A DNA stretch of 62,443 nt from a virus, in IMG/VR virus record IMGVR_UViG_3300042890_000585, positions 1 to 62,443 of that record. One strand, 5' to 3'. A program made the position numbers and the translations under genes. Below are positions 1 to 62,443 of this stretch, one piece after another (positions within the stretch are counted from its first letter, which is position 1; the number at the start of each line of letters is the position of its first letter). Under the pieces are notes generated by a model. It did not search any database and was not told the DNA's origin. It saw nothing but the letters and a program-made list of their open reading frames with translations.

Positions 1-2
1 CA

Positions 3-845
3 GCAAAAGTAGGTGGAAGCAATGTAACTGCAATCGCGTCTGCAACGGCATCTTTTCGTCAATTCATGTGCTATTTAAGCACGACTATCTCCACCGCATT
101 GACAGGCACAAGAGGGCTAATTAAAAACGGGGTTGGTCAATTAACTCTATCTGGCACTTGCAATTATACAGGGCCAACGCAAATTAACGCTGGAACGCTT
201 GCCGTTACAGGCGCATCAACTCTCAACGGAGTAATTAGCGGATCAGGAACATTAAGAAAAACTGGAACGGCAGTTTTAACGATAGGTGGGAACAATACTT
301 ACTCTGGAGGAACATCGTTTGTTTCGGGAGGGTTATCTGGACTGATATTATTTACATCAAGCAATGCTTTCGGAACGGGACTTTTTACTCTCTCTAACGC
401 CGCAGGGCGAATTGATACAGGGGGTAATGTAACCCTGTCTAACAACTTTCAATTAAACACTTCACTTCAGTATCGCACCATTGGAGCCAACACAATAACT
501 GTTACGGGTAATATTGCAGGGACTGGAAATGTCAGTAAAACAGGAAATGGAATTCTCATTCTGTCTGGAACATTAACCTACACAGGTCAAACAATTATTA
601 CAACGGGATCAATACAGGCTTCAAAAACAACTGGAGCGTCAACCGCGACTGCAACATTTAACTCGACTGGCTCATTCATTGCTGTTTCGTTCAATGTTTC
701 ACCTCCGTCTGGTGTTACAACATTTCGCTTCTTTCAAGGTTCAACATCAGGCACTTGGGGCGTAGGAACTTTGACAGGCGTGCCTGCTGGAACAACGGCA
801 ACTTATAATTCAACAAACTCAACCCTCTCTGTAACAGTCCCATGA
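3..845 (+). CDS. Autotransporter-repeat tail fibre protein, 3' part (gene wraps around the window ends)
   Basis: Frame is open from base 3 to the TGA at 845. The ATG at 66 is internal: codons before it match the start of the gene at 62232. The protein carries repeats of the passenger-associated transport repeat type (pattern GxGxLxKxGxGxLxLSGxxxYTGxTxIxxG), seen at about residues 17-50, 55-85 and 150-185 counted from base 66. This family normally forms a beta-helical stalk in secreted autotransporters; here, beside fibre genes, it most likely forms a host-contact fibre or decoration (inference). No beta-barrel translocator follows it. The next gene overlaps its stop by ATGA. Confidence 0.75.
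   Translation, partial: AKVGGSNVTAIASATASFRQFMCYLSTTISTALTGTRGLIKNGVGQLTLSGTCNYTGPTQINAGTLAVTGASTLNGVISGSGTLRKTGTAVLTIGGNNTYSGGTSFVSGGLSGLILFTSSNAFGTGLFTLSNAAGRIDTGGNVTLSNNFQLNTSLQYRTIGANTITVTGNIAGTGNVSKTGNGILILSGTLTYTGQTIITTGSIQASKTTGASTATATFNSTGSFIAVSFNVSPPSGVTTFRFFQGSTSGTWGVGTLTGVPAGTTATYNSTNSTLSVTVP
64..190 (+). repeat. 127-bp exact repeat shared with the window end (left copy)
   Basis: Bases 64-190 are identical to 62317-62443. The preceding 63 bases also align with 62254-62316 but with about eight mismatches. Since the repeat lies inside one gene and keeps the frame, it reads as circular-assembly overlap, not as a phage terminal repeat. Confidence 0.9.
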
Positions 846-1057
846 TAATTACTCCAAGCGCAAATGGTTGGTCTTATGATGATTCTGTAGGCAAATGGAA
901 ATTGGCATATGAAGATAAAACAATTATGTTCTACCAACAAACAGACCAATCCATTGCCACGCCACAAACATTATTTGTAGGGACTCACGAAGAATGCGAA
1001 GAGCAGATAGTGAAAGAGGGCTTATCTTGGCCTGTTGAGGTTGAGATAACCGCTTGA
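842..1057 (+). CDS. Small fibre-associated protein, 71 aa, unknown
   Basis: Starts at an ATG overlapping the stop of the autotransporter-repeat gene (ATGA), so it is probably translationally coupled to it. It is soluble, acidic and rich in aromatic residues (several Tyr and Trp), with no membrane segment or catalytic motif. Its position between two fibre genes suggests a small fibre cap, chaperone or fibre-assembly protein, but nothing in the sequence proves this. Confidence 0.6.
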   Translation: MIITPSANGWSYDDSVGKWKLAYEDKTIMFYQQTDQSIATPQTLFVGTHEECEEQIVKEGLSWPVEVEITA

Positions 1058-1089
1058 CAAAAACGCAATGCAACGATTAATAATAAACT

Positions 1090-3087
1090 ATGGCACTCAC
1101 ATTTAACCCATTTACTGGAAAACTTGACTTCACTGGAAGTCAATCCAGCGCAGCAGTTGGGGCCACTGGGGCCACAGGCCCATCTGGAGGCCCAACGGGG
1201 GCCACGGGATCCACAGGCCCAACTGGGGCTGGAACCACGGGGGCCACGGGTGTTGCAGGAAATGACGGGGCCACTGGGGCCACTGGGGTGGGATTGCAGG
1301 GTAGTACAGGAAGCACTGGTATTGCTGGAAACGAAGGCAGCACGGGGGCCACTGGAATACAAGGGCCAACTCCTTGGACATTGCCAGCGACAGTATATAA
1401 TAATGGATTTTCATATAATATTGGAGATGCAGTAACTTATCTTGGTGGGTATTACTATAGAACTGGAAACCCACTAAACCCCGGTTTTCCTCCAACACCC
1501 GGTTCAATTAATGCCTCATGGACACCAGTTGCAGATGGTGGGGCTACTGGGCCAGATGGGGCTACTGGTGTTGCAGGAAATGACGGCAGCACAGGGGCCA
1601 CTGGAGTGCAAGGAGATACTGGAGCCACTGGAAGCACTGGAGTCCAAGGAGATGTCGGAGCAACTGGAAGTACTGGAGTCCAAGGAGATGTTGGGGCCAC
1701 GGGAGCTACTGGGATTCAAGGAGGTGTCGGAGCGACTGGGGCCACTGGTATCCAAGGAGACGTTGGGGCTACAGGCGCAACGGGTGATTTTGGATCCACT
1801 GGCGCAACGGGAGCAACAGGATTGACTGGGGTTAGAGGAGCCACTGGAGCCACAGGTGATATCGGAGCAACTGGAACAACGGGATTACAAGGGTCAACTG
1901 GTTCCACTGGAGCAACAGGAGTCGAAGGAGCCACTGGAGCAACAGGTTCTACTGGCGTTTCTGGAACAGATGGAGCTACTGGTGCTACAGGATTGCAAGG
2001 AGACGTTGGAGCTACAGGTATTCAAGGTGATATTGGTGCTACTGGATTAGATGGAAGCACTGGAGCCACAGGATTAACTGGAGCTACTGGTTTGGAAGGT
2101 GCAACTGGTTCTACTGGCATTGCTGGCGTTGATGGTGCTACAGGCGCAACTGGCGTTGCTGGAACAGACGGAGCAACAGGAGCAACTGGGGCTACTGGAT
2201 TGCAAGGTGATGTTGGAGCAACTGGAGCGACAGGCGTTGCTGGTGGGCAAGGAAGCACTGGTGCTACAGGCGTGCAAGGTTCAACGGGGGTTACTGGTGC
2301 TACTGGCATTACTGGCGTTGATGGCTCGACAGGAGCAACCGGAATAGGCACAAGCGGTTCTACTGGAGCTACAGGGTTGCAAGGTGCGACAGGTTTGACT
2401 GGTGCTGGTGGTGCATTGGGATATTACGGATCATTTTACGATTTAACAGATCAACCATTAGTTAGCATAACGGCAGAGCAAGTTGTTGCAATTGGAAATA
2501 CATCAGAACAAAATGGTGTGACTATTGTAAATGGTGATGAAGTTACTTTTGCCAATGCAGGAACTTACAGTCTCACTTTTTCTGTACAAGTTACAAATCT
2601 GGCTAACTCTGTGGAAAGGGCAACATTCTGGCTAAAAACTAACAATGTCGATTACCCCGATTCCGCTACAGAACTCGATTTACAGCCTCGCAAATCAGCA
2701 GGAAATCCTAATCGTCAAGTGTTGACGATCAACTATGTTGCAACAGCAGTAGCAGGACAACAAGTTCAACTTTATTGGTCTGGGACAAGCACTGATTTAA
2801 CTGTTGAATCGTTGCCAGCAGGAACATCTCCTGTGTCTCCAGCGGTTCCATCTATTATTTTAACAGCAGTGCAAGTAATGTATACACAGCTTGGGCCAAC
2901 TGGAGCCACGGGGGTACAAGGAAGCACTGGGGCCACGGGAGTTACGCCAGCAAATATTGTTCTCTCGGATATAACTGGTTTATCAGGTGCAACCCAATTA
3001 ACCAATCTTGTTGAAATTACTCAAACTGGCTACAATTTAATCGTTACCCCAGACCCGAACACGTTGTATGTAATTGTTGGCCCATAA
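1090..3087 (+). CDS. Collagen-like tail fibre with C-terminal jelly-roll-like head
   Basis: 665 aa. A 14-residue N-terminus ([14 protein letters not shown]) is shared with the 57-aa protein at 60735. Residues about 23-440 are Gly-X-Y triplets, mostly GATG, interrupted near residues 95-150 by a module with aromatic spacing like carbohydrate-binding modules (YxxGDxVxYxGxxY then W). Residues about 440-600 look like a beta jelly roll (C1q/TNF style), followed by a short GATG stretch. The last about 30 residues resemble the end of the fibre at 61645 (pattern LTNxxxITxxGYN...NTxYxIVG). Likely a trimeric receptor-binding fibre. The DNA is highly repetitive and open in several frames, which explains many false ORFs. 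Confidence 0.8.
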
Positions 3088-3092
3088 TTAAA

Positions 3093-3266
3093 ATGAACGA
3101 TAACGCAACCAGTCACGGAATATTAGGTACGATTGTATCGACAACAGGATTTATAGTTAGTATGTTACCAGAAATAGAAGCGTCAATTAGAGTTGCGGGT
3201 GGAATTATCTCCATTATTGCTGGTGTTCTGACTTGCATCTATATGGTAAAGCAGATTTCAAAATGA
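3093..3266 (+). CDS. Small two-helix membrane protein, holin-like
   Basis: 57 aa, missed by length-limited gene callers. Polar N-terminus, a hydrophobic stretch at about residues 10-25 and a second at 33-51, then a basic tail (KQISK). It is the first of five genes chained by overlaps up to the metallophosphoesterase: its TGA overlaps the ATG of the lipoprotein at 3263. Size, two transmembrane segments and position upstream of the endolysin support a holin or holin-partner role (inference). Confidence 0.65.
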   Translation: MNDNATSHGILGTIVSTTGFIVSMLPEIEASIRVAGGIISIIAGVLTCIYMVKQISK

Positions 3267-3493
3267 AACCCAAAAAATTTGCTCTTGTAATAATAGTAAT
3301 ATCATTTATTCTATTCGGAACCTCATTCTTAACTGGATGTGTATCAGTTCCAATTCCACCAGCAGGAGATAAGGTTGGTGAGTTAGGACACATTAAAATT
3401 TCACTTAAATTTCAGTACCTCCCAGCAACACAACCCGATATTGATTGGTTTAATCCACTCATACCACAACCCAAACTATATAAAGATAAATGA
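3263..3493 (+). CDS. Lipoprotein in lysis cassette, possible outer-membrane spanin
   Basis: 76 aa. Start ATG 3263 overlaps the preceding stop; an upstream start would add ten residues that overlap the holin-like gene. Basic N-terminus (MKPKK), hydrophobic core and a lipobox ending FLTGC with Cys at about residue 24, then a short proline-rich mature part of about 52 residues. Rz1-type outer-membrane spanins are short proline-rich lipoproteins encoded beside holin and endolysin genes, which fits. No obvious inner-membrane spanin with a long coiled coil was seen, so the partner may be one of the flanking small membrane proteins or the assignment may be wrong. Confidence 0.65.
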   Translation: MKPKKFALVIIVISFILFGTSFLTGCVSVPIPPAGDKVGELGHIKISLKFQYLPATQPDIDWFNPLIPQPKLYKDK

Positions 3494-3666
3494 AAATTGT
3501 AGATTACATCTTGGCTCGTCTTTCGGAATCGTCAACTTATCGTGGTGCGATTTTTCTTCTTGGTGGACTTGGTATTGCCGTTGCTCCAGAACAAGCTAAT
3601 GCGATTGCTGCGGCATCTATGGCTATTGCAGGAGCAATTAACGTGTTCCGAAAAGAAAAGAAATAA
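3490..3666 (+). CDS. Holin-like small membrane protein
   Basis: 58 aa, starting at the ATG overlapping the lipoprotein stop and ending in TAATG with the endolysin. Sequence features: amphipathic N-terminus (MKIVDYILARLSES), two hydrophobic Gly/Ala-rich segments (about residues 19-33 and 37-52) and a strongly basic tail (FRKEKK). This is the typical layout of small two-TM phage holins, and direct coupling to the endolysin makes it the better holin candidate of the two in this cassette. Confidence 0.7.
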   Translation: MKIVDYILARLSESSTYRGAIFLLGGLGIAVAPEQANAIAAASMAIAGAINVFRKEKK

Positions 3667-5222
3667 TGCTTCATAAGTTAACCGATATCGCACTTCGTGA
3701 AGTCGGAGTGCGAGAAATTGGTTCTAACAATTGCGGTAAGCGCATCCGCGAATACCAATCCGCAACTGAACTTGATCCTGCTGCTTGGCCTTGGTGTGCA
3801 GCGTTCGTAGATTGGTCAATTCGTGAGTGGTTAAAAGATGATGGTGTTGTGGCATGGCTAGGACTTAAAAACCGCACTGCTGACCAATGGAGGCCAAAAA
3901 CAGCACTGGCATATGGTCTAACATCATGGGCAAAACAAAGACCAAATACCGCCAGTATTTACAATGAAAAAGATAGAGCAGTTGCTGGAGACATTGTTAC
4001 ATTTGATTTTTCGCACGTTGGAATTGTTATTGAAGATTCTATGAGTCATATCGTGACCATCGAGGGAAATGCGCTTCCATTGATATCAAAAGTTTTGACT
4101 CCACATGGATTCAAATTGATGAAAGACATTAAAGTTGGTGAAAAGGTGATTGATCCAGATGGAGAAGAATCATTTGTAACTGGAGTTTTTCCACAAGGAT
4201 CAAGAGATTTGTATAAAATAAAACTTCAAGATAAGTCAGAGGCAATTTCATGCGATCAACATTTATGGAAAATACAAATTGATGGAAGAAAAGATAAGGT
4301 ATTAAACACTATTGATCTTAAAAAAAGAGTTAATTCAAAAACACTACGATCAAGAATACCTCAAATACAACCAGTAAATTTTTCATTCAACGATAATCTT
4401 GTAATCGAGCCATATTTGATGGGTCTACTTATTGGTGATGGTGGAATGTCATCAGATTATCTTGGATTCACAAATATAGATGATGAAATAATTGATCATG
4501 TAAAAAATAATCTTGTGTCTGGTCATATTTTAAAACCTCATATTGAAAATGAAAATATAGTTAGAGGTAATTACAGGATTATTTCTGAATCAAAATGCAA
4601 AAATCAAATGATTCGTATTTTAAAAGAATTAAATCTTCAAGGTAAAAAATCTTTTGAAAAGTTTATACCGGAAATATACAAAAATTCATCAATTGAAAAC
4701 AGGTTGAGCTTGCTTCAGGGATTGATGGATTCAGATGGTAATGTTGATAAAATTGGGAGATGTGATTTTTCATCTTCATCAAAACAATTGAGCGAAGATG
4801 TTATGGATTTAATTCGATCTCTTGGCGGCAGGTGCGCATTGAATGTAAAAACAAATATATTTTACACATCACCAAATCAAAAAATGCCAAAACAAGCAAG
4901 AGATTGCTATAGACTTCAAAACATAAATATGCCATTTTTCAATCCGTTTAGATTGAAAAGAAAAGCAGATAGATTTAAGTTTAGAAACGCAGCTTGGGCA
5001 AGAAGGATTGTTTCTGTTGAGCCATGCGGAACTGGAGAAGTTCAGTGTATTTCTGTATCCGCAAAATCGAATCTTTTTATTACTGACAACTACATTCCAA
5101 CGCACAATACAAATGGGTCTGGTACTAGAGACTCTGAAAGTGGTGATGGGGTCTGGAAAAAGACCCGTAAAAAATCACTTATAAAAGATCTTATTCGCAT
5201 ACATACATCAACAGCAAAATAA
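3666..5222 (+). CDS. CHAP-domain endolysin interrupted by an intein
   Basis: 518-aa precursor. Extein residues 1-135 and 482-518 form a 172-aa CHAP-type amidase/endopeptidase: catalytic Cys44 in WPWCAAF, His117 in SHVGIV, and Glu133 in TIEGN. Residues 136-481 (346 aa) are an intein ending in His-Asn before Thr482. After removal the chain reads TIEGN joined to TNGSG, restoring the usual end of a CHAP domain, followed by VWKKTRK. The enzyme should cleave peptidoglycan once the holin releases it. It is translationally coupled to the holin-like gene upstream and the phosphoesterase downstream. An active enzyme probably depends on splicing, because the intein sits two residues after the third catalytic residue. 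Confidence 0.9.
   Translation: MLHKLTDIALREVGVREIGSNNCGKRIREYQSATELDPAAWPWCAAFVDWSIREWLKDDGVVAWLGLKNRTADQWRPKTALAYGLTSWAKQRPNTASIYNEKDRAVAGDIVTFDFSHVGIVIEDSMSHIVTIEGNALPLISKVLTPHGFKLMKDIKVGEKVIDPDGEESFVTGVFPQGSRDLYKIKLQDKSEAISCDQHLWKIQIDGRKDKVLNTIDLKKRVNSKTLRSRIPQIQPVNFSFNDNLVIEPYLMGLLIGDGGMSSDYLGFTNIDDEIIDHVKNNLVSGHILKPHIENENIVRGNYRIISESKCKNQMIRILKELNLQGKKSFEKFIPEIYKNSSIENRLSLLQGLMDSDGNVDKIGRCDFSSSSKQLSEDVMDLIRSLGGRCALNVKTNIFYTSPNQKMPKQARDCYRLQNINMPFFNPFRLKRKADRFKFRNAAWARRIVSVEPCGTGEVQCISVSAKSNLFITDNYIPTHNTNGSGTRDSESGDGVWKKTRKKSLIKDLIRIHTSTAK
4071..5108 (+). mobile_element. LAGLIDADG homing intein in endolysin
   Basis: 346 aa in frame. N-terminal splicing block begins with Ala136 (ALPLISKVLTPHG), an Ala-1 start seen in some phage inteins, followed by DIKVGEKVIDPDG. 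A block-B-like segment has CDQHLW with His199. Two LAGLIDADG-like helices are visible, LMGLLIGDGG at residues 251-260 and LLQGLMDSDG at 349-358, so the homing endonuclease looks intact. Block F and G read LFITDNYIPTHN, and the +1 extein residue is Thr482. The DNA is more A/T-rich than the flanking extein, consistent with transfer. Insertion is immediately after the conserved EGN of the CHAP domain. Confidence 0.92.
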
Positions 5223-5986
5223 TGGCAAATATCACACACAAGTGGAAGAAAGTCCTAGCAGTTTCGTGCAGTCATGCAAAATATTGCGACAAAGAGGCTT
5301 GGAATGCCGTAATGACGTTCAAATCGCGCTTTTCACCTGATACAATCCTGCATCTTGGAGATTTTATTGATTTATCAGCTTTAATGGGTAATGGAATAGG
5401 TTCTGGAAGTGATGGAGATGAAGTAACTCCAGACATTGACACAGGTTTAATGCATCTTCGTGAATTAATGGCTGGATGCAAAAATCCTTATGTTCTTTGT
5501 GGAAACCATGAAGATCGTGCTTGGAAATTGACTCACAGCAAAAATTCTGTCACTTCATATTGCGCTCACAAAATTGTGTCTGCAATCGAAGATACAACGA
5601 AAAAACTAAAAGCTAGATTAATTCCTTATTCTGGAATTGAACAGATCGTTGACATAGCGGACATTGGTTTTACTCATGGAACTTGCTATGGTGAATCTGC
5701 AGCTAGGGACATGGCAGAGCAATATTGCAATGGGACAAGGCGTAAAATAGTAATGGGACACACCCATCGTGTTGCTATCCAAAATGCCAGAACATATCAT
5801 GGTGGCACTTGCTATAATATCGGAACATTAACCGCTAGAGGGGCGTTAGAATACGCCAAAAATAGGAGAAGCACGTTCAGTTGGTGTCAGGCTTGGTGTT
5901 GGGGTGAGTATTGTGAATCACTTAATCAATCTTCACTTCAAATCACGCAAAGAGGCAGGGGAGAAGCATGGAGAATGCCAATTTAA
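5222..5986 (+). CDS. Calcineurin-like metallophosphoesterase
   Basis: 254 aa, starts at TAATG shared with the endolysin stop. Metallophosphoesterase motifs in order: GDFID (46-50), GNHED (94-98), THG (151-153) and GHTH (179-182), which together bind two metals and the phosphate. The first motif, normally DxH, reads Cys16-Ser-His18, so one metal-binding Asp is replaced by Cys. Substrate unknown; family members act on nucleotides, nucleic acids or phosphoproteins. Its place at the end of the lysis cassette is odd for such an enzyme. The C-terminal tail after about residue 225 is outside the core. Confidence 0.8.
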   Translation: MANITHKWKKVLAVSCSHAKYCDKEAWNAVMTFKSRFSPDTILHLGDFIDLSALMGNGIGSGSDGDEVTPDIDTGLMHLRELMAGCKNPYVLCGNHEDRAWKLTHSKNSVTSYCAHKIVSAIEDTTKKLKARLIPYSGIEQIVDIADIGFTHGTCYGESAARDMAEQYCNGTRRKIVMGHTHRVAIQNARTYHGGTCYNIGTLTARGALEYAKNRRSTFSWCQAWCWGEYCESLNQSSLQITQRGRGEAWRMPI

Positions 5987-5987
5987 C

Positions 5988-6257
5988 ATGACCCCCAACG
6001 ATTTTCTTAAAATTCTACTTAATGCAAGCAATAAATGCACTGATCCACCACCAAATGACTGGCACTCAAGAGATCAATTGGGCAAAATATGGAATGTCAA
6101 AAAAACAATCTGTTGGACTAGGATTTCAAAAGGAATTAAACTTGGATTAATTGAAAAAAAGACATTTTATATTCCAGACATGAATGGAACAATGAAGCCA
6201 GTTCCTCATTATTATTTTCTAGACAAAAAACCCAATAAAAAAACTTGCATTAAGTAA
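5988..6257 (+). CDS. Putative winged-helix DNA-binding protein
   Basis: 89 aa from the ATG at 5988, one base after the phosphoesterase stop; GGAG lies about 12 nt upstream. A GTG at 5904 in frame is possible but would overlap 83 bases of the preceding gene. The central stretch (dQLGKIWNVKKTICWTRI followed by GIKLGLIEKKTF) looks like a helix-turn-helix with a following wing. It could regulate the late fibre genes that follow, but no family was recognised with certainty. Confidence 0.6.
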   Translation: MTPNDFLKILLNASNKCTDPPPNDWHSRDQLGKIWNVKKTICWTRISKGIKLGLIEKKTFYIPDMNGTMKPVPHYYFLDKKPNKKTCIK

Positions 6258-6265
6258 AAGAACAA

Positions 6266-6277
6266 TTAGAATTCTAA
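6266..6277 (+). promoter_or_regulatory. 12-bp perfect palindrome upstream of the modular fibre gene
   Basis: TTAGAATTCTAA, a perfect palindrome four bases before the ATG at 6282 and eight bases after the preceding stop. It could be an operator for the neighbouring HTH-like protein or simply an A/T-rich chance palindrome. Confidence 0.25.
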
Positions 6278-6281
6278 AATT

Positions 6282-9200
6282 ATGTCATGTAGCAACGATT
6301 CAAATAGTAATGTCTGTAGGCAAGACATCCCCTATCCCCAGATTTCCAGTGAAAGCGTTCCTTCGTTGATTAGCAATTTAGTTTATGCTTTATACGGCAC
6401 AATCGACAAATCTGTTGTTAATGGACGTGTTGTTTGGGATATCCCATGTGATCCAAACAATACTTCTGAAGTTGATAATATTCCACGTGAAGAAGGTGAA
6501 GGTTTGCTTTGTTATTTGTTGCGTGTTTTTGACAACACAATTGCACAGGATTTTTTACGTTGGGGATTTACAGGTAATGGAACAACATCTTCATTTAGTT
6601 TATCTGGTGCTTTTTTAAATACTTCAAATGGCTATATTGTATATGTAAATGGAGTTGTTCGTGATCCTATTACTTACACAATTTCTGGTGTATCTCCAAA
6701 AATAATTACTTTTGGAAGTCCTATAGCAAATGGATCATTGTTGACTGTTGTTCAATTGCAATCTCCGATTTCTGTTGGAGCTACAGGTTTTACTGGAGCA
6801 AGTGGTGCTACTGGATTGCGTGGAGCCACTGGCATAGGATCAACTGGCGCAACAGGTTTGACTGGTTTAACTGGGCCTCAAGGAACCCCCGGTGGAGCCA
6901 CTGGAGCCACTGGATTGCAAGGCCCACAAGGAAATGCAGGGCCAGTCGGTGGGCAGAGGTGGTTTTATAATAGTACAGGTGGATTGCCCGGCGGTGACAC
7001 TGTTTTGTTTCTTTCTGGGGCTACAACAACAAATCCATTAGGGTACTCGGTAAATATTGATGGTGTAACGCAAGATCCAGCAAATTATTATCTTACTCCA
7101 ACTGGTCTTGGTGATGGTCTTTTTCTTACATTAGAATATGTAGTTGCTGTTGGTTCTGCAATTGTCATTACATCTTTAAATGGCATTCAAGGCGCGAGTG
7201 GTAGCACTGGCAGTACTGGTGTTATCGGTCTGACTGGAGCAACTGGTGTACGTGGAGCAACGGGAATAGGATCAACTGGATCAACTGGTGTTATAGGTCT
7301 GACTGGAGCTACTGGCCCATCTGGTGGCCCAACTGGAGCCACGGGAGCAAGTGGTCTTCGTGGATTCCCCGGCAATGCAGGGCCAGTCGGTGGTCAGCGT
7401 TGGGCCTACGATGGTGGAAATACAAATTCATTTTCTATTGTTGGGGCAACAACAAATAATCCATTAGGGTATTTGGTATGCATTGACGGAGTTACTCAAG
7501 ACCCCGCTAATTATTCTATTTCTGGAACATTGCTAACAATGTCAGCGTTTGTTCCAACAGGTTCACAAATTGTAATTGTTTCTTTGAACGGCATTCAAGG
7601 CGCAACTGGTGTAGCAGGTTCAGCAGGGCCATTCGGTGGTATTCGCTGGGCCTATGATGGTGGAAATACTAATTCGTTCTCTATTGTTGGAAACACAACT
7701 AACAATCCCATTGGTTATTCTGTAAATATTGATGGCGTAACGCAAGATCCAGTCAATTATTCTATAAGCGGAACTACACTTACAATGTCATCAATTGTTC
7801 CAAGTGGATCAACAATTGTTATTACATCTCTTAATGGCATTCAAGGTGCTACTGGATTTGGTGCAACTGGAGCGACTGGCGTTAATGGCCAACAAGGAAG
7901 CACTGGTTCTACTGGCGTTGGTTCCACTGGCGCGACTGGAATTGGTTCTACTGGCCCTCGCGGAGCGACTGGTGCAACTGGAATCGGCGCAACTGGGGCA
8001 AGTGGTGTTCGTGGAGCAACTGGAATTGGTGAAGTTTTAAATGTTCAGAGCTTCTCAACTAATTACATTAGCTTTGGTGCAAAAATATTTTACTACTCTC
8101 CAACAGACGTTGGTTTTGCTGAAGGAAGCAGAATTCGCATAACAGCAAATTCAGCGTATCCATACGACTTTATTGAAGGAATTGCAGTTCAAGTTTCAAA
8201 TCAATTCATAATAATTTTACCAGATGCAATTGAAGGTGCTGGTGCTTATGCCGATTGGCAAATAACTGTTGCTGGTGAATTTGGTGCTACAGGTGCTACT
8301 GGTATTCAAGGTTCTACAGGCCCAAGTGGTGGCCCAACTGGAGCTACGGGCATTCAAGGTGCTACTGGCCCGTCTGGTGGCCCAACTGGTGCTACTGGAG
8401 CGACTGGAGCGGTTGCTCCTGCTGGTGGACTTCGCTGGTCAAGTGTTGGTGATGGATTCAGAACAGATTTTGATGTAACTGGAGCATTGTCTACAATGGC
8501 AACCGCATTTTTGGTTGTTATTGATGGTGTAGTTCAAGACCCAAACAATTATTCGATTGCTGGATCTATTCTTACGATATCATCTCCAGTCCCAGCTGGA
8601 TCACAGATTGTTATTGTATCTCTTAATGGTGTTCGTGGATCAACTGGGCCTCAAGGAACACCGGGTGGTGCGACTGGGGCTACTGGGCCACAAGGAAACG
8701 CTGGGCCAGTTGGTGGTCAGCGATGGGCTTATGTTGGTTCCAATAATACTGCTTTTAACATTACTGGAGCAACAACAACCAATCCACTTGGTTATTCTGT
8801 AAACATTGATGGTGTTACTCAAGACCCTAACGATTATTCAATCGCATCTGGATTTCCATATGTTCTTACAATGTCTTCTCCAGTTCCATCTGGATCAAAT
8901 ATTGTAATTACTTCGCTTAATGGAATTACAGGTGCAACTGGTGTAGCAGGTTCTGCTGGGCCTTTTGGCGGGATTCGATGGGCTTATGCTGGCAATAATG
9001 ATACTAATTTTGATATTACAGGAAATACAACGAATAATCCTATTGGATATTTGGTGTGCATTGATGGTGTAACGCAAGACCCTATTAATTATTCCATCAC
9101 TGGAAACACGCTTACCACTACATCCGCTGTTCCAATTGGTTCACAAATTGTCATCATTTCTTTGAATGGTATTCAAGGTGCTACTGGGCCAAGTGGTGGA

Positions 9201-9491
9201 GCAACTGGGGCTACTGGAGTAGGAGCGCAAGGAAGCACAGGAGCAACTGGAGTATTGCCACCAACAAACTTTGGTAATGCATGGGCATATACAGGAGATG
9301 GAATTCAAACAGTATTTGCAATTACTGGTGGATTAAGTATTTTGTCAGCAGCATACCTTGTTCATGTAGATGGCATTTACCAAAAATCAACAAATTATAC
9401 AATTGACAATATTATCCCAAGGACATTAACTTTCTCGACACCGATACCATCGGGATCGGAAATAACGATAGTATCACTATCAGTAGCTTAA
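6282..9491 (+). CDS. Giant modular collagen-like / beta-module tail fibre
   Basis: 1069 aa. After a roughly 85-residue N-terminal region, eight related modules of about 70 residues follow the pattern WAYxGxN...[18 protein letters not shown]...VPxGSxIVIxSLNGxxGATG. They are separated by collagen-like GATG stretches; a ninth, unrelated module lies near residues 585-665 (starting GEVLNVQSF). The last module ends the protein at TIVSLSVA. Repeats at the DNA level (for example around 7380-7610 and 7630-7840) would allow module gain and loss by recombination. Likely a long fibre for reversible binding to the host surface; the exact receptor cannot be deduced. Confidence 0.75.
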
Positions 9492-9538
9492 CAATCAAAA
9501 ACAACAAACAAACAAACTAAAACAGAAAACATAATATT

Positions 9539-11467
9539 ATGGCACTCACAAAAGCAACAACAAATGTAGTCAACCTCGACAAAGACACAACTATCAACAC
9601 AGTTCGTGTTGGATTGGGTGCTGGAAACATTGGAACAAACACAAGCGTTGGAAGTATTAATATGCTCAACAACACAACTGGAGATTATAATACTTCCGTT
9701 GGTCATGCTTGTTTTGAATTAAACACAACTGGAACTTATAACACTGCCGTTGGTGTAACCGCACTTCGTAATAATACAACTGGACAAACCAATACATCAG
9801 TTGGTGTAAGCGCACTTAGTGAAAACACAACTGGAAGTTCTAATACCGCAATTGGTGTAAACGCACTTAAATCAAACACAACTGGAGGCAACAACACTGC
9901 CGCTGGTGTAAACGCACTTTTTTCAAATACAACTGGAGTTTACAACGTAGCAGTTGGACTTGATTGTTTGCGTTTAAACACAACTGGATATCACAATGTT
10001 GCTGTAGGAAATGGAACGATGTATGAAAATACTACGGGACACGACAACGTTGCAGTTGGAAGATTTGCGCTATCTCAAAATACAACTGGATTCGGCAACT
10101 CTGCTACTGGTGTAAACACGCTTTCTTCCAACACAACTGGAAACAACAACACTGCTTGTGGTAATTCTGCGCTCTACTCCAACACAACTGGAAACGACAA
10201 CACTGCTACTGGATTAGCCGCTCTTCAAGAAAACACAACTGGAAGCGTCAACACAGCCAGTGGTAGATACGCACTCCTATTCAACACAACTGGAAATCAA
10301 AATACAGCAACTGGAGTAGCCGCTCTTCAAGAAAACACAACTGGAGATCAAAATACAGCAACTGGAGTATCCGCACTTCAAAATAACACAACTGGACTTG
10401 GCAACACAGCAAGTGGAATTCAAGCACTTCAAAGTAACACAACTGGAAATTGTAACACTGCCGTTGGTTCAATCGCACTTCAAAGTAACACAACTGGAGA
10501 TTATAATGTAGGAATTGGATACCAAGCATTAAGGAACAACTTAATTGGAGAAGGTAATGTTGCTATTGGTGGTGTAGGCACATTGTTTTTCAATCAAGGA
10601 GATGGAAATACAGCAGTTGGTCGTGATGCTTTACAAAACAGCACAATTGGTTTTCACAATACTGCTGTTGGACTACGTTCGCTACTTGCTAATACAACTG
10701 GAGATCAAAATACAGCAATTGGAGTAGATGCGCTTAATGCTATTTCAACATTTGATAATTCTACTGGACTTGGACATAGTGCTCAAGTAAGTGGATCAAA
10801 CCAAGTTCAACTTGGTAATAGTGTAACTACAACTTACGCTTTTGGAGCAGTTCAAGATCGTTCTGATATCCGTGATAAAGCTGATGTCCGTGACACTGAA
10901 CTTGGTCTTGAGTTTGTTAACGCACTTCGTCCAGTTGATTTCAAGTGGGATATGCGTGAAGACTATCGTCCAGAAGCACCAAAATCTGTTGTTAAACCAA
11001 CAGAACTTATTCAACCAAAAGAACCAGTTGAACCTGTTAAAATTGAAGATGATGCTTCAGATAAAGAAAAAGCTGAATATGAAATTGAATTGCAAAATTA
11101 CAAATCAGATAAAGCTAAATATGAAGCAGACATGGCTAAATATCCTGAAGCTAAAGCAAAATATGATGAAGAACTTGCCGCATACGAAGCATATGTTGTT
11201 ATTAAAGACAAATGGCTTGAAGATGTAAAGCTTGCTAACATCACTCACGATGGTTCCAAGAAACGCAGCCGTTTCCATCATGGCTTGATCGCTCAGGAAG
11301 TGAAAGCAGTTCTCGACGCTAAAGGCATTGATTTTGGTGGTTTCCAAGATCACTCTGTAAAAGGTGGAGATGATGTTCTTTCTATCGGTTACGAAGAACT
11401 TATTGGCCCAATGCTTAAAGCAATCCAAGAACTCTCTGCTGAAGTTGCAGCATTGAAGTCTAAATAA
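9539..11467 (+). CDS. Tail fibre with trimeric-adhesin-like head repeats and S74 chaperone domain
   Basis: 642 aa. Residues about 45-410 are around 20 copies of a 16-residue repeat with the pattern NTTGxxNTAxGxxALx, similar to head repeats of trimeric autotransporter adhesins. The C-terminus is an intramolecular chaperone of the endosialidase/peptidase S74 type: Ser442 and Lys447 in RSDIRDK form the expected Ser-Lys dyad for self-cleavage, then RPVDFKWD, HGLIAQEV and YEELIGPMLKAI. Cleavage before Ser442 would release a 441-residue mature trimer. A Lys/Glu-rich insert (about residues 478-565) lies inside the chaperone region. A 13-bp hairpin follows the gene. Confidence 0.85.
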   Translation: MALTKATTNVVNLDKDTTINTVRVGLGAGNIGTNTSVGSINMLNNTTGDYNTSVGHACFELNTTGTYNTAVGVTALRNNTTGQTNTSVGVSALSENTTGSSNTAIGVNALKSNTTGGNNTAAGVNALFSNTTGVYNVAVGLDCLRLNTTGYHNVAVGNGTMYENTTGHDNVAVGRFALSQNTTGFGNSATGVNTLSSNTTGNNNTACGNSALYSNTTGNDNTATGLAALQENTTGSVNTASGRYALLFNTTGNQNTATGVAALQENTTGDQNTATGVSALQNNTTGLGNTASGIQALQSNTTGNCNTAVGSIALQSNTTGDYNVGIGYQALRNNLIGEGNVAIGGVGTLFFNQGDGNTAVGRDALQNSTIGFHNTAVGLRSLLANTTGDQNTAIGVDALNAISTFDNSTGLGHSAQVSGSNQVQLGNSVTTTYAFGAVQDRSDIRDKADVRDTELGLEFVNALRPVDFKWDMREDYRPEAPKSVVKPTELIQPKEPVEPVKIEDDASDKEKAEYEIELQNYKSDKAKYEADMAKYPEAKAKYDEELAAYEAYVVIKDKWLEDVKLANITHDGSKKRSRFHHGLIAQEVKAVLDAKGIDFGGFQDHSVKGGDDVLSIGYEELIGPMLKAIQELSAEVAALKSK

Positions 11468-11480
11468 CTTGTAATTAAAT

Positions 11481-11515
11481 TCTTGCTATGCAGAAAGTAA
11501 AACTGCATAGCGAGA
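11481..11515 (+). terminator. Strong hairpin between fibre and capsid-stabiliser-like genes
   Basis: TCTTGCTATGCAG pairs with CTGCATAGCGAGA around a 9-nt loop (13 pairs, one G-U), followed by TAATTATTTT. It is the best terminator candidate of the late region, although the T tract is imperfect and the next ATG is only 10 nt beyond the stem. Confidence 0.6.
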
Positions 11516-11525
11516 TAATTATTTT

Positions 11526-11960
11526 ATGCCATACACAAAAGAAAAATACGATCTACCTTCTGGATTTACGGATCTGGGTGAGGAAGTTAAGCCAATGTCC
11601 ATGGAGGAAATGGAAAAGCCTAAAAGCGACTACCATTATCCATCACTCTATTTTGAGAATGCAGAAGGGCTTAAAAACCTTCCTAAAGAGGGAACTGCTA
11701 CCATTTACTTCCGAAAGACTATGGAGAAGGATGAGACTACCATGCGTGATGGCAAGACTGAAAAACGTCATTGCGTTGAGTTGTGTATTTGTGGCATTAA
11801 AGCTAAAGGTGCATCTCAAATGATGCCAATGGAAGAAGAGATGGATGACGAGGAAGCTATTGACTCTGGACTAGAAGAGGAAGAAGCTGGAATGGAATCT
11901 GAAAGCAAACCAAAAACCAAAATCGAGATTGAAATCGGTGGAGAAGAAGACGAGGATTAA
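11526..11960 (+). CDS. Conserved-looking virion-associated protein, 144 aa
   Basis: Compact N-terminal part with YPSLYFENAEGL, LPKEGTATIYF and, after a charged stretch, HCVELCICGIKA, looking like a small beta domain. Residues after about 100 form a strongly acidic tail (Glu/Asp/Met-rich, ending EEDED). It resembles acidic-tailed small proteins seen between fibre and head genes in environmental phages (memory-based resemblance, not a search). Function unknown. Confidence 0.6.
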   Translation: MPYTKEKYDLPSGFTDLGEEVKPMSMEEMEKPKSDYHYPSLYFENAEGLKNLPKEGTATIYFRKTMEKDETTMRDGKTEKRHCVELCICGIKAKGASQMMPMEEEMDDEEAIDSGLEEEEAGMESESKPKTKIEIEIGGEEDED

Positions 11961-11965
11961 TTTAT

Positions 11966-12283
11966 ATGGCAAAACCAACAACTGAGGCAGCAATGCCCGA
12001 ACCCGAAATGGGAATGGATCTCCCTGAAGATATGAGCGGAATTCCTTCACCAATGGCAGAAGAAGGGTCAGTTAATATTTCAGTAAGCAAATCAAAGTTT
12101 GATGAGCTTCATAGTATTGCCATGCAACTTGCTGGAGCGATTGATGCTCTTGCCGCTGAAGTTGAAGGTCAAAAAGCCGCAACTGAATCGCTCGATGGTC
12201 AAGTTCCCGCCGCTGAAGGTGCGGCAATGGCAAGTGAAGAAGATTTTCTGAATTCTATTGCATCTGAAGGATCCATGCGCTAA
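11966..12283 (+). CDS. Small Ala/Glu-rich structural-cluster protein
   Basis: 105 aa, five bases after the preceding gene and nine before the adaptor gene. Met/Pro/Glu-rich N-terminus, then a probable amphipathic helix around residues 37-65 (FDELHSIAMQLAGAIDALAA). No catalytic motif. The pattern (disordered start, one long helix) suits a scaffold, ejection or assembly factor; function not recognised. Confidence 0.55.
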   Translation: MAKPTTEAAMPEPEMGMDLPEDMSGIPSPMAEEGSVNISVSKSKFDELHSIAMQLAGAIDALAAEVEGQKAATESLDGQVPAAEGAAMASEEDFLNSIASEGSMR

Positions 12284-12292
12284 TTTATCGTC

Positions 12293-15200
12293 ATGTTTGT
12301 CGATCAAATCTTTGAGGAATGTGCGGAGATTTTAGGAACTACTGACGAGAAAAGAGTTTACCGCAAAATCACGCAAGCTGTCCAGACGCTTATGGAGTCT
12401 GGGCATTGGATGCAATCCACTGCGGACGTTGATGTTTGCACTGGTTGGGATGGTTGTACTGTTGCTCTTCCCCGTGGAATAGACGTTCCCCTTGCGGTCA
12501 ATGTAGATGGTTCCCCAGTCTACTTCCGCAATCGTCTATTCCAATACCATGTCAACAAAGGTGGTCAATTCAACACTGTAGATTGGGCATGGGATGATCG
12601 AGGCTATGTAGCGACCCTCATGCAAATTGTCCAGCCTTCGCAATTGGTTGCCATTGCCGAAAGTGAGAATGACGTAGGAAAGATCATTCGCGTTACTGGA
12701 ACGGATTCAAACAACCGAGATCTGCGTAGTCAATTAAAAGACGGAACTGGTGTTGATGGACTGCTAATCCCAATCCATTCGCAATCTGACTTCGCATACG
12801 GAACAATCGCTCCAGACGATGCCACTATCCGCACCCGTGAGGTTGCTATAACCCCGATCAGCAAGTTTACGTCTACAACCCCTCATACGCTCGACTCTGG
12901 TCAGGGAATGGCTATTACTGCGAATCCACTTACTGGAACTATTCCAGTGCCACTTTCAAATGGTCAGGTCTATTACATTGGTGTTCTGGATGCATTGACC
13001 ATTCAAATCTATAACGATTCTCTAAACGCACAGGCTGGAAACTACCCAATCTCCCTCCAAAGTATAGTAGGAGCAGGGCCATTGAACTTCCTAGATTCTA
13101 GGACTTCATTTGTCGTGACTGCTCTTCAATTCGCATCTGCTCCTACTATTGAGGTTACAACGGCAAATCCAATTACATTTCCATCCGCTTTGCTTGTGTC
13201 GATTACTGGGGTTGCATCCACCGATATAATCACTGCTGTTGGCAATGTGTTTCAGAACAACCAAGCTATACGATTTACATTTTTAAATGGAGGTTCTGGT
13301 TTAAATACAACCACACAATATTATGTTATCAATAAATCTGGAGATACATTTCAGGTTAGCACATCTATTGGAGGTTCAGTTGCTGGATTCACAACCGATA
13401 TAACAAGTGGCACAATTTCAGCTACACAAGCATTGCCTATTGGGTTGCGTTCTGGAGTTACATACTTTGGAAATCTTTTAGACTCCACACATCTTCAGGT
13501 TTTTAATTCTATTTCGGACGCGCAAGCAAATGTTAACGAAGTTCACACAACAGGATCAACAAATCCAATCCTCGTCGATATCCGCAAACAAATTGTTCCA
13601 GAGACCAAGTTGACTTTCAGCGTAAATCACTTACTCACTCAAGGTGACCAAGTTCAGGTATTCACATCTGGTGGGACGCTTCCACAACCTTTAATTGCAA
13701 ACCAAAATTATTTTGTGAACATCGTGGATACTAAATCTGTATCTATACATACCACACAGGCTGATGCGCTTTCATCGTCACCAACTAATTTTGTAAATCC
13801 AATCAAGCTCACGACTGCTGGATCAGGCACAGTTTCTCTTGTTAAACTTATTCAGGCAGCATCAAGGACAGGAACAGAAAGTCAGATAACCGCAAGCGGA
13901 CTTGCTTTGTCCGCTCCATCTGGATCTGGAGCGCAATTTCAAGCGATTGTTGTTGGTTCTGTAACTAGCGTTCGTGTAACCGCAACGGGAAGCTATACAG
14001 TTGCTCCAAATGTTATCTTTTCAGATCCACAAGATCCACCTGCTGGAAGCAATATTCAAACCAGAACTGCAACAGGATACGCATTATTGGCAGGAACTGC
14101 TATTACTGCAATTGTTATAACTGATGGTGGATTTGGATACGCAACAGCACCTGCTATTTCATTTGATTCTGGAACAGCAGCAGCAACAGCAACAATTACC
14201 ACATCTTTTGTTTCTGGATTTACCAAGATTTCAGGTGGATTTAACTACCAAGAATCACCACAAATTCAAATTACTGGTGGTGGTGGATCTGGTGCTACGG
14301 CAACAGCAACTGTAAATATTAATAATCTTTCAGTATCTTCAATAACTCGTTCTGGTACTGATGCAACAGTAACAACTACAACAGCACATGGTTTTAGTAC
14401 AAATCAAACTGTTAAAATTTCTGGTGCTTTGCCAATTGGATATAATGGAGATGTACCAGTTACTGTTCCAAGAATAAATAAATCTGTATCTAGCCTTACT
14501 CGCGTTGGTACTATTGCTACAGCAATAACTTCAGCAGTGCATAATTATAATACAGGTGATCTTGTTACTATTTCTGGAGCAACTGGAACATCTGCTGGAT
14601 ATAATGCAAATTACAATGTAATTGTTACTGGGCCTACAACATTTACAATAAATGTTCTATCAACTCTTCCAACCCCTGCCGTTGGAACCATTGTGTCATC
14701 CATTGAGGATAATACAGCAACAACATTTACATATACTGTATCAAATGCATTAACAACACCAGCAACTGGAACTATTACAGCATTTTCTGGAGAAGTTATT
14801 GCAATTAATTTAATAACATCTGGAACTGAATACACGTCCATTCCAAATGTTGTTATTACCCCATCAACTGGTGTGTTTGTGCAGTTTTCTGCGACAGGAA
14901 CACTTCCTTCACCACTTGTATCTGGAACAGCATATCGCGCAGAAACTCCATTGAACGGATCAACTGGAACATTCACAGTTAAAAACTCTGATTTTAGTGA
15001 TGTAAATATTACATCATCAGCAACTGGAACATTCTATGTTGTTTTATCCCGTGCATTTGGCGTTTCATTTACAAATAAATGGCTCGGTGATTTCACAAAC
15101 CTAACCACACCATCTACGATTTATTGGGGTGCTGACTATTTGCTTCCAACAACTAATCCCGCAATTGACAATGGTTCAACACCAGCATATTTGAATGTAT

Positions 15201-16534
15201 TTTCAACATCTGTTGCTACAGCATATACATCAGAAACAGATGCAATGGCTGGATTATCTGGTAATGGAAATACAATATCAATAACTACACTTGTTAATTT
15301 ATTTGATGGCACTGCAAAAGCTACAACTTCAATTAACCATGGTTATGTTTCAGGAAACAAAGTTACAATACGAGGAGCAATTGCAACAATATCTAATCCT
15401 GATCCCGGTGAAGGATATAATATAACTAGCGCAGTAATACTTTCTATTCCTGCACCAAATCAATTTATTTATGCGATAGAAGACGCGCTATCATCACCTG
15501 CAACTGGAACAATTACAGTTTATAAATTATCTGGATTAATTAACGTAGTTTCATTCGGAACTGGTCAAGCGTACTACGCGAAGAGATTCTCTGTCTCTCC
15601 ATTGCCATATAACAACCTTATTCAACCCTCGAATGTGCAGTTTTTGCAGGAAAATGAGACTGTAAAATTTTCTACTAGCGGGGTCTTGCCAGTCCCGCTT
15701 GTTGCTGGAACGGACTATCAAGTAAGGGTGATTGGAGATTCTGTTAATGTGTACTCTGGTGGAGTATTGGTTCCGATCACAACCCCCGGCACAGGTCAAT
15801 TGGCACTAGATATTCAGCGCACTTTAAATGTATCTCCATCCACAAGCATTGTGGCTGATGCTTCGTTATACACAACTGGTCAATCCGTTACTGTGCGAGC
15901 CAATTCTGGTGATGTCCTGCCAGATGGTCTTGTTGCAGGAACGACATATTTCATCCGTCGAGTTGATAACAATGAGTTTGAATTGTATGCCACAAAAGCA
16001 CAATCTCAAAACCTATCTAGCGTTGTTGGAAGAAGAGAGTTTTTAACTAGTGGACTATCCACGGAGAGCAAATTCTTCGTCGATGCCATTGAGGATCCAA
16101 CCCTAGTTAAGAGTGTTGCTAACATTCAAAAACCCCTTACAGACGGCTTTGTGAGTCTTTACGCTATGGATTATGGACGTAGCAATGATTTAACTTTGAT
16201 TGGTCAATACCATCCGCAAGAAGTAAACCCGCAGTATCGCAGGATTCGTATCGGTAAACCATGTGCGTGGGTGAGGATTGCATACCGCATTAAACCTCCA
16301 GTCATCACGTCAAAATACGATTTCATTCCGATTGAGCATACACGCGCAATAATTACTGCTGTCCATGCTTGTGATCTTGAAGATAAGGATTTTGCTGAAC
16401 AGGCACTTCGTTACTGGGGATTTTCGTTAGCATACCTAAAAAATCAGCAGGAACATCAAGATGGTCACGCTTTTGTTCCACCGCAGATCAATAATGAAAC
16501 CTATGGCGATGGTTCTGATGTAGTTATGTTCTAA
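12293..16534 (+). CDS. Head-tail adaptor-like protein with a very large beta-module insertion
   Basis: 1413 aa. N-terminal about 200 residues (helical FVDQIFEECAEILG, then beta) and C-terminal about 140 residues (RIRIGKPCAWVRIAYRIK, then DFIPIEHTRAIITAV and a long helical end) look like the two halves of a podoviral adaptor/tail-tube A protein. About 1050 residues lie between them and contain several modules with the pattern LPxPLVxGTxYxVxxxDxxxxxxY typical of phage tail beta domains, plus Gly/Ala/Thr-rich linkers. The stop overlaps the next ATG (TAATG), tying it to the nozzle-like protein. Adaptor identity is inference from position and end domains. Confidence 0.55.
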   Translation: MFVDQIFEECAEILGTTDEKRVYRKITQAVQTLMESGHWMQSTADVDVCTGWDGCTVALPRGIDVPLAVNVDGSPVYFRNRLFQYHVNKGGQFNTVDWAWDDRGYVATLMQIVQPSQLVAIAESENDVGKIIRVTGTDSNNRDLRSQLKDGTGVDGLLIPIHSQSDFAYGTIAPDDATIRTREVAITPISKFTSTTPHTLDSGQGMAITANPLTGTIPVPLSNGQVYYIGVLDALTIQIYNDSLNAQAGNYPISLQSIVGAGPLNFLDSRTSFVVTALQFASAPTIEVTTANPITFPSALLVSITGVASTDIITAVGNVFQNNQAIRFTFLNGGSGLNTTTQYYVINKSGDTFQVSTSIGGSVAGFTTDITSGTISATQALPIGLRSGVTYFGNLLDSTHLQVFNSISDAQANVNEVHTTGSTNPILVDIRKQIVPETKLTFSVNHLLTQGDQVQVFTSGGTLPQPLIANQNYFVNIVDTKSVSIHTTQADALSSSPTNFVNPIKLTTAGSGTVSLVKLIQAASRTGTESQITASGLALSAPSGSGAQFQAIVVGSVTSVRVTATGSYTVAPNVIFSDPQDPPAGSNIQTRTATGYALLAGTAITAIVITDGGFGYATAPAISFDSGTAAATATITTSFVSGFTKISGGFNYQESPQIQITGGGGSGATATATVNINNLSVSSITRSGTDATVTTTTAHGFSTNQTVKISGALPIGYNGDVPVTVPRINKSVSSLTRVGTIATAITSAVHNYNTGDLVTISGATGTSAGYNANYNVIVTGPTTFTINVLSTLPTPAVGTIVSSIEDNTATTFTYTVSNALTTPATGTITAFSGEVIAINLITSGTEYTSIPNVVITPSTGVFVQFSATGTLPSPLVSGTAYRAETPLNGSTGTFTVKNSDFSDVNITSSATGTFYVVLSRAFGVSFTNKWLGDFTNLTTPSTIYWGADYLLPTTNPAIDNGSTPAYLNVFSTSVATAYTSETDAMAGLSGNGNTISITTLVNLFDGTAKATTSINHGYVSGNKVTIRGAIATISNPDPGEGYNITSAVILSIPAPNQFIYAIEDALSSPATGTITVYKLSGLINVVSFGTGQAYYAKRFSVSPLPYNNLIQPSNVQFLQENETVKFSTSGVLPVPLVAGTDYQVRVIGDSVNVYSGGVLVPITTPGTGQLALDIQRTLNVSPSTSIVADASLYTTGQSVTVRANSGDVLPDGLVAGTTYFIRRVDNNEFELYATKAQSQNLSSVVGRREFLTSGLSTESKFFVDAIEDPTLVKSVANIQKPLTDGFVSLYAMDYGRSNDLTLIGQYHPQEVNPQYRRIRIGKPCAWVRIAYRIKPPVITSKYDFIPIEHTRAIITAVHACDLEDKDFAEQALRYWGFSLAYLKNQQEHQDGHAFVPPQINNETYGDGSDVVMF

Positions 16535-18666
16535 TGAAAAGTGAGAACATCACAGCAGGTCGGATGTCAAAGATATCCAGCGGGTGGATTCAGGGTGTCA
16601 ACTCTGTTAGAAATCCGTGGTTGTTGCCAGACAACCAGTTTAAATGGGGTGTTAACGTAACAGTCCGAGGAGGTTTAATTCAAACCAGACCGGGGCATAA
16701 AATGCAGTTGTCTCTCCCGTCTGGAAACTTCCAAGGTGGAATTCTTTTTGCATCAAACAAGCAAAAGGATGCCCCTGTAACGCAGAACATAAATGGGGTG
16801 ATCACACTAACTCCTGCCAAGATCTTTGATGTTAACGGAAACGGAATCGTTGCAGACGAACTAAATTACATGATGTTTGCCGTAAATGGCAATGTCTATT
16901 ACTCACCATTTCCGCTGGTTCAGCCAAGCAATTGGGAAGATTACAGACTAAAAAATATAAAGCTATCAGCGGATGTAGATCAGTTTGTTTTTACACTAGC
17001 AACTAAATCTGCAAATCTGACTACTGGAAGTCAAGAATTTTCAACTCCATCACACAGGCTTGTTATGATCCAAGATGGCATTTCATACCCAGCGTATTGG
17101 GATGGTTCTGATAAAGTTGGCACTCAGACATCAACAATCCCAGTTGGATATTGGATGGCATACTCTGGAAATCGTCTCTGGATTGCCAATAAAAACATCG
17201 TTTTAGCCTCAGATCTAGGTGATCCAACCTCATACCAAGAACGTGCAACTGGAACTTCCCGTGGTGATTTTAGTTTTTCTCGACCAGTAACTGGAATGGT
17301 GTCCTATGTTGGACAGGATACGTCTACGAGACTGATCGTGTTTACTGACAGGTCTACATTTCAACTCAAATCCAATGTCTTCGACAGAACGCTATGGGTT
17401 ACAACTGAAAACTTCCAATCTACACTTTACCCATCCGTTGGATGTATTGCTGGAAAATCAATTGCTTTTCAGGCAGGTCAGATGTGGTGGTATTCGCAAA
17501 ACGGGCTGATAACAACCGATCCTGCTGCTACGGCATACCTATCATCTCAGGTGCTTTGTAAGGACTTAGAAATGGCAAGAACAAAGAGATTAATCACCTC
17601 TGATGCAACTAAAATTTGCGCTATTGGATTTGAGAATTATTTGCTTTATTCCGTGCCTTTCATGCAGACATTGAATTCCGACACAATGGTATTGGATTAT
17701 GCTGCTGCATCTGAATGGGGTGAGAATAGAAATCCAGCTTGGTGCGGAGTGTGGACAGGCACACGTCCTGTTGAATGGACATCTGGAATTATTAATGGGC
17801 AATCTAGGTGTTTTCACTTTTCTGTTGATTACTCAGCTACTAACGATGGCTCATACAATCACCTGTGGGAATCATTCCAGCCAGAAAGGGTTGACTCTTA
17901 CTTGCAAATAAACCCAGATAAGACAACCACAATTCTATACAACCGCATTTACTCACAATTTGAAACACCTCTGTTGGGTGATCAAATGGATTTAAAGCAA
18001 TTTAAATACGCAGAGATAGAATGCACTCAGATTGGAGGCACTGTTGACGTGGAGGTGTCTTACAGAGGCAGCAAAGGCAACTATAACTCTATCCTTAAAA
18101 AGAGATTGTTAGCAGTCACTGATAATTACCAATGGGACAATACTCCCTATGAGAAACAAATCCGAGATCTTGGATTGCTCAATACTCAATATCGAAGGTT
18201 GATCACCGAATCCGCTCAACGCAACTCACTCCTTTCCACTTGCGAGTCTAGATTAACAGATGATGTGGATAAGGCATTTTCATTGCTGATTGAATGGTGC
18301 GGTGAGTTTGGTGTGGAGGTTATCCGTTTGTTCATGGATCCTTGGATGGAAAAATCCACTGGCGCACCTCAAGGTGACGAAACCCAATCGTGCGTTGTTT
18401 CCCAAAATGGTGAATCGTTGACGATAGATTTGCTTCCTAACCCATACGAGCAACAATCTCCTAATGATAAATCGTGGAGTGCCAAGGTGTTCAAAACAGC
18501 AACGCTAAATTGCAACATTAATCCATCTAAATCAATTTCAGCGACTGCATCAGCATCGTTTTTGTCGTATATTTCGTTTGAACACGCTCAAGAAGAGGCA
18601 GGAGTACTTGCTTTACAGGCAGCAACATCTGCTGCACAGCAGTTTAAAGCACAAAATCCTTGTTAA
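16534..18666 (+). CDS. Tail nozzle / DNA-stabilisation (plug) protein, P22 gp10- or T7 gp12-like
   Basis: 710 aa. Opens with GGVN-type phrases common to this class (SGWIQGVNSVRNPWLLPDNQFKWGVNV is split here as SGWIQGVNSVRN and LPDNQFKWGVNV), then GLIQTRPG, followed by a long beta-rich region with propeller-like strands (YPAYWDGSD, NRLWIANKN, DRSTFQLKS, MWWYSQNGLIT). Such proteins close the portal channel in short-tailed phages. Translationally coupled to the adaptor-like gene. Assignment rests on position, length and the opening motifs; the C-terminal 150 residues are Ser/Ala-rich and unassigned. Confidence 0.6.
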   Translation: MKSENITAGRMSKISSGWIQGVNSVRNPWLLPDNQFKWGVNVTVRGGLIQTRPGHKMQLSLPSGNFQGGILFASNKQKDAPVTQNINGVITLTPAKIFDVNGNGIVADELNYMMFAVNGNVYYSPFPLVQPSNWEDYRLKNIKLSADVDQFVFTLATKSANLTTGSQEFSTPSHRLVMIQDGISYPAYWDGSDKVGTQTSTIPVGYWMAYSGNRLWIANKNIVLASDLGDPTSYQERATGTSRGDFSFSRPVTGMVSYVGQDTSTRLIVFTDRSTFQLKSNVFDRTLWVTTENFQSTLYPSVGCIAGKSIAFQAGQMWWYSQNGLITTDPAATAYLSSQVLCKDLEMARTKRLITSDATKICAIGFENYLLYSVPFMQTLNSDTMVLDYAAASEWGENRNPAWCGVWTGTRPVEWTSGIINGQSRCFHFSVDYSATNDGSYNHLWESFQPERVDSYLQINPDKTTTILYNRIYSQFETPLLGDQMDLKQFKYAEIECTQIGGTVDVEVSYRGSKGNYNSILKKRLLAVTDNYQWDNTPYEKQIRDLGLLNTQYRRLITESAQRNSLLSTCESRLTDDVDKAFSLLIEWCGEFGVEVIRLFMDPWMEKSTGAPQGDETQSCVVSQNGESLTIDLLPNPYEQQSPNDKSWSAKVFKTATLNCNINPSKSISATASASFLSYISFEHAQEEAGVLALQAATSAAQQFKAQNPC

Positions 18667-18667
18667 T

Positions 18668-18916
18668 ATGCCGTCGATAACATCATCAAAATTAGATGCT
18701 ACTAACTTTCCAAATAAGTTCATATCTCCGTTTGGTGATGACCCTGTTGTACCTATTTACTCTTCAATTCCGTTTAGCACTGGTCAAAATAATTGCTTGC
18801 CATGTGCGATTTGCGGGTCTAATTTTGATCGTCAAATCATACTTAAAGCGGAAGCTGAGAGATTCAATACAATACAAACCTCCAACAAAGAAGATATTTT
18901 AGTTGGATTTAATTAA
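18668..18916 (+). CDS. 82-aa protein with CxxC motif
   Basis: Begins at ATG 18668, two bases after the nozzle gene stop. Contains CLPCAICG (three Cys in CxxCxxC spacing) at about residues 43-50, which may bind a metal or form a disulphide. No other recognisable motif. Ends just before the next gene. Confidence 0.55.
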   Translation: MPSITSSKLDATNFPNKFISPFGDDPVVPIYSSIPFSTGQNNCLPCAICGSNFDRQIILKAEAERFNTIQTSNKEDILVGFN

Positions 18917-18923
18917 TATATAT

Positions 18924-19307
18924 ATGAAACCAAAAATGCAATACAAACTCGTTCCCAAAGGCACAAACGAATTCTTAGAATTGGTTGATTTTGCCGAGGA
19001 ATTTGATCATAAAATAATCGAGCATCCTAACATTAATGTTTATGCTCATTATTCTAATGGAAATCTATTTGGATATTCTGACCATGTATATTTGCCAACT
19101 GTTTATCCAGCATTTCACCCAAAGCACACACGTCCACAAGACGTTATTCAGGTAATGAGAGATTGGGTTACATATTGTCAAATTACAAACTCACCTAGTT
19201 ATATTGGTGTCCCTTTAAAGGATGAACGAATTAACTTTACAAACGAAATAATGGAAAAATTAGGGTTGACTCCTACCAAAAGAGAGATTTACTCTATCAC
19301 TACTTAA
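18924..19307 (+). CDS. 127-aa protein, possible GNAT-like fold, unknown
   Basis: The ATG at 18924 (after an A/T-rich TATATAT leader) is preferred over an in-frame TTG at 18903 that overlaps the previous gene. Alternating strands and helices with LFGYSDHVYLP, FHPKHTRPQDVIQVMRDW and EKLGLTPTKREIY resemble a small acetyltransferase-type fold in outline, but the acetyl-CoA loop (Q/RxxGxG/A) is absent. Function not recognised. Confidence 0.5.
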   Translation: MKPKMQYKLVPKGTNEFLELVDFAEEFDHKIIEHPNINVYAHYSNGNLFGYSDHVYLPTVYPAFHPKHTRPQDVIQVMRDWVTYCQITNSPSYIGVPLKDERINFTNEIMEKLGLTPTKREIYSITT

Positions 19308-19311
19308 TAAT

Positions 19312-20127
19312 ATGGGCGGATCTACATACACACCAGACATCCAGAAACCTACACCTGAAGCTAATATGCTCTTAGCTTCTGAAGCAAATGCAGGAATGTA
19401 TGGTGGATTAAAGTCACAAGCTAAATTCTTGGAAATGGCTACGCAAGTTAAGCCAATGGAACAAACTTTTGATGGATCTCAGCTTTCTAAACAAGCATTT
19501 GAAATGGGTATTGAAAATGCTAATAGAGCAAGGAAGTTTGAAGAATCTGTTGATCCTGCAAGCGCAAGGATGAGATCTAGTGCTGGTGAGACAATTGAAA
19601 AACTCACATCTCCAGAAAGCTGGCAACAAAAAATGACCGATTGGGCTAAAACTAAAGGTTTGGCTCAAATGATGCAGTCTGGAATCGATCCATCTTCTAG
19701 CATGGGTCGAGCAGCAATGTACGATCAATCAACTGAAAAAGGGAGACAGATTGCGCTTGAGGATTTTGCGTTGAGACAAAAATATCTTGATGCTAATCAA
19801 ATGCAGGGTGGAATTGACCCATCTGCACTGATTTCGGGTCAAGAAGCAGCAAAGGCACAAAATCGACAAGGACTTCAAGACTGGCAACGTGGCGTGCTAT
19901 CTGGCGCGCAGGGTCTAGGTCAGACTGCACAGGATGCAATTAATCGTTCTATTGGTAACATTCAAAATGCACATACAGCAAATATCGCTGACACGCAGAA
20001 TTACAATAACATGATTAACCAAGCTAGAGCGCAAAACGCTCAAAGTAAAAACGAAATGACAAAAGCATGGATTGGAGCAGGAGCGCAACTTGGCGGTGCT
20101 GCTCTTGGAGCAGGAGTTATGGTTTAA
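19312..20127 (+). CDS. Putative internal/ejection protein (MGG family), 271 aa
   Basis: Helical, Gln/Ala-rich protein starting MGGSTYTP; its MGG start is shared by three further proteins of this cluster. It ends in a short hydrophobic Gly/Ala segment (AWIGAGAQLGGAALGAGVMV), which could insert in a membrane. Alpha-helical proteins with a small hydrophobic end, located after tail nozzle genes, are typical of podoviral ejection (pilot) proteins; this is inference. The stop overlaps the next ATG. Confidence 0.55.
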   Translation: MGGSTYTPDIQKPTPEANMLLASEANAGMYGGLKSQAKFLEMATQVKPMEQTFDGSQLSKQAFEMGIENANRARKFEESVDPASARMRSSAGETIEKLTSPESWQQKMTDWAKTKGLAQMMQSGIDPSSSMGRAAMYDQSTEKGRQIALEDFALRQKYLDANQMQGGIDPSALISGQEAAKAQNRQGLQDWQRGVLSGAQGLGQTAQDAINRSIGNIQNAHTANIADTQNYNNMINQARAQNAQSKNEMTKAWIGAGAQLGGAALGAGVMV

Positions 20128-20969
20128 TGAAAAATATAATAAATAAAACAATAGATAAAGCTATTCGCTGGAACAAGCAATGGCCCAATGCGGTCATCTT
20201 TTGGTCTGGTGGAAAGGATTCAACTACCCTTCTGCACTTTCTGAAATTCAAGTGTGGGATTGATTTGCCAGTAGTACAATTTCGGCAACCTAAATTCCGT
20301 GAAAGATATGCATATTCTGACAAATTGATCAAGGATTGGCAATTGACAATGTACGAATATCCAGCCTTCAAGCACACTCTTGCAGATGGGCCTGATGTCC
20401 ATACTGGAGATGTTCGCTTTGATTTGCTTCACTATTTCCAGTGGGGGCAAAATTCCATTGTTTTGTCTTTGGGAACTGAGCGTCCTAAAGCAAACGAACC
20501 CTTTATGTGTGGTGTGGATGACTTTTTGATGCGTCCAACTGGAACATTTAATTTTCCGTGGTCAGGAGTATATATTGGAACTAAATTTACGGATACGGAT
20601 TTGATCAAAGGTCACATTCCGCTATCGCAAGATATCAGGCACGTCGATGGAAATCCTACCTCACTTTACCTTCTTAAAGATTGGACTGACGAGGATATTT
20701 ACGAGTACCTAGAGACAAACAACGTAAAACCAGATCCAACTCGATATGTAAAAGGCAAACATGGATGGATGAACAATCCCGATAAGTCACTTAATGCTGA
20801 CTTCTATCCTGTCTGTTTGAACTGCGTTGATCGTCACCAAGGCCCACACGTCGATTGTCCAAAGTTAAAAGCAAGGATAACTAACATTTCACATCTTGCA
20901 CCTTACGAGGACATCGTGATACCAGATTTGGGATTTAAACCAGTAAATTGGAACAACAAAATAGAATAA
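20127..20969 (+). CDS. PAPS-reductase-family (adenine nucleotide alpha-hydrolase) protein
   Basis: 280 aa, start at TAATG shared with the preceding stop (longer frame from 20067 is rejected because it overlaps). The PP-loop SGGKDST is at residues 27-33, characteristic of ATP pyrophosphatases such as CysH, CysD and DndC. HIPLSQDIRHVDG and LLKDWTDEDIYEYL match the family, and a Cys cluster near the end (CLNC, then DCP) may bind iron-sulphur or zinc. It could activate sulphate or modify nucleic acid; which one is not visible. Its placement between putative virion proteins is unexpected and suggests an acquired accessory gene. Confidence 0.85.
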   Translation: MKNIINKTIDKAIRWNKQWPNAVIFWSGGKDSTTLLHFLKFKCGIDLPVVQFRQPKFRERYAYSDKLIKDWQLTMYEYPAFKHTLADGPDVHTGDVRFDLLHYFQWGQNSIVLSLGTERPKANEPFMCGVDDFLMRPTGTFNFPWSGVYIGTKFTDTDLIKGHIPLSQDIRHVDGNPTSLYLLKDWTDEDIYEYLETNNVKPDPTRYVKGKHGWMNNPDKSLNADFYPVCLNCVDRHQGPHVDCPKLKARITNISHLAPYEDIVIPDLGFKPVNWNNKIE

Positions 20970-20973
20970 AATT

Positions 20974-21519
20974 ATGGGTGGATCAAACGGACAAAAAATG
21001 CCTGAACTGTGGACAGGTGCAGCAAATGCAGGGGAATCAATAAACTTCCCTATTCCAAATAGCCAGTTCGGTGGAATTGTTGGCAGTGCATCTAACGCAA
21101 TCGGACGGACTGGTGATACAATGCAAAATTTCTTTGCTGGAGAACTTGGAACAGGAGCGCAACCTCGACCTGACTATAAGCCAGATATGACTTCTGCTGA
21201 ACAGAAACAACAACAACAGCAACAGCAACAGCAGCAATTAAAAGATTTACTAAGCAATGCAGGAAAAACATCTCAAACCACTTCGTCTCCTTATGATCGT
21301 GCAGCAAAATCACAATCTGATTCTGCGTCAGCATGGACTGCAATGCAGCGTTCTTCTGGAGATGGAACTGGTAGTTTAGGGGGCTTTTCTCCCATGGGAG
21401 GTTATAGTATTCCTCCATCTGGTGCTGAAAAAGTAGCCCAAGGATGGGAAGATGCAGCAAAAACTATTTTAACACCAACAATGGGTATTATTAGTAAACT
21501 TGCAAACAAAACAGGTTAA
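20974..21519 (+). CDS. Putative ejection protein (MGG family) with poly-Gln tract
   Basis: 181 aa starting MGGSNGQK. Contains a run of ten glutamines interrupted only by flanking Lys/Gln (about residues 76-88), encoded by CAA/CAG repeats at 21206-21237, so length variation between strains is likely. Otherwise Gly/Ser/Ala-rich and low complexity. The stop overlaps the next ATG. Role inferred from company: MGG-start proteins in the same cluster. Confidence 0.5.
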   Translation: MGGSNGQKMPELWTGAANAGESINFPIPNSQFGGIVGSASNAIGRTGDTMQNFFAGELGTGAQPRPDYKPDMTSAEQKQQQQQQQQQQLKDLLSNAGKTSQTTSSPYDRAAKSQSDSASAWTAMQRSSGDGTGSLGGFSPMGGYSIPPSGAEKVAQGWEDAAKTILTPTMGIISKLANKTG

Positions 21520-21803
21520 TGGACGATGAATACGATTGCGAAAAATGCGGTGCTTGCTGTTGTTTTAAATGGTCTTGGCCTGTGCTGCGAAGAGATAGAT
21601 CTGACGCAAGTGGTATCCCGCAAGAAATGCAAAGGGAAGACTATCCGTTGATGAAAACAACTGATTCCAGATGTATTGCATTGGATGGAAAAGTCGGAGA
21701 AAAGGTATGTTGTAAAATATACGCAGACAGACCAAAATCTTGCAGACAATTCAAAGCAGGATCTGATTTGTGCAAAGAAGCTAGAAGGAAATTCAACAAT
21801 TAA
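21519..21803 (+). CDS. YkgJ-type cysteine cluster protein
   Basis: 94 aa. Cysteine pattern CEKCGACCC near the N-terminus and CCKIYADRPKSCRQF then C near the end, matching the CxxCGxCC...C...YxxRPxxCRxF signature of the YkgJ/UPF0153 family, presumed to hold zinc or iron. The family's biochemical role is not settled. It is a second non-structural gene between MGG proteins, translationally coupled (ATG at 21519 shares a base with the previous stop). Confidence 0.8.
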   Translation: MDDEYDCEKCGACCCFKWSWPVLRRDRSDASGIPQEMQREDYPLMKTTDSRCIALDGKVGEKVCCKIYADRPKSCRQFKAGSDLCKEARRKFNN

Positions 21804-21820
21804 AATTAAGGAATAATATT
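21795..21820 (+). repeat. 26-nt translation-start leader, copy 1
   Basis: Bases 21795-21820 match 22363-22388 at 25 of 26 positions and include an AAGGA ribosome-binding core nine or so bases before ATG. Both copies precede MGG-type genes, indicating local duplication of a leader plus N-terminus. Confidence 0.7.
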
Positions 21821-22315
21821 ATGGGTGGAAAATCAATAATTCCGGGTCAAAACATAATTGATCCGCTTGGAGCAATGTTTGTTAGGTCTGTTACTGGGTC
21901 AATTAAAGGAGATCCTAAAAAAAACAAACCTAAGATCAAGATGCCCAGTGAGGCTGATCGAGCTAAGACTGAATTGTATAAAATGATGCAAGATAGACAG
22001 ATGAGAATTTCCAGAGAATTGGAAAACCCATCAGCTTTTTTAAATCAAAATAATGTTCAACAACCAGTTGCTCTACCTGAACAACCAGTGGCTCAACCTG
22101 TTCCTCAACCAGTAAGTCAAGTTGATCAAAAAGCAACTAATGCAATTCTTAACCCAACACCCACAGTAACTCCAGCTACAGTGTCATCTGTTGCTGCTCC
22201 ATCAGTGTTTTCTCCAGTTGCACCTCTTGCAAATCAGGCTACTGGAATGGGTCAACAAAAAACCAATCAGTTTTCCATGCCATCCGCAAGTGGATTAAAG
22301 TTTGGTGGAACATAA
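21821..22315 (+). CDS. MGG-family virion protein with PSASGLxFGG tail
   Basis: 164 aa starting MGGKSIIPG. A Lys-rich stretch follows, then a Pro/Gln/Val-rich flexible region. The C-terminus NQFSMPSASGLKFGG is nearly the same as that of the next gene (NQFATPSASGLTFGG). Shared start, shared end and different middle suggest a small paralogous set whose ends carry out docking or processing. Putative ejection or internal head proteins (inference). Confidence 0.5.
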   Translation: MGGKSIIPGQNIIDPLGAMFVRSVTGSIKGDPKKNKPKIKMPSEADRAKTELYKMMQDRQMRISRELENPSAFLNQNNVQQPVALPEQPVAQPVPQPVSQVDQKATNAILNPTPTVTPATVSSVAAPSVFSPVAPLANQATGMGQQKTNQFSMPSASGLKFGGT

Positions 22316-22318
22316 GAA

Positions 22319-22347
22319 TTGACAATTTGAAGTATTGATCGTATTTC
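22319..22347 (+). promoter_or_regulatory. Candidate promoter upstream of MGG gene
   Basis: TTGACA at 22319-22324, 17-bp spacer, TATTTC at 22342-22347. It sits in a 73-bp gap, one of the few in this tightly packed region, followed by the repeated leader and ATG at 22389. Confidence 0.35.
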
Positions 22348-22362
22348 ATTAACAAACAATTT

Positions 22363-22388
22363 AACAATTAAAATTAAGGAGTAATATT
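22363..22388 (+). repeat. 26-nt translation-start leader, copy 2
   Basis: Copy of 21795-21820 with one substitution (GGAGT instead of GGAAT), improving the ribosome-binding core to AAGGAG. It immediately precedes ATG 22389. Confidence 0.7.
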
Positions 22389-22916
22389 ATGGGAGGAGGA
22401 AGACAAGCACCAGCACCAGCACCACTACAGCAAGGCAATAACAGTGATCTTTTAATGATGCAAATGCAAATGCAACAAGATCAGGCTGAAATTGGACGGA
22501 GACAAGCTGAAGCGGCTCAACAAGCAGCGTTGCTAGATGCACAAAAGCAACAGAATGCTACAATGGCCCGTGAAGGAATGCAAAAAGCCCAGCAAAGTTT
22601 AAGTGGAATTAATGCTGTTAAATCGGCTGAAGAAGCCGCATCCAAACAACGTAATTTGACTGCACAACAGAATGCTGGCACTTCAGTCATTGGATCTGCT
22701 TACGATGTGAATGCCGCTCGTCAGGGTGCGATGTCTAACCTCGGTGCTGCTTCAGGTGTCCTCCCATCCGCCTCTGGCAACATTACTAGTCCAGCTATGG
22801 TCAACCCTGCACTGACAACCGCTGGTGCTACAAACCAAGGTGTTGGTGGCACTAATCAGCGTGTCAATCAATTTGCAACTCCTTCCGCATCTGGACTAAC
22901 ATTTGGCGGGGCTTAA
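22389..22916 (+). CDS. MGG-family virion protein with PSASGLxFGG tail, 175 aa
   Basis: Starts MGGGRQAPAPAP, then a Gln/Met/Ala-rich probable helix (about residues 20-70; MQMQQDQAEIGRRQAEAAQQ) and a Gly/Ala/Ser-rich region. It ends NQFATPSASGLTFGG, matching the previous protein. Composition suits a helical internal virion protein ejected with DNA. No enzyme motif. Confidence 0.5.
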   Translation: MGGGRQAPAPAPLQQGNNSDLLMMQMQMQQDQAEIGRRQAEAAQQAALLDAQKQQNATMAREGMQKAQQSLSGINAVKSAEEAASKQRNLTAQQNAGTSVIGSAYDVNAARQGAMSNLGAASGVLPSASGNITSPAMVNPALTTAGATNQGVGGTNQRVNQFATPSASGLTFGGA

Positions 22917-22919
22917 CTT

Positions 22920-24668
22920 ATGGCACTCCCCACTGGTGGCTACACTTTCACTCCACAGACAGCAAATCTTGGAGCGAGTCCTCTTTCTGCACTGAAACCC
23001 TTGGACGTTGGAGTAAGCGTGAGCTTTACTCCAATGCCTAAATACGAGGTTCCTTCTGCAAGACCTGAGTTAGTCAGCGTGGGCATGGCGCAAGGTCTAC
23101 AGGGGTTTTCTGAGCCAATTATCAGTGCTTATAAAGCAATGGATGATGAGAAAAAAACAGCAGAATTACTCAAGGGAAAATATGCTCAGGAAGAAAAGAT
23201 TGCTGGAATTCGTGCGGCAAAGACTGCAAGAGAGTTACAGATGGAAGAGTTAAGATATCAAGATCTTGAAAAAAGAGTAAATGAAAGAGGTGGTAATAAA
23301 GGTGAGGAAACTATTAACTATGGTAGTTTTGAAGATGAAACTCCTATAGGTGATTCATTGCCAGCCAATCCAGAAGCAGACGTTTCAAGTACACCTAGTT
23401 TGTTTGACAATTTAGAAAACTCTGATTTTCTAGGTCAAATTAACCCAACTCCCGAACGAGTTGCAGCATTATTCAATATTCCTTTGGCTGAATTGACAGC
23501 AAGTGCTGGAACTGCTGGAGCGCAACAGCAACAAGCATTGGAATCAATGAGTGCTGGAACTCTGATTCCATCAGGACAAGCAATGTCCACTGATACTCCA
23601 CCTCAACCTCAACCTCAAGCACCAGCACCAGAGGAACCTAGATTTGGGTTAATGTCAAAATTCCGTGGTCTTTATACTCCTGAAGAAGCTAAAAAGATGA
23701 GGGCTGAGTTCTCTGGAAAAATGACTGAATTTTCTGGAGAGGAAAAAATGGAACCAGTTCCATCTGGAGTAGGATACCAATTTGATAAGCCAATGCGAGA
23801 TGTGGCCCCTGTTCGTGTTGAGAAAGCTATTCCAGTAGGACAGGCATCTCAAGCTACAGCAAAACCAACAAGAAAAGATTTAAGTAGATATATTCAAAAT
23901 TGGGCAGATCCAAGCGTAGCGGCATCTGCCGTTGATAAGATTGCTGAAATAATGGGCAGTGAGTATGCTTATCCAGAAATTATAGATATTAAAGATGAAA
24001 ATGGAAATATTATTGGATATAGACCAGAGATTCCAAAACGATTGAGTGGAAAAGAATTGGCTGAGTTGAAAAAATCCACAACACCTGAAGGAAAAACTCT
24101 TCTTGAATCTCAAATTAATAAAATAATTGCACTTAATGGTGCAACAGAAGATTTGAATTCTATTGAAAAAAGATTGAATAATATACCTTCAGAGTGGAGA
24201 GGCCCAGTTGCTGGATTCTTTGCTAAACAAAATCCATATAATGCAGAGATACAAGCTTTGACATCTCAAATTATTCAAATGATCCCCGGTCTAGCTAGGG
24301 GTGTATTTGGTGAGGTTGGTGTATTGACTGAAAAGGATGTTGAAAGATATACTAAAACAATTCCAAGTATTGAAAAAGACCCTAAAGTTGCTGAACAAAT
24401 TCTTAATGAATTAAGACAAAAATTGGGAAGAAGCACAAAAAGCACTGTTGGTGCATATGAAAAAGCTGGATTTGATGTTAAAGGATTTAAAGAAGGATAT
24501 TTTGATCAGGAAAAACCTTCAGATAAAGAAAGTGATAGTAATAAAGCAAAGGCTTTAGCTAGTCAATTAGCAGGTCTTCCAAAGGGTAGTCCAGAAGAAG
24601 CTAATGTAAGACAAGCTTTAATGCAATTACGGAAAAAAATAGTAGAATCTAACAACGCAGGGAAATAA
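22920..24668 (+). CDS. Putative internal virion / ejection protein, 582 aa
   Basis: Starts MALPTGGYTFTP, three bases after the preceding stop. Residues about 65-125 form a charged helix (DDEKKTAELLKGKYAQEEK), then a Pro/Gln-rich linker near 210-240, and a mostly helical C-terminal half (for example IIQMIPGLARGVFGEVGVLTE). No catalytic signature. Position between MGG proteins and the giant polyvalent protein suggests it is packaged in the head and ejected (inference). Confidence 0.5.
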   Translation: MALPTGGYTFTPQTANLGASPLSALKPLDVGVSVSFTPMPKYEVPSARPELVSVGMAQGLQGFSEPIISAYKAMDDEKKTAELLKGKYAQEEKIAGIRAAKTARELQMEELRYQDLEKRVNERGGNKGEETINYGSFEDETPIGDSLPANPEADVSSTPSLFDNLENSDFLGQINPTPERVAALFNIPLAELTASAGTAGAQQQQALESMSAGTLIPSGQAMSTDTPPQPQPQAPAPEEPRFGLMSKFRGLYTPEEAKKMRAEFSGKMTEFSGEEKMEPVPSGVGYQFDKPMRDVAPVRVEKAIPVGQASQATAKPTRKDLSRYIQNWADPSVAASAVDKIAEIMGSEYAYPEIIDIKDENGNIIGYRPEIPKRLSGKELAELKKSTTPEGKTLLESQINKIIALNGATEDLNSIEKRLNNIPSEWRGPVAGFFAKQNPYNAEIQALTSQIIQMIPGLARGVFGEVGVLTEKDVERYTKTIPSIEKDPKVAEQILNELRQKLGRSTKSTVGAYEKAGFDVKGFKEGYFDQEKPSDKESDSNKAKALASQLAGLPKGSPEEANVRQALMQLRKKIVESNNAGK

Positions 24669-24674
24669 ATACTA

Positions 24675-27600
24675 ATGAGTGATTACAATGAATTGTTAAA
24701 AACAATTGATGATGCTCTAGCGCAAACAGACGAGGCGCAAGAAGCAAAGAATCCAACTCAAGCGATACTAGATGAAATTGATGCTGCTTTAGGAGAAAAG
24801 CCAGAGGCCGCACCAGTTCCATCCGTTACCCCTGCACCAGTTCCATCTGTTACTCCAATCCCTGTTGAATCCGCTGTTCCCGCTCCAGTTCCGTCTGTAA
24901 CACCTCAACCAGAAGTTGCGGTTACTCCAGCACCAGTTGCAGCTCCTCAACCTTCCCTTACACCATCTCCTGTAAGTCAACCAGTGGCAGAGTTGCCAAA
25001 ATCAACCCCCTCACGACTTCCAGAACCAACGCCACCTAAAGAATCTGAAGTTGATTACTCGCTTCCTAGCAATCAATTTTTGGCAATGGTAAAAGATGTT
25101 CCAGATGAAAAATGGGGCAAGGATGAAGTTGATTTCTTAAATACTTTAAGTGGAAAAGATTTAAGTGAAATTAAAAAACAGCGTCCAGATGTTATTTTTG
25201 ATGACATTCTAAATCAAAAAATATTTGATTATCAAAGAGAAACAACTCCATATAAGATTCCAGAAACTAAAGAAGATTTTTATAATCTAACAAAAGCATC
25301 AGCTACTTTTCTTGGTAAAGATCTTGGGGTAATGGCAAGTGAACTTGTTGGTGACGTTTTAGTTGGTGGAGCAAAAGCAGTAAAACAAGGTGTTCCATTT
25401 TTGCTTGGTCAAACATCTGATTACGCAAAAGGGTTAGAAGCTGAACAATTGCTATCTCCAGAAAAACAGCAAGAAGCTCAAGCGTGGAGAAAACGCGCAT
25501 GGGAAATTTCTAACACCCCACTAAAGGGAGGTGAGCAACCTAACCCAGATTCATACACAGACGCTAAATACCTTGAGAAGATAAAAGAGGGTCTTACTAA
25601 AGAGCAAATACAGGCACTCGATCAAAAGTATGAGCAGAAGAGAATGGAAGCTAAACAAGTTCCATTTGAAACACTAGCACCACTTGCTGACTTACCACCC
25701 AGCCTTGCATTCTTAGGAACAAAATTAGCTACTGGTGGATTTCAAACTTGGGACTCAATAAGTGAGCAAGTTGGATTGCTTACTAAAGAGCAAGCATATG
25801 AAAGGTGGAAAACAAGGGAACTTCTCGATTCAGTAAAAGCCAAAATGACATATGAAGAACCCCGTGCATGGGCTAGGGCAATGGACGTTTATAAGCCTAT
25901 CTATGCTCCAACATTTTCTTATTTTGCTAGTTTATCAACTCCTTCCGTGGAGGAAATGATGATAATGGATCCTAAGTTGACTAAGGAGGAAGCTGAGTCA
26001 AAACGAAAGGCTACTATTGAGGCCAATGTTCTTGATTCAATCGAAGAGACTAAGAAATCAATCCCTGAAACGGATCCAGAATTGCAAGCATTCGGTGACG
26101 TAGCTATCCCCGGTGGGTTTGGCCTTGATACATTTGGTTATGCCTTAAATGTTGTTAATGCAGCAAAAAAACTAACTCCAATAGCTAGACTTAAACTCAA
26201 AAAATTACGTTATACAGACGATGAGATCAATGCTCTTGAATCTAAAGCTCAAAGGGTTTTAAAAGAAAAACAACTCAAGGAACTAGAATCTAAAAAAACA
26301 GCAGGTCTAGTTGAACGTGCGGCTGGAGCAACAGCAAAAGGAATTGAAGCAACTGGTGAATATCTTGAAAGAAGTCCAAAATTCCAAGCAATCGCAAGAT
26401 ATACTCCGTATGTAGCTGGAGCAGCATTAGGTTATGAAATTAATCCAGAGAACCCATTGCAATCACTTGTTGTTGGTGGTGTTACTACAAAGCTAGGATT
26501 AAAAGCAGCTAAATTTGGTGCTAAAACATTGTTAGAAGCTCCAAAAGTTATAAAAGAAATTAGTGCTGCAAGACGCATTTCTGCTGGTGGTGAGATGGGG
26601 CCATTAGCAACTCTTGAAAGCATAGCAAAACAGCAGGATGAAGTTAAGAATCTTACTGCAAAACTAAAAACGCTTTCAGAAGGTACGGAAGAATACATCG
26701 ACACCAAAAAGTTGCTCGATGATGCAAAAGATAAGGCTAAGGGAATCAAAGAAGCTGGAGGAGAGGTTGTCGATTACGAAGGTATTGGCAAGGTAAGCGA
26801 TACAACTAAAAAAATCTTGAGGTTTGCCAGTGATGATATGATTTCCAACATCGGTGAGTATGCCAAAATGGGCATTGAACCAACGATTCTTGGACTTTCA
26901 ATGGGAATGATCGACTCCTCAGACGAGGAAGAGTTAAAGGGCATGATTGGATCAGGTCTTGTGTTTAGTCTTGGTGGACGTGCAATGCAGCAAGGGTTCC
27001 ATAAATTTCTTGGAGAAGATCCAGTCATTGCTGCTAGAAAGTCTAGACAGACCAGTATGGATGCATTGAAAGCGTATCGTGATTCTAGTCCAGAAACACA
27101 GGGTGAAATCGATAGATTAACTGACTGGACTAATGTCTTGCAACGTCAAGAGAACAAGATTGGTCAAGCGCAGAGTGATTTACAGGGTCTTCAAGCGGAA
27201 GGTGCAAGTCCAGATAAAATCAAGAAAGCGGAAAAGGTTTTGTCCGCTGAACAAAAGTCATTGTCTTTGTTGAAAACAGCAAATGTCCAGACAAGGAATG
27301 AATTTGGGAAGAACTTCCTACAGCAATTGGCTAGAAACAATATGCTGATTAATGGAAGTCTGAAGGCTGGACAGAACAATGTTGGATTCCACATCCTGTC
27401 TACACAGCAAATCTTTGATCATTTTAGGAAGAAGCCTGAGTACAGGGATGTTTCTGACGAGGATTTGATGATGAGTGCAACTCAGCAAGGTTTCTACTCT
27501 GGAACGGGGGGTAATGAGTATCGACCCGGAATGCAGGTTTCTGATGCAGCAAAGGGTCTAGTTTTCGATACCTCTAAACCATCCATTGTAGTAAATTCTG

Positions 27601-30600
27601 ATGCTCTACAGAATCGCATGATGATCTTTGGAGAGACTCCAACAGAAGCACTCAATCACGAAACAGGTCACCACTTCGCTCGTATTCCAGAGATTCAGAA
27701 TGCAATGGGTGACGCTCGAAAGGTTCTTTTTACAAACGAAATCAAAGATGCTTCGGGTGCTGTAAAAGAGATATCAAATGGCTTGTATTCTGAAAAGCAA
27801 CTCAATGAGATGTTCGTTAAGGACTATCTTAAAAACAGACCAAAGGATCAGGTTGCAGAGATTGCTCAAAGCCTTGGGGTTTGGGACTACAACACAAACT
27901 CATTAAATGCCAAGGACGTTGGATCGTATATGCAAGAAGAGATTCTTGCTGAGTTATTTTCTAATACACTATCGAGAAACCTTGGAAAGAACCTAGATTC
28001 TAAGCAACTTCATTTGCTCGATGTCGCTCGATTGAAGATGAAAAACAATCTGTTGAAGAATGCCGTGACCAAGGTTCTTGGTCTTGGTGCATCCTCAGAT
28101 GTTGTTTCAGAGTTGACCAATGCAAAGTTACCACCAGAGGCACAATCTGCTGCTAGGAATGCAGTGCGATTAATCCAAAGCATGAATGGTGACTTTTCTA
28201 CGATGGCATCGATGCCGCAAGCAGCACCAATCTCAAGGGCAGAAATCAAGAAAAGCAAGATAGCAGCAGAACGCTACGGAATGGATTCTGGTCTGTTTGC
28301 AACAAAGGTTGTTGCACAGGTATTCGATGCTGATGGCAATCCAGTAGGTGCGGCAGTTGACGTTAATGATCCATCTGTCTATGAAGGATCGTGGAGGATT
28401 AGCAAAGATGGTGAGGAAAGGTTGAGTGGATATGGTCAAATTCCAGTTCAATTGCGTCAGTTGCAAGTTCCAGAGGGTGGAACATTGTCAATTGCCAAGC
28501 AAGTTGCCACGGAGGTTGATGGTGTAACCCCAAGGTTACTAAATCCTAAAGACCTTAAAAAACTCCAACAAGATAGGGCATCGTTGTTCAAACAGGCAAT
28601 TGATACTCCCGATTACGGAACACCGGGTCGATTTGAAGCGGTTTCTGAAGGTTCTCAAACATATCGAGGATCATTCACTCCAATGCAGATTAAGGCTATT
28701 CAAGACTTGCCTGAAGGCATTGTTCCTCTAAAGATCAAAAAATACCTATTGGATCTCAACGAAGCTATTGTTAAGAAGGATGGAACACGATTCTATGTCG
28801 ATTATGCCGCAGTAATGGACGATAAAGGCAACTACAAGGCATTCTCTCCTAAAATCTATGATGTAGTGCCAATCGGGCTTCACTTGTCAAAGGATGGCAA
28901 CTTCTTGGTGACAACAATTTCCGCTGGTAGAATGATGGAGAAATTAAACCTGTGGAGTGATCGTATGCCAAACAGGTTGAATCCTTGGGGTGGCAGCAAG
29001 GAAGCGTTTTGGGCTGATTTTTCTAAAAAGTATTTAGACAACTGGACAAAGGGAATTGAAGGAAGTGGTTATGACAAGCAAGGGCAACCTATAGGAACAA
29101 ATCAATTAGATGCAGATGTTCAAGCAGCAGAAGTTAAGAAGTCTATTCTTAATGACTTTTTGAATTTGTTTACCAATGAAACCCAAGCATTAAATTTGGA
29201 TAGGACAACTATTCCGAAAAGAAAAGGTGATCCTAAAAACAAGAGTCTTGATCGAACAATTATGTCCATGCGGATTGATCACATGGCAGAATTGTTAGAT
29301 GCAGACCATCTTCCTAAACTTCCAATTGATTACGAGAAAGCAAAACTCAACTTCATGCCAGCGGAAACGGAAAGGGCAAAATTCTTATCTGCCGAGTTGG
29401 AAAAGATGTACGAAGAGGGTGGAACTGACAAGCGCATTGCCAACTATGAAAGCGAACTGGAAGGCATCTACCAAAAACTAGAATCTGATCAAGAGTCTGC
29501 TTCCACCGAGGGGGAGGAAAACATAACGGAAAGCGAAATGAACCCGCAGGACGTGGTTTTTGACGCAATTAACAACTACAAAACAGGGAAGGTTGACAAC
29601 CAAGAGCAAACTCTGGCAGAGCATATTCGCAACGTGTTCGATAGCGAGGGTAAATTCAACATTTCACCATCCGTGACGGATGCTGAAATTGAAAGTGCGG
29701 CAAACGATATTTACAACCAAAAAGCAACACAACGTCAAAAAATATCTGGCTTGCAGTTCATGCCAGCAGAGCAACCTACCAAATACGAGCCGATCTCTGC
29801 GCGTATTCGCCCACTAGAGGGCATATCCGCACCAGCCAAGGTGGTTGGAGCGAAGGGACTCTCGCTGGGTGAAATTGAGCCACCTGTGAGGGGCAACGCT
29901 ATGCTGCCTGATATGGAGTTGAAACCTGATAGCTCAGAAAAAGGCATACAATCTTCTGACATAACCACCAGCGCAAAACCTGCTCCAGACGCAGTTATAA
30001 AGCCATTCTCAAATGCATTGGTATCCTCCGTAGGGTTGATCAACTTCCTTCCAGCATTCCACGGAACTCCATTTGACGTAGACAAGTTCAAATTAGCAAA
30101 CATTGGCACTGGTGAAGGAGCGCAGGCTTATGGATGGGGTTTGTATTTTGCTCAAGCTAGAAAAGTTGCTCAAGATTACAAGGATAAGCTAACCGATTGG
30201 AATTCCCCCGGAACATACGAATGGAAAGGTATGTCACTACGAAGCGACGATTACAAAAACCCAATCCGTCATGCGATTTCATTAGTTTATCATCAAGGAA
30301 TAAATCAAGCAAAACAGATTGGTAAAACTTTACAAAAAGACTCTGAAAAAGGTGAACCATACACTGTAGAACAAGGTGGATTGGAATACTCCAAAAAGTT
30401 TAATGATGCGTTGAGCCAAGTTAAATCAAAGAAAGAAATTAAATTTGAACAAGGCAATCTCTACAAAGTTGATCTCGACGTAAAAGACGAAGACTTGCTT
30501 GATTGGGATAAGCCTTTGAGTGAACAGAGTGACAAAATCCGTGAAAATGTTTTAAACGAATCTAAACTGCTTGGCGATTTAAACCGAGAATGGAATGGAA

Positions 30601-32210
30601 ACGATTTGTATAAAAATTTGGTTGATGAATATGGTGGAGAAAAACAAGCGTCAGAATATTTAAATTCCATAGGCATCCCCGGTATCCGCTATTTAGACGG
30701 AACATCTCGCAATAAAGGTGAAGGCACATACAACTATGTCGTATTCGATGAGAATCTTATAAAGATTCTCGATAAGAACGATAAGCCAGTGCAAGACGAG
30801 TTGCCTAGAGCAACTGGCTTGCAGTTCATGCCAGCACGTCCAATCGGAAAAACTGAACCGCTTCCAGACTTTGAAACAACAATAATAAAAGGAATCACTC
30901 CAGCAAAAGGATTTAAATGGGATAAGGCAACAAATGTTGAGATTGATATTGGTGGTGGAAGAAAAATGTCATTCTCTTACGATCCTGAATACCTTGAAGT
31001 TCCAAAGTTCAAAGACTTAATAAAAGAACTAAAAGGACAACCAGTCATTCTTCTTGAAGCGGATCGTCAAAGGGCTACTGGTGGAGATATGGGTGGCCCA
31101 TTGCATCCATTCCTTAAATCAAACCAAGTCACAATTACTGGGCCAGATGGCAAGAAATACAAGGCAGTCTGGGCTAACATGACTTCTACCTTTGTATCTG
31201 GTGCTAAAAATAGGTTAGCATCTCATGGAGCGAAATACGCTTTGGTTCACTTGATGGATCCAATTGCTCATAAATCAAACAAGCGAACCGCAAGGACTCT
31301 TGATGGGATGATGCGAAAATCAAAATTGAGCCAAAGGGAAAAGGAAATCATTTCATTATCCATGCAAGCAGGAATTATTGCAGGAGAGAAATCAGCAATG
31401 AGTTCTGCTATAACCGCTTTAAAACGTCAAATGTCTTCTGCTAAAAAAGATCCAGAAAAGATTAGAATAATAAATGAAAAAATAAATAAAATTACAAAAG
31501 AAAGAGAAAATATTACTCCAAAAGGATTTTATGGTGAAATATTTAAAGCAGTTTCTAGTATTAAAAAGGCAATTAGTAATGTTAAAACTGGAAACTGGGC
31601 AGAAAACAGCATTGAAAAAGCAAATAAAAAATTAGAAAAATATGTTAATATAAAAGAATATAATGAATTATTAAAAAATAACAAATCATTGTATATTTCT
31701 GATAATATTGGTAATACATTCTCTGACAGGGGTTCAGCAATTGGAAGTATATTGTCATTTAAGTTTGGCAAATTTGATCCAAGTCTTGTTATGCGCGAAT
31801 CGTCAGATTTTAGGGAGGGTGAAAACCTTGATATTGTAACTGCAGTTGAACTTTCTCAAAATCCAGATATTTTTGCTTTGTATTTTGGAAAGGATCCAAA
31901 AGAAGAAGCGGCAATGTCTAAAGCGGAGCGTAAAGCAAGAGACGAAATGAGGGCTAATCCTGATTTTGTTGAGCATGAGGCATACGATTGGGTAATGCTT
32001 GGGCCAGAAAAAGGGAACAATTTCTTGGTTAAAAACCCAGTAAAACCAGAGCAAATATTCAAGAAATATAGAGAAACTCATGCTGGTGAAACAGTGGTCG
32101 ATGGTTCCGCTGAAACTGTTGCTGGAGCAATGCGAAAAAATGCTGGATTTATTTTGCGTGTTGACGAAGATACTCAAAAGGTATTAGCTTCAAAAAAGAA
32201 AAATAAATAA
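24675..32210 (+). CDS. Giant polyvalent-type protein: metalloprotease, ADP-ribosyltransferase-like and other modules
   Basis: 2511 aa. Order: acidic start; Pro/Val/Thr-rich linker (about 44-125); long helical region with hydrophobic Gly/Ala segments near 570-620 and 735-770; zinc protease motif HETGH at 995-999 with likely third ligand in EEILAEL (1088-1094); polyvalent-associated mixed domain (about 1230-1550); module 1565-1690; ART-like domain 1790-2032 with FHGTP (His1796), AYGWGLYF (Tyr1824) and YVVFDEN (Glu2026); C-terminal module 2055-2511. Four LxFMPA/INFLPA motifs at 1558, 1693, 1789 and 2049 mark module borders. Phage polyvalent proteins are thought to be delivered with DNA and to modify host targets. 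The largest gene in the window. Confidence 0.75.
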   Translation: MSDYNELLKTIDDALAQTDEAQEAKNPTQAILDEIDAALGEKPEAAPVPSVTPAPVPSVTPIPVESAVPAPVPSVTPQPEVAVTPAPVAAPQPSLTPSPVSQPVAELPKSTPSRLPEPTPPKESEVDYSLPSNQFLAMVKDVPDEKWGKDEVDFLNTLSGKDLSEIKKQRPDVIFDDILNQKIFDYQRETTPYKIPETKEDFYNLTKASATFLGKDLGVMASELVGDVLVGGAKAVKQGVPFLLGQTSDYAKGLEAEQLLSPEKQQEAQAWRKRAWEISNTPLKGGEQPNPDSYTDAKYLEKIKEGLTKEQIQALDQKYEQKRMEAKQVPFETLAPLADLPPSLAFLGTKLATGGFQTWDSISEQVGLLTKEQAYERWKTRELLDSVKAKMTYEEPRAWARAMDVYKPIYAPTFSYFASLSTPSVEEMMIMDPKLTKEEAESKRKATIEANVLDSIEETKKSIPETDPELQAFGDVAIPGGFGLDTFGYALNVVNAAKKLTPIARLKLKKLRYTDDEINALESKAQRVLKEKQLKELESKKTAGLVERAAGATAKGIEATGEYLERSPKFQAIARYTPYVAGAALGYEINPENPLQSLVVGGVTTKLGLKAAKFGAKTLLEAPKVIKEISAARRISAGGEMGPLATLESIAKQQDEVKNLTAKLKTLSEGTEEYIDTKKLLDDAKDKAKGIKEAGGEVVDYEGIGKVSDTTKKILRFASDDMISNIGEYAKMGIEPTILGLSMGMIDSSDEEELKGMIGSGLVFSLGGRAMQQGFHKFLGEDPVIAARKSRQTSMDALKAYRDSSPETQGEIDRLTDWTNVLQRQENKIGQAQSDLQGLQAEGASPDKIKKAEKVLSAEQKSLSLLKTANVQTRNEFGKNFLQQLARNNMLINGSLKAGQNNVGFHILSTQQIFDHFRKKPEYRDVSDEDLMMSATQQGFYSGTGGNEYRPGMQVSDAAKGLVFDTSKPSIVVNSDALQNRMMIFGETPTEALNHETGHHFARIPEIQNAMGDARKVLFTNEIKDASGAVKEISNGLYSEKQLNEMFVKDYLKNRPKDQVAEIAQSLGVWDYNTNSLNAKDVGSYMQEEILAELFSNTLSRNLGKNLDSKQLHLLDVARLKMKNNLLKNAVTKVLGLGASSDVVSELTNAKLPPEAQSAARNAVRLIQSMNGDFSTMASMPQAAPISRAEIKKSKIAAERYGMDSGLFATKVVAQVFDADGNPVGAAVDVNDPSVYEGSWRISKDGEERLSGYGQIPVQLRQLQVPEGGTLSIAKQVATEVDGVTPRLLNPKDLKKLQQDRASLFKQAIDTPDYGTPGRFEAVSEGSQTYRGSFTPMQIKAIQDLPEGIVPLKIKKYLLDLNEAIVKKDGTRFYVDYAAVMDDKGNYKAFSPKIYDVVPIGLHLSKDGNFLVTTISAGRMMEKLNLWSDRMPNRLNPWGGSKEAFWADFSKKYLDNWTKGIEGSGYDKQGQPIGTNQLDADVQAAEVKKSILNDFLNLFTNETQALNLDRTTIPKRKGDPKNKSLDRTIMSMRIDHMAELLDADHLPKLPIDYEKAKLNFMPAETERAKFLSAELEKMYEEGGTDKRIANYESELEGIYQKLESDQESASTEGEENITESEMNPQDVVFDAINNYKTGKVDNQEQTLAEHIRNVFDSEGKFNISPSVTDAEIESAANDIYNQKATQRQKISGLQFMPAEQPTKYEPISARIRPLEGISAPAKVVGAKGLSLGEIEPPVRGNAMLPDMELKPDSSEKGIQSSDITTSAKPAPDAVIKPFSNALVSSVGLINFLPAFHGTPFDVDKFKLANIGTGEGAQAYGWGLYFAQARKVAQDYKDKLTDWNSPGTYEWKGMSLRSDDYKNPIRHAISLVYHQGINQAKQIGKTLQKDSEKGEPYTVEQGGLEYSKKFNDALSQVKSKKEIKFEQGNLYKVDLDVKDEDLLDWDKPLSEQSDKIRENVLNESKLLGDLNREWNGNDLYKNLVDEYGGEKQASEYLNSIGIPGIRYLDGTSRNKGEGTYNYVVFDENLIKILDKNDKPVQDELPRATGLQFMPARPIGKTEPLPDFETTIIKGITPAKGFKWDKATNVEIDIGGGRKMSFSYDPEYLEVPKFKDLIKELKGQPVILLEADRQRATGGDMGGPLHPFLKSNQVTITGPDGKKYKAVWANMTSTFVSGAKNRLASHGAKYALVHLMDPIAHKSNKRTARTLDGMMRKSKLSQREKEIISLSMQAGIIAGEKSAMSSAITALKRQMSSAKKDPEKIRIINEKINKITKERENITPKGFYGEIFKAVSSIKKAISNVKTGNWAENSIEKANKKLEKYVNIKEYNELLKNNKSLYISDNIGNTFSDRGSAIGSILSFKFGKFDPSLVMRESSDFREGENLDIVTAVELSQNPDIFALYFGKDPKEEAAMSKAERKARDEMRANPDFVEHEAYDWVMLGPEKGNNFLVKNPVKPEQIFKKYRETHAGETVVDGSAETVAGAMRKNAGFILRVDEDTQKVLASKKKNK

Positions 32211-32213
32211 ATA

Positions 32214-32432
32214 ATGAGCGAGAATTACTCTATACTTGTAAAAGATGCTGACAAAAACACGTCTGATATAAATGACTACAAAAAAATTGGATTTAAAGAA
32301 TACCAACTTCCAGACAATATGGTTCTGATGGTTGCTGAAGATGCTCCAGAAGACATAAAAAATGCTGCGCTTGATGCTGGGAACGGAGACTACGATGCGC
32401 TCCAAACAGCACTTGGAACCGAAGAAGAATAA
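32214..32432 (+). CDS. Small acidic protein, 72 aa
   Basis: ATG three bases after the giant protein. Contains YKKIGFKEYQLPDNMVLMVAED then an Ala/Asp-rich acidic end. No recognisable domain; could be a cofactor or assembly partner of the giant protein because of immediate proximity. Confidence 0.55.
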   Translation: MSENYSILVKDADKNTSDINDYKKIGFKEYQLPDNMVLMVAEDAPEDIKNAALDAGNGDYDALQTALGTEEE

Positions 32433-32435
32433 CCT

Positions 32436-32570
32436 ATGCCACTACGAAAATGTGCATCCCAGAATTGCTTTGAACGCAATCTCAAAACTGAAATGAAAAC
32501 AAAACCGCAGAAGCAAGCACTCGCTATTGCCTATGCCGTACAAAAGAAAGCTAAGGCTAAAAAGAAATAG
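32436..32570 (+). CDS. Tiny basic protein, 44 aa
   Basis: Starts at ATG 32436, three bases after the previous stop. Two Cys near the start (KCASQNC), then a KPQKQALAIAYAV stretch and a Lys-rich end (KKAKAKKK). Phages often encode small proteins with the phrase GKPQKQAxAIA; function unknown. Strong positive charge suggests nucleic-acid contact. Confidence 0.6.
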   Translation: MPLRKCASQNCFERNLKTEMKTKPQKQALAIAYAVQKKAKAKKK

Positions 32571-32589
32571 CCTTTACAAATTAATAAAT

Positions 32590-32772
32590 ATGAAAAATAC
32601 AAAACCCGTTAAGGGAATCGGACGCAACCAGTGCGGAATTGAAGAACACGATGATCCGTGGGTTCGCAGACTTTCCATTGTGGTAGATCAAGCCTGTGCC
32701 TTCTTCTGGACACGCACTCCAGAGAGACGTAAAATTCAACGCGAGTTCCTCGCTAAATTACATGGCTTCTAA
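32590..32772 (+). CDS. Small protein, 60 aa, unknown
   Basis: ATG 32590 chosen over an upstream in-frame ATG at 32527 that lies inside the preceding basic gene. Contains VVDQACAFFWTRTPERRKIQREF, a mixed hydrophobic/basic helix. Overlaps the next gene by 11 bases. Confidence 0.55.
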   Translation: MKNTKPVKGIGRNQCGIEEHDDPWVRRLSIVVDQACAFFWTRTPERRKIQREFLAKLHGF

Positions 32773-33007
32773 AAAGAACAACCACCCTGCATTCCCTGTG
32801 CCTCATTTCGGTGGAGATGCAAAGACATCCGCAGTCAAGCCAAACTCTGGAATGGGAATCCGAGACTACTTTGCAGGGGCAGCACTGCGGGGCTATAGGG
32901 CAAGCGAAGAATTCTCTGGTGAGTTGCCAGAGATTGTTGCAGAGTTGTCCTTCGTGGACGCAGACGCAATGCTCATCGAGCGAGAGAAACAATCATTCAA
33001 CCAATAA
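32762..33007 (+). CDS. Small phage protein with GMGIRDYFAGAAL motif, 81 aa
   Basis: ATG 32762 inside the end of the previous gene. After a basic start (MASKKNNHPAFPVP) it carries SGMGIRDYFAGAALRGY, a phrase met in many phage proteins of unknown role, and an acidic helical end. Likely expressed, function not known. Confidence 0.6.
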   Translation: MASKKNNHPAFPVPHFGGDAKTSAVKPNSGMGIRDYFAGAALRGYRASEEFSGELPEIVAELSFVDADAMLIEREKQSFNQ

Positions 33008-33012
33008 ATATT

Positions 33013-33255
33013 ATGTCAGATACAAACACACCAAAACAAGCAGGAGAAGAAGAGACGCAACAAGCAATTGATGCCGTACTCTCACAAATCGACCTAACCA
33101 AAATCACCCAGCACGATGTCTATCATGACATCATGCGGACGCTCCAAGAGACGAGTTTCAAGTTCGTCCTCGCAGCAAAATTGATGGAGCATATTTTCGT
33201 TCGTGACGGAGTTTTCAAAACGAAGGAGCAAGAAGATGAGTCAGGGCAAAATTGA
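33013..33255 (+). CDS. Small helical protein, 80 aa
   Basis: Acidic N-terminus, then an amphipathic helix (FKFVLAAKLMEHIFV) and charged end. Leader AATATT just before ATG. No recognised family. Overlaps the next gene by 20 bases. Confidence 0.5.
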   Translation: MSDTNTPKQAGEEETQQAIDAVLSQIDLTKITQHDVYHDIMRTLQETSFKFVLAAKLMEHIFVRDGVFKTKEQEDESGQN

Positions 33256-33406
33256 CAACAATGAGTGGCATCGAAATGGCAAGGGAGATAAGCCCAGAAC
33301 CAAAACTTGGGAACGAAAGTACCAAGACAACTACGATGATATCGACTGGTCTTCCATCCAACGAAAATCCAAAAAGAGAGATGACGATGAAGATGACAAT
33401 TCCTGA
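33236..33406 (+). CDS. Small charged protein, 56 aa
   Basis: Starts at ATG 33236 within the tail of the previous gene, preceded by AAGGAGCAAGAAG. Basic centre (KGDKPRTKTWERKY) and acidic end (RDDDEDDNS). Overlaps the next gene. Low-complexity charge pattern; function unknown. Confidence 0.45.
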   Translation: MSQGKIDNNEWHRNGKGDKPRTKTWERKYQDNYDDIDWSSIQRKSKKRDDDEDDNS

Positions 33407-33539
33407 TTCAGTACGGCAGTTTCTGTCCGAGATTGGACGCAAGGGTGGGTGCGTTTCGTCCGATAAAAAAGTTGAGGCAGCAAGGGCTAATGGCGCAAAA
33501 GGTGGCAGACCTAGAAAGATGGAAGTCTGCACAGCTTGA
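33381..33539 (+). CDS. Small basic protein, 52 aa, AT-hook-like end
   Basis: ATG 33381 is preceded by AGAGAG; ATG 33387 is an alternative. Contains FLSEIGRKGGCVSS and ARANGAKGGRPRK, a Gly/Lys/Arg pattern common in tiny phage proteins and resembling an AT-hook-like DNA-binding tail (GRPRK). Last gene before the early promoter region. Confidence 0.55.
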   Translation: MTMKMTIPDSVRQFLSEIGRKGGCVSSDKKVEAARANGAKGGRPRKMEVCTA

Positions 33540-33615
33540 TTCTATCGGCATCTGCGGGTGTCAACAGAATTAAGTAACTATTTTTATCCTAGTGAAAAAT
33601 AAATGAAAATAATTA

Positions 33616-33643
33616 TTGCATAACCCAAGCGGCTTGGTATCTT
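33616..33643 (+). promoter_or_regulatory. Early promoter candidate with palindromic operator in the spacer
   Basis: TTGCAT (33616-33621), 16-bp spacer, TATCTT (33638-33643). The spacer contains the perfect inverted repeat CCAAGC-G-GCTTGG at 33625-33637. It lies in the 158-bp gap between the last late gene and the first early gene. A 13-bp palindrome between the two promoter elements is a classic place for a repressor or MerR-type activator to bind. Confidence 0.45.
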
Positions 33644-33697
33644 GTTTGTAGTTGAAGGCGCAACGCCAGCAACGAAACCAAAAACCAAATCAATCAA

Positions 33698-33901
33698 ATG
33701 ACAACTCTTAGTAACAAAACCATCCTAGCAATCTCTAAATACGGAAAAGAATTCTGCATTTTTGCAGCACAAGAAAACAATGCAGGAGAAGGAGCAAATA
33801 CCATTAGCTGGAGTTTTCCTCATGAGTTGCGGAATTTGCGTGGAAAAACTCAATGTGCAGATGCTGCAATAAATGCAGGACGCGAAATTTTAAATAACTA
33901 A
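33698..33901 (+). CDS. First early gene, 67 aa, unknown
   Basis: No Shine-Dalgarno sequence; leader is CAATCAA directly before ATG, as in several early genes. Compact alpha/beta sequence (TILAISKYGKEFCIFAAQEN) without a known motif. Position right behind the early promoter suggests a host-takeover or regulatory protein (inference). Confidence 0.55.
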   Translation: MTTLSNKTILAISKYGKEFCIFAAQENNAGEGANTISWSFPHELRNLRGKTQCADAAINAGREILNN

Positions 33902-33910
33902 AACCAAAAC

Positions 33911-33933
33911 GGAGCGGGTTCCACCCCCGCTCC
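33911..33933 (+). promoter_or_regulatory. T-arm-like intercistronic hairpin, copy 1
   Basis: GGAGCGGG, loop TTCCACC, CCCGCTCC: eight perfect pairs and a 7-nt loop, nine bases after a stop and 16 before ATG 33950. Flanks AAACCCAACCAATCAA are shared with copy 2. Confidence 0.85.
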
Positions 33934-33949
33934 AAACCCAACCAATCAA

Positions 33950-34174
33950 ATGAAAGCCACTACAAAAAACTACGGCCCCTTCCAAGTTCAAGCAAAATCC
34001 ATTAAGGCAAAACTTAAAAACGGATTCGCTCTCTTAACTTGCAAACGCCAATCTGGAACTACTCTGTTTGGAAAAAAATACAGCATGAAATCGCAATGGT
34101 GGATCAAATTTGAAAACAACCCTTGCGCAATGGGGCCTTGGTCTTCGGAAGCAATTCGCTCTTATTTTGTCTAA
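33950..34174 (+). CDS. Small basic early protein, 74 aa
   Basis: Follows T-arm-like hairpin copy 1 and an SD-less CAATCAA leader. Basic protein (about 15 Lys/Arg) with several Trp/Tyr/Phe residues (SQWWIKFENN). Possible nucleic-acid-binding protein; no family recognised. Confidence 0.55.
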   Translation: MKATTKNYGPFQVQAKSIKAKLKNGFALLTCKRQSGTTLFGKKYSMKSQWWIKFENNPCAMGPWSSEAIRSYFV

Positions 34175-34181
34175 CCCAAAC

Positions 34182-34204
34182 GGAGCGGGTTCAATCCCCG
34201 CTCC
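34182..34204 (+). promoter_or_regulatory. T-arm-like intercistronic hairpin, copy 2
   Basis: GGAGCGGG, loop TTCAATC, CCCGCTCC. Stem identical to copies 1 and 3; loop matches the tRNA T-loop pattern TTCRANY. It lies seven bases after a stop and 16 before ATG 34221. Confidence 0.85.
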
Positions 34205-34220
34205 AAACCCAACCAATCAA

Positions 34221-34388
34221 ATGAAACTATTCAAATCTTCTGAGCATTACAAAAACGCTTCGCACACAAAATTGGTGCAAGCATTGCAAGCAGTGGTGGA
34301 CGCATACGGCCATAAAGATTCGTTGCTGATAGACCAGTGCAAAGACGCTTTAAAATCCGCTGGAATCTTTCCAAAAAAACATTGTTGA
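34221..34388 (+). CDS. Small early protein, 55 aa
   Basis: ATG 34221 directly after the CAATCAA leader of hairpin copy 2. Mostly helical (HTKLVQALQAVVDAYG), ends in a basic CKDAL...KKHC tail. Not recognised. Confidence 0.5.
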   Translation: MKLFKSSEHYKNASHTKLVQALQAVVDAYGHKDSLLIDQCKDALKSAGIFPKKHC

Positions 34389-34414
34389 CATTCCCAAGCA
34401 GATTGGATTATTCT
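34385..34414 (+). promoter_or_regulatory. Candidate promoter at the end of the 55-aa gene
   Basis: TTGACA at 34385-34390, 18-bp spacer, TATTCT at 34409-34414, only nine bases before ATG 34424, so a transcript would be nearly leaderless. The -35 element overlaps the stop codon of the preceding gene. Confidence 0.3.
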
Positions 34415-34423
34415 TCAGATCTT

Positions 34424-34642
34424 ATGAACATCACAGACCTCATCAACCACCTCGCAGAAAAAGCCGCGCAAAGAAACTGGATTCCCGCTTGCGGTGGAAC
34501 CGAGCAACCCTTCACATCACGCAGCGGACGCAGACTCCTCTACTGCTGGCAGCAGTCCACGGGCAAACACGCTTACCTCGATTGCGGCAGTGATCTCATC
34601 CTGTCTGACGAGGAAGCACGGAACGCACTTGCTCTTTTCTAA
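34424..34642 (+). CDS. Small early protein, 72 aa
   Basis: ATG 34424. Contains ACGGTEQPFTSRSGRRLLYCW and a Cys later (LDCGSD); Cys/Trp/Arg content hints at a small metal- or DNA-binding protein, not proven. The upstream in-frame start at 34337 is rejected because it overlaps the previous gene. Confidence 0.5.
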   Translation: MNITDLINHLAEKAAQRNWIPACGGTEQPFTSRSGRRLLYCWQQSTGKHAYLDCGSDLILSDEEARNALALF

Positions 34643-34643
34643 T

Positions 34644-34775
34644 ATGAGCTTCATCGAAACATTCACGTCAACTCCACTGCTTGTGACGCTCCAGCATACG
34701 CTGGATGCGTTCACGGCAATCGCTCCAGCAATCGCTATCCTTGGAGTAACATTCATACTTACAAAAAACCAATGA
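34644..34775 (+). CDS. Single-span membrane microprotein, 43 aa
   Basis: MSFIETFTSTPLLV followed by a hydrophobic Ala/Ile/Leu segment (about residues 23-39) and a short polar tail (TKNQ). The stop overlaps the next ATG (ATGA). Too far from the lysis cassette to be its holin by position; an early membrane protein, for example in superinfection exclusion, is possible but unproven. Confidence 0.5.
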   Translation: MSFIETFTSTPLLVTLQHTLDAFTAIAPAIAILGVTFILTKNQ

Positions 34776-34939
34776 CAACATCATTCGCAGTTTCATACTT
34801 CGTATTGTCCTTCGCGTCCTGCTTCGCTTGCTACCGATTGGGACAACAAAATATCCTACATCGTTTCAAGCAGTATTGCGACAAGCGCAAACGGGACGAG
34901 ACAACTTGCAGTAAATTTGAAGATTTCATCAATCAGTAA
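34772..34939 (+). CDS. Small membrane-anchored protein, 55 aa
   Basis: ATG 34772 overlaps the previous stop. Hydrophobic, aromatic and Cys-rich N-terminus (FAVSYFVLSFASCFACY) and a basic, helical cytoplasmic-type tail (HRFKQYCDKRKRDE). The two coupled membrane microproteins probably act together. Function unknown. Confidence 0.5.
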   Translation: MTTSFAVSYFVLSFASCFACYRLGQQNILHRFKQYCDKRKRDETTCSKFEDFINQ

Positions 34940-34963
34940 AACCAACCAAAACCAGTAAAACAA

Positions 34964-35593
34964 ATGAAAAACATAGCATCAGCACTAGTCAAAGCTCAGA
35001 AGGCATTCGGCCCAGCACTCAAAACATCAACCAATCCTCACTTCCGCTCGCGATACGCAGATCTGTCTGCTTGCGTCGAAGCTGTCATGGGTGGATTGAA
35101 TGACAATGGAATCGCATTGGTTCAACAGACTCACGAATGTGAATCTGGTGTTCTTGTCGAAACTCTATTCATCCATGAATCGGGTGAGACATTCTCAGCA
35201 GGAAAACTGCACGTTCCAGCCAGCAAGAATGACGCAATGGGGTACGGGTCTGCATTGACGTATGCAAGACGTTACTCACTTATGGCAGCGTGTGGCATTG
35301 CACCTGAAGATGACGATGGTCAAGCCGCATCTCGCGTTGTTCCGCAAGCTAGGACATTGCCACCAAAAGTCCTAGCACCTGCAACACCTAAAGAGGATCC
35401 AAACTGGTTCACAAAAGTGGAGGCAGTAATAGCAACCAAAGCTGAATCGGCTACAGCATATCTGATCAGCAAAGGTGAGATCAAAACTGGTCAGTTGTGG
35501 AACGACCTTCCCGCTGGCAAGTATCGTGACAACCTTATCGTATCACCAGAGAAGTTTCTTGCAGCAGTAGCCAAATGGGAGGCATCGAAATGA
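34964..35593 (+). CDS. erf: ERF-family single-strand annealing protein
   Basis: 209 aa. N-terminal ERF core: NIASALVKAQKAFGPALK, NPHFRSRYADLSACVEAV, LNDNGIALVQQTHE and DAMGYGSALTYARRYSLMAACGI followed by EDDDG, all hallmarks of Erf-type recombinases. The C-terminal part (after about residue 125) is variable. Such proteins anneal single strands during phage recombination and genome circularisation. SD-less AAACAA leader. The stop overlaps the nuclease gene ATG, a usual partner. Confidence 0.88.
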   Translation: MKNIASALVKAQKAFGPALKTSTNPHFRSRYADLSACVEAVMGGLNDNGIALVQQTHECESGVLVETLFIHESGETFSAGKLHVPASKNDAMGYGSALTYARRYSLMAACGIAPEDDDGQAASRVVPQARTLPPKVLAPATPKEDPNWFTKVEAVIATKAESATAYLISKGEIKTGQLWNDLPAGKYRDNLIVSPEKFLAAVAKWEASK

Positions 35594-36633
35594 TCCGTCA
35601 TTCACTACTTCCTAAGCTGGCTGAGTGCGCCTGTTTCGAGTCAGCGGGGGGTAGCTCCCCTGCTGCATCTCGCGGGACTAAAATGGACGAGGCATTCCGT
35701 GAAATGTTCATGGGAAACAATAAGCCTCTCTTGAACCTAAATTCCAAAGATGCTGATGCAGTCATGTGGGCAGTGGAGATGACAAAGACTATCGCTGGTG
35801 ACCATGAGGTGGTAACAGATGAGGATAGCTTGAAAGTCAAGACACCGGGGATCGATCACACTGGAACCGAGGATTGCCGCATTCCTGCTATCCACACTAG
35901 CCTAGATTTGAAATCAGGAATCCTACGTTCGTATCTTGAGCAGCAATGTGCCTATGCCTACGGAAACATGGCAGCAAGCTACGATTTCGAGACTGGCGAA
36001 TACGCTATTCGCGAATGGACTACGCACCTGCTGTTCTGTGATCAAGAACGGGTGGTCACGCACTCTTGGACAATTGACGATGCAAGGGCAGTTGTGGAGG
36101 GTGTTCTTGCGGCATACAACGATCCAGACAAAACACCGACAGCTTGCGATTATTGCAAGTGGTGCAAAAAGGCATCAACGTGCGAGCAAATCACTAGTCC
36201 AGTTGCCAACACACTAGCAGTTGTGGAAAGCGACCTACAGACCAACCTAGCGCAAATGCAGGAGCATCTCGCAGGTGATATTGAGCGACTCTCCACGTTT
36301 GTAAAACAGAGCAGTATTTTCAACAATTACCTCGTCGATTGGGCAAAGGATCTGCTCAAAGAAAAGCTACAGGCAGGTGAGAAAGTCTATGGATGGAAAC
36401 TGCAACGCCAAAAGGGACGTGAGACATATCCCGAAGAAGTCATCGAGCATATCGGTAACTTAACCGAAATGTCATTATCCGACAGCATTAAGCTATTCGG
36501 AGGTAGCATCTCTGCTACAAAACTTCAGAAATACTGCGATTCGGTAGGATACGATCTCACCCAAATCCAGCCAGATGTTGCCGAGGAGATTATGAAGCTA
36601 GTCGAAGACAAACCAAAGAAAGTTAAAGCATGA
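35590..36633 (+). CDS. PD-(D/E)XK exonuclease with C-terminal cysteine cluster
   Basis: 347 aa from ATG 35590 (ATGA overlap with erf). Nuclease core: KLAECACFES and RGTKMDEAF near the N-terminus, catalytic DLK at 106-108, and a Q-xxx-Y-type motif (LEQQCAYAYG) about ten residues later, typical of RecB-like nucleases. Four cysteines CDYCKWCKKASTC (186-198) resemble Cas4/AddB-type iron-sulphur ligands, though their spacing differs from the classic layout. Likely resects ends to feed the ERF protein. Family related to phage DUF2800-type nucleases (by recollection). Confidence 0.75.
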   Translation: MIRHSLLPKLAECACFESAGGSSPAASRGTKMDEAFREMFMGNNKPLLNLNSKDADAVMWAVEMTKTIAGDHEVVTDEDSLKVKTPGIDHTGTEDCRIPAIHTSLDLKSGILRSYLEQQCAYAYGNMAASYDFETGEYAIREWTTHLLFCDQERVVTHSWTIDDARAVVEGVLAAYNDPDKTPTACDYCKWCKKASTCEQITSPVANTLAVVESDLQTNLAQMQEHLAGDIERLSTFVKQSSIFNNYLVDWAKDLLKEKLQAGEKVYGWKLQRQKGRETYPEEVIEHIGNLTEMSLSDSIKLFGGSISATKLQKYCDSVGYDLTQIQPDVAEEIMKLVEDKPKKVKA

Positions 36634-36980
36634 AAGAACTAAACTTCGATAAACTAACAGGTAATGGATGGAAGCAATTCAAAGACTTCCTTGGTCAGTC
36701 CGATATCTCATTTTACAAAACCTTCGCTGGTCATGAAGAATGCCGCTGCAATGAGGGCAAGAAGAAGCAGGTCGAAGTTTACGTCTACGACCATCGAAAG
36801 TATAGCGCAGTTGCTGGAGTTGGCTATGAGGTTAAATGCACTGGTGAACTTCCAGATGGTACATGGGTTGAACTAAAGTCACATGGGTTAAATCAAGATG
36901 ATGTTGACCACAAAGCACAGGAACTTTTGGAGGTTTGGGATTGGTCAGTAAAAAACAATTTGACGAAATCCAAAAGCTAG
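36630..36980 (+). CDS. Early protein, 116 aa, unknown
   Basis: Coupled to the nuclease gene by ATGA overlap. Alternating beta/alpha character (KKKQVEVYVYDHRKYSAVAGVGYEV split at Y), several aromatic residues, two Cys (CRC). The phrase ELPDGTWVELKSHGL suggests a small beta barrel. Could assist the recombination pair; not recognised. Confidence 0.55.
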   Translation: MKELNFDKLTGNGWKQFKDFLGQSDISFYKTFAGHEECRCNEGKKKQVEVYVYDHRKYSAVAGVGYEVKCTGELPDGTWVELKSHGLNQDDVDHKAQELLEVWDWSVKNNLTKSKS

Positions 36981-36992
36981 ATAGTTTGCGTT

Positions 36993-37098
36993 AGTCTCTT
37001 GTGAGACTCGATGTTTAAGACCATCGATAAAAACCAATGAATTTACCCTTCCTACTGCCGTTGTCGCTCGATAGACGGAGTCTTACTTTAGGAAGGGT
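36993..37098 (+). ncRNA. Three tandem hairpins in a 133-nt non-coding gap
   Basis: Hairpin 1: AGTCTC-TTGT-GAGACT (36993-37008). Hairpin 2: TCGATG, 8-nt loop, CATCGA (37008-37027). Hairpin 3: ACCCTTCCTA and TAGGAAGGGT (37045-37054, 37089-37098) enclosing a small inner stem, then TTTTCTTTAT. The last could be a terminator; the three together could be a structured RNA or leader of the replication gene at 37114. Confidence 0.4.
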
Positions 37099-37113
37099 TT
37101 TCTTTATAAAAAT

Positions 37114-37788
37114 ATGATAGTATCTCCAGACTTTCCAGATCACTGGAAAACAAGAATGTTAGTTGATTTACTCAACGATGAGTCCGCGCCCGTGTATCTC
37201 ATTAGGATATGGGGCCATTGCCAAAACAGGAAAACCAGCGTGTTCACAAACCTTCCAACAGCAGGGTTGAAGGCATTGTGCCGATACAATGGTGACGCTG
37301 AAAAGTTTGAATCAGCATTTGTGACTGCTGGTTTCATACGCAGAGAAGGTGATAATGTTATAATTCACCAGTGGGATGAGTATAACTCCTCTCTGATAGC
37401 TAATTGGGAGAATGGAAAGAAGGGTGGAAGGAAACCCAAAGCTAACCCAAGTGAAACCCATGGGTTACCCATGGCTAACCCAAGTGAAACCCATAGCGAA
37501 CCTATGGGCAGCCCAACGCGAACCGATAAGATAAGAGAAGAGAAGATAAGAGTAGAATTGATAAGACCAGATTCTGTTCCAGAGCAAGTCTGGAATGATT
37601 TTCTTAAAATCAGGAAGGCAAAGAAATCACCATTAACTCAAACAGCACTAAACGGAATCCAACGTGAAGCAGACGAAGCAGGTTGGACGCTGGAGGATGC
37701 AATCACCGAATGCGTCTCCCGTGGATGGCAGGGATTCAAAGCTGAATGGGTCTACAAGGCACAAGAGACTTACCAACGGGCTTGCTAA
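37114..37788 (+). CDS. Phage replication-organiser-like protein
   Basis: 224 aa. N-terminal winged-helix-like half (about 1-95; FPDHWKTRMLVDLL, LPTAGLKALCRYNG, GDNVIIHQWDEY) typical of phage replisome organisers, then a low-complexity linker with an imperfect direct repeat (NPSETHGLPM / NPSETHSEPM, about 107-131). The C-terminal domain VWNDFLKIRKAKK, QREADEAGWTLEDAI and RGWQGFKAEW is a recurring phage replication domain of the DnaT-like kind. Likely binds an origin or recruits the DnaB-type helicase encoded just downstream. Origin repeats were not identified. Confidence 0.65.
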   Translation: MIVSPDFPDHWKTRMLVDLLNDESAPVYLIRIWGHCQNRKTSVFTNLPTAGLKALCRYNGDAEKFESAFVTAGFIRREGDNVIIHQWDEYNSSLIANWENGKKGGRKPKANPSETHGLPMANPSETHSEPMGSPTRTDKIREEKIRVELIRPDSVPEQVWNDFLKIRKAKKSPLTQTALNGIQREADEAGWTLEDAITECVSRGWQGFKAEWVYKAQETYQRAC

Positions 37789-37789
37789 T

Positions 37790-38188
37790 ATGAAACAGAT
37801 CAATCTATTTGGTCAGGAGTTTAACCCAAGCAATGAAGATCAAAAGTATTCTTCAAAGATCCAAGCACCAGTTTACGAACCTAAAGGTAAAAAACCACAC
37901 GTTCTTGAACTATGCGACAAATCAAAATCACTTGCTTTGATTAAAGAGATAGAAAACTCATCACTTCCATACGAAGAAAAGAAGTTCCTAGTGGATGCAG
38001 CAAGAAGGCACAACGCATTCAACTACGAAAAGATTGCTGACTACTACGCACAATCATCAAAAGAAATGCAGGATCTAATGGAGAAAAGCGGATTGGTTAT
38101 TATTGATTTCGACAAGGCAGTTGAATTTGGATTTGTTAAAATCTGCGATGATATCCGCAAACAATATCTGGAGGATTATGGAGTCTAA
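37790..38188 (+). CDS. Conserved-looking phage protein, 132 aa
   Basis: ATG 37790 one base after the previous stop. Contains KPHVLELCDKSKSLALIKEIE, LPYEEKKFLVDAARRH and FNYEKIADYYAQSSKEMQDLMEKSG (split at D), followed by VIIDFDKAVEFG. I remember this arrangement from phage proteins next to DNA-modification or ParB-like genes but cannot give it a name. It overlaps the glycosyltransferase gene by 11 bases, suggesting linked functions. Confidence 0.5.
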   Translation: MKQINLFGQEFNPSNEDQKYSSKIQAPVYEPKGKKPHVLELCDKSKSLALIKEIENSSLPYEEKKFLVDAARRHNAFNYEKIADYYAQSSKEMQDLMEKSGLVIIDFDKAVEFGFVKICDDIRKQYLEDYGV

Positions 38189-39020
38189 CTTTGCTGTTTT
38201 TATCATGGTTCACGGAAGACCAGACAAAATGTGGACATATCACACATTGAGGAACCAAGGCTACACTGGGAAAATATTCCTAGTTGCAGATAACCTAGAC
38301 TCAACACTGGATGGATATAAGTCAAAGTACGGAGATGAACTGATCGTTTTTGACAAACAACACGCTTCTACACTAATGGACTCTGGAGATAACTCTGGTG
38401 ATTTGAGAAGCACTTTGTTTGCTGCAAATACGATATTCGACTTAGCAGGTGAACGGAACATCAAACACTTCTTTATCATGTGCGATGATTACTACGATTT
38501 TTACTATGCTTTCCCTGACACAAAAGGAAAAGTTGTCTCCAAAAATCTAGACAGACTATTCAAGTTAATGGTGGATTTCTATGAATCAACAACAGCAAAA
38601 TCCATTGCTTTCGCACAGACTGGAGACTTTATCGGCGGAATCGATAACGGGAAGGATTCGTACAGATTCTCAAAACGAAAAGCTATGAACACGTTTCTGT
38701 GTAGCACTGAAAGAAGATTCCAGTTTATGGGACGCATGAACGAGGACGTAACAACGTACGTTAATCTTGGTACAAGGGGTGAACTATTCCTGACAATCCC
38801 AGTCATAGCAATGGGGCAACGTGACACTCAACAGGCAAAAAAAGGATTAACGGATCTTTACAAAGACAACGGAACTTATATCAAATCATTTTTCTCCGTG
38901 ATGTATAACCCATCGTGCGTCAAAGCATCGATGATGAATGCAAACCACAAGAGGATTCATCACTCGATCAATTGGAAGGCAACAACTCCAATGATCATCA
39001 GTGAGACATACAAAAAATAA
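38178..39020 (+). CDS. TET-associated-type glycosyltransferase (TAGT-like)
   Basis: 280 aa from ATG 38178 with GGAGG just upstream. The opening NFAVFIMVHGRPDKMWTY, GYTGKIFLVADN, and DKQHAST...DSGDN match the TAGT pattern; the nucleotide-sugar metal site is probably CDDYYDF (102-108). TAGTs were proposed to glycosylate hydroxylated bases in phage DNA. No TET/JBP oxygenase or base hydroxymethylase was recognised in this genome, so either the modified base comes from an unrecognised enzyme or the target differs. Confidence 0.7.
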   Translation: MESNFAVFIMVHGRPDKMWTYHTLRNQGYTGKIFLVADNLDSTLDGYKSKYGDELIVFDKQHASTLMDSGDNSGDLRSTLFAANTIFDLAGERNIKHFFIMCDDYYDFYYAFPDTKGKVVSKNLDRLFKLMVDFYESTTAKSIAFAQTGDFIGGIDNGKDSYRFSKRKAMNTFLCSTERRFQFMGRMNEDVTTYVNLGTRGELFLTIPVIAMGQRDTQQAKKGLTDLYKDNGTYIKSFFSVMYNPSCVKASMMNANHKRIHHSINWKATTPMIISETYKK

Positions 39021-39024
39021 ACAA

Positions 39025-40320
39025 ATGAAAAACACACCAATCGCAACAACAGCAGAAAAAGCGGCATTATCACTAATCGCAATAGATCCAGAAGTACTAC
39101 CGCACCTTGCATGGTCAGAAGACCTGTTTGCAATATCGCAACATAAACTCATCTTCACCGCACTGGAGCGAGTCTACCAGCGGACTGGAAGCACCAACGC
39201 ACTAGGGGCATTGAGCGACCTAGAGACCACAGGCAAGCTATCCGCTTGTGGTGGTAAGGAGGGAGTGATGGAAGTACTCCAGACAATCTTCATATCGCCC
39301 GGTGCTATGTGCGTGGAAACCGCAGCGGACTATCGCGCCCAACTAATCAAAGCAAAAGGGTATCGGGATGTCATTAGAACGTGGGAGGATAACCATGATG
39401 ACGTTTGCGCTATGAAGGCAGACCTCTCTAGCCTTGCTGAGTCATTCGCTAATGCAATCGTACCAGAGAGCCAATGCAAGGACGTTAAAGCCCATTTAAA
39501 CGACTTTATGGATGATCTGGAGGACAAGACCCCGCTTGAGAATTTTCCAACGGGAATACCCAAGCTAGACAAGCTACTAGGTGGAGGTGCAAGGAGGGGT
39601 GAGATGCTAGTGGTAGGAGCGCAGACCTCTGGAGGTAAATCAATCCTGCTGTACCAAGCTGCACTTCAGGCACTGCTGAACGGAAAATCAGTAACTATAT
39701 TTTCACTAGAGATGCCAGCGAAGGCTATTCTACAACGTATAGCTTCCAATCTTCTGGGTAAGACAATACTGCCATTGCGTGAGATGGAAGGGGTGACAGA
39801 GTGGAGAGGGGTTGCATCAGCAAAGGATATCTCAAGCGCAATCACCCAACTCATGCAGATGAACCTCACGATCCGCGATGATCTTTCCGAGGTTGGAGAA
39901 ATCGTCGCAGAGGCATCGAGACTCGCATCACTTGGCAAGGCAGACCTCATCGTGGTTGACTACTTGCAAATCGTCACCATGCCATCAGCAGATAACCGAG
40001 AACAGGCAGTAAGCGAATTATCACGCAGGTTGAAATTGACTGCACTCAAAACAAAATCCGTGGTTATGACTGCATCACAACTCAACGACGAAGGCGCAGT
40101 ACGCGAGTCCCGCGCAATCGGTCATCACACTGATTTTTTGCTCATCATCTCTCACCCTGACGAGAAGAAAAAAGAAGCGTCATCATTCAAACGCAAAACA
40201 GAAACCCAATCAACTTCGCGTGTACGCCTCGACAAGAATCGGCGCGGTCAACGCGACGTATTCGTTCCTGTAAAAATGCGCGGAGAAATTTCTAGATTTG
40301 AACAAATCGATGAACACTGA
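39025..40320 (+). CDS. DnaB-type replicative helicase
   Basis: 431 aa from ATG 39025 (a GTG/ATG-like start further up overlaps the previous gene). N-terminal DnaB domain (AEKAALSLIAIDPEVLPHL), linker, then RecA-like core: PTGIPKLDKLLGGGARRGEM, Walker A GAQTSGGKS (198-206), FSLEMP, Walker B LIVVDYLQI (308-316), and arginine-rich C-terminal RLDKNRRGQRD. Unwinds the phage fork 5' to 3'. No DNA polymerase or primase is encoded, so it must dock to host replication machinery. Confidence 0.88.
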   Translation: MKNTPIATTAEKAALSLIAIDPEVLPHLAWSEDLFAISQHKLIFTALERVYQRTGSTNALGALSDLETTGKLSACGGKEGVMEVLQTIFISPGAMCVETAADYRAQLIKAKGYRDVIRTWEDNHDDVCAMKADLSSLAESFANAIVPESQCKDVKAHLNDFMDDLEDKTPLENFPTGIPKLDKLLGGGARRGEMLVVGAQTSGGKSILLYQAALQALLNGKSVTIFSLEMPAKAILQRIASNLLGKTILPLREMEGVTEWRGVASAKDISSAITQLMQMNLTIRDDLSEVGEIVAEASRLASLGKADLIVVDYLQIVTMPSADNREQAVSELSRRLKLTALKTKSVVMTASQLNDEGAVRESRAIGHHTDFLLIISHPDEKKKEASSFKRKTETQSTSRVRLDKNRRGQRDVFVPVKMRGEISRFEQIDEH

Positions 40321-40492
40321 TCACCACTTCGACGAGGCTTGCTTTCTACTCGATACCGCAACAGCAATCTGGCAGAGCCGCACCAAATCTAGGTTTGCGG
40401 ACGCTCAGGAAAAATACGAAAAGGCAAAAGAAATCTACAATAAATATTTTGCACACATCGACGAAAATTCTGTTGACGAGTTTCAATTTTGA
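40310..40492 (+). CDS. Small helical protein overlapping the helicase end, 60 aa
   Basis: Starts at ATG 40310 inside the helicase stop region. Helical and charged (FADAQEKYEKAKEIYNKYF). Possible helicase cofactor; not recognised. Confidence 0.5.
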   Translation: MNTDHHFDEACFLLDTATAIWQSRTKSRFADAQEKYEKAKEIYNKYFAHIDENSVDEFQF

Positions 40493-40535
40493 CCCTAGAT
40501 GTAGTGCCGTTAGTTAAATAAATACACCATATCAA

Positions 40536-40715
40536 ATGAAAACAGGAATCAACAAAAACGGAACACTCCAACCACAGATCACAATTACACGTTACAACGG
40601 AACGATTGTTGATCGATATAATGTCTACATCGAATGCGCTAATGACGGAAAGGGTGGAGACATAACTCGCAACGGAGAACCACTAAAAACTTTTGAAGAG
40701 TGGATTAATGCTTAA
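40536..40715 (+). CDS. Small early protein, 59 aa
   Basis: SD-less leader ATATCAA before ATG 40536. Beta-rich (LQPQITITRYNGTIVDRYNVYI) with a Gly-rich turn. Function not recognised. Followed nine bases later by hairpin copy 3. Confidence 0.55.
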   Translation: MKTGINKNGTLQPQITITRYNGTIVDRYNVYIECANDGKGGDITRNGEPLKTFEEWINA

Positions 40716-40724
40716 CTAAAAAAC

Positions 40725-40747
40725 GGAGCGGGTTCAATCCCCGCTCC
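40725..40747 (+). promoter_or_regulatory. T-arm-like intercistronic hairpin, copy 3
   Basis: GGAGCGGG, loop TTCAATC, CCCGCTCC, 6.5 kb from the other copies yet identical in stem and, with copy 2, in loop. Nine bases after a stop and 14 before ATG 40762. The following leader has changed (TCCACTATCAA), so the hairpin itself is what is conserved. Confidence 0.85.
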
Positions 40748-40761
40748 AAATCCACTATCAA

Positions 40762-40989
40762 ATGAAACAACTAAACGTAATCACAGTCGAAGCAGACAAG
40801 TCTCGCAATGATCGAGGCACACGGGACTGGGGAACATTCCGCATCACTTCCAAGTGCTATCTATCCAAAGAAATCATCGAGTCCATTTGCGGGTCTCACG
40901 ATATGTTTGGTCAATCGTTCACGTTCAATGAGACGAAGGACGAAAATGGATATGTATACGAAGGTAGCTACGATTGCTGGAGCGACTAA
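40762..40989 (+). CDS. Small early protein, 75 aa
   Basis: Follows hairpin copy 3 with an SD-less leader. Beta-rich protein (WGTFRITSKCYLSKEII, then FTFNETKDENGYVYEGSY) resembling a small single domain. Not recognised. Confidence 0.55.
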   Translation: MKQLNVITVEADKSRNDRGTRDWGTFRITSKCYLSKEIIESICGSHDMFGQSFTFNETKDENGYVYEGSYDCWSD

Positions 40990-41080
40990 CATAACATTAC
41001 ACTTTCTGCAAACAAATGCAGACTTGGTGGCAGCACACCACAAAAACGCTGCAATAATATAAACTAACTATAACAATAAT

Positions 41081-41353
41081 ATGGCAGACCAATACGATAA
41101 CACTAATCGCGGATCACTCTTCAAGAACGACCGCAAAGAACTGGACACTCATCCAGACTACAACGGATCCATCAACATTGAGGGAACTGACTACTGGCTC
41201 AATGGGTGGATCAAGGAGTCCAAGAAGGATGGAAAGAAGTTCTTCAGCTTGTCAGTGAAGCCAAAGGATCAGGCAACAGGTAAAAGCCCTGTAAAAGCCA
41301 AATCTGCTCCATCACGGGCCAAGGATTCGGATGGAGATGATATTCCGTTTTAA
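41081..41353 (+). CDS. Small OB-like protein with SSB-type acidic tip
   Basis: 90 aa. Beta segment YNGSINIEGTDYWLNGWI then KKFFSLSVKPKD, with repeated aromatic residues as in OB folds. A flexible Lys/Ser/Pro linker follows and the C-terminus is DSDGDDIPF, the same kind of acidic, Phe-ending tip that bacterial SSBs use to recruit partners. Probable single-strand DNA-binding or SSB-mimicking protein; supported by its place beside recombination genes. Confidence 0.55.
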   Translation: MADQYDNTNRGSLFKNDRKELDTHPDYNGSINIEGTDYWLNGWIKESKKDGKKFFSLSVKPKDQATGKSPVKAKSAPSRAKDSDGDDIPF

Positions 41354-41387
41354 ACTATGATATTTGCTTTCCTATTTACTCTGCATA

Positions 41388-41482
41388 GGTCAGTCCCGCA
41401 GATAACAGGATTTCCTCGCTAGGTTGGGAACTCCCGATCAGCAGGGGCAAACGGGGGCAGCGCATCCGAAAAAACGCTGACC
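41388..41482 (+). other. Possible structured RNA enclosed by a 6-bp stem
   Basis: GGTCAG at 41388-41393 pairs with CTGACC at 41477-41482. Inside are C/G-rich segments with mutual complementarity (CCCG at 41395 and 41433 to CGGG near 41452). It fills the 142-nt gap between two small genes. The closing stem is short, so this is only a candidate. Confidence 0.3.
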
Positions 41483-41495
41483 ATAAATAAATATT

Positions 41496-41771
41496 ATGAC
41501 AAAAGAAGAATCAAAAAAAGAAAAATTGATTGAACAACTTAGCAATTGCATGGCTAATGAATATGTTGATCAAATGAAGAAAATATTTGCAGAAATATGT
41601 TCTGACAAAAGACTATTAGCGGCAGTATGGACAAGCAATTTGTTAGATGAAGGTGACCAATGTTGGATTGCACGACAAGCAATGGAATTAGCAATCGAAA
41701 CAGCTTGTGCTAATGAAAGTTCAGTATATAACGAACTTCCAGAAATCGCTGATGTTTGGACTTGGACTTAA
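41496..41771 (+). CDS. Helical protein, 91 aa
   Basis: Entirely helical and acidic-basic patterned (KKEKLIEQLSNCM, MKKIFAEICSDKRLL), three Cys, Trp-rich end (DVWTWT). No family recognised. Confidence 0.5.
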   Translation: MTKEESKKEKLIEQLSNCMANEYVDQMKKIFAEICSDKRLLAAVWTSNLLDEGDQCWIARQAMELAIETACANESSVYNELPEIADVWTWT

Positions 41772-41854
41772 CAAATAACCAAACTAACAAACGCTAATTA
41801 ATTTTAAGGGATTGTAGCGGCAACTATGTGTGCTGGTTATCATTTGACCCTGTG

Positions 41855-41875
41855 AGGTAACTACATAAAACCTCG
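41855..41875 (+). promoter_or_regulatory. Hairpin in leader of the coiled-coil gene
   Basis: GAGGT at 41855-41858 region pairs with ACCTC around an 11-nt loop in the 123-nt gap 41772-41894. TTGACC at 41844-41849 could be a -35 element, but no good -10 follows. Weak site. Confidence 0.2.
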
Positions 41876-41894
41876 CACCCCATTTTATAGATAT

Positions 41895-42356
41895 ATGAAC
41901 GAAATTATAACAGCAGACTTGGATGCAAAGCAACTAGCAGACAGGCTAACCGCATTGGAGTTACACTCCACAAGTGAGTTGGCTAGGTTGGAACGTGAGC
42001 GTAACGAATCACAAGAGAAATACGCAACGGAGGCTACCGAGCATATGCTTGCGGTCAATAAGCTGGCCAACGAGCGGGACGAGGCTTTATCTCAAATCGT
42101 GCAAGCTGAATGCAGGGCAGAACGATTCTGCCAAGAACGCGACGAGTTGATTGAGGAAAACAAAAAACTCAATAAAGAAGTTGACGATTTAATAAGACAA
42201 CGACCATTATTGATAGAAGATTTTAAGCGTGAGCGCAACGAAGCGCGGGATGCGTTAATGAAAATTGAAGATTTATTTATTGATGGCACAGATATTTATG
42301 CAGACCGCGAAAAGATGGGGATGATTGCCAGAAACGCATTGGAGGAAACAAAATGA
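41895..42356 (+). CDS. Coiled-coil protein, 153 aa
   Basis: Almost wholly heptad-like (LTALELHSTSELARLERER, then ERDEALSQIVQAE, EENKKLNKEVDDLI). Repeats of RERNE/ERDEA recur, as in the next gene, so the two probably share ancestry or form a heteromeric coil. Stop overlaps the next ATG. No enzyme motif. Confidence 0.6.
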   Translation: MNEIITADLDAKQLADRLTALELHSTSELARLERERNESQEKYATEATEHMLAVNKLANERDEALSQIVQAECRAERFCQERDELIEENKKLNKEVDDLIRQRPLLIEDFKRERNEARDALMKIEDLFIDGTDIYADREKMGMIARNALEETK

Positions 42357-42799
42357 GCGACCGACCAACACCAGAAACGGATGCGGCATTGTATCCAATG
42401 AACGGAGTTGATATTGTTTGGCCCGAATTTGCTCGCAAACTGGAACGCGAGCGGGACGAGGCGAGGAAGGATGCACAAAAATCCAAAGCATATAAAAGGG
42501 TATTGAAGGAGACAAATCTTCGGCAAACCAACCGCATACGCTATTTAGAGGGAGCAACGAATCACGCTTGCGGCACTCCGCTTTCCGTAGCTTTGAAAGA
42601 ACGTGACGAGGCTAGGGATGCTATCGTTGGATGGGAGAACAAATGGAAATGCGCTATTGATATGGCAGCTAGAGCAGAACTTGAACGTGATGAGCTTAAA
42701 TACAGTTTAAAAATTAGGGCTATTAATGAATCTCTAAGGTATTCTAAAGATAGGAATGAAAGCGATAATATAATTAGTAAACTAAACTTTAAATTATGA
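42353..42799 (+). CDS. TPETD-type coiled-coil protein, 148 aa
   Basis: Starts RPTPETDAALYP, then FARKLERERDEARKDA; this TPxTD...FARxLERE layout recurs in phages and genomes of environmental bacteria (from memory). A Cys and second coil (ERDEARDAIVG) follow. A shorter relative is at 46359. Overlaps neighbours on both sides by ATGA. Function unknown. Confidence 0.6.
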   Translation: MSDRPTPETDAALYPMNGVDIVWPEFARKLERERDEARKDAQKSKAYKRVLKETNLRQTNRIRYLEGATNHACGTPLSVALKERDEARDAIVGWENKWKCAIDMAARAELERDELKYSLKIRAINESLRYSKDRNESDNIISKLNFKL

Positions 42800-43077
42800 A
42801 CGACCCACTATACACGTCAGAGGTCGAACGCCTAAAGGAATGCGACAAGGACTATCGTCCCATTGCTGCACAATTGTCCGTATTCTGCTCCGCTGCCATC
42901 TTTGCACTACGATCAGCCAACAAGGACTTGGAGGACGCACAGGTCAAAGCTGAGATCATTCCTGACCCATTCGCGGCACAGGCAATCGATGATATGTTTT
43001 CCCAGTACCTAGAGTCATTACGGGACTACCCTGAGATAATGGCGATAGCACTCAAATTCATACAGGAGTCACGGTGA
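42796..43077 (+). CDS. Early protein, 93 aa
   Basis: Helical (YRPIAAQLSVFCSAAIFALRS, split after A), with an acidic, aromatic second half. Coupled to genes on both sides by 4-bp overlaps (ATGA in front, GTGA behind). Not recognised. Confidence 0.5.
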   Translation: MNDPLYTSEVERLKECDKDYRPIAAQLSVFCSAAIFALRSANKDLEDAQVKAEIIPDPFAAQAIDDMFSQYLESLRDYPEIMAIALKFIQESR

Positions 43078-43550
43078 TCATCGACTTAACCGCTGAAGAC
43101 TTCATGGTAGCCGCAACGAAGGGCGCAGTGCGGCAGTTGGTTGCAATCAAGAACAAGCGAATGGGACACGATCATGGTGGACGATCCTACCGCAAGATGA
43201 CTCAACGACTGGCAGATAGCATCCTTGGTGAACTAGGTGAGATTGCTGTATCCAAGTTCACGGGACTAACGCAGATGTCCACTCTTCAAATAACCAAAGC
43301 AGCAGACATAGGCGCATCCATCGAGGTTCGCACAACAGAACACGCAAACGGGCATCTTGTGCTGTACGATTCCTCCAACAACGATTACATCTTTGTGTTC
43401 GTCACAGTCAACGGACTGCAAGCAACCCTGCGGGGATGGATCCACCCCGAACACGGAAAGAAACCAGAGTACTTCGTAGAAGGAGATCCAGACTGCTACT
43501 TCGTTCCACAATCAGCACTAAACCCAATCGAAACCTTACCAATCAAATAG
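43074..43550 (+). CDS. Putative PD-(D/E)XK-like nuclease, 158 aa
   Basis: GTG start overlapping the previous stop. Helical N-terminus with LADSILGELGEIAVSKF (acidic Glu positions), then DIGASIEVRTTEHANG: an Asp...Glu-x-Arg strand pair that resembles the catalytic core of restriction-endonuclease-like folds with Arg in place of Lys. Then YIFVFVTV and RGWIHPEHGKK. Assigned by pattern only. Could nick or resolve phage DNA or degrade host DNA. Confidence 0.45.
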   Translation: MIIDLTAEDFMVAATKGAVRQLVAIKNKRMGHDHGGRSYRKMTQRLADSILGELGEIAVSKFTGLTQMSTLQITKAADIGASIEVRTTEHANGHLVLYDSSNNDYIFVFVTVNGLQATLRGWIHPEHGKKPEYFVEGDPDCYFVPQSALNPIETLPIK

Positions 43551-43597
43551 CCTAGATAAGGTATAATCCCACGCAACTATGTACAACTATACCCGCT

Positions 43598-43762
43598 ATG
43601 AACGACTACTGGAATGACCCGCCAGAACAAGACGAAGTACCAGAGTGCTGCGACAACGTCATGGACGTGGATGATCACGGCAACTGCAAGTGCATCACCT
43701 GCGGCAAAACAATCGAAGCACAACAGGATCCCAACCCAGAAGATTACTTAATCGAACAATGA
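43598..43762 (+). CDS. Acidic zinc-ribbon-like protein, 54 aa
   Basis: ATG 43598. Cysteines CC at 17-18 and CKCITCGK at 30-37 could form a small zinc ribbon; the rest is Asp/Glu-rich. Stop overlaps the next ATG at 43759. Function unknown; a DNA- or protein-binding adaptor is plausible. Confidence 0.6.
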   Translation: MNDYWNDPPEQDEVPECCDNVMDVDDHGNCKCITCGKTIEAQQDPNPEDYLIEQ

Positions 43763-44157
43763 ACTGGACAACTGAACAACTCAAAGAGAAAGGATATTCC
43801 CTCGCACCAGACGGACACTACTACTATGACTATAAACCTCCATCTCGCAGGTTACTTGACACCCTCACTAAACACGCTCCTAAACGCTCACTGGTCAAAG
43901 TACACAAAGCAAAAGCTACTAGCAAGGACTGCACTGCTAAGTGCAATCCGCTCTACACTCTCTCAATTACAAGATTCTCAACCAAGACCCTCGACGTTGA
44001 TAACCTTGCTGGAGGATGCAAACCTCTCATTGACCAAATTAGATACTCCAAACTCATCCCAGACGATAACCCCGAAAGCGTCGAAATCACGTTCTCGCAA
44101 GTCAAAGTCCGCACTCAAGCAGAGCAACGAACTGAAGTCACAATTACCAAAGCGTAA
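43759..44157 (+). CDS. RusA-like Holliday-junction resolvase, C-terminal half in this frame
   Basis: 132 aa. The last 70 residues carry LDVDNLAGGCKPLIDQI and KLIPDDNPESVEI, the acidic pattern of RusA-type resolvases (Asp79, Asp81, Asp92, Asp102/103). The first 30 residues (NWTTEQLKEKGYSLAPDG) look like a small phage N-terminal extension, but residues about 31-66 (basic, Ser/Lys/Thr-rich) do not resemble RusA. The expected RusA N-terminus is instead in the second reading frame from 43826. A -1 shift at about 43951-43966 would join the two. Either a programmed shift, a real mutation or a one-base sequence error. Confidence 0.6.
   Translation: MNWTTEQLKEKGYSLAPDGHYYYDYKPPSRRLLDTLTKHAPKRSLVKVHKAKATSKDCTAKCNPLYTLSITRFSTKTLDVDNLAGGCKPLIDQIRYSKLIPDDNPESVEITFSQVKVRTQAEQRTEVTITKA
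43826..43966 (+). other. RusA-like N-terminal segment in the overlapping frame
   Basis: Second-frame ATG 43826 gives LAGYLTPSLNTLLNAHWSK then KLLARTALLSAIRS, which is the typical N-terminal phrase of RusA-like proteins (G-Y-xPSLNxLLxxHW). Beyond about 43966 this frame turns into a Ser/Lys-rich shadow although it stays open to 44191. It needs one -1 shift to continue as LSITRFSTKTLDVDN in the frame of 43759. Confidence 0.55.
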
Positions 44158-44180
44158 ACCTAAGCAGTCACAATCACCAC

Positions 44181-44675
44181 ATGAGCTTTAAACCATCCAA
44201 AAAAATGGGTAGACCTCCAGAGTATAACGAGGAACTCGCAGAGGAAATCTGTGAACGACTTTCAATAGGTCAAACACTCTCATCCATCTGTAACCTCGAA
44301 GGTATGCCAAACTATTCCACAGTATGGCGTTGGGAATCTTCCAACGAAAACTTCCGCAACAAATCCGCACACGCAAGAAAAATCGGCACTCACGCACTAG
44401 CAGATGATTGCATTCGCATTGCAGATGATCCAATGCTAGACGCAGCAGAGAAGCGAGTACGCATCGATACTAGACTACGATTACTAGGTAAATGGAACGC
44501 ACGTCAGTACGGAGACAAAATCGAAATAGAGAACACTGGAGCAAAGCCACTAAACGTCACATTTACAATAGGTGATCGCAATGCAGAACCAATAGATCTA
44601 ATCGAGGGGCGAGATCCTCAACCAGCGCAACTGATCGAGCCGCAGATCGAAGCGACACAGGAGGAGGGCTTGTGA
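44181..44675 (+). CDS. terS: Terminase small subunit
   Basis: 164 aa. N-terminal HTH-type region GRPPEYNEELAEEICERLS, IGQTLSSICNLEGMPNYSTVWRW (split here) followed by helical DDCIRIADD and KRVRIDTRLRLLGKWNARQYGDK, a pattern typical of phage small terminases. Recognises packaging sites and loads TerL. It is about 4.9 kb upstream of the large subunit, an unusual separation filled with accessory genes. Confidence 0.8.
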   Translation: MSFKPSKKMGRPPEYNEELAEEICERLSIGQTLSSICNLEGMPNYSTVWRWESSNENFRNKSAHARKIGTHALADDCIRIADDPMLDAAEKRVRIDTRLRLLGKWNARQYGDKIEIENTGAKPLNVTFTIGDRNAEPIDLIEGRDPQPAQLIEPQIEATQEEGL

Positions 44676-44788
44676 TAGCGAACGATTTGCTAATGCATTT
44701 TAACCACAAAATCACTGATGTTGTCGATAATAATCACCATATTGTGTTAACTATTTTCAAATACCCCATATCTAGGGTTAAATCATAA

Positions 44789-44998
44789 ATGGTCAAATTA
44801 TGCCCAAAATGCAGTTCTACGACACACGTTATGGAATGTAGAGACTTCGGCAATCGATTTTCGAGACGCAGGTACTGCGATAACGGAAAGTGCAATCACC
44901 GATACTCAACATATGAAGTGAGCGCACAAGATTACTACAGCCTGAAACAAGTCAACAACATGAAAGCGAAACTAACAGAGATTCTAGAGAACCTATGA
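44789..44998 (+). CDS. Zinc-ribbon protein, NrdR-like N-terminal type, 69 aa
   Basis: CPKCSSTTHVMECRD then RRRYCDNGKCNHRYSTYEV: Cys pairs CxxC...C...C with RRRYC and YSTYE closely resembling the zinc ribbon of NrdR (where SRRRxC and FTTYE occur). Only the ribbon is present, no ATP cone. Likely a small DNA-binding regulator. It follows a 113-nt A/T-rich gap and overlaps the next gene. Confidence 0.65.
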   Translation: MVKLCPKCSSTTHVMECRDFGNRFSRRRYCDNGKCNHRYSTYEVSAQDYYSLKQVNNMKAKLTEILENL

Positions 44999-45150
44999 AA
45001 GCGCATGAGATAACACCAGAGATGCGTATCATTCACCAACAAAAGCAGGAGATTAGAGAATTACGGCAAATCATCCACGAATTGCAGCATGACGTGAATA
45101 AGCAGAAGTCCTTGATCAACAAGCTGAAGAACAAGGAAAATAACCAATAA
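44995..45150 (+). CDS. Short coiled-coil protein, 51 aa
   Basis: ATG overlaps the previous stop. Pure coiled coil (QQKQEIRELRQIIHELQHDV then LINKLKNKEN). Could oligomerise with the ribbon protein encoded just before. No other clue. Confidence 0.55.
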   Translation: MKAHEITPEMRIIHQQKQEIRELRQIIHELQHDVNKQKSLINKLKNKENNQ

Positions 45151-45175
45151 CTTCCTATAACACCTGTAGTACATA

Positions 45176-46321
45176 ATGAAAACAGAAAAAATGAGATTCC
45201 ATGCACTGGGGCTTCCACACACAGTTACATCCAAAGAGTTTAATGCCTGTGCATACACGCAGAAGGTGGTCAAATTTGGCAAGATGATGACCAACAGGGG
45301 CCATGAAGTCATACATTACGGGCATGAGGACAGTGACCTGCAATGCACGGAACACGTCAGCGTCCTGACCAATGATGACTTCGCTAAGAGCTATGGCAGT
45401 CATGACTGGCGCAAGACGTTCTTCAAGTTCGATACCAATGACCATGCATACCAGACGTTCTATGCCAATGCCATTCGGGAGGTAGGTTTTCGAAAGGAAA
45501 AGAACGACTTTATTCTTCCATTTTGGGGGTCAGGAGTCAGACCAATATGCGATGCCCACCAACATGATATGATCGTAGTTGAGCCGGGGATAGGGTACGC
45601 TGGTGGTCACTGGGCTAAATGGAAGGTTTGGGAGTCATATGCCATCTACCATGCGTTCTGCGGTATGGGTGCAGTTGGTCAGTGCCAGCAAGACAACTAT
45701 TCCGTTGTCATTCCGAACTACTTTGACATCGATGACTTCACCTTCACCGACAAGAAGGAAGATTACTTCTTGTACCTTGGAAGGGTCTATAGCGGCAAGG
45801 GTGTTGATATCGCAATCGATGCAACGCGCAGGGCAGGAGTGAAACTGGTTGTAGCGGGTCAGAAGGAAGCTGGGTATACATTCCCACCTCATGTCGAATA
45901 TGTGGGCTATGCTGACGTTTTAAAGCGAAAGGAACTGATGTCTAAAGCCAAGGCATCCTTCCTTCCTAGCCAGTATGTGGAACCATTCGGTGGAGTACAG
46001 ATTGAGAACCTGCTGTCTGGAACACCAACCATCACGTCTGACTGGGGATCATTCGCTGAGAACAACCTGCATGGGGTCACTGGCTATAGGTGCAGGACGA
46101 TGGGTGACTATGTGGACGCAATCCACAACATCGACAAGATCAAGCCAGCGGACTGCCGTGCATTCGGTGAGAACTTCACGCTTGAACGAGTTGCACCGAG
46201 GTACGAGAAGTATTTCCAAGACGTGCTAGACGTTCACAACGGAGCGGGTTGGTACGCTGAAGGCAACGGAATCGATGCAATGACAATGGCTTACCCATCC
46301 AATCAACAACAATCATTGTGA
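45176..46321 (+). CDS. GT4-type glycosyltransferase
   Basis: 381 aa. GT-B fold: N-terminal sugar-acceptor half with VVEPGIGYAGGHWAK; C-terminal nucleotide-sugar half with YFLYLGRVYSGKGVDIAIDA (198-216), VVAGQ, VEYVGY and SQYVEPFGGVQIENLLSG (acidic Glu277 in the E-x7-E-like motif), then TSDWGSFAE. Retaining transferases of this family use UDP/GDP-sugars. Target unknown: surface glycan, virion protein or DNA. An intercistronic 12-bp hairpin begins in its stop codon. Confidence 0.82.
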   Translation: MKTEKMRFHALGLPHTVTSKEFNACAYTQKVVKFGKMMTNRGHEVIHYGHEDSDLQCTEHVSVLTNDDFAKSYGSHDWRKTFFKFDTNDHAYQTFYANAIREVGFRKEKNDFILPFWGSGVRPICDAHQHDMIVVEPGIGYAGGHWAKWKVWESYAIYHAFCGMGAVGQCQQDNYSVVIPNYFDIDDFTFTDKKEDYFLYLGRVYSGKGVDIAIDATRRAGVKLVVAGQKEAGYTFPPHVEYVGYADVLKRKELMSKAKASFLPSQYVEPFGGVQIENLLSGTPTITSDWGSFAENNLHGVTGYRCRTMGDYVDAIHNIDKIKPADCRAFGENFTLERVAPRYEKYFQDVLDVHNGAGWYAEGNGIDAMTMAYPSNQQQSL

Positions 46322-46347
46322 CAAATACTACCCACTATTTGTCACAA
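46316..46347 (+). terminator. 12-bp perfect hairpin after the glycosyltransferase
   Basis: TTGTGACAAATA pairs perfectly with TATTTGTCACAA around the 8-nt loop CTACCCAC. The stop codon TGA lies inside the left arm. No T tract, so it may act as an mRNA-stability or regulatory hairpin, or as a protein-binding palindrome, rather than a classic terminator. Confidence 0.6.
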
Positions 46348-46358
46348 ACAAAAACATT

Positions 46359-46574
46359 ATGAATAATACACCAGAGACAGACAAGAACACATGGAGCGAT
46401 TCATGCGAGGGAGTGATGCATGAAGTAGTGAATGCATCCTTTGGACGCAAGATGGAAATTGAACGGAACAAGTGGAGGGATTGCGCTACCAAGCTAGTGG
46501 AGTCATCAGGATGGCATGACCAATGGCCCCAAGCAGTGGCACACTATCGCAAGCTGAAGGAGGAACTGAAATGA
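46359..46574 (+). CDS. Short TPETD-type protein, 71 aa
   Basis: Starts MNNTPETDKNTW, then FGRKMEIERNKWRDCATKL: same layout as the N-terminus of the 148-aa protein at 42353 (TPETD...FxRKxExER). Stop overlaps the methyltransferase ATG. Confidence 0.6.
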   Translation: MNNTPETDKNTWSDSCEGVMHEVVNASFGRKMEIERNKWRDCATKLVESSGWHDQWPQAVAHYRKLKEELK

Positions 46575-47125
46575 GTGACTACACATTTGAATCGGAGTAC
46601 TGGGGTGATTGTTGCAATACGTTCGACGAAGACCAGAAGCATTACGTCTATGCGCGATTCATGGGGCTACATCAGGTTGGCTATGGGTTCAGCCTGTCAG
46701 GTAAGTCAGTGCTGGACATTGGAGGAGGCCCAACGTCCATGCTGCTAAAATCGAAGGGACTTGGCAGGGCATTGGTAGTGGATCCACTTCAGTATCCTCA
46801 GTGGACATACGCTCGCTACCATGAGCATGGGGTGGAGTGTCTTGTTATGCGAGGTGAGGACGTTTCACTCAGGGGGTTCGACGAGTGTTGGATTTACAAT
46901 TGTCTCCAGCATACAGATGACCCTGCGCTAATCATCCGCAACGCATTGCAAGCAGCGAAGGTTCTTCGCATATTTGAATGGGTTGATATTGAGCCACATG
47001 ATGGGCATCCACAGATGATCACGAAAAAGATGCTTGACGAGGCTATAGGACGTGAGGGAAAGTTAGTCCACCTAGCTGAATCAGGTTGTTTCGGTTTGGC
47101 ATACTTTAATATATACACACAATGA
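46571..47125 (+). CDS. SAM-dependent methyltransferase-like protein
   Basis: 184 aa from ATG 46571. Rossmann motif I SVLDIGGGPTS (46-56) and following ALVVDPL match class I methyltransferases; later DECWIYNCLQHTDDP is a typical motif IV/V region. Substrate not deducible; could act on nucleotides, sugar or small molecules, perhaps with the neighbouring glycosyltransferase. Coupled upstream and downstream by overlaps. Confidence 0.75.
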   Translation: MSDYTFESEYWGDCCNTFDEDQKHYVYARFMGLHQVGYGFSLSGKSVLDIGGGPTSMLLKSKGLGRALVVDPLQYPQWTYARYHEHGVECLVMRGEDVSLRGFDECWIYNCLQHTDDPALIIRNALQAAKVLRIFEWVDIEPHDGHPQMITKKMLDEAIGREGKLVHLAESGCFGLAYFNIYTQ

Positions 47126-47586
47126 AATTAACTACACCATACGAGCAGTTCGTTCGATCCATAGTGAAGCCGGGGCATGACATCTTGCTTCAGATAACGC
47201 CACTTCAGGCATCCATTCTCCACATGGCAGTTGGAGTGAGTGGTGAAGCGGGTGAGTTGCTTGACGCAATCAAGAAACACGCAGTCTACCAGAAACAATT
47301 AGACTTCGACAACGTGCGGGAAGAGGCAGGAGATATTCTGTTTTACCTGACTGGTTTGTTGAACGAGTTGGGCTTGACGCTTAATGAGTGCATTGAGGCT
47401 AACGTCGAGAAGCTGTCGAAGCGTTATCCTGAGAAACGCTACACAAACGAGGCAGCAATCGCAAGGGCAGACAAGCTGGACGTGGTGGATGAACCCGTTG
47501 CGTTGAAGGACGATGATGACTTGGCAGATATCAAGGTGGAGCGCACCTGTCGCATCGAAGATCCTGAGTGTGAGTCCTGCCAATAG
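47122..47586 (+). CDS. MazG-like nucleotide pyrophosphohydrolase
   Basis: 154 aa. Helical core with GVSGEAGELLDAIKK (Glu42, Glu45) and VREEAGDILFYL (Glu67/68, Asp71), the metal-binding pattern of MazG/PRA-PH proteins. C-terminal about 40 residues are acidic with Cys (CRIEDPECESC). May hydrolyse (d)NTPs or lower (p)ppGpp signalling as proposed for phage MazG. Fits with dCMP deaminase nearby in nucleotide metabolism. Confidence 0.8.
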   Translation: MKLTTPYEQFVRSIVKPGHDILLQITPLQASILHMAVGVSGEAGELLDAIKKHAVYQKQLDFDNVREEAGDILFYLTGLLNELGLTLNECIEANVEKLSKRYPEKRYTNEAAIARADKLDVVDEPVALKDDDDLADIKVERTCRIEDPECESCQ

Positions 47587-47593
47587 ATCACAT

Positions 47594-47677
47594 ATGGGAT
47601 ATATCATAGGCTATATCGTGTTAGCAGCTATTATATTGTATGTTATATACGATTTAATGAAAGGGTTTGACGAGTGA
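47594..47677 (+). CDS. 27-aa membrane microprotein
   Basis: ATG 47594. MGYIIGYIVLAAIILYVIYD is a single transmembrane helix, followed by LMKGFDE. Its stop overlaps the GTG of the next gene, which supports translation. Function unknown. Confidence 0.5.
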   Translation: MGYIIGYIVLAAIILYVIYDLMKGFDE

Positions 47678-47850
47678 ACACACTTGAACATTACATTCAA
47701 TACAAGAAGCTGAACGCAACAAAGGTAATGAACGCACTACAACTCAACGGAATAATTTCTGACGAGTGCATCTTTCCAGATGATGTTAGGGATTCTGGTC
47801 AGGCAGTCTACTGGTTAGAAGATCATATGGGAGAAATACATAGATCATGA
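47674..47850 (+). CDS. Small protein, 58 aa, GTG start
   Basis: GTG 47674 overlaps the microprotein stop and its own TGA overlaps the deaminase ATG, so the frame is bracketed by 4-bp overlaps on both sides. HYIQYKKLNATKVMNALQLN then ECIFPDDVRD; helical. No family. Confidence 0.55.
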   Translation: MNTLEHYIQYKKLNATKVMNALQLNGIISDECIFPDDVRDSGQAVYWLEDHMGEIHRS

Positions 47851-48236
47851 ACTGGGACGAATACGCATTGTCGATAGCTGAAGTGGTTGCCAAGAAGAGC
47901 AAAGACCCGTGGAGGCAGGTTGGTGCTGTGCTTTTAAGGCATGACAACACTGTTGCAGCTTGCGGGTACAACGGGTTCCCGCCGCATATGGAGGAGGACT
48001 GGACTGACAGGGACAAGCGTAGGAATTACGTTGTCCATGCAGAGCAGAACGCATTGCGTCATGTTAAGCCGCTGGAGTGCTACCTGCTGGCATCAACAAC
48101 ATTGCCGTGTAACAACTGTTTGAAATCGCTTGCATCGTACGGCATCAAGAGGATAGTCTATCGTGAGACGTATCCCACGGATGAATCAACAACACTGCTT
48201 GCAGCGGAATTCAACATTGCACTGATAAACGTATGA
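47847..48236 (+). CDS. Deoxycytidylate (dCMP) deaminase
   Basis: 129 aa. Zinc deaminase motifs HAEQNAL (His64, Glu66) and PCNNC (Cys88, Cys91), with GYNGFP typical of the dCMP-deaminase branch. Converts dCMP to dUMP, raising the dTMP precursor pool; zinc-dependent. No thymidylate synthase was found, so the host enzyme must finish the pathway. Shares 4-bp overlaps with both neighbours. Confidence 0.88.
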   Translation: MNWDEYALSIAEVVAKKSKDPWRQVGAVLLRHDNTVAACGYNGFPPHMEEDWTDRDKRRNYVVHAEQNALRHVKPLECYLLASTTLPCNNCLKSLASYGIKRIVYRETYPTDESTTLLAAEFNIALINV

Positions 48237-48454
48237 CAAAGGAAGAACTATGGAAGGTGTATAGCAACAAGAACCCATCGTTCAACGGACGTGGGAATGT
48301 AACCATGTCTGCAAAGGGACTGCGTAAGTTGTTCGATACGACATGGGATGTTGCAATGTATGACGGGGAAGAGGAAGGGGAAGACGAACCAAGATCATAT
48401 CACAGCAGCAGTGCTAATCTTGATGCATTAAAGAGCATCTTTGGAATGAAATGA
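48233..48454 (+). CDS. Small protein, 73 aa
   Basis: ATGA overlap in front and behind. NPSFNGRGNVTMSAKGLRKLFDTTWD then an acidic loop (GEEEGEDE) and a short helix. The phrase resembles small phage proteins of unknown role. Not recognised. Confidence 0.5.
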   Translation: MTKEELWKVYSNKNPSFNGRGNVTMSAKGLRKLFDTTWDVAMYDGEEEGEDEPRSYHSSSANLDALKSIFGMK

Positions 48455-48696
48455 TTGAGCCAAACATAGCGCAGAAAGCGGTTAGCTTTGTGAAGAGTGC
48501 AGCGGCATTCGTTAAGGCAGGTATGCCTATACGGAATAAGGAGCAGATTGAGGAGCGTTTGATTATCTGCAATCAGTGTGTTCACTATGATCTCACGGCA
48601 TTCGCTGGTGCTGGCAAGTGTGGTGTTTGCGGATGCAACATGGAACTTAAACTAGTTATGGACACTGAGAGATGTCCATTGGAGCATTGGGAATGA
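48451..48696 (+). CDS. Zinc-binding cysteine-rich protein, 81 aa
   Basis: CNQC at 40-43, CGVCGC at 57-62 and a final CPLEHW give a four- to five-cysteine metal site. The N-terminal helix is hydrophobic-basic (AVSFVKSAAAFVKAG). Similar Cys layout appears in the 193-aa protein at 51472. A probable zinc ribbon of unknown role. Confidence 0.6.
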   Translation: MIEPNIAQKAVSFVKSAAAFVKAGMPIRNKEQIEERLIICNQCVHYDLTAFAGAGKCGVCGCNMELKLVMDTERCPLEHWE

Positions 48697-48878
48697 CAAG
48701 ATTAGAAGCGCAAAGGAAATCAAATGAGGACTATATGTGCGGACGCATATCAAAAGAGGAATGGGATTTCCAGTTTGAAGAACTAGGAAACGTGAGAGTT
48801 TGGAGCAAGGATGGTAAAATTCACCAACTAAAGGAGGAACATGAAAGACTCAGACCAGATAACGGAACTACAAAATAA
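48693..48878 (+). CDS. Small charged protein, 61 aa
   Basis: ATG 48693 overlaps the previous stop. EAQRKSNEDYMCGRISKEEWDFQF then a basic end; last 38 bases overlap the next gene. Unknown. Confidence 0.45.
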   Translation: MTRLEAQRKSNEDYMCGRISKEEWDFQFEELGNVRVWSKDGKIHQLKEEHERLRPDNGTTK

Positions 48879-49041
48879 AATTGACAAACTGATAGACACC
48901 TACATTGCAGAGTTTGATTTGCCATTGGCAAGCATGATTGGCATTCTGCAAGTTAAGATCCATGAGTTGATTGAGAATTCGATGTATGACGAGGATGAAG
49001 AAGAACAGGAAGATGATGAGGACGAGGAGGACGAGGAGTGA
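48841..49041 (+). CDS. Small acidic protein, 66 aa
   Basis: Well-formed ribosome-binding site AAAGGAGG nine bases before ATG 48841. Helical start (LQNKIDKLIDTYIAEF) and a poly-acidic end (about 14 Glu/Asp of the last 18). Possible DNA mimic or chaperone-like tail, unproven. Confidence 0.5.
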   Translation: MKDSDQITELQNKIDKLIDTYIAEFDLPLASMIGILQVKIHELIENSMYDEDEEEQEDDEDEEDEE

Positions 49042-49277
49042 AATACAATAGGCTAGATCAACTGGGAATCGTGATCACAGAAAATCCGATTGATCATATT
49101 GAATTTGATGTGCTAGATAAAGCATTGAAAGATAGCGGAATAGATAGAGACAAGTTCAGCGAGTACTTTGGGATGCAAACCTGCTACGAGAAAGGGTTGT
49201 ACCCGTGGGACGTTGAACCTGTGCTAGAAAGACTAATGACTGGAAAACTAACAGGAACACAACTTTACTGGGATTAA
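49038..49277 (+). CDS. Small protein, 79 aa, GTG start
   Basis: GTG 49038 overlaps the previous stop (GTGA) behind GAGGAGG-like sequence. LDKALKDSGIDRDKFSEYF and YPWDVEPVLERL suggest helices. Unknown. Confidence 0.5.
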   Translation: MKYNRLDQLGIVITENPIDHIEFDVLDKALKDSGIDRDKFSEYFGMQTCYEKGLYPWDVEPVLERLMTGKLTGTQLYWD

Positions 49278-49279
49278 TT

Positions 49280-49534
49280 ATGAATAAAGTAGATAAATTT
49301 ATGATGGAAGCATTGGACGAGATGTTCAAGCGTGTTGGGTTTGAAGGATTTGATAAAGAATTCACCAACCAAGAGGAATGGTATAGCAAAAAGAGTTGGA
49401 CAAACGAGGAGTTTGAGAAGTACAAAGAGTGGTTTGCGAATAGATTTGCTAAAGTATTCAAGTGTCATAAAAGCCTTGCAGAGAAGGAATTTTGCTGGTT
49501 TAATCTGATGTGGGGATGGAGAGTGAATGAATAA
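49280..49534 (+). CDS. Small protein, 84 aa
   Basis: Helical, aromatic-rich (KSWTNEEFEKYKEWFANRF, then EFCWFNLMWGW). Overlaps the terminase start by 8 bases, as is usual for a packaging cofactor, but no homology recognised. Confidence 0.5.
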   Translation: MNKVDKFMMEALDEMFKRVGFEGFDKEFTNQEEWYSKKSWTNEEFEKYKEWFANRFAKVFKCHKSLAEKEFCWFNLMWGWRVNE

Positions 49535-51389
49535 ACCTGCGTCAGTTTTACAGGCAATTAACATTGCCACCAAGGTTAGAGCGGAAGCTGAGAAGGATGA
49601 TATAAATGGGATCATTTATGCTGCTCAGTTTATACTGACACATTTAACGGATTCTCAGAAAAAGCAGGTTACACTGGACGAAAAGGTGGCTAGGCAGACT
49701 GTGCTTAACTTTGTTCAACACCTATTGAAGCACGATCAATTTGAGGCAGCAGCAACGATTCTGTGGGGTGCTGGAGTTTATGACTGGAGGCCACAGAGTG
49801 CAGCGGACACATGGAGGTGCTTATTTGAGAATGACAAGTTGCTAGTGCAGGGTGCTGGAGCGATGGGCAAGACGTTCAATGCCGCTGCGTGGTTCTTGTT
49901 GGATTGGATGCGAGATCCAGAGTATACCTGTATCAAAGTTGTTTCGCTTACTGAGGCACACGCGCAGAGAAACGTATTCGCTGCGATCAAAAACTTCTAC
50001 CGAACCGCATTGGTGCGTCCAGAGTACGAGGGCAGTGAGGATCTCGTTAAGAGCATTCAAGCCAATGACGATGACAAGAATGGCATCCATCTAGTTGCCG
50101 TTCCGAAAGGTGATAGCGGAACTGGTACGCTCCGTGGGTTTCACCCAAGTCCAAGGCAAAAGCCAGATCCTAAGTGGGGGCAAATGAGTAGGACACACGT
50201 TGTGCTGGACGAAGCTGAAGAGGTTCCCGCTGGGGTGTGGGAGGGGTTGCAAAACATCCTGTCTGCTGCTGATACAAAAGATTCCAAGGGACGCATCAAG
50301 ATTTTCGGTGCATCGAACCCGAAAGACAGGAATAGTGAATTCGGAAAGAGGTGCGAACCTGCGCGGGGTTGGCAGAGTGTGGACTGTGAAGAGGATTTTG
50401 AGTGGGAAAGTAGGGAGGGTTGGCATATCTTGAGGTTGGACGCGGCGAGGTGCGAGAACGTGCTGGAGAAGGAGATTGTTTTCCCGGGATTCCAGTCCTA
50501 CGAGGGATACATGGCATACGAGTCAAAGGGTAGGACTGCCGAATACTACACAATGGCCCGTGGATTCTTCCCGCAGGAAGGTATCTCAATGGCAATCATT
50601 ACACCAGCGATGATGGACAACTCGATGGGTAGCTTGCGGTTTATTGGGCCTGTAGTGCCTCTAGCGGCGTTCGATTTGGCATTGGAGGGGCGAGATCAGG
50701 TGGTCTGCTCATTCGGGCGATACGGACTCTGTGATGGTTGGACTCCGAGGGATGGACAATTCAGAGAATTCAAAAAACCAAAGACGTGTTTGCAATTAGA
50801 CTCGCAAATGCAGTTCCCGAAATTGGCAACACTAGAGCAGACCGCAGAGATCATCCGCTTTGCAAAGGAGATGAGGATCGGCGCGAATTGGCTATGTGTT
50901 GACCGAACTGGAAACGGAGCAGGAATCCACGATGCGTTGAAGTCACTCTACGGAAGCGAAGTCATGGGAGTCAATTATTCATGGGCCAGTTCAGAAACTC
51001 ACATCCTTGGAGATGACACACAACGCGCAAATGAATTGTATTCAGGAGTTGTTACTGAGTTGATTTTTGGGCTTGCTAAGTACTTAGAGTTTGAGTATCT
51101 GAAAATCTCACCGAGCTTCCGCACCGAGGAGTTGGTTCGTCAAGCGACTTCGCGGCGGTACAAACAGCAGGGGCAGGGTCTTGTGCGAGTCGAGAGCAAA
51201 GGAGACTTCGTTAAACGGACTAGGCAAAACTCTCCAGATGCTCTGGATTCCCTGTCCCTGCTGGTCTATTTGATGAGGCAACGAGGTGGAGTTGTTGCCA
51301 CGATGACCGAGCCAAAACCAGAAAAGTTTGTTTTCCAGAAAAAACACACTGGAATTGAAAGTTATGAATTCGTTGATTTCAGCAATTGA
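49527..51389 (+). CDS. terL: Terminase large subunit
   Basis: 620 aa. ATPase: Walker A GAGAMGKT (109-116), Walker B THVVLDEAEEVP with Asp228/Glu229, coupling GASNP near 261. RNase-H-like nuclease: Asp383 in AAFDLALEG, Asp459 in CVDRTGNG, and Asp571/574 in SPDALDSL. Powers DNA packaging into the prohead and cuts concatemers. Long N-terminal helical extension (about 100 residues) before the ATPase. No intein inside, unlike many phage terminases. Confidence 0.9.
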   Translation: MNKPASVLQAINIATKVRAEAEKDDINGIIYAAQFILTHLTDSQKKQVTLDEKVARQTVLNFVQHLLKHDQFEAAATILWGAGVYDWRPQSAADTWRCLFENDKLLVQGAGAMGKTFNAAAWFLLDWMRDPEYTCIKVVSLTEAHAQRNVFAAIKNFYRTALVRPEYEGSEDLVKSIQANDDDKNGIHLVAVPKGDSGTGTLRGFHPSPRQKPDPKWGQMSRTHVVLDEAEEVPAGVWEGLQNILSAADTKDSKGRIKIFGASNPKDRNSEFGKRCEPARGWQSVDCEEDFEWESREGWHILRLDAARCENVLEKEIVFPGFQSYEGYMAYESKGRTAEYYTMARGFFPQEGISMAIITPAMMDNSMGSLRFIGPVVPLAAFDLALEGRDQVVCSFGRYGLCDGWTPRDGQFREFKKPKTCLQLDSQMQFPKLATLEQTAEIIRFAKEMRIGANWLCVDRTGNGAGIHDALKSLYGSEVMGVNYSWASSETHILGDDTQRANELYSGVVTELIFGLAKYLEFEYLKISPSFRTEELVRQATSRRYKQQGQGLVRVESKGDFVKRTRQNSPDALDSLSLLVYLMRQRGGVVATMTEPKPEKFVFQKKHTGIESYEFVDFSN

Positions 51390-51414
51390 CTTGCTAAATT
51401 TAACAAAATTGATA
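51386..51414 (+). promoter_or_regulatory. Candidate promoter between terL and the next gene
   Basis: TTGACT at 51386-51391, 17-bp spacer, TTGATA at 51409-51414, in an A/T-rich 82-bp gap. The -35 element overlaps the terL stop. Weak -10. Confidence 0.3.
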
Positions 51415-51471
51415 AATAAAACAAGTTTTTCCTTGCAAACCTTACAAAACTGACGTAAAACTCAAAAATTC

Positions 51472-52053
51472 ATGGCAAAACCGATAATTGGAATGATCCC
51501 GCCGGGGGGTTGGCATTACTACGATGGTGATGCGAAACTCACTGGTCATAGCTATGACAATCTTCTTGAGGTTGTTACGAATTTCCGTGCCGAAAACCAT
51601 TTGCCAGTTGGTGACGTGGAGGGTGATGTCAATTCGTACATCTGTAGCAAGAACCCCAACTTCTGTCACGGAGTTGATATGGTAGTTGTAACATCTGTTA
51701 ATACACCTAGTCAAAAGACAGAGTTGCTAAATGACGTTACGATTTGGGCTAAAAATGTTATCAATTCTTCAAAAGAAGTAGCACTTGTATCCAGTGAGCT
51801 AGCAGAGCAACGCTCAAAGATTTGTCTTAACTGCAAACAAAACGTCCAATGGAAAAGCGGTTGTGGTGCTTGCGTAAAGGCAACGGAAAGATTAAGTGCA
51901 AGCATTAGACAAGCAAAAGAGACAAAGACATCCAAGGCACTGGGTGGTTGTTTGCTTCTTCGTCACGACAACAAATCAGCAGTTTTCATGTCCAGAGACA
52001 GCATTTCCCCGTCAGACAATTTGCCAGTAGATTGCTGGCTAAATCTCAAATAA
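51472..52053 (+). CDS. Phage protein with PPGGWHY start and zinc-ribbon end, 193 aa
   Basis: MAKPIIGMIPPGGWHYYDG opens the protein, then SYDNLLEVVTNFRAEN, SYICSKNPNFC (Cys-x6-Cys) and a Cys-rich ribbon CLNCKQNVQWKSGCGAC near residues 117-133 and a later LGGCLL...VDCWL. Recurs between terminase and portal genes in phages (memory). Possibly connects packaging or head assembly; function unknown. Confidence 0.55.
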   Translation: MAKPIIGMIPPGGWHYYDGDAKLTGHSYDNLLEVVTNFRAENHLPVGDVEGDVNSYICSKNPNFCHGVDMVVVTSVNTPSQKTELLNDVTIWAKNVINSSKEVALVSSELAEQRSKICLNCKQNVQWKSGCGACVKATERLSASIRQAKETKTSKALGGCLLLRHDNKSAVFMSRDSISPSDNLPVDCWLNLK

Positions 52054-52054
52054 T

Positions 52055-54466
52055 ATGGCAGATACAACCAAACCAATTCCAGCAGAAATTACAAACATCT
52101 ACGCATCGAAAGCTGCGCGGATTATGAAAAACTCTGACAAGCAGAGGATTTCTGAATTGGAAATCGTTGATGGAAATGACACTGGTGACGTTGTAAATCC
52201 TGACACATTGCAGGTTAAACGGACTTTTAAAGACTGCCAGCAAGCGCATTCTGCATATCGACGCTTAAAACAACAGAATGTTGAGCGCAATCGCAAAAAC
52301 CAATTGATTCAAAAGAAGCTAAATAATGAACCTCCGTATAGTGCAAAAAAATTGGAAAGCATGGGTCAGAATTGGCGCAGTAATCGCCCAACTGGGTTTT
52401 TGTCTACGATGGTTAGCCGTTTACAACCACCATTTAAACAAGTAATCGAGCAATCACCAACACTTACCTATTCCAAGTTTCCAATGGAGGGTGTTAGCGA
52501 GGAGCAAAAGACAAAAGTGTTCCGTGAAGAGATCACCAAATGCATCAGAGGATGGAAAGGTCACGATGATCTAGTTGCACAGGTTACGCATGAGAATACC
52601 ACATTTGGTTTTTGTGGAGTATGTTGGGATGACGTTCGTGATTGGAAACCTGAGTTCCTTCGTCAAGATTATACTTTCTTCAGCATCGAGACTCCACAAG
52701 AAGCCGATTCAACCCCGATTTGGGGAAGGAAGCGTCGATACCAGATTGCGGAATTGCTTCCAGTGCTGGAACAACCGAGACTTTCTGTGCTTGCAGGTTG
52801 GAATATCAACAATCTGATTAAGGCAATCAATAACGCAACACCAGCGGGACGAACACTTGATTCCGACGATGACGCTCGACGTTACGAAGACTGGATGCGC
52901 GAAGGATCCTATGGAGCAAGCTACGAGAATGACGCGAAATATGTTGAACTTGGTGAGTTGTTGATTCGTGAACCCACTGGTAAAATTTCGCGTTATCTTT
53001 TCGATGACAAAAGCGGAGACGAAATCTGCACACAACTTGATCGGTACAACAGAATGTCGGACACAATTGCGCTATTCTCTGTTGAGATTGGTAGTGGTGC
53101 ATTGATGTCCAGCCGTGGTGCAGGACGCGATCTATACAACACGCATATTGCTATCGACAAAGCGAGAAATCTCATTGTCGATAACTCATATTTGCGCGGG
53201 ATGCTATTACTTAAGAAAGGCCCAACCGCTAAAACAGGCATTCCTCCGCTTCAAGTAATGCATCCCGTAGCATATGTGGCAGAAGGATATGACGTAGTTC
53301 AGTCCGCAATCCCTGCTGACGTTGAAGATTTCATTAAATTGGATCAATTCATGTCTGGATTAGCTGAGATTCAGATGGGAACATTCCTTCCATCATCCGT
53401 TATGAACATCACGGGTGGAGATAAGACCGCATCCGAGGTAAACCGCATTGCTGCCGTTGAAAATCAGATCCGCGAAGGCATTTTAATGCGATGGGTTAAA
53501 CAATATTCCAAGGCAGTCGAACGTATGCAACGTGGAATCTGTCATCCTGAGCATATTAAAGCTGCATCTGAGCTAAAAACACAGATTGATTTCGCTCGTC
53601 TTCAGAATCCTAACGCAATGTGGGCAAGAAAAGAGGTTGTAGAGGCATTTGAACAGGCACAATCTGAGATTCCATCGTTCCTAGTGCCATTTGAGATCCC
53701 TAGACACCTCGATGAAGAGGCAGTTTCGTGCGTTTTAGCCATGTTGGAGCGTAATTTACCTCCTAGCGACATTTTGCTGATGGCATTCTCTCCAGCAGAG
53801 GAACTTCTTCCACAAACCGAGGGTCAGGACGCTGCAATTCTTGATCTTCTGATCCAACGCTACACTGGAAACCCAAATATCAACCAAGATGAGCTAATGA
53901 AGCTTGATTGGAGTCGAAAAGTGGGTGAATCTATCGCTAACCAAGTCATCCTTCCGAAAGATCAGGTTGAGGCAGTGGCAATTGAGGCTACACGCGCACA
54001 GATTATCGAGCTTCAGAGCATTATCTCAGGTGAGGACATTCCAGTCTCTCCACGGGACAATGATATTGTTCATATCCAGACAATCATGGAGAAGCTATTC
54101 CCGCTCATTGCATCTGCTCCAGCAGGGTCTATGCCTCCAGAGATGCTTAAACCCCTACAATCGGCAGTACAGCACTTTATTGGTCACGTTCAGAACGCTG
54201 AAGCGAAGGGTGCAGATAAGAAGCAGATTGCCGAATACAAAAAGGCAGTTTCTGAAGCTATTACTCATCTTACAGCAGGACAAGCACCAATTTCAGAAGG
54301 TGATTTATTTCCAGCAGCAGCAGGTGGTGGTGGTGGAGGAGGTGGACGTAGACCATCGACTGCACAGGCCACCGCAATGGGAGAAGCAGTTGGAACACAA
54401 AATCCCTCACAAAATAACGCAGTCAACCAAGTTGCTGCACCACCTAAACCAGTAACAGCAGGATAA
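52055..54466 (+). CDS. Portal protein (P22-size)
   Basis: 803 aa. Clip/stem/wing-like composition: long helical N-terminal region, SRLQPPFKQVIEQSPTLTY, WGRKRRYQIAELLPVLEQP, ELLIREPTGKISRYLF, then SDTIALFSVEIGSGALMS and RIAAVENQIREGILMRW, and a helical crown ending in a flexible Gly-rich tail (eight Gly at about 760). Location directly after TerL and before scaffold and coat is the standard portal slot; length is closer to P22 gp1 (725 aa) than to T7 gp8 (535 aa). Motif evidence is weak, context strong. Confidence 0.75.
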   Translation: MADTTKPIPAEITNIYASKAARIMKNSDKQRISELEIVDGNDTGDVVNPDTLQVKRTFKDCQQAHSAYRRLKQQNVERNRKNQLIQKKLNNEPPYSAKKLESMGQNWRSNRPTGFLSTMVSRLQPPFKQVIEQSPTLTYSKFPMEGVSEEQKTKVFREEITKCIRGWKGHDDLVAQVTHENTTFGFCGVCWDDVRDWKPEFLRQDYTFFSIETPQEADSTPIWGRKRRYQIAELLPVLEQPRLSVLAGWNINNLIKAINNATPAGRTLDSDDDARRYEDWMREGSYGASYENDAKYVELGELLIREPTGKISRYLFDDKSGDEICTQLDRYNRMSDTIALFSVEIGSGALMSSRGAGRDLYNTHIAIDKARNLIVDNSYLRGMLLLKKGPTAKTGIPPLQVMHPVAYVAEGYDVVQSAIPADVEDFIKLDQFMSGLAEIQMGTFLPSSVMNITGGDKTASEVNRIAAVENQIREGILMRWVKQYSKAVERMQRGICHPEHIKAASELKTQIDFARLQNPNAMWARKEVVEAFEQAQSEIPSFLVPFEIPRHLDEEAVSCVLAMLERNLPPSDILLMAFSPAEELLPQTEGQDAAILDLLIQRYTGNPNINQDELMKLDWSRKVGESIANQVILPKDQVEAVAIEATRAQIIELQSIISGEDIPVSPRDNDIVHIQTIMEKLFPLIASAPAGSMPPEMLKPLQSAVQHFIGHVQNAEAKGADKKQIAEYKKAVSEAITHLTAGQAPISEGDLFPAAAGGGGGGGGRRPSTAQATAMGEAVGTQNPSQNNAVNQVAAPPKPVTAG

Positions 54467-54473
54467 TAATATT

Positions 54474-54809
54474 ATGCCAGACCGAGCCAAAATGATTAGC
54501 CAACTTGCTTCCAAAGCAAAAATGGATCCATCGTCCGCAGTAAAAGAAAAAGACGTTAAACTTATGAAAAAAGTTGAACCTCTTCCAACTCCTAAAGACA
54601 AAGAAGCGGAAGTTGAAGACTTGCTTTCCGAATCCGAAATGGAAATGGAAAAGAAAGCAGAATATGCATCAAAAGAAAAGGCAAATTATGATCGCATTAA
54701 AAAACAAGGCATGAGCGACCAAGGCATTGTAAATTTGGATCAACTTGCTGCCGCTGGCAAAAAGGCTTACCGCAAGGTTAAATCCAAAGTTAAGTCGATG
54801 ATGGAATAA
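54474..54809 (+). CDS. Small Lys/Glu-rich head-cluster protein, 111 aa
   Basis: Helical and highly charged (KEKDVKLMKKVEPLPTPKDKE then ESEMEMEKKAEYASKEK), ending in a basic helix (KKAYRKVKSKVKSMME). Sits between portal and scaffold. May be a head-assembly or DNA-binding core protein. Unknown. Confidence 0.55.
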   Translation: MPDRAKMISQLASKAKMDPSSAVKEKDVKLMKKVEPLPTPKDKEAEVEDLLSESEMEMEKKAEYASKEKANYDRIKKQGMSDQGIVNLDQLAAAGKKAYRKVKSKVKSMME

Positions 54810-54828
54810 AATATATTAATAAATAAAT

Positions 54829-55068
54829 ATGAAATGGGAAGAATCTGACGCATCACGTCTTCGTGACTACGACAAAAAAACAGGAAGTCGATTGCGTTTA
54901 TATTTACGTAGTCGAATTCCTTTCATAACGGAATGTTCCGTCGAAGGAGTTGCAATGCAAGCCATGTTGAAGCAAGGTTTTGAGATGGCATTGCGAGAAA
55001 TTGAAGATTGCGTAAACTCTTCAAATGATAACGCTGATCCCAGCGCAGGAAACTTCACGTCTATGTGA
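54829..55068 (+). CDS. Small protein, 79 aa
   Basis: LRLYLRSRIPFITECSVEGVAMQ then helical FEMALREIEDC. AATAAATA leader. Position among head genes. Not recognised. Confidence 0.5.
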   Translation: MKWEESDASRLRDYDKKTGSRLRLYLRSRIPFITECSVEGVAMQAMLKQGFEMALREIEDCVNSSNDNADPSAGNFTSM

Positions 55069-55102
55069 CGGAAAAAGTACCTAGTATTTACGTCAAAACT
55101 AT

Positions 55103-55354
55103 ATGGCAGAAATCAAACCAAGGTTCAGCAAAACAATCACCAACAAAGCAACTGGTCGAACGAGGACAGTTGAATACGGGCAAGCTGGAAAAGCCAAGGA
55201 TGGAAAGGATCGTATTCGACCCGGCACATCGAAAGGTGACGCATATTGCGCCAGAAGCGCAAACATTAAAGGTGATTGGAAAGATGATTCCAATAGCCCA
55301 AACCAGTTAAGCAGAAAAAAATGGCGTTGCAAAGGTGAAAAGTCTATGAGATAA
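55103..55354 (+). CDS. Small basic protein, target of the adjacent homing gene
   Basis: 83 aa. Phrases VEYGQAGKAKDGKDRIRPGT, KGDAYCARSA and NSPNQLSRKKWRCKGEKSM belong to a small basic family found in phages (from memory). Its C-terminal 13 residues (RKKWRCKGEKSMR) recur almost exactly at the C-terminus of the next protein (RKKWKCRGEKSMK), indicating insertion of a homing gene at its 3' end. Confidence 0.65.
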   Translation: MAEIKPRFSKTITNKATGRTRTVEYGQAGKAKDGKDRIRPGTSKGDAYCARSANIKGDWKDDSNSPNQLSRKKWRCKGEKSMR

Positions 55355-55361
55355 TAATTTC

Positions 55362-56024
55362 ATGGTTGAATTACAGAAATCTTATATTGTAGAAGGGCCA
55401 ATAAAAGAAGGCAAAAGAACATTCTATATGTGCAAATGCCCATCATGTGGAGATATTAGAAAAGTAAGAAATGACTCTATACACAGAATTAAAAGTTGTC
55501 ACCCATGCCATCACAAAACCACTAGGCCACCAAAACCTAATGGTGATTTTGAATGGTGCAATAAATGTAAGCAATGGAAAACATTTGGTGATTTTTGCTT
55601 TAGGAGTGATGGAAAAGTAAGATCATGCAAAGAATGCGAAAATAATTACAGATTGCAAAATTTACAAAGAATTAATGAATATGCAAAAAAATACAGAAAA
55701 AACAATATTCAGAAGTCTTTGTTTTACTCCGCTAAATTTAGAGCTAAAGAAAACAATCTTAATTTTGACATTGAATTAGGGGATATCATTATTCCAGATA
55801 AATGTTCAGTTCTTGGAATTGAAATCTCAACATCAAAAGAAAAAAACAATAGTCCGTCTTTAGATAAAATCATACCATCACTTGGCTACACTAAAGGAAA
55901 TGTAAGGGTAATTTCTTGGAGGGCAAATTGGATTAAAAATAATATGACATCAGAGGAAGTGGAAAAATTGTACCATGACTCACGCAAAAAATGGAAGTGC
56001 CGTGGAGAGAAGTCAATGAAGTAA
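55362..56024 (+). mobile_element. HNH-like free-standing homing endonuclease carrying a copy of the neighbour's C-terminus
   Basis: 220-aa gene. Zinc-finger pairs CPSC...CHPC and CNKCKQW...CKEC in the N-terminal half, then KCSVLGIEI and SPSLDKIIPSLGYTKGNVRVISWRANWIK (split after Y), which match the family of phage HNH-like endonucleases. The last 13 residues repeat the end of the preceding protein, so the insert reconstitutes the interrupted gene's tail. DNA is noticeably A/T-rich. This explains a spare copy at 55977-56024 of a sequence that ends the 55103 gene at 55308-55354. Confidence 0.85.
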
Positions 56025-56047
56025 ATTAACAACTAATTAATAAATCT

Positions 56048-57304
56048 ATGGAAAACGAAAACGAAAAAGCAGAATCCAGTGTTACTGGATACGGAAACCC
56101 ATCATTGGATGCAGATCCGATTGATGAATCAACTGAATCGCAAATTGATGCATTGCTTGACGATGCATTGAGTGGAGTTGAGCCAGTGTTTGCAGAAGAA
56201 CCTGAATCAAGCGAAACGGAGGAAATTGAACCAATCGAGGAAACGCGAGAGGTTGCTGAATCTACGGAACATTCTGATACTCCAGAAGCACCTTTAACTC
56301 CAGAGGTCGAACTGGATCCAGAAATTGCGTCAATCGAGCAACCCCGCAATCTCTCTGAGGTTAATCGCTCCAACTGGAGAAAGTTGCAAGAGACAGCATC
56401 CACATACAAGAAGCAAGCCGAGGAAACAGAGCAACTGCGGCAACGTGTTGTGGAGATGGAATCACGGCAGCAGGAATTCAAAGCACCTGATGACTACGAC
56501 GAGTTGAAAAAATTCCGTGCAATCTTCGACATCAAGAATGATCCAGAATTCCAATCGAAATACAATCAGCCAATTCAGTCTGCTAAAGAGAACATCTACA
56601 ATATCCTCCGTAAAAACGGAGCGAGTGAAGATGTGATTGAATCTATTGAAAAAGCAGGTGGGCCTGATGCAGTTGATCAAGGTTGGTGGAAAAACAACGC
56701 AATTGACAAGTTGCCACTTACTGATTCGGAACGTCTTAAACGCAACCTTGTTGATGTTGTTGACCTAAAAGAGAAGCAAGAACAAGAAATTGAAAATGCC
56801 GCTCAAAATGCGGAGCAGATTCTTGAGCAAAGGGAGCAAGAGAAGGGTAAGTGGTATCACCAAGAGGTGGAGCAGATCGATAGACACATCGATGACCTAA
56901 CAAAAGAGTTGCCGTGGGCTAGGTATGCAGAAGCACCGAAAGATGCAACTCCAGAAAAGCTACAACAGGTTCAAAGGCACAACGCGCAGGTGCAATCCCT
57001 TGCTGAGAAGTTTAACTCTGCCCTGTGGCCCACCAACGCGCAAGAACGGGCTAATGTTGCAGCGGCAGCAGTGTTCTCTCACGTCCTAACGGAGCAACTG
57101 CGGGTTGAGCAAGAGGGAAAATCAAAATACATGGCAGAGCTAAAAGCACTGCGTGAGGAGAACAATAATCTCAAGGGTGCAGGTAAGATGCCAAAACAGA
57201 CCATCACTGGTCAGCATAGTATCAAATCCAGCCTCAATGACAGATTGAAGATGAATTCTATGGATGCCATTGATCTTGGGCTTGATGAAGCACTAGGTGG
57301 TTAA
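56048..57304 (+). CDS. Scaffolding protein
   Basis: 418 aa, acidic N-terminal region (residues 1-100, many Glu/Asp), then coiled coil (YKKQAEETEQLRQRVVEMES, KQEQEIENAAQNAEQILEQRE) and a C-terminal stretch with MAELKALREENNNLKG. Such a profile, located between portal and major capsid gene, is typical of podoviral scaffolding proteins that template prohead assembly. No protease was recognised nearby, so it is probably recycled, as in P22. Assignment by profile. Confidence 0.7.
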   Translation: MENENEKAESSVTGYGNPSLDADPIDESTESQIDALLDDALSGVEPVFAEEPESSETEEIEPIEETREVAESTEHSDTPEAPLTPEVELDPEIASIEQPRNLSEVNRSNWRKLQETASTYKKQAEETEQLRQRVVEMESRQQEFKAPDDYDELKKFRAIFDIKNDPEFQSKYNQPIQSAKENIYNILRKNGASEDVIESIEKAGGPDAVDQGWWKNNAIDKLPLTDSERLKRNLVDVVDLKEKQEQEIENAAQNAEQILEQREQEKGKWYHQEVEQIDRHIDDLTKELPWARYAEAPKDATPEKLQQVQRHNAQVQSLAEKFNSALWPTNAQERANVAAAAVFSHVLTEQLRVEQEGKSKYMAELKALREENNNLKGAGKMPKQTITGQHSIKSSLNDRLKMNSMDAIDLGLDEALGG

Positions 57305-57375
57305 AGTATACTAAAGTTATACAGTTATACACAAAAGCATATATAACTTAATATAGTTAAAGCCACATTATATCT

Positions 57376-58365
57376 ATGGAACCAAAAGTTTCACCTGACG
57401 AGCGCATCACAATGAATGCATTGGATTCTTTCGATCCATTTGCAAGACAAGGACAAGTTCAGAAACCACAACCACAACCAGAAATAAATAAAGAACAACG
57501 AGACTTTTCACATCTCAACGAACCTATGATCAAATTAGACAGAAAACCTAAACGCAGACGTAAACAAGTTCCCAAGGTGCTAGAAAAGATGGAATTACCA
57601 ACTCCAGAAGAAATTAAACAACCGATTATCGAAGATGTTGCCGAAAAAGTACAGTTTAATGATACTCTACAGTCAAATATTGTAGAATCCCGAACCAATG
57701 AGGGGTTGCCATCGTATCGTGCAGAGTTTGCAGGAAGGGACATTTTCGTTGGTTTTTCGGCTAATAAAGCTACAAATCCCATCACTACGCTCGCTTTAAT
57801 CAACATTGCGCTTGATTTCGGACGGGATAAGATCCGATTTGACGTTTCTAGCGACGAAAATAATTTTTATAAGTCAAGAAATGATCTTGCGGAGAAATTC
57901 CTAGCCACGGACTCAAAATGGTTGCTGTTGTTGGACAATAATATCATCCCATCCATCGGTAGACCGCAGTGGGCAAAGGCAACAATTGGTGCTGCTCGAA
58001 ATATCCACGATTCGCACCTCCAGAAGCACATTGTGCATCGTTTAATTGGCGCAGGGAAGTCTCTTGTTGGTGCAGCGTACTTTGCTAACTTGGATGACGC
58101 TTCAATCGACTGTTCAAAGTCAGATTTGGGTAAAAAAGCACGGGTCTGCACGGATTCCGTTGAGGCAGTTGACTGGGTGGGTAGTGGATGCCTGTTAATC
58201 CATCGTCGGGTGTTTCAGGATATCAAGAAAAAGTTCCCTGATATCAAACATGGAGCATTTTACCCTGACGATATTTCATTCTGCAAAAAGGCAATGGAAG
58301 CAGGGCATCAACCGCACATTGATTTGGGTGTTCCAGTATTCAACGTAGGAATTAAGGCATACTAA
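57376..58365 (+). CDS. GT-A-like glycosyltransferase in the capsid operon
   Basis: 329 aa. After about 115 Pro/Lys-rich residues, GT-A-like core: AGRDIFVGFSANKATNPITTLALINIALDF, KWLLLLDNNIIPS with Asp187-Asn-Asn where DxD is expected, WVGSGCLLIHRRVF and YPDDISFCKKAMEAGH (acidic PDD), followed by DLGVPVFNVG. The unusual DNN could weaken metal binding or be a variation. Its position between scaffold and coat hints at virion or coat glycosylation. Coupled to the next gene by TAATG. Confidence 0.7.
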   Translation: MEPKVSPDERITMNALDSFDPFARQGQVQKPQPQPEINKEQRDFSHLNEPMIKLDRKPKRRRKQVPKVLEKMELPTPEEIKQPIIEDVAEKVQFNDTLQSNIVESRTNEGLPSYRAEFAGRDIFVGFSANKATNPITTLALINIALDFGRDKIRFDVSSDENNFYKSRNDLAEKFLATDSKWLLLLDNNIIPSIGRPQWAKATIGAARNIHDSHLQKHIVHRLIGAGKSLVGAAYFANLDDASIDCSKSDLGKKARVCTDSVEAVDWVGSGCLLIHRRVFQDIKKKFPDIKHGAFYPDDISFCKKAMEAGHQPHIDLGVPVFNVGIKAY

Positions 58366-58958
58366 TGAAACCAAAAATCTATTCATATTACGAGAGTGTG
58401 CAACTGCGTCCACAGGACGAACAGTTTGCTTGTGCAAACGTGTGGAAATCGACTTGGGAAGCTCAAGGATGGGAACCAGTGATGCTGAATAGGTCACACG
58501 CGCAAGGATCCCCTCTCCACCTCAAGCTAATGACGAAATTAACTCGACTCGCTCCAGTTCTCCCCAACGAGTTGCAAAATAATTTTGCTTTCATTTGCGC
58601 TCGTTTTTCGCGTTGGTGTGCGCTTCATGCTGCTGGTGGTGGATGGATGAGTGATTATGATGTTGCTAATATTTCATTCACTCCGCAACTCGCTGAAGAG
58701 GTTGAAAAGACTGGATCATTACTTCTTTTGTCTGGGAAACCATCATATATCTTCCATACAACTAAAGAAATGTGCGCTCACGTCATAAACACAATACTTT
58801 CCAATGATCTTCATGTGGGTGGAGTGTTAAAAAATGATGATGCTATTTTTAACGAATCTGGGAAGCTGGATAAAATCGAAGCGAATTTAATTCACGCAAA
58901 ACTAGAGAATAATATTCCGAAATCTCAGTACCTAAAAAATATTTTAAATATTATTTGA
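58365..58958 (+). CDS. GT32-like sugar-binding glycosyltransferase
   Basis: 197 aa. RFSRWCALHAAGGGWMSDYDV at 80-100 (split here after 20: the DxD is Asp97, Asp99) is the sugar-nucleotide signature of capsular/GT32-type glycosyltransferases. N-terminal strand KIYSYYESV and C-terminal helical part complete a compact GT-A domain. Encoded with the preceding transferase, so the pair may make a two-sugar decoration on the capsid (inference). Confidence 0.75.
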   Translation: MKPKIYSYYESVQLRPQDEQFACANVWKSTWEAQGWEPVMLNRSHAQGSPLHLKLMTKLTRLAPVLPNELQNNFAFICARFSRWCALHAAGGGWMSDYDVANISFTPQLAEEVEKTGSLLLLSGKPSYIFHTTKEMCAHVINTILSNDLHVGGVLKNDDAIFNESGKLDKIEANLIHAKLENNIPKSQYLKNILNII

Positions 58959-59212
58959 CAATGTTTTTATAATAACGTAAAAGGGAATCAACTCGACGTG
59001 CCAGATTCGTTATTCTGGTGACTCTGTAGAAGTCAAAAAATCTGCAATCAGGCCGAATAAAGCCCAACGTGCCGGGGCAACAAAAACAAGAAACAAATCG
59101 TCAAGAACCGATAGCGGATCTTTTCGTCTTGAATGTTGCCCGAAAGATTTTCTTGAGGGAGTTCAAGCAGAACAACCAAACCAAACAAACAATTAATTAG
59201 AAAACTAAAATT
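58959..59212 (+). promoter_or_regulatory. 254-nt leader of the major capsid gene
   Basis: Longest gene-free stretch in the window. Starts with TTGACA (58955-58960) and an A/T-rich tract (possible -10 TAAAAG at 58978, 17-bp spacer). Contains CCAGA/TCTGG stem around 59001-59018, ACGTGCC at 58997 and 59068, and TCAAGA at 59101 able to pair with TCTTGA at either 59127 or 59151. No reading frame of note. May boost or regulate coat expression. Confidence 0.4.
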
Positions 59213-60400
59213 ATGGCAGCAGAATGTATCTCACTAGCCGCGATTCAAAACTTTGCAAGCAAAGACGTAAATCGCATCATCGGACAAATCGGACGAGTTC
59301 TCGCCCGCAAGTCCCCTTATATCAACTCCATCGATGGTGGAACGCTTCCTAACGTCTCTGACGTTGTTCGTAGCGTTGTCGAAGAAATGGCAGTCCCTGC
59401 CGCTTCTCTCGCTGCTCCTACCTTCGTTAACGACACCACCCTCTGCGGTGTTGGAGCAACCCCTGACGTTGTTGGCTCGACTGAGTATCAGTTCCAACTC
59501 CAGACCCTTCGTGGTGCTGGCCCACGTGTTTGCGTAAAGCAAGCCCGTACCGCATTCAAAGGTTCTTACCTCCAAGCTCAAGTATCGCTTGAAAAGACGA
59601 TTCTCCAGCTTATCAACGCTGATATTCGTTATCAATACTTGATTCAGTCTGGTATTAAGTATGTAGTGGATTCCACTGCTACTTTCTCTGCTAACTTGAC
59701 TGGTGATATGCAGCAAATCAACACCCTGTTTGCAGCTAAGGTTCCTGACGCTCCCATGAACTTCAAGACCCTCTACAAACTCGGCACGTTCCTGCGGGAA
59801 GAGATGCTTGCTGAACCATTCGCTACCTCTGAGGGTGAATTCTTCCAAGTTATCGCTAGCGCAGACCAGATCGAGAATTTCCGCAACGATGCGGACGTTA
59901 AGGAAGATTTGATCGGTCTTACGACTGGTTCGTTCAAACTTGGTGAGACTGCAATCAGCGGTTACTCCTTCCAAGGTTATCGTGGTTTCGCATTCGGTAT
60001 TGATCAACAACCCCTTCGCGCAACCGCGAATGTCGCTGGTGTTCTTACCCTTGTTAACCCAATCGTCAGCACTGCCGTAACGAATGGTTTCGCGCAACGC
60101 CGTAACCCAGCATGGGTTGCTGCCGATTACGAAGTCATGTTTGTGATCGCTGGCAATGCGTTCAAGCGTCTCGTACCCGAAAGCTACGTTGGAGAAGGAA
60201 CATTCCGTTTCGCTCCTCAGTTGGCTATGGGTGAACTGGAGTGGACATACTTCCGCGACAACGATTGTAACTTGTATGGTGACTTCGGTCAGCACATCTA
60301 TCAAATCCAACGCGCTATTCAGCCAATCCGCCCACAGAATGTTGTGGCGATTGTCTACAAGCGTTGCCAAGATAATGTGAATCCAGCACCTTGCGTCTAA
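59213..60400 (+). CDS. Major capsid protein
   Basis: 395 aa. N-terminal helix and P-domain-like phrase VNRIIGQIGRVLARKSPYINSI, long beta/alpha body with LEKTILQLINADIRYQYL, GYRGFAFGIDQQ, AQRRNPAWVAADYEVMFVIAG, then YVGEGTFRFAPQLAMGELEW typical of HK97-fold coats. The DNA has richer GC and clearly biased codons compared with neighbours, as expected for the most abundant virion protein. Leader of 254 nt before, strong hairpin after. Confidence 0.85.
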   Translation: MAAECISLAAIQNFASKDVNRIIGQIGRVLARKSPYINSIDGGTLPNVSDVVRSVVEEMAVPAASLAAPTFVNDTTLCGVGATPDVVGSTEYQFQLQTLRGAGPRVCVKQARTAFKGSYLQAQVSLEKTILQLINADIRYQYLIQSGIKYVVDSTATFSANLTGDMQQINTLFAAKVPDAPMNFKTLYKLGTFLREEMLAEPFATSEGEFFQVIASADQIENFRNDADVKEDLIGLTTGSFKLGETAISGYSFQGYRGFAFGIDQQPLRATANVAGVLTLVNPIVSTAVTNGFAQRRNPAWVAADYEVMFVIAGNAFKRLVPESYVGEGTFRFAPQLAMGELEWTYFRDNDCNLYGDFGQHIYQIQRAIQPIRPQNVVAIVYKRCQDNVNPAPCV

Positions 60401-60414
60401 GTTAGATTGATATC

Positions 60415-60446
60415 GGTGGCAGAGTTAATAACTTGACTCTGCCACC
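60415..60446 (+). terminator. 11-bp hairpin after the major capsid gene
   Basis: GGTGGCAGAGT pairs perfectly with ACTCTGCCACC around loop TAATAACTTG. No strong T tract follows (CTCACCAG). Probably limits transcription or protects coat mRNA. Confidence 0.7.
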
Positions 60447-60469
60447 TCACCAGTTTAACATTCACACAT

Positions 60470-60733
60470 ATGGACGATATCCCTTCAATTCTCGACACAG
60501 CAAAATTCCGTCATTTGGTGCTTGATGGGGTTTCTAATATCGCTAACTCTATTCAAGGATTTCAAATCCCAGAATACGATTCACTCGCATTGACTTACTA
60601 TGGTTCGACAAACAATATCGCAACTGTAGCTTACAGCAAAGAATCAGTTGTTGTTGCAACATTAACATTGACATATTCCGTGCAGCCTCCTACTGTAAAT
60701 GACGCAAATTTAGTAATGGTGAGCATAGCATAA
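60470..60733 (+). CDS. Small capsid/fibre-cluster protein, 87 aa
   Basis: Beta-rich second half (NIATVAYSKESVVVATLTLTY then PTVNDANLVMVSIA), first half helical (FRHLVLDGVSNIANS). Directly after the coat hairpin. Possible head decoration or fibre connector; not recognised. Confidence 0.5.
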   Translation: MDDIPSILDTAKFRHLVLDGVSNIANSIQGFQIPEYDSLALTYYGSTNNIATVAYSKESVVVATLTLTYSVQPPTVNDANLVMVSIA

Positions 60734-60734
60734 T

Positions 60735-60908
60735 ATGGCAGTTAGATTCAATCCATTTACTGGCAGTCTAGACTTTAGTCCTAGCTCTTCGCTTACAATT
60801 AGTGAGGATGGAGCACTTCCTAATGGAAATCAAGTTGCTCAAATCCAAAGTGGTGAACTTACAAATGTAGCTGAAATTGATGCTGGAGAATATAGTCCAG
60901 CACCTTAA
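60735..60908 (+). CDS. Small fibre-like protein, 57 aa
   Basis: ATG 60735 two bases after the previous stop. N-terminus MAVRFNPFTGSLDFSP repeats that of the fibre at 1090 ([16 protein letters not shown]), which suggests both attach at the same virion site. The rest is short, acidic and flexible. Perhaps a free attachment peptide or remnant of a fibre. Confidence 0.6.
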   Translation: MAVRFNPFTGSLDFSPSSSLTISEDGALPNGNQVAQIQSGELTNVAEIDAGEYSPAP

Positions 60909-60969
60909 AACTTTCTGAATAACCAGAAAAACCAAAAAACAAAACAAAACAAAAAAACAATAAAAAACT

Positions 60970-61587
60970 ATGGCAAATCCAATCCTTCGCATTAAACGTG
61001 GTTCATCGACCCCAGCAAGTCTGTCTTCTGGTGAGTTGGCAATGGATCTATCAAATCTCAGCCTTTTCGTAGGCCAAGCTGACGGAACTCCACTCGCTAT
61101 TGGCGGTTCTGGCACGTTCGCTACCAAATCATATGCTGATGCCGCTGTTTCTGCTGCAAACTCGACTCTTACTGCCGCTATTGCCGCAGAAGAAGCCGCT
61201 CGTATTGCCGCTGACGGCACATTGACATCGGCAGTTTCAGCAGAGGTTTCCCGGGCTACTGCCGCTGAAGGTGTTATCGCTTCCGACCTCGCTACTGAGA
61301 CAAGCAACCGCACCAGTGGTGATTCGGCCCTCGATGGCAAAATCACAACTGAGAAAAACCGCATCGACGCAATTCTTTCTGCCGCTGACGCAGACAAGGA
61401 TAGCTTTGCTGAAATCGTTTCCTTAATCAATTCTGTTGATACTGCTAACGACTCTGCCTTCGCTGGTTATGTCATTAGCAATGACGCTGCTTTGGCCGCA
61501 GAAGTTTCTGCTCGTCAATCGGCTGATTCGGCTCTCGATTCGCGCGTAACTGCTCTCGAAACCACCATTGATGGTGGAACTTACTAG
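60970..61587 (+). CDS. Tail fibre shaft protein with coiled-coil repeats
   Basis: 205 aa. RIKRGSSTPASLSSGELAMD then LSLFVGQADGTPL is the typical phage-fibre N-terminal module (RGS...GELA...LFVG). The remainder is Ala-rich heptads with regularly placed Ala/Asp/Glu (AAIAAEEAARIAADGTLTSA, then AEVSARQSADSALDSRVTALE), a trimeric coiled-coil stalk. No receptor-binding head. A hairpin follows. Confidence 0.7.
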   Translation: MANPILRIKRGSSTPASLSSGELAMDLSNLSLFVGQADGTPLAIGGSGTFATKSYADAAVSAANSTLTAAIAAEEAARIAADGTLTSAVSAEVSRATAAEGVIASDLATETSNRTSGDSALDGKITTEKNRIDAILSAADADKDSFAEIVSLINSVDTANDSAFAGYVISNDAALAAEVSARQSADSALDSRVTALETTIDGGTY

Positions 61588-61602
61588 TCCCTAAACTAAA
61601 GT

Positions 61603-61630
61603 CCTCTAGGGGGATCAAAACCCCTAGAGG
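61603..61630 (+). terminator. 10-bp hairpin between two fibre genes
   Basis: CCTCTAGGGG pairs with CCCCTAGAGG around GATCAAAA; the next ATG is 15 bases away. No T tract. Perfect stem suggests an mRNA hairpin or terminator. Confidence 0.7.
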
Positions 61631-61644
61631 CATCCCATTCTATA

Positions 61645-62235
61645 ATGGCTAATCCAATCATAGTCCCTAAAAAAAGCACAATTGCTGCACGGGTTCCTGC
61701 AAACGCAGACCTTGCATCTGGTGAGATTTGCATAAATCACGCCGATAAAAAACTTTACGCCAAGCATCCATCTACGGGTGCAATCCAAGAAATTGGTGGT
61801 ATGTCTGTGCATTCGCACGACGAAATTTATTCTCCTGATAGCAGTCAGGTTTTAGAACTGCAAAACAACAGCAACCTCACCATAACGGCAGGAGGTGCTA
61901 CAAAGACTTTTACGCTTCCTAGTGCATCTGGGACGCTTGCAACATTAGGTGACATTACTGGAAGTGTTGCTGGAGTCACTTCAGTTAATACTCGCACGGG
62001 TGCGGTGACGATTGATAAAACAGATGTTGGTCTTGGCAATGCGGACAACACCTCGGATGCCAATAAACCAATTTCAACTGCTACACAGACTGCTTTAAAC
62101 GGCAAGATTGGTAGCAACATAAGTGGAGCAACAGGAGCAACAGCATTGACAAACATGATGCAAATCACTTTGGCAGGGTATAACGCTCTTGGGGCTGGCA
62201 TTAACGCAAACACAGTTTACATAATTGTAGGATGA
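61645..62235 (+). CDS. Tail fibre protein, 196 aa
   Basis: N-terminal module ANPIIVPKKSTIAARVPANA, ASGEICINHADKKLYAKH resembles that of the previous gene; then a beta-helix-like repeat region (NNSNLTITAGGATKTFTLPS, VNTRTGAVTIDKTDVGLGNA, the latter phrase frequent in phage fibres). The C-terminus LTNMMQITLAGYN...NTVYIIVG matches that of the collagen-like fibre at 1090. Stop overlaps the start of the wrap-around gene. Confidence 0.7.
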   Translation: MANPIIVPKKSTIAARVPANADLASGEICINHADKKLYAKHPSTGAIQEIGGMSVHSHDEIYSPDSSQVLELQNNSNLTITAGGATKTFTLPSASGTLATLGDITGSVAGVTSVNTRTGAVTIDKTDVGLGNADNTSDANKPISTATQTALNGKIGSNISGATGATALTNMMQITLAGYNALGAGINANTVYIIVG

Positions 62236-62443
62236 TTTTAACTAATTCCAGTGCGGCAAATGTAGGCGCAAGCAATGTAACTGCAATTGCATCTGCAACG
62301 GCATCTTTCCGTCAACTCATGTGCTATTTAAGCACGACTATCTCCACCGCATTGACAGGCACAAGAGGGCTAATTAAAAACGGGGTTGGTCAATTAACTC
62401 TATCTGGCACTTGCAATTATACAGGGCCAACGCAAATTAACGC
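62232..62443 (+). CDS. Autotransporter-repeat fibre protein, 5' part (continues at base 191 after circular closure)
   Basis: ATG 62232 overlaps the previous stop. Protein opens ILTNSSAANVGASNVTAIAS, then ASFRQLMCYLS and, within the repeated 127 bp, KNGVGQLTLSGTCNYTGPTQ. It is the same gene that begins in frame at base 3; full length when joined is about 288 residues. The version at the left edge differs by Lys/Asn, Gly/Ala and Phe/Leu in this segment. Confidence 0.8.
   Translation, partial: MILTNSSAANVGASNVTAIASATASFRQLMCYLSTTISTALTGTRGLIKNGVGQLTLSGTCNYTGPTQIN
62317..62443 (+). repeat. 127-bp exact repeat shared with the window start (right copy)
   Basis: Identical to 64-190 and lies inside the autotransporter-repeat gene. 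The bases just before it (62254-62316) match 1-63 only imperfectly. Confidence 0.9.

Follow-up and report, generated by a model that had tools for sequence, protein, structure and literature searches.

A free-standing phage homing endonuclease gene that probably carries a replacement tail for the gene it invades

Introduction

Free-standing homing genes are thought to avoid harm either through an intergenic position or by splitting a gene into halves that still work. Replacement of a gene's tail is already known from two other kinds of element, the mobile open reading frames (ORFs) of fungal mitochondria and the prophage e14. Mobile ORFs that bring foreign C-termini have been described for atp6 of Allomyces and for atp6, atp9, cox2 and nad3 of Glomus (PMC3630166). 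In these cases an endonuclease ORF near the 3' end of the gene brings an in-frame foreign C-terminus, and the native C-terminus is displaced downstream, where it still matches close relatives (PMC3630166). The phage locus described here works like the fungal ORFs in that a foreign in-frame tail and a displaced native tail flank an endonuclease gene. However, the fungal enzymes are LAGLIDADG or GIY-YIG proteins of mitochondria, whereas the present one is EndoVII/HNH-like and resides in phages. Unlike that of the fungal ORFs, its displaced tail forms an in-frame fusion with the enzyme, and the likeness is one of arrangement, with no sequence homology shown. Prophage e14 likewise provides icd with a new 3' end and pushes the native one aside (PMC6379469). 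It does so by reversible, integrase-based prophage integration, whereas the vehicle here appears to be a nuclease gene copied by repair, without an integrase.

Free-standing homing endonuclease genes (HEGs) of T4-like phages (Mob, Seg) resemble the present gene in lying outside introns and in the co-conversion of flanks (PMC2988022), and hairpins hiding translation start sites, which the T4-like genes use, may be a further likeness. The T4 genes lie between genes and have cut sites at a distance, and the mobE/mobA insertions split host genes; a replacement tail, which is carried here, is described for none of them in PMC2988022. F-CphI, of the DHHRN EndoVII-type enzymes, is likewise a free-standing phage gene with a C-terminal EndoVII-like nuclease half, but its self-protection comes from a neighbouring intron ('collaborative homing') and not from a swapped tail (PMC6083498). 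A limited search of the open-access literature found no earlier report of a phage homing gene carrying a replacement tail. Within that search, tail replacement is new in phage homing genes.

Two neighbouring genes with a common tail

The window is the whole stretch of viral DNA analysed (62,443 nucleotides), and the features of the locus lie on the plus strand. A small gene at 55103..55354 encodes a conserved phage protein of 83 aa that has at least 590 relatives on viral contigs and whose C-terminus is RKKWRCKGEKSMR. The fold model of this protein is poor (pLDDT 64), and family and structure searches gave no function. An endonuclease-like gene (55362-56024, 220 aa) starts 7 bp past the small gene, and its product has the C-terminus RKKWKCRGEKSMK. 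The original prediction, that the protein at 55362 and the small protein before it share a C-terminal tail, agrees exactly with both reading frames and their ends.

The C-terminal 13 residues of adjacent ORFs in the window and related loci, 2110 distinct pairs in all, were compared with BLOSUM62. The small gene and the endonuclease gene rank first (score 66), and the other high-scoring pairs are further copies of this element, another endonuclease that swaps tails, or low-complexity or paralogous neighbours. The tail match is therefore far beyond chance. In a random-tail control the window's score was reached by 77 of 300000 pairs; these are presumed to be homologous tails drawn twice, and the adjacent-pair ranking is preferred for that reason. 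The DNA sequences of the two tails disagree at 13 of 39 sense bases, which speaks against a local duplicate.

Two other tail matches were set aside. One is in L039 (3013-3717/3721-4560), in whose proteins no nuclease domain was found. The other lies in the window itself (21821-22315 and 22389-22916), between adjacent structural-looking genes, structural paralogues by eye, that share only a C-terminal NQF..PSASGL.FGG motif. The motif is probably a common assembly tail and not a homing footprint.

Ten more distant nuclease relatives from named phages have no tail match to the upstream gene. Nucleases of this kind therefore do not carry the tail as a rule. The tail was absent from other HNH/EndoVII-like proteins; had it been common in unrelated HNH proteins, this would have counted against the original reading. 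Distant relatives in several named phages adjoin DNA polymerase, psbD or ribonucleotide reductase genes. Those of phage cr116_1 (L304), Roseobacter phage CRP-7 (L302) and cyanophage S-SKS1 (L296) are without tail duplication; they either separate gene segments that carry a DNA polymerase I or ribonucleotide reductase annotation, or follow psbD immediately.

Empty-site relatives and the origin of the tails

A search with the small protein retrieved 80 loci from among its viral-contig relatives. Twelve of the 80 (L003-L008, L010-L015) belong to the same lineage as the window and are without the endonuclease. In most of the twelve, the portal gene (96-99% aa identity), its neighbour and the downstream genes stand in the window's order. 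The native genes upstream in the window (52055..55068), which encode an 803-aa portal-position protein and proteins of 111 and 79 aa, anchor the synteny. On the other side, the native gene at 56048..57304 (418 aa) is 85-96% identical in amino acids to its counterparts; in the empty-site relatives it adjoins the small gene after the same short intergenic leader that occupies 56025..56047 in the window.

The small genes of the empty relatives end in RKKWKCRGEKSMK, the version that is now fused to the endonuclease, and window positions 55980-56051 are identical to the empty locus L008 across 72 nt. Joining 55309 to 55980 by script restores an intact, empty-type gene of 83 aa. Two things had been expected: that the small gene of empty-site relatives would have the downstream tail, and that insertion at the 3' end of the small gene had left an intact host gene and a fused HEG. 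These comparisons bore out both. Occupied and empty alleles alternate at one exact site in otherwise collinear genomes, as in other free-standing HEGs.

The mismatches around the join are unevenly spread. To its right, the window differs from 11 empty loci at 0-9 of 81 nt, and in the 21 nt to its left it differs at 8-12 positions in 10 of the 11. The gene core, taken as the 186 nt before this tract, has 3-20 mismatches. This pattern indicates that the native tail is the downstream one and that the insert brought a foreign tail together with a short co-conversion tract. The small gene is here a hybrid of native core and foreign tail. The co-conversion tract (55289..55312) comprises the final native-gene bases, swapped along with the tail, and tail comparison across lineages places the carried tail RKKWRCKGEKSMR and its stop codon at 55313..55354. 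The endonuclease body occupies 55362..55979, and the displaced native tail SRKKWKCRGEKSMK with the native stop codon, identical to L008, is fused to it in frame at 55980..56024.

The mobile unit across lineages

Relatives of the endonuclease (57-100% aa identity) occur on 17 contigs, and in 17 of 17 the gene is placed immediately 3' of a small-gene homologue. No relatives came from a scan of genome contigs with the endonuclease. Five phages of other lineages with the same endonuclease (L082-L086) match the window at 88-93% in the carried tail and at 84-86% in the endonuclease body. Their host-gene cores are only 57-65% identical, their downstream DNA is unrelated, and the portal of this lineage has no meaningful similarity to that of the window. 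Because the foreign tail is shared with these phages and the host core and downstream DNA are not, the mobile unit consists of a recoded tail, a spacer and the endonuclease.

A local tandem duplication, in which the 3' end of the small gene was doubled at insertion and the copies diverged later, would explain why the two tails encode nearly the same peptide. This reading is very improbable, since identity to the native tails of empty relatives is 97-100% for the downstream tail and only 69-71% for the upstream one. Nor would later divergence yield an upstream tail that resembles those of HEG-bearing phages with dissimilar host genes. The tail had originally been described as duplicated; two like tails are indeed present, but local duplication does not hold, and the host's present tail arrived with the endonuclease gene. 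That the arrangement is an assembly chimera is a concern with any metagenome contigs, which these are. It is hardly credible here, because the same structure is present in two further same-lineage contigs (IMGVR 3300043775_000334 and 3300042562_000161) and, between different flanks, in other lineages.

Occupied and empty partners with the same join were also found in other lineages (L086/L155, L086/L159, L085/L128, L106/L197 and L110/L047). In L086/L155 and L086/L159 the flanks are 91-94% identical and the displaced tail matches the native one at 90-95%, against 60-62% for the carried tail. For L084 and L083 the nearest empty loci (L200, L228) already have a replacement-type tail, and these pairs do not cleanly display the swap. 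The tail arrangement had been proposed to mark the homing site. It gives an exact footprint of the target, and the insertion point was the same in every lineage checked.

The endonuclease tree groups the window with L082-L086. In the host-core tree the window groups with L110/L112, carriers of a distant endonuclease; the comparison rests on a short alignment and has modest support. Horizontal spread with co-conversion of flanking host sequence is a property of HEGs, and it is seen here. Occupied hosts tend to carry W-R-C rather than W-K-C (non-K in 15 of 16 against 49 of 168, Fisher p 5e-7), but given the relatedness of the sequences this is no more than suggestive.

The nuclease and its expression

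The endonuclease has a zinc-ribbon-like N-terminal half and an EndoVII/HNH-like C-terminal half. Its profile matches are phrog_3322 (E 5e-33) and phrog_1035, 'endonuclease VII' (E 3e-24). Pfam and NCBIfam gave no nuclease or HNH match for the protein, and sequence and fold searches of the PDB gave no match to a solved structure. The body evolves with a dN/dS of 0.065-0.13, indicating purifying selection on a nuclease-family protein, as expected of a HEG.

Enzymes of the DHHRN family have an Asp-His pair, in which the residue equivalent to H41 of EndoVII is invariant (PMC6083498). The present protein departs from the DH(D)H motif of F-CphI and its relatives. D168 is followed by Lys or Arg in 19 of 19 aligned sequences, in place of the canonical catalytic His, and the activity of the endonuclease is for that reason not assured. 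N180 and N189 are invariant in the alignment, and either may correspond to the metal-binding N62. The substituted His favours a nuclease that is domesticated or dead and is carried passively by ordinary homologous exchange between phages. Such a non-homing origin is unlikely given the purifying selection on the body, the single site occupied on all 17 contigs across several genome contexts, the short co-conversion tracts around that site, and the incongruence between the HEG and host trees. Homing remains the preferred reading.

The gene is not inside an intron or intein. No Rfam intron was found in 54400-56500, where Rfam matches were below threshold, and splicing is not needed because the insert carries its own host tail and stop codon. 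The insert encodes no site-specific recombinase; its 670 bp fit only the tail and the nuclease ORF. A possible RNA hairpin (55344..55365) pairs the endonuclease start codon with the last bases of the carried tail and has the host stop codon in its loop region. It has a z of -3.2 in the window, is similar in relatives, and is present in most close copies. Covariation consisted of one both-sides change (L104), which was not significant against shuffles (70/500). The modelled hairpin may hide the endonuclease start codon.

A second tail-swapping family at a portal-position gene

The same adjacent-pair screen identified a second HNH protein of 237 aa that has a canonical WHIDH motif and no BLAST similarity to the first endonuclease. 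In L172/L277, L157/L278 and L279 a portal gene is immediately followed by the gene for this protein. L280-L290 contain a subclade at 64-66%, and L129 has a diverged copy (family loci L172:2262-2975, L157:2186-2899, L277-L290 and L129:2168-3004). 'Portal' is a call from position and size, as no family library named these genes. All full-length copies end in a portal tail, and the portal protein itself ends differently. Between L283 and the empty locus L171, displaced and native tail agree at 90 of 90 nt, as do 30 of 30 nt beyond the tail. The displaced tail of L277 matches the native tail of L212 at 85 of 90 positions, against 69 of 90 for the carried tail. On these alignments, of which L283/L171 is the exact pair, a second and unrelated HNH family performs the same tail swap at a portal-position gene.

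An 80-aa ORF after the portal-position gene of L163 (2762-3004) also ends in the native portal tail (AQMGGVTTQGMQQ). It may be a relic, or a further small insertion at that 3' end.

Fate of the displaced tail

The tail fused to the first endonuclease is intact in the window and in L082-L086. Copies in L087, L088, L107 and L109 have diverged tails, L108 has a truncated one, and deletion in L104-L106 has left 'LMK'. A frameshift affects the tail of L110, and that of L112 is eroded. Erosion or deletion in older copies makes the displaced tail on the endonuclease look like a passenger.

The shared tail could instead be a functional module, such as a DNA-binding or localisation signal, that the endonuclease needs and that was selected or arose by convergence. 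The tail is basic, contains Trp and Cys, and is in frame in most copies; L087 and L088 retain a KW.C.G pattern, and L107 and L109 retain KW.C. This explanation is nonetheless quite unlikely. The nuclease body is still intact where the tail is truncated, deleted, frame-shifted or eroded, and AlphaFold2 predicts residues 212-220 to be disordered (pLDDT <50). Where a pair has a clean empty partner, the intact fused tail matches the native tail of its own host, and the second family ends in a portal tail instead.

In L087 (4890-5000) the host gene has its own native-like tail, which is followed by a detached, out-of-frame replacement tail (KKWRCNGYKSMR) before the endonuclease.

Chimeric empty alleles

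Two loci without the endonuclease, L003 and L163, have carried-type sequence up to AAAAAATGG and native sequence thereafter. L003 differs from the window at 1 of the 21 tract positions, against 8-12 in other empty loci. In L200 and L228, also without the endonuclease, the switch from carried to native sequence occurs a few codons later. Recombination between the two tails, excising the endonuclease, is suggested as the explanation of these chimeric alleles. Conversion of one side only, or native variation, may instead account for them.

Mechanism and implications

Taken as a whole, the locus is very probably a free-standing HEG whose target is a small phage gene's conserved 3' end and which moves as a single tail-carrying unit. 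The unit would comprise a recoded copy of the host's last codons with a stop codon, a short spacer, and an endonuclease reading frame without a stop of its own. The endonuclease would cut or nick the empty allele near the ..LSR/KKWKC.. codons (codons 70-74), and repair from the donor would copy the unit into the cut allele. Comparison with empty alleles shows a host gene that is still whole, though its tail is foreign. Recoding on the left and splitting on the right should make the occupied allele uncuttable. The original tail has been displaced 670 bp downstream, where it gives the endonuclease its last 14 residues and stop codon, and the range of copies shows it then decaying, as a passenger would. 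Recombination between the two tails could remove the HEG and leave a chimeric but working gene, as the chimeric empty alleles suggest.

A broader proposal is that tail-swap homing is a general and reversible phage strategy with at least two origins, represented by a pair of unrelated nuclease families, each at a different structural-region gene. The carried tail would serve as both repair patch and immunity allele, and the tail pair as a built-in excision route leaving cut-resistant chimeras (L003, L163, L200, L228). We advance this proposal tentatively, as somewhat short of an even chance.

An insertion into coding sequence that is repaired with a spare part, without intron or intein, accounts for the presence of an intron-less element at a conserved coding site. 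A simple signature that can be sought genome-wide is a pair of neighbouring genes alike in nothing but their last codons, and C-terminal variation in phage genes can be hitch-hiking DNA. If tail-swap homing is indeed general and reversible, tail variation in phage genes would record past homing.
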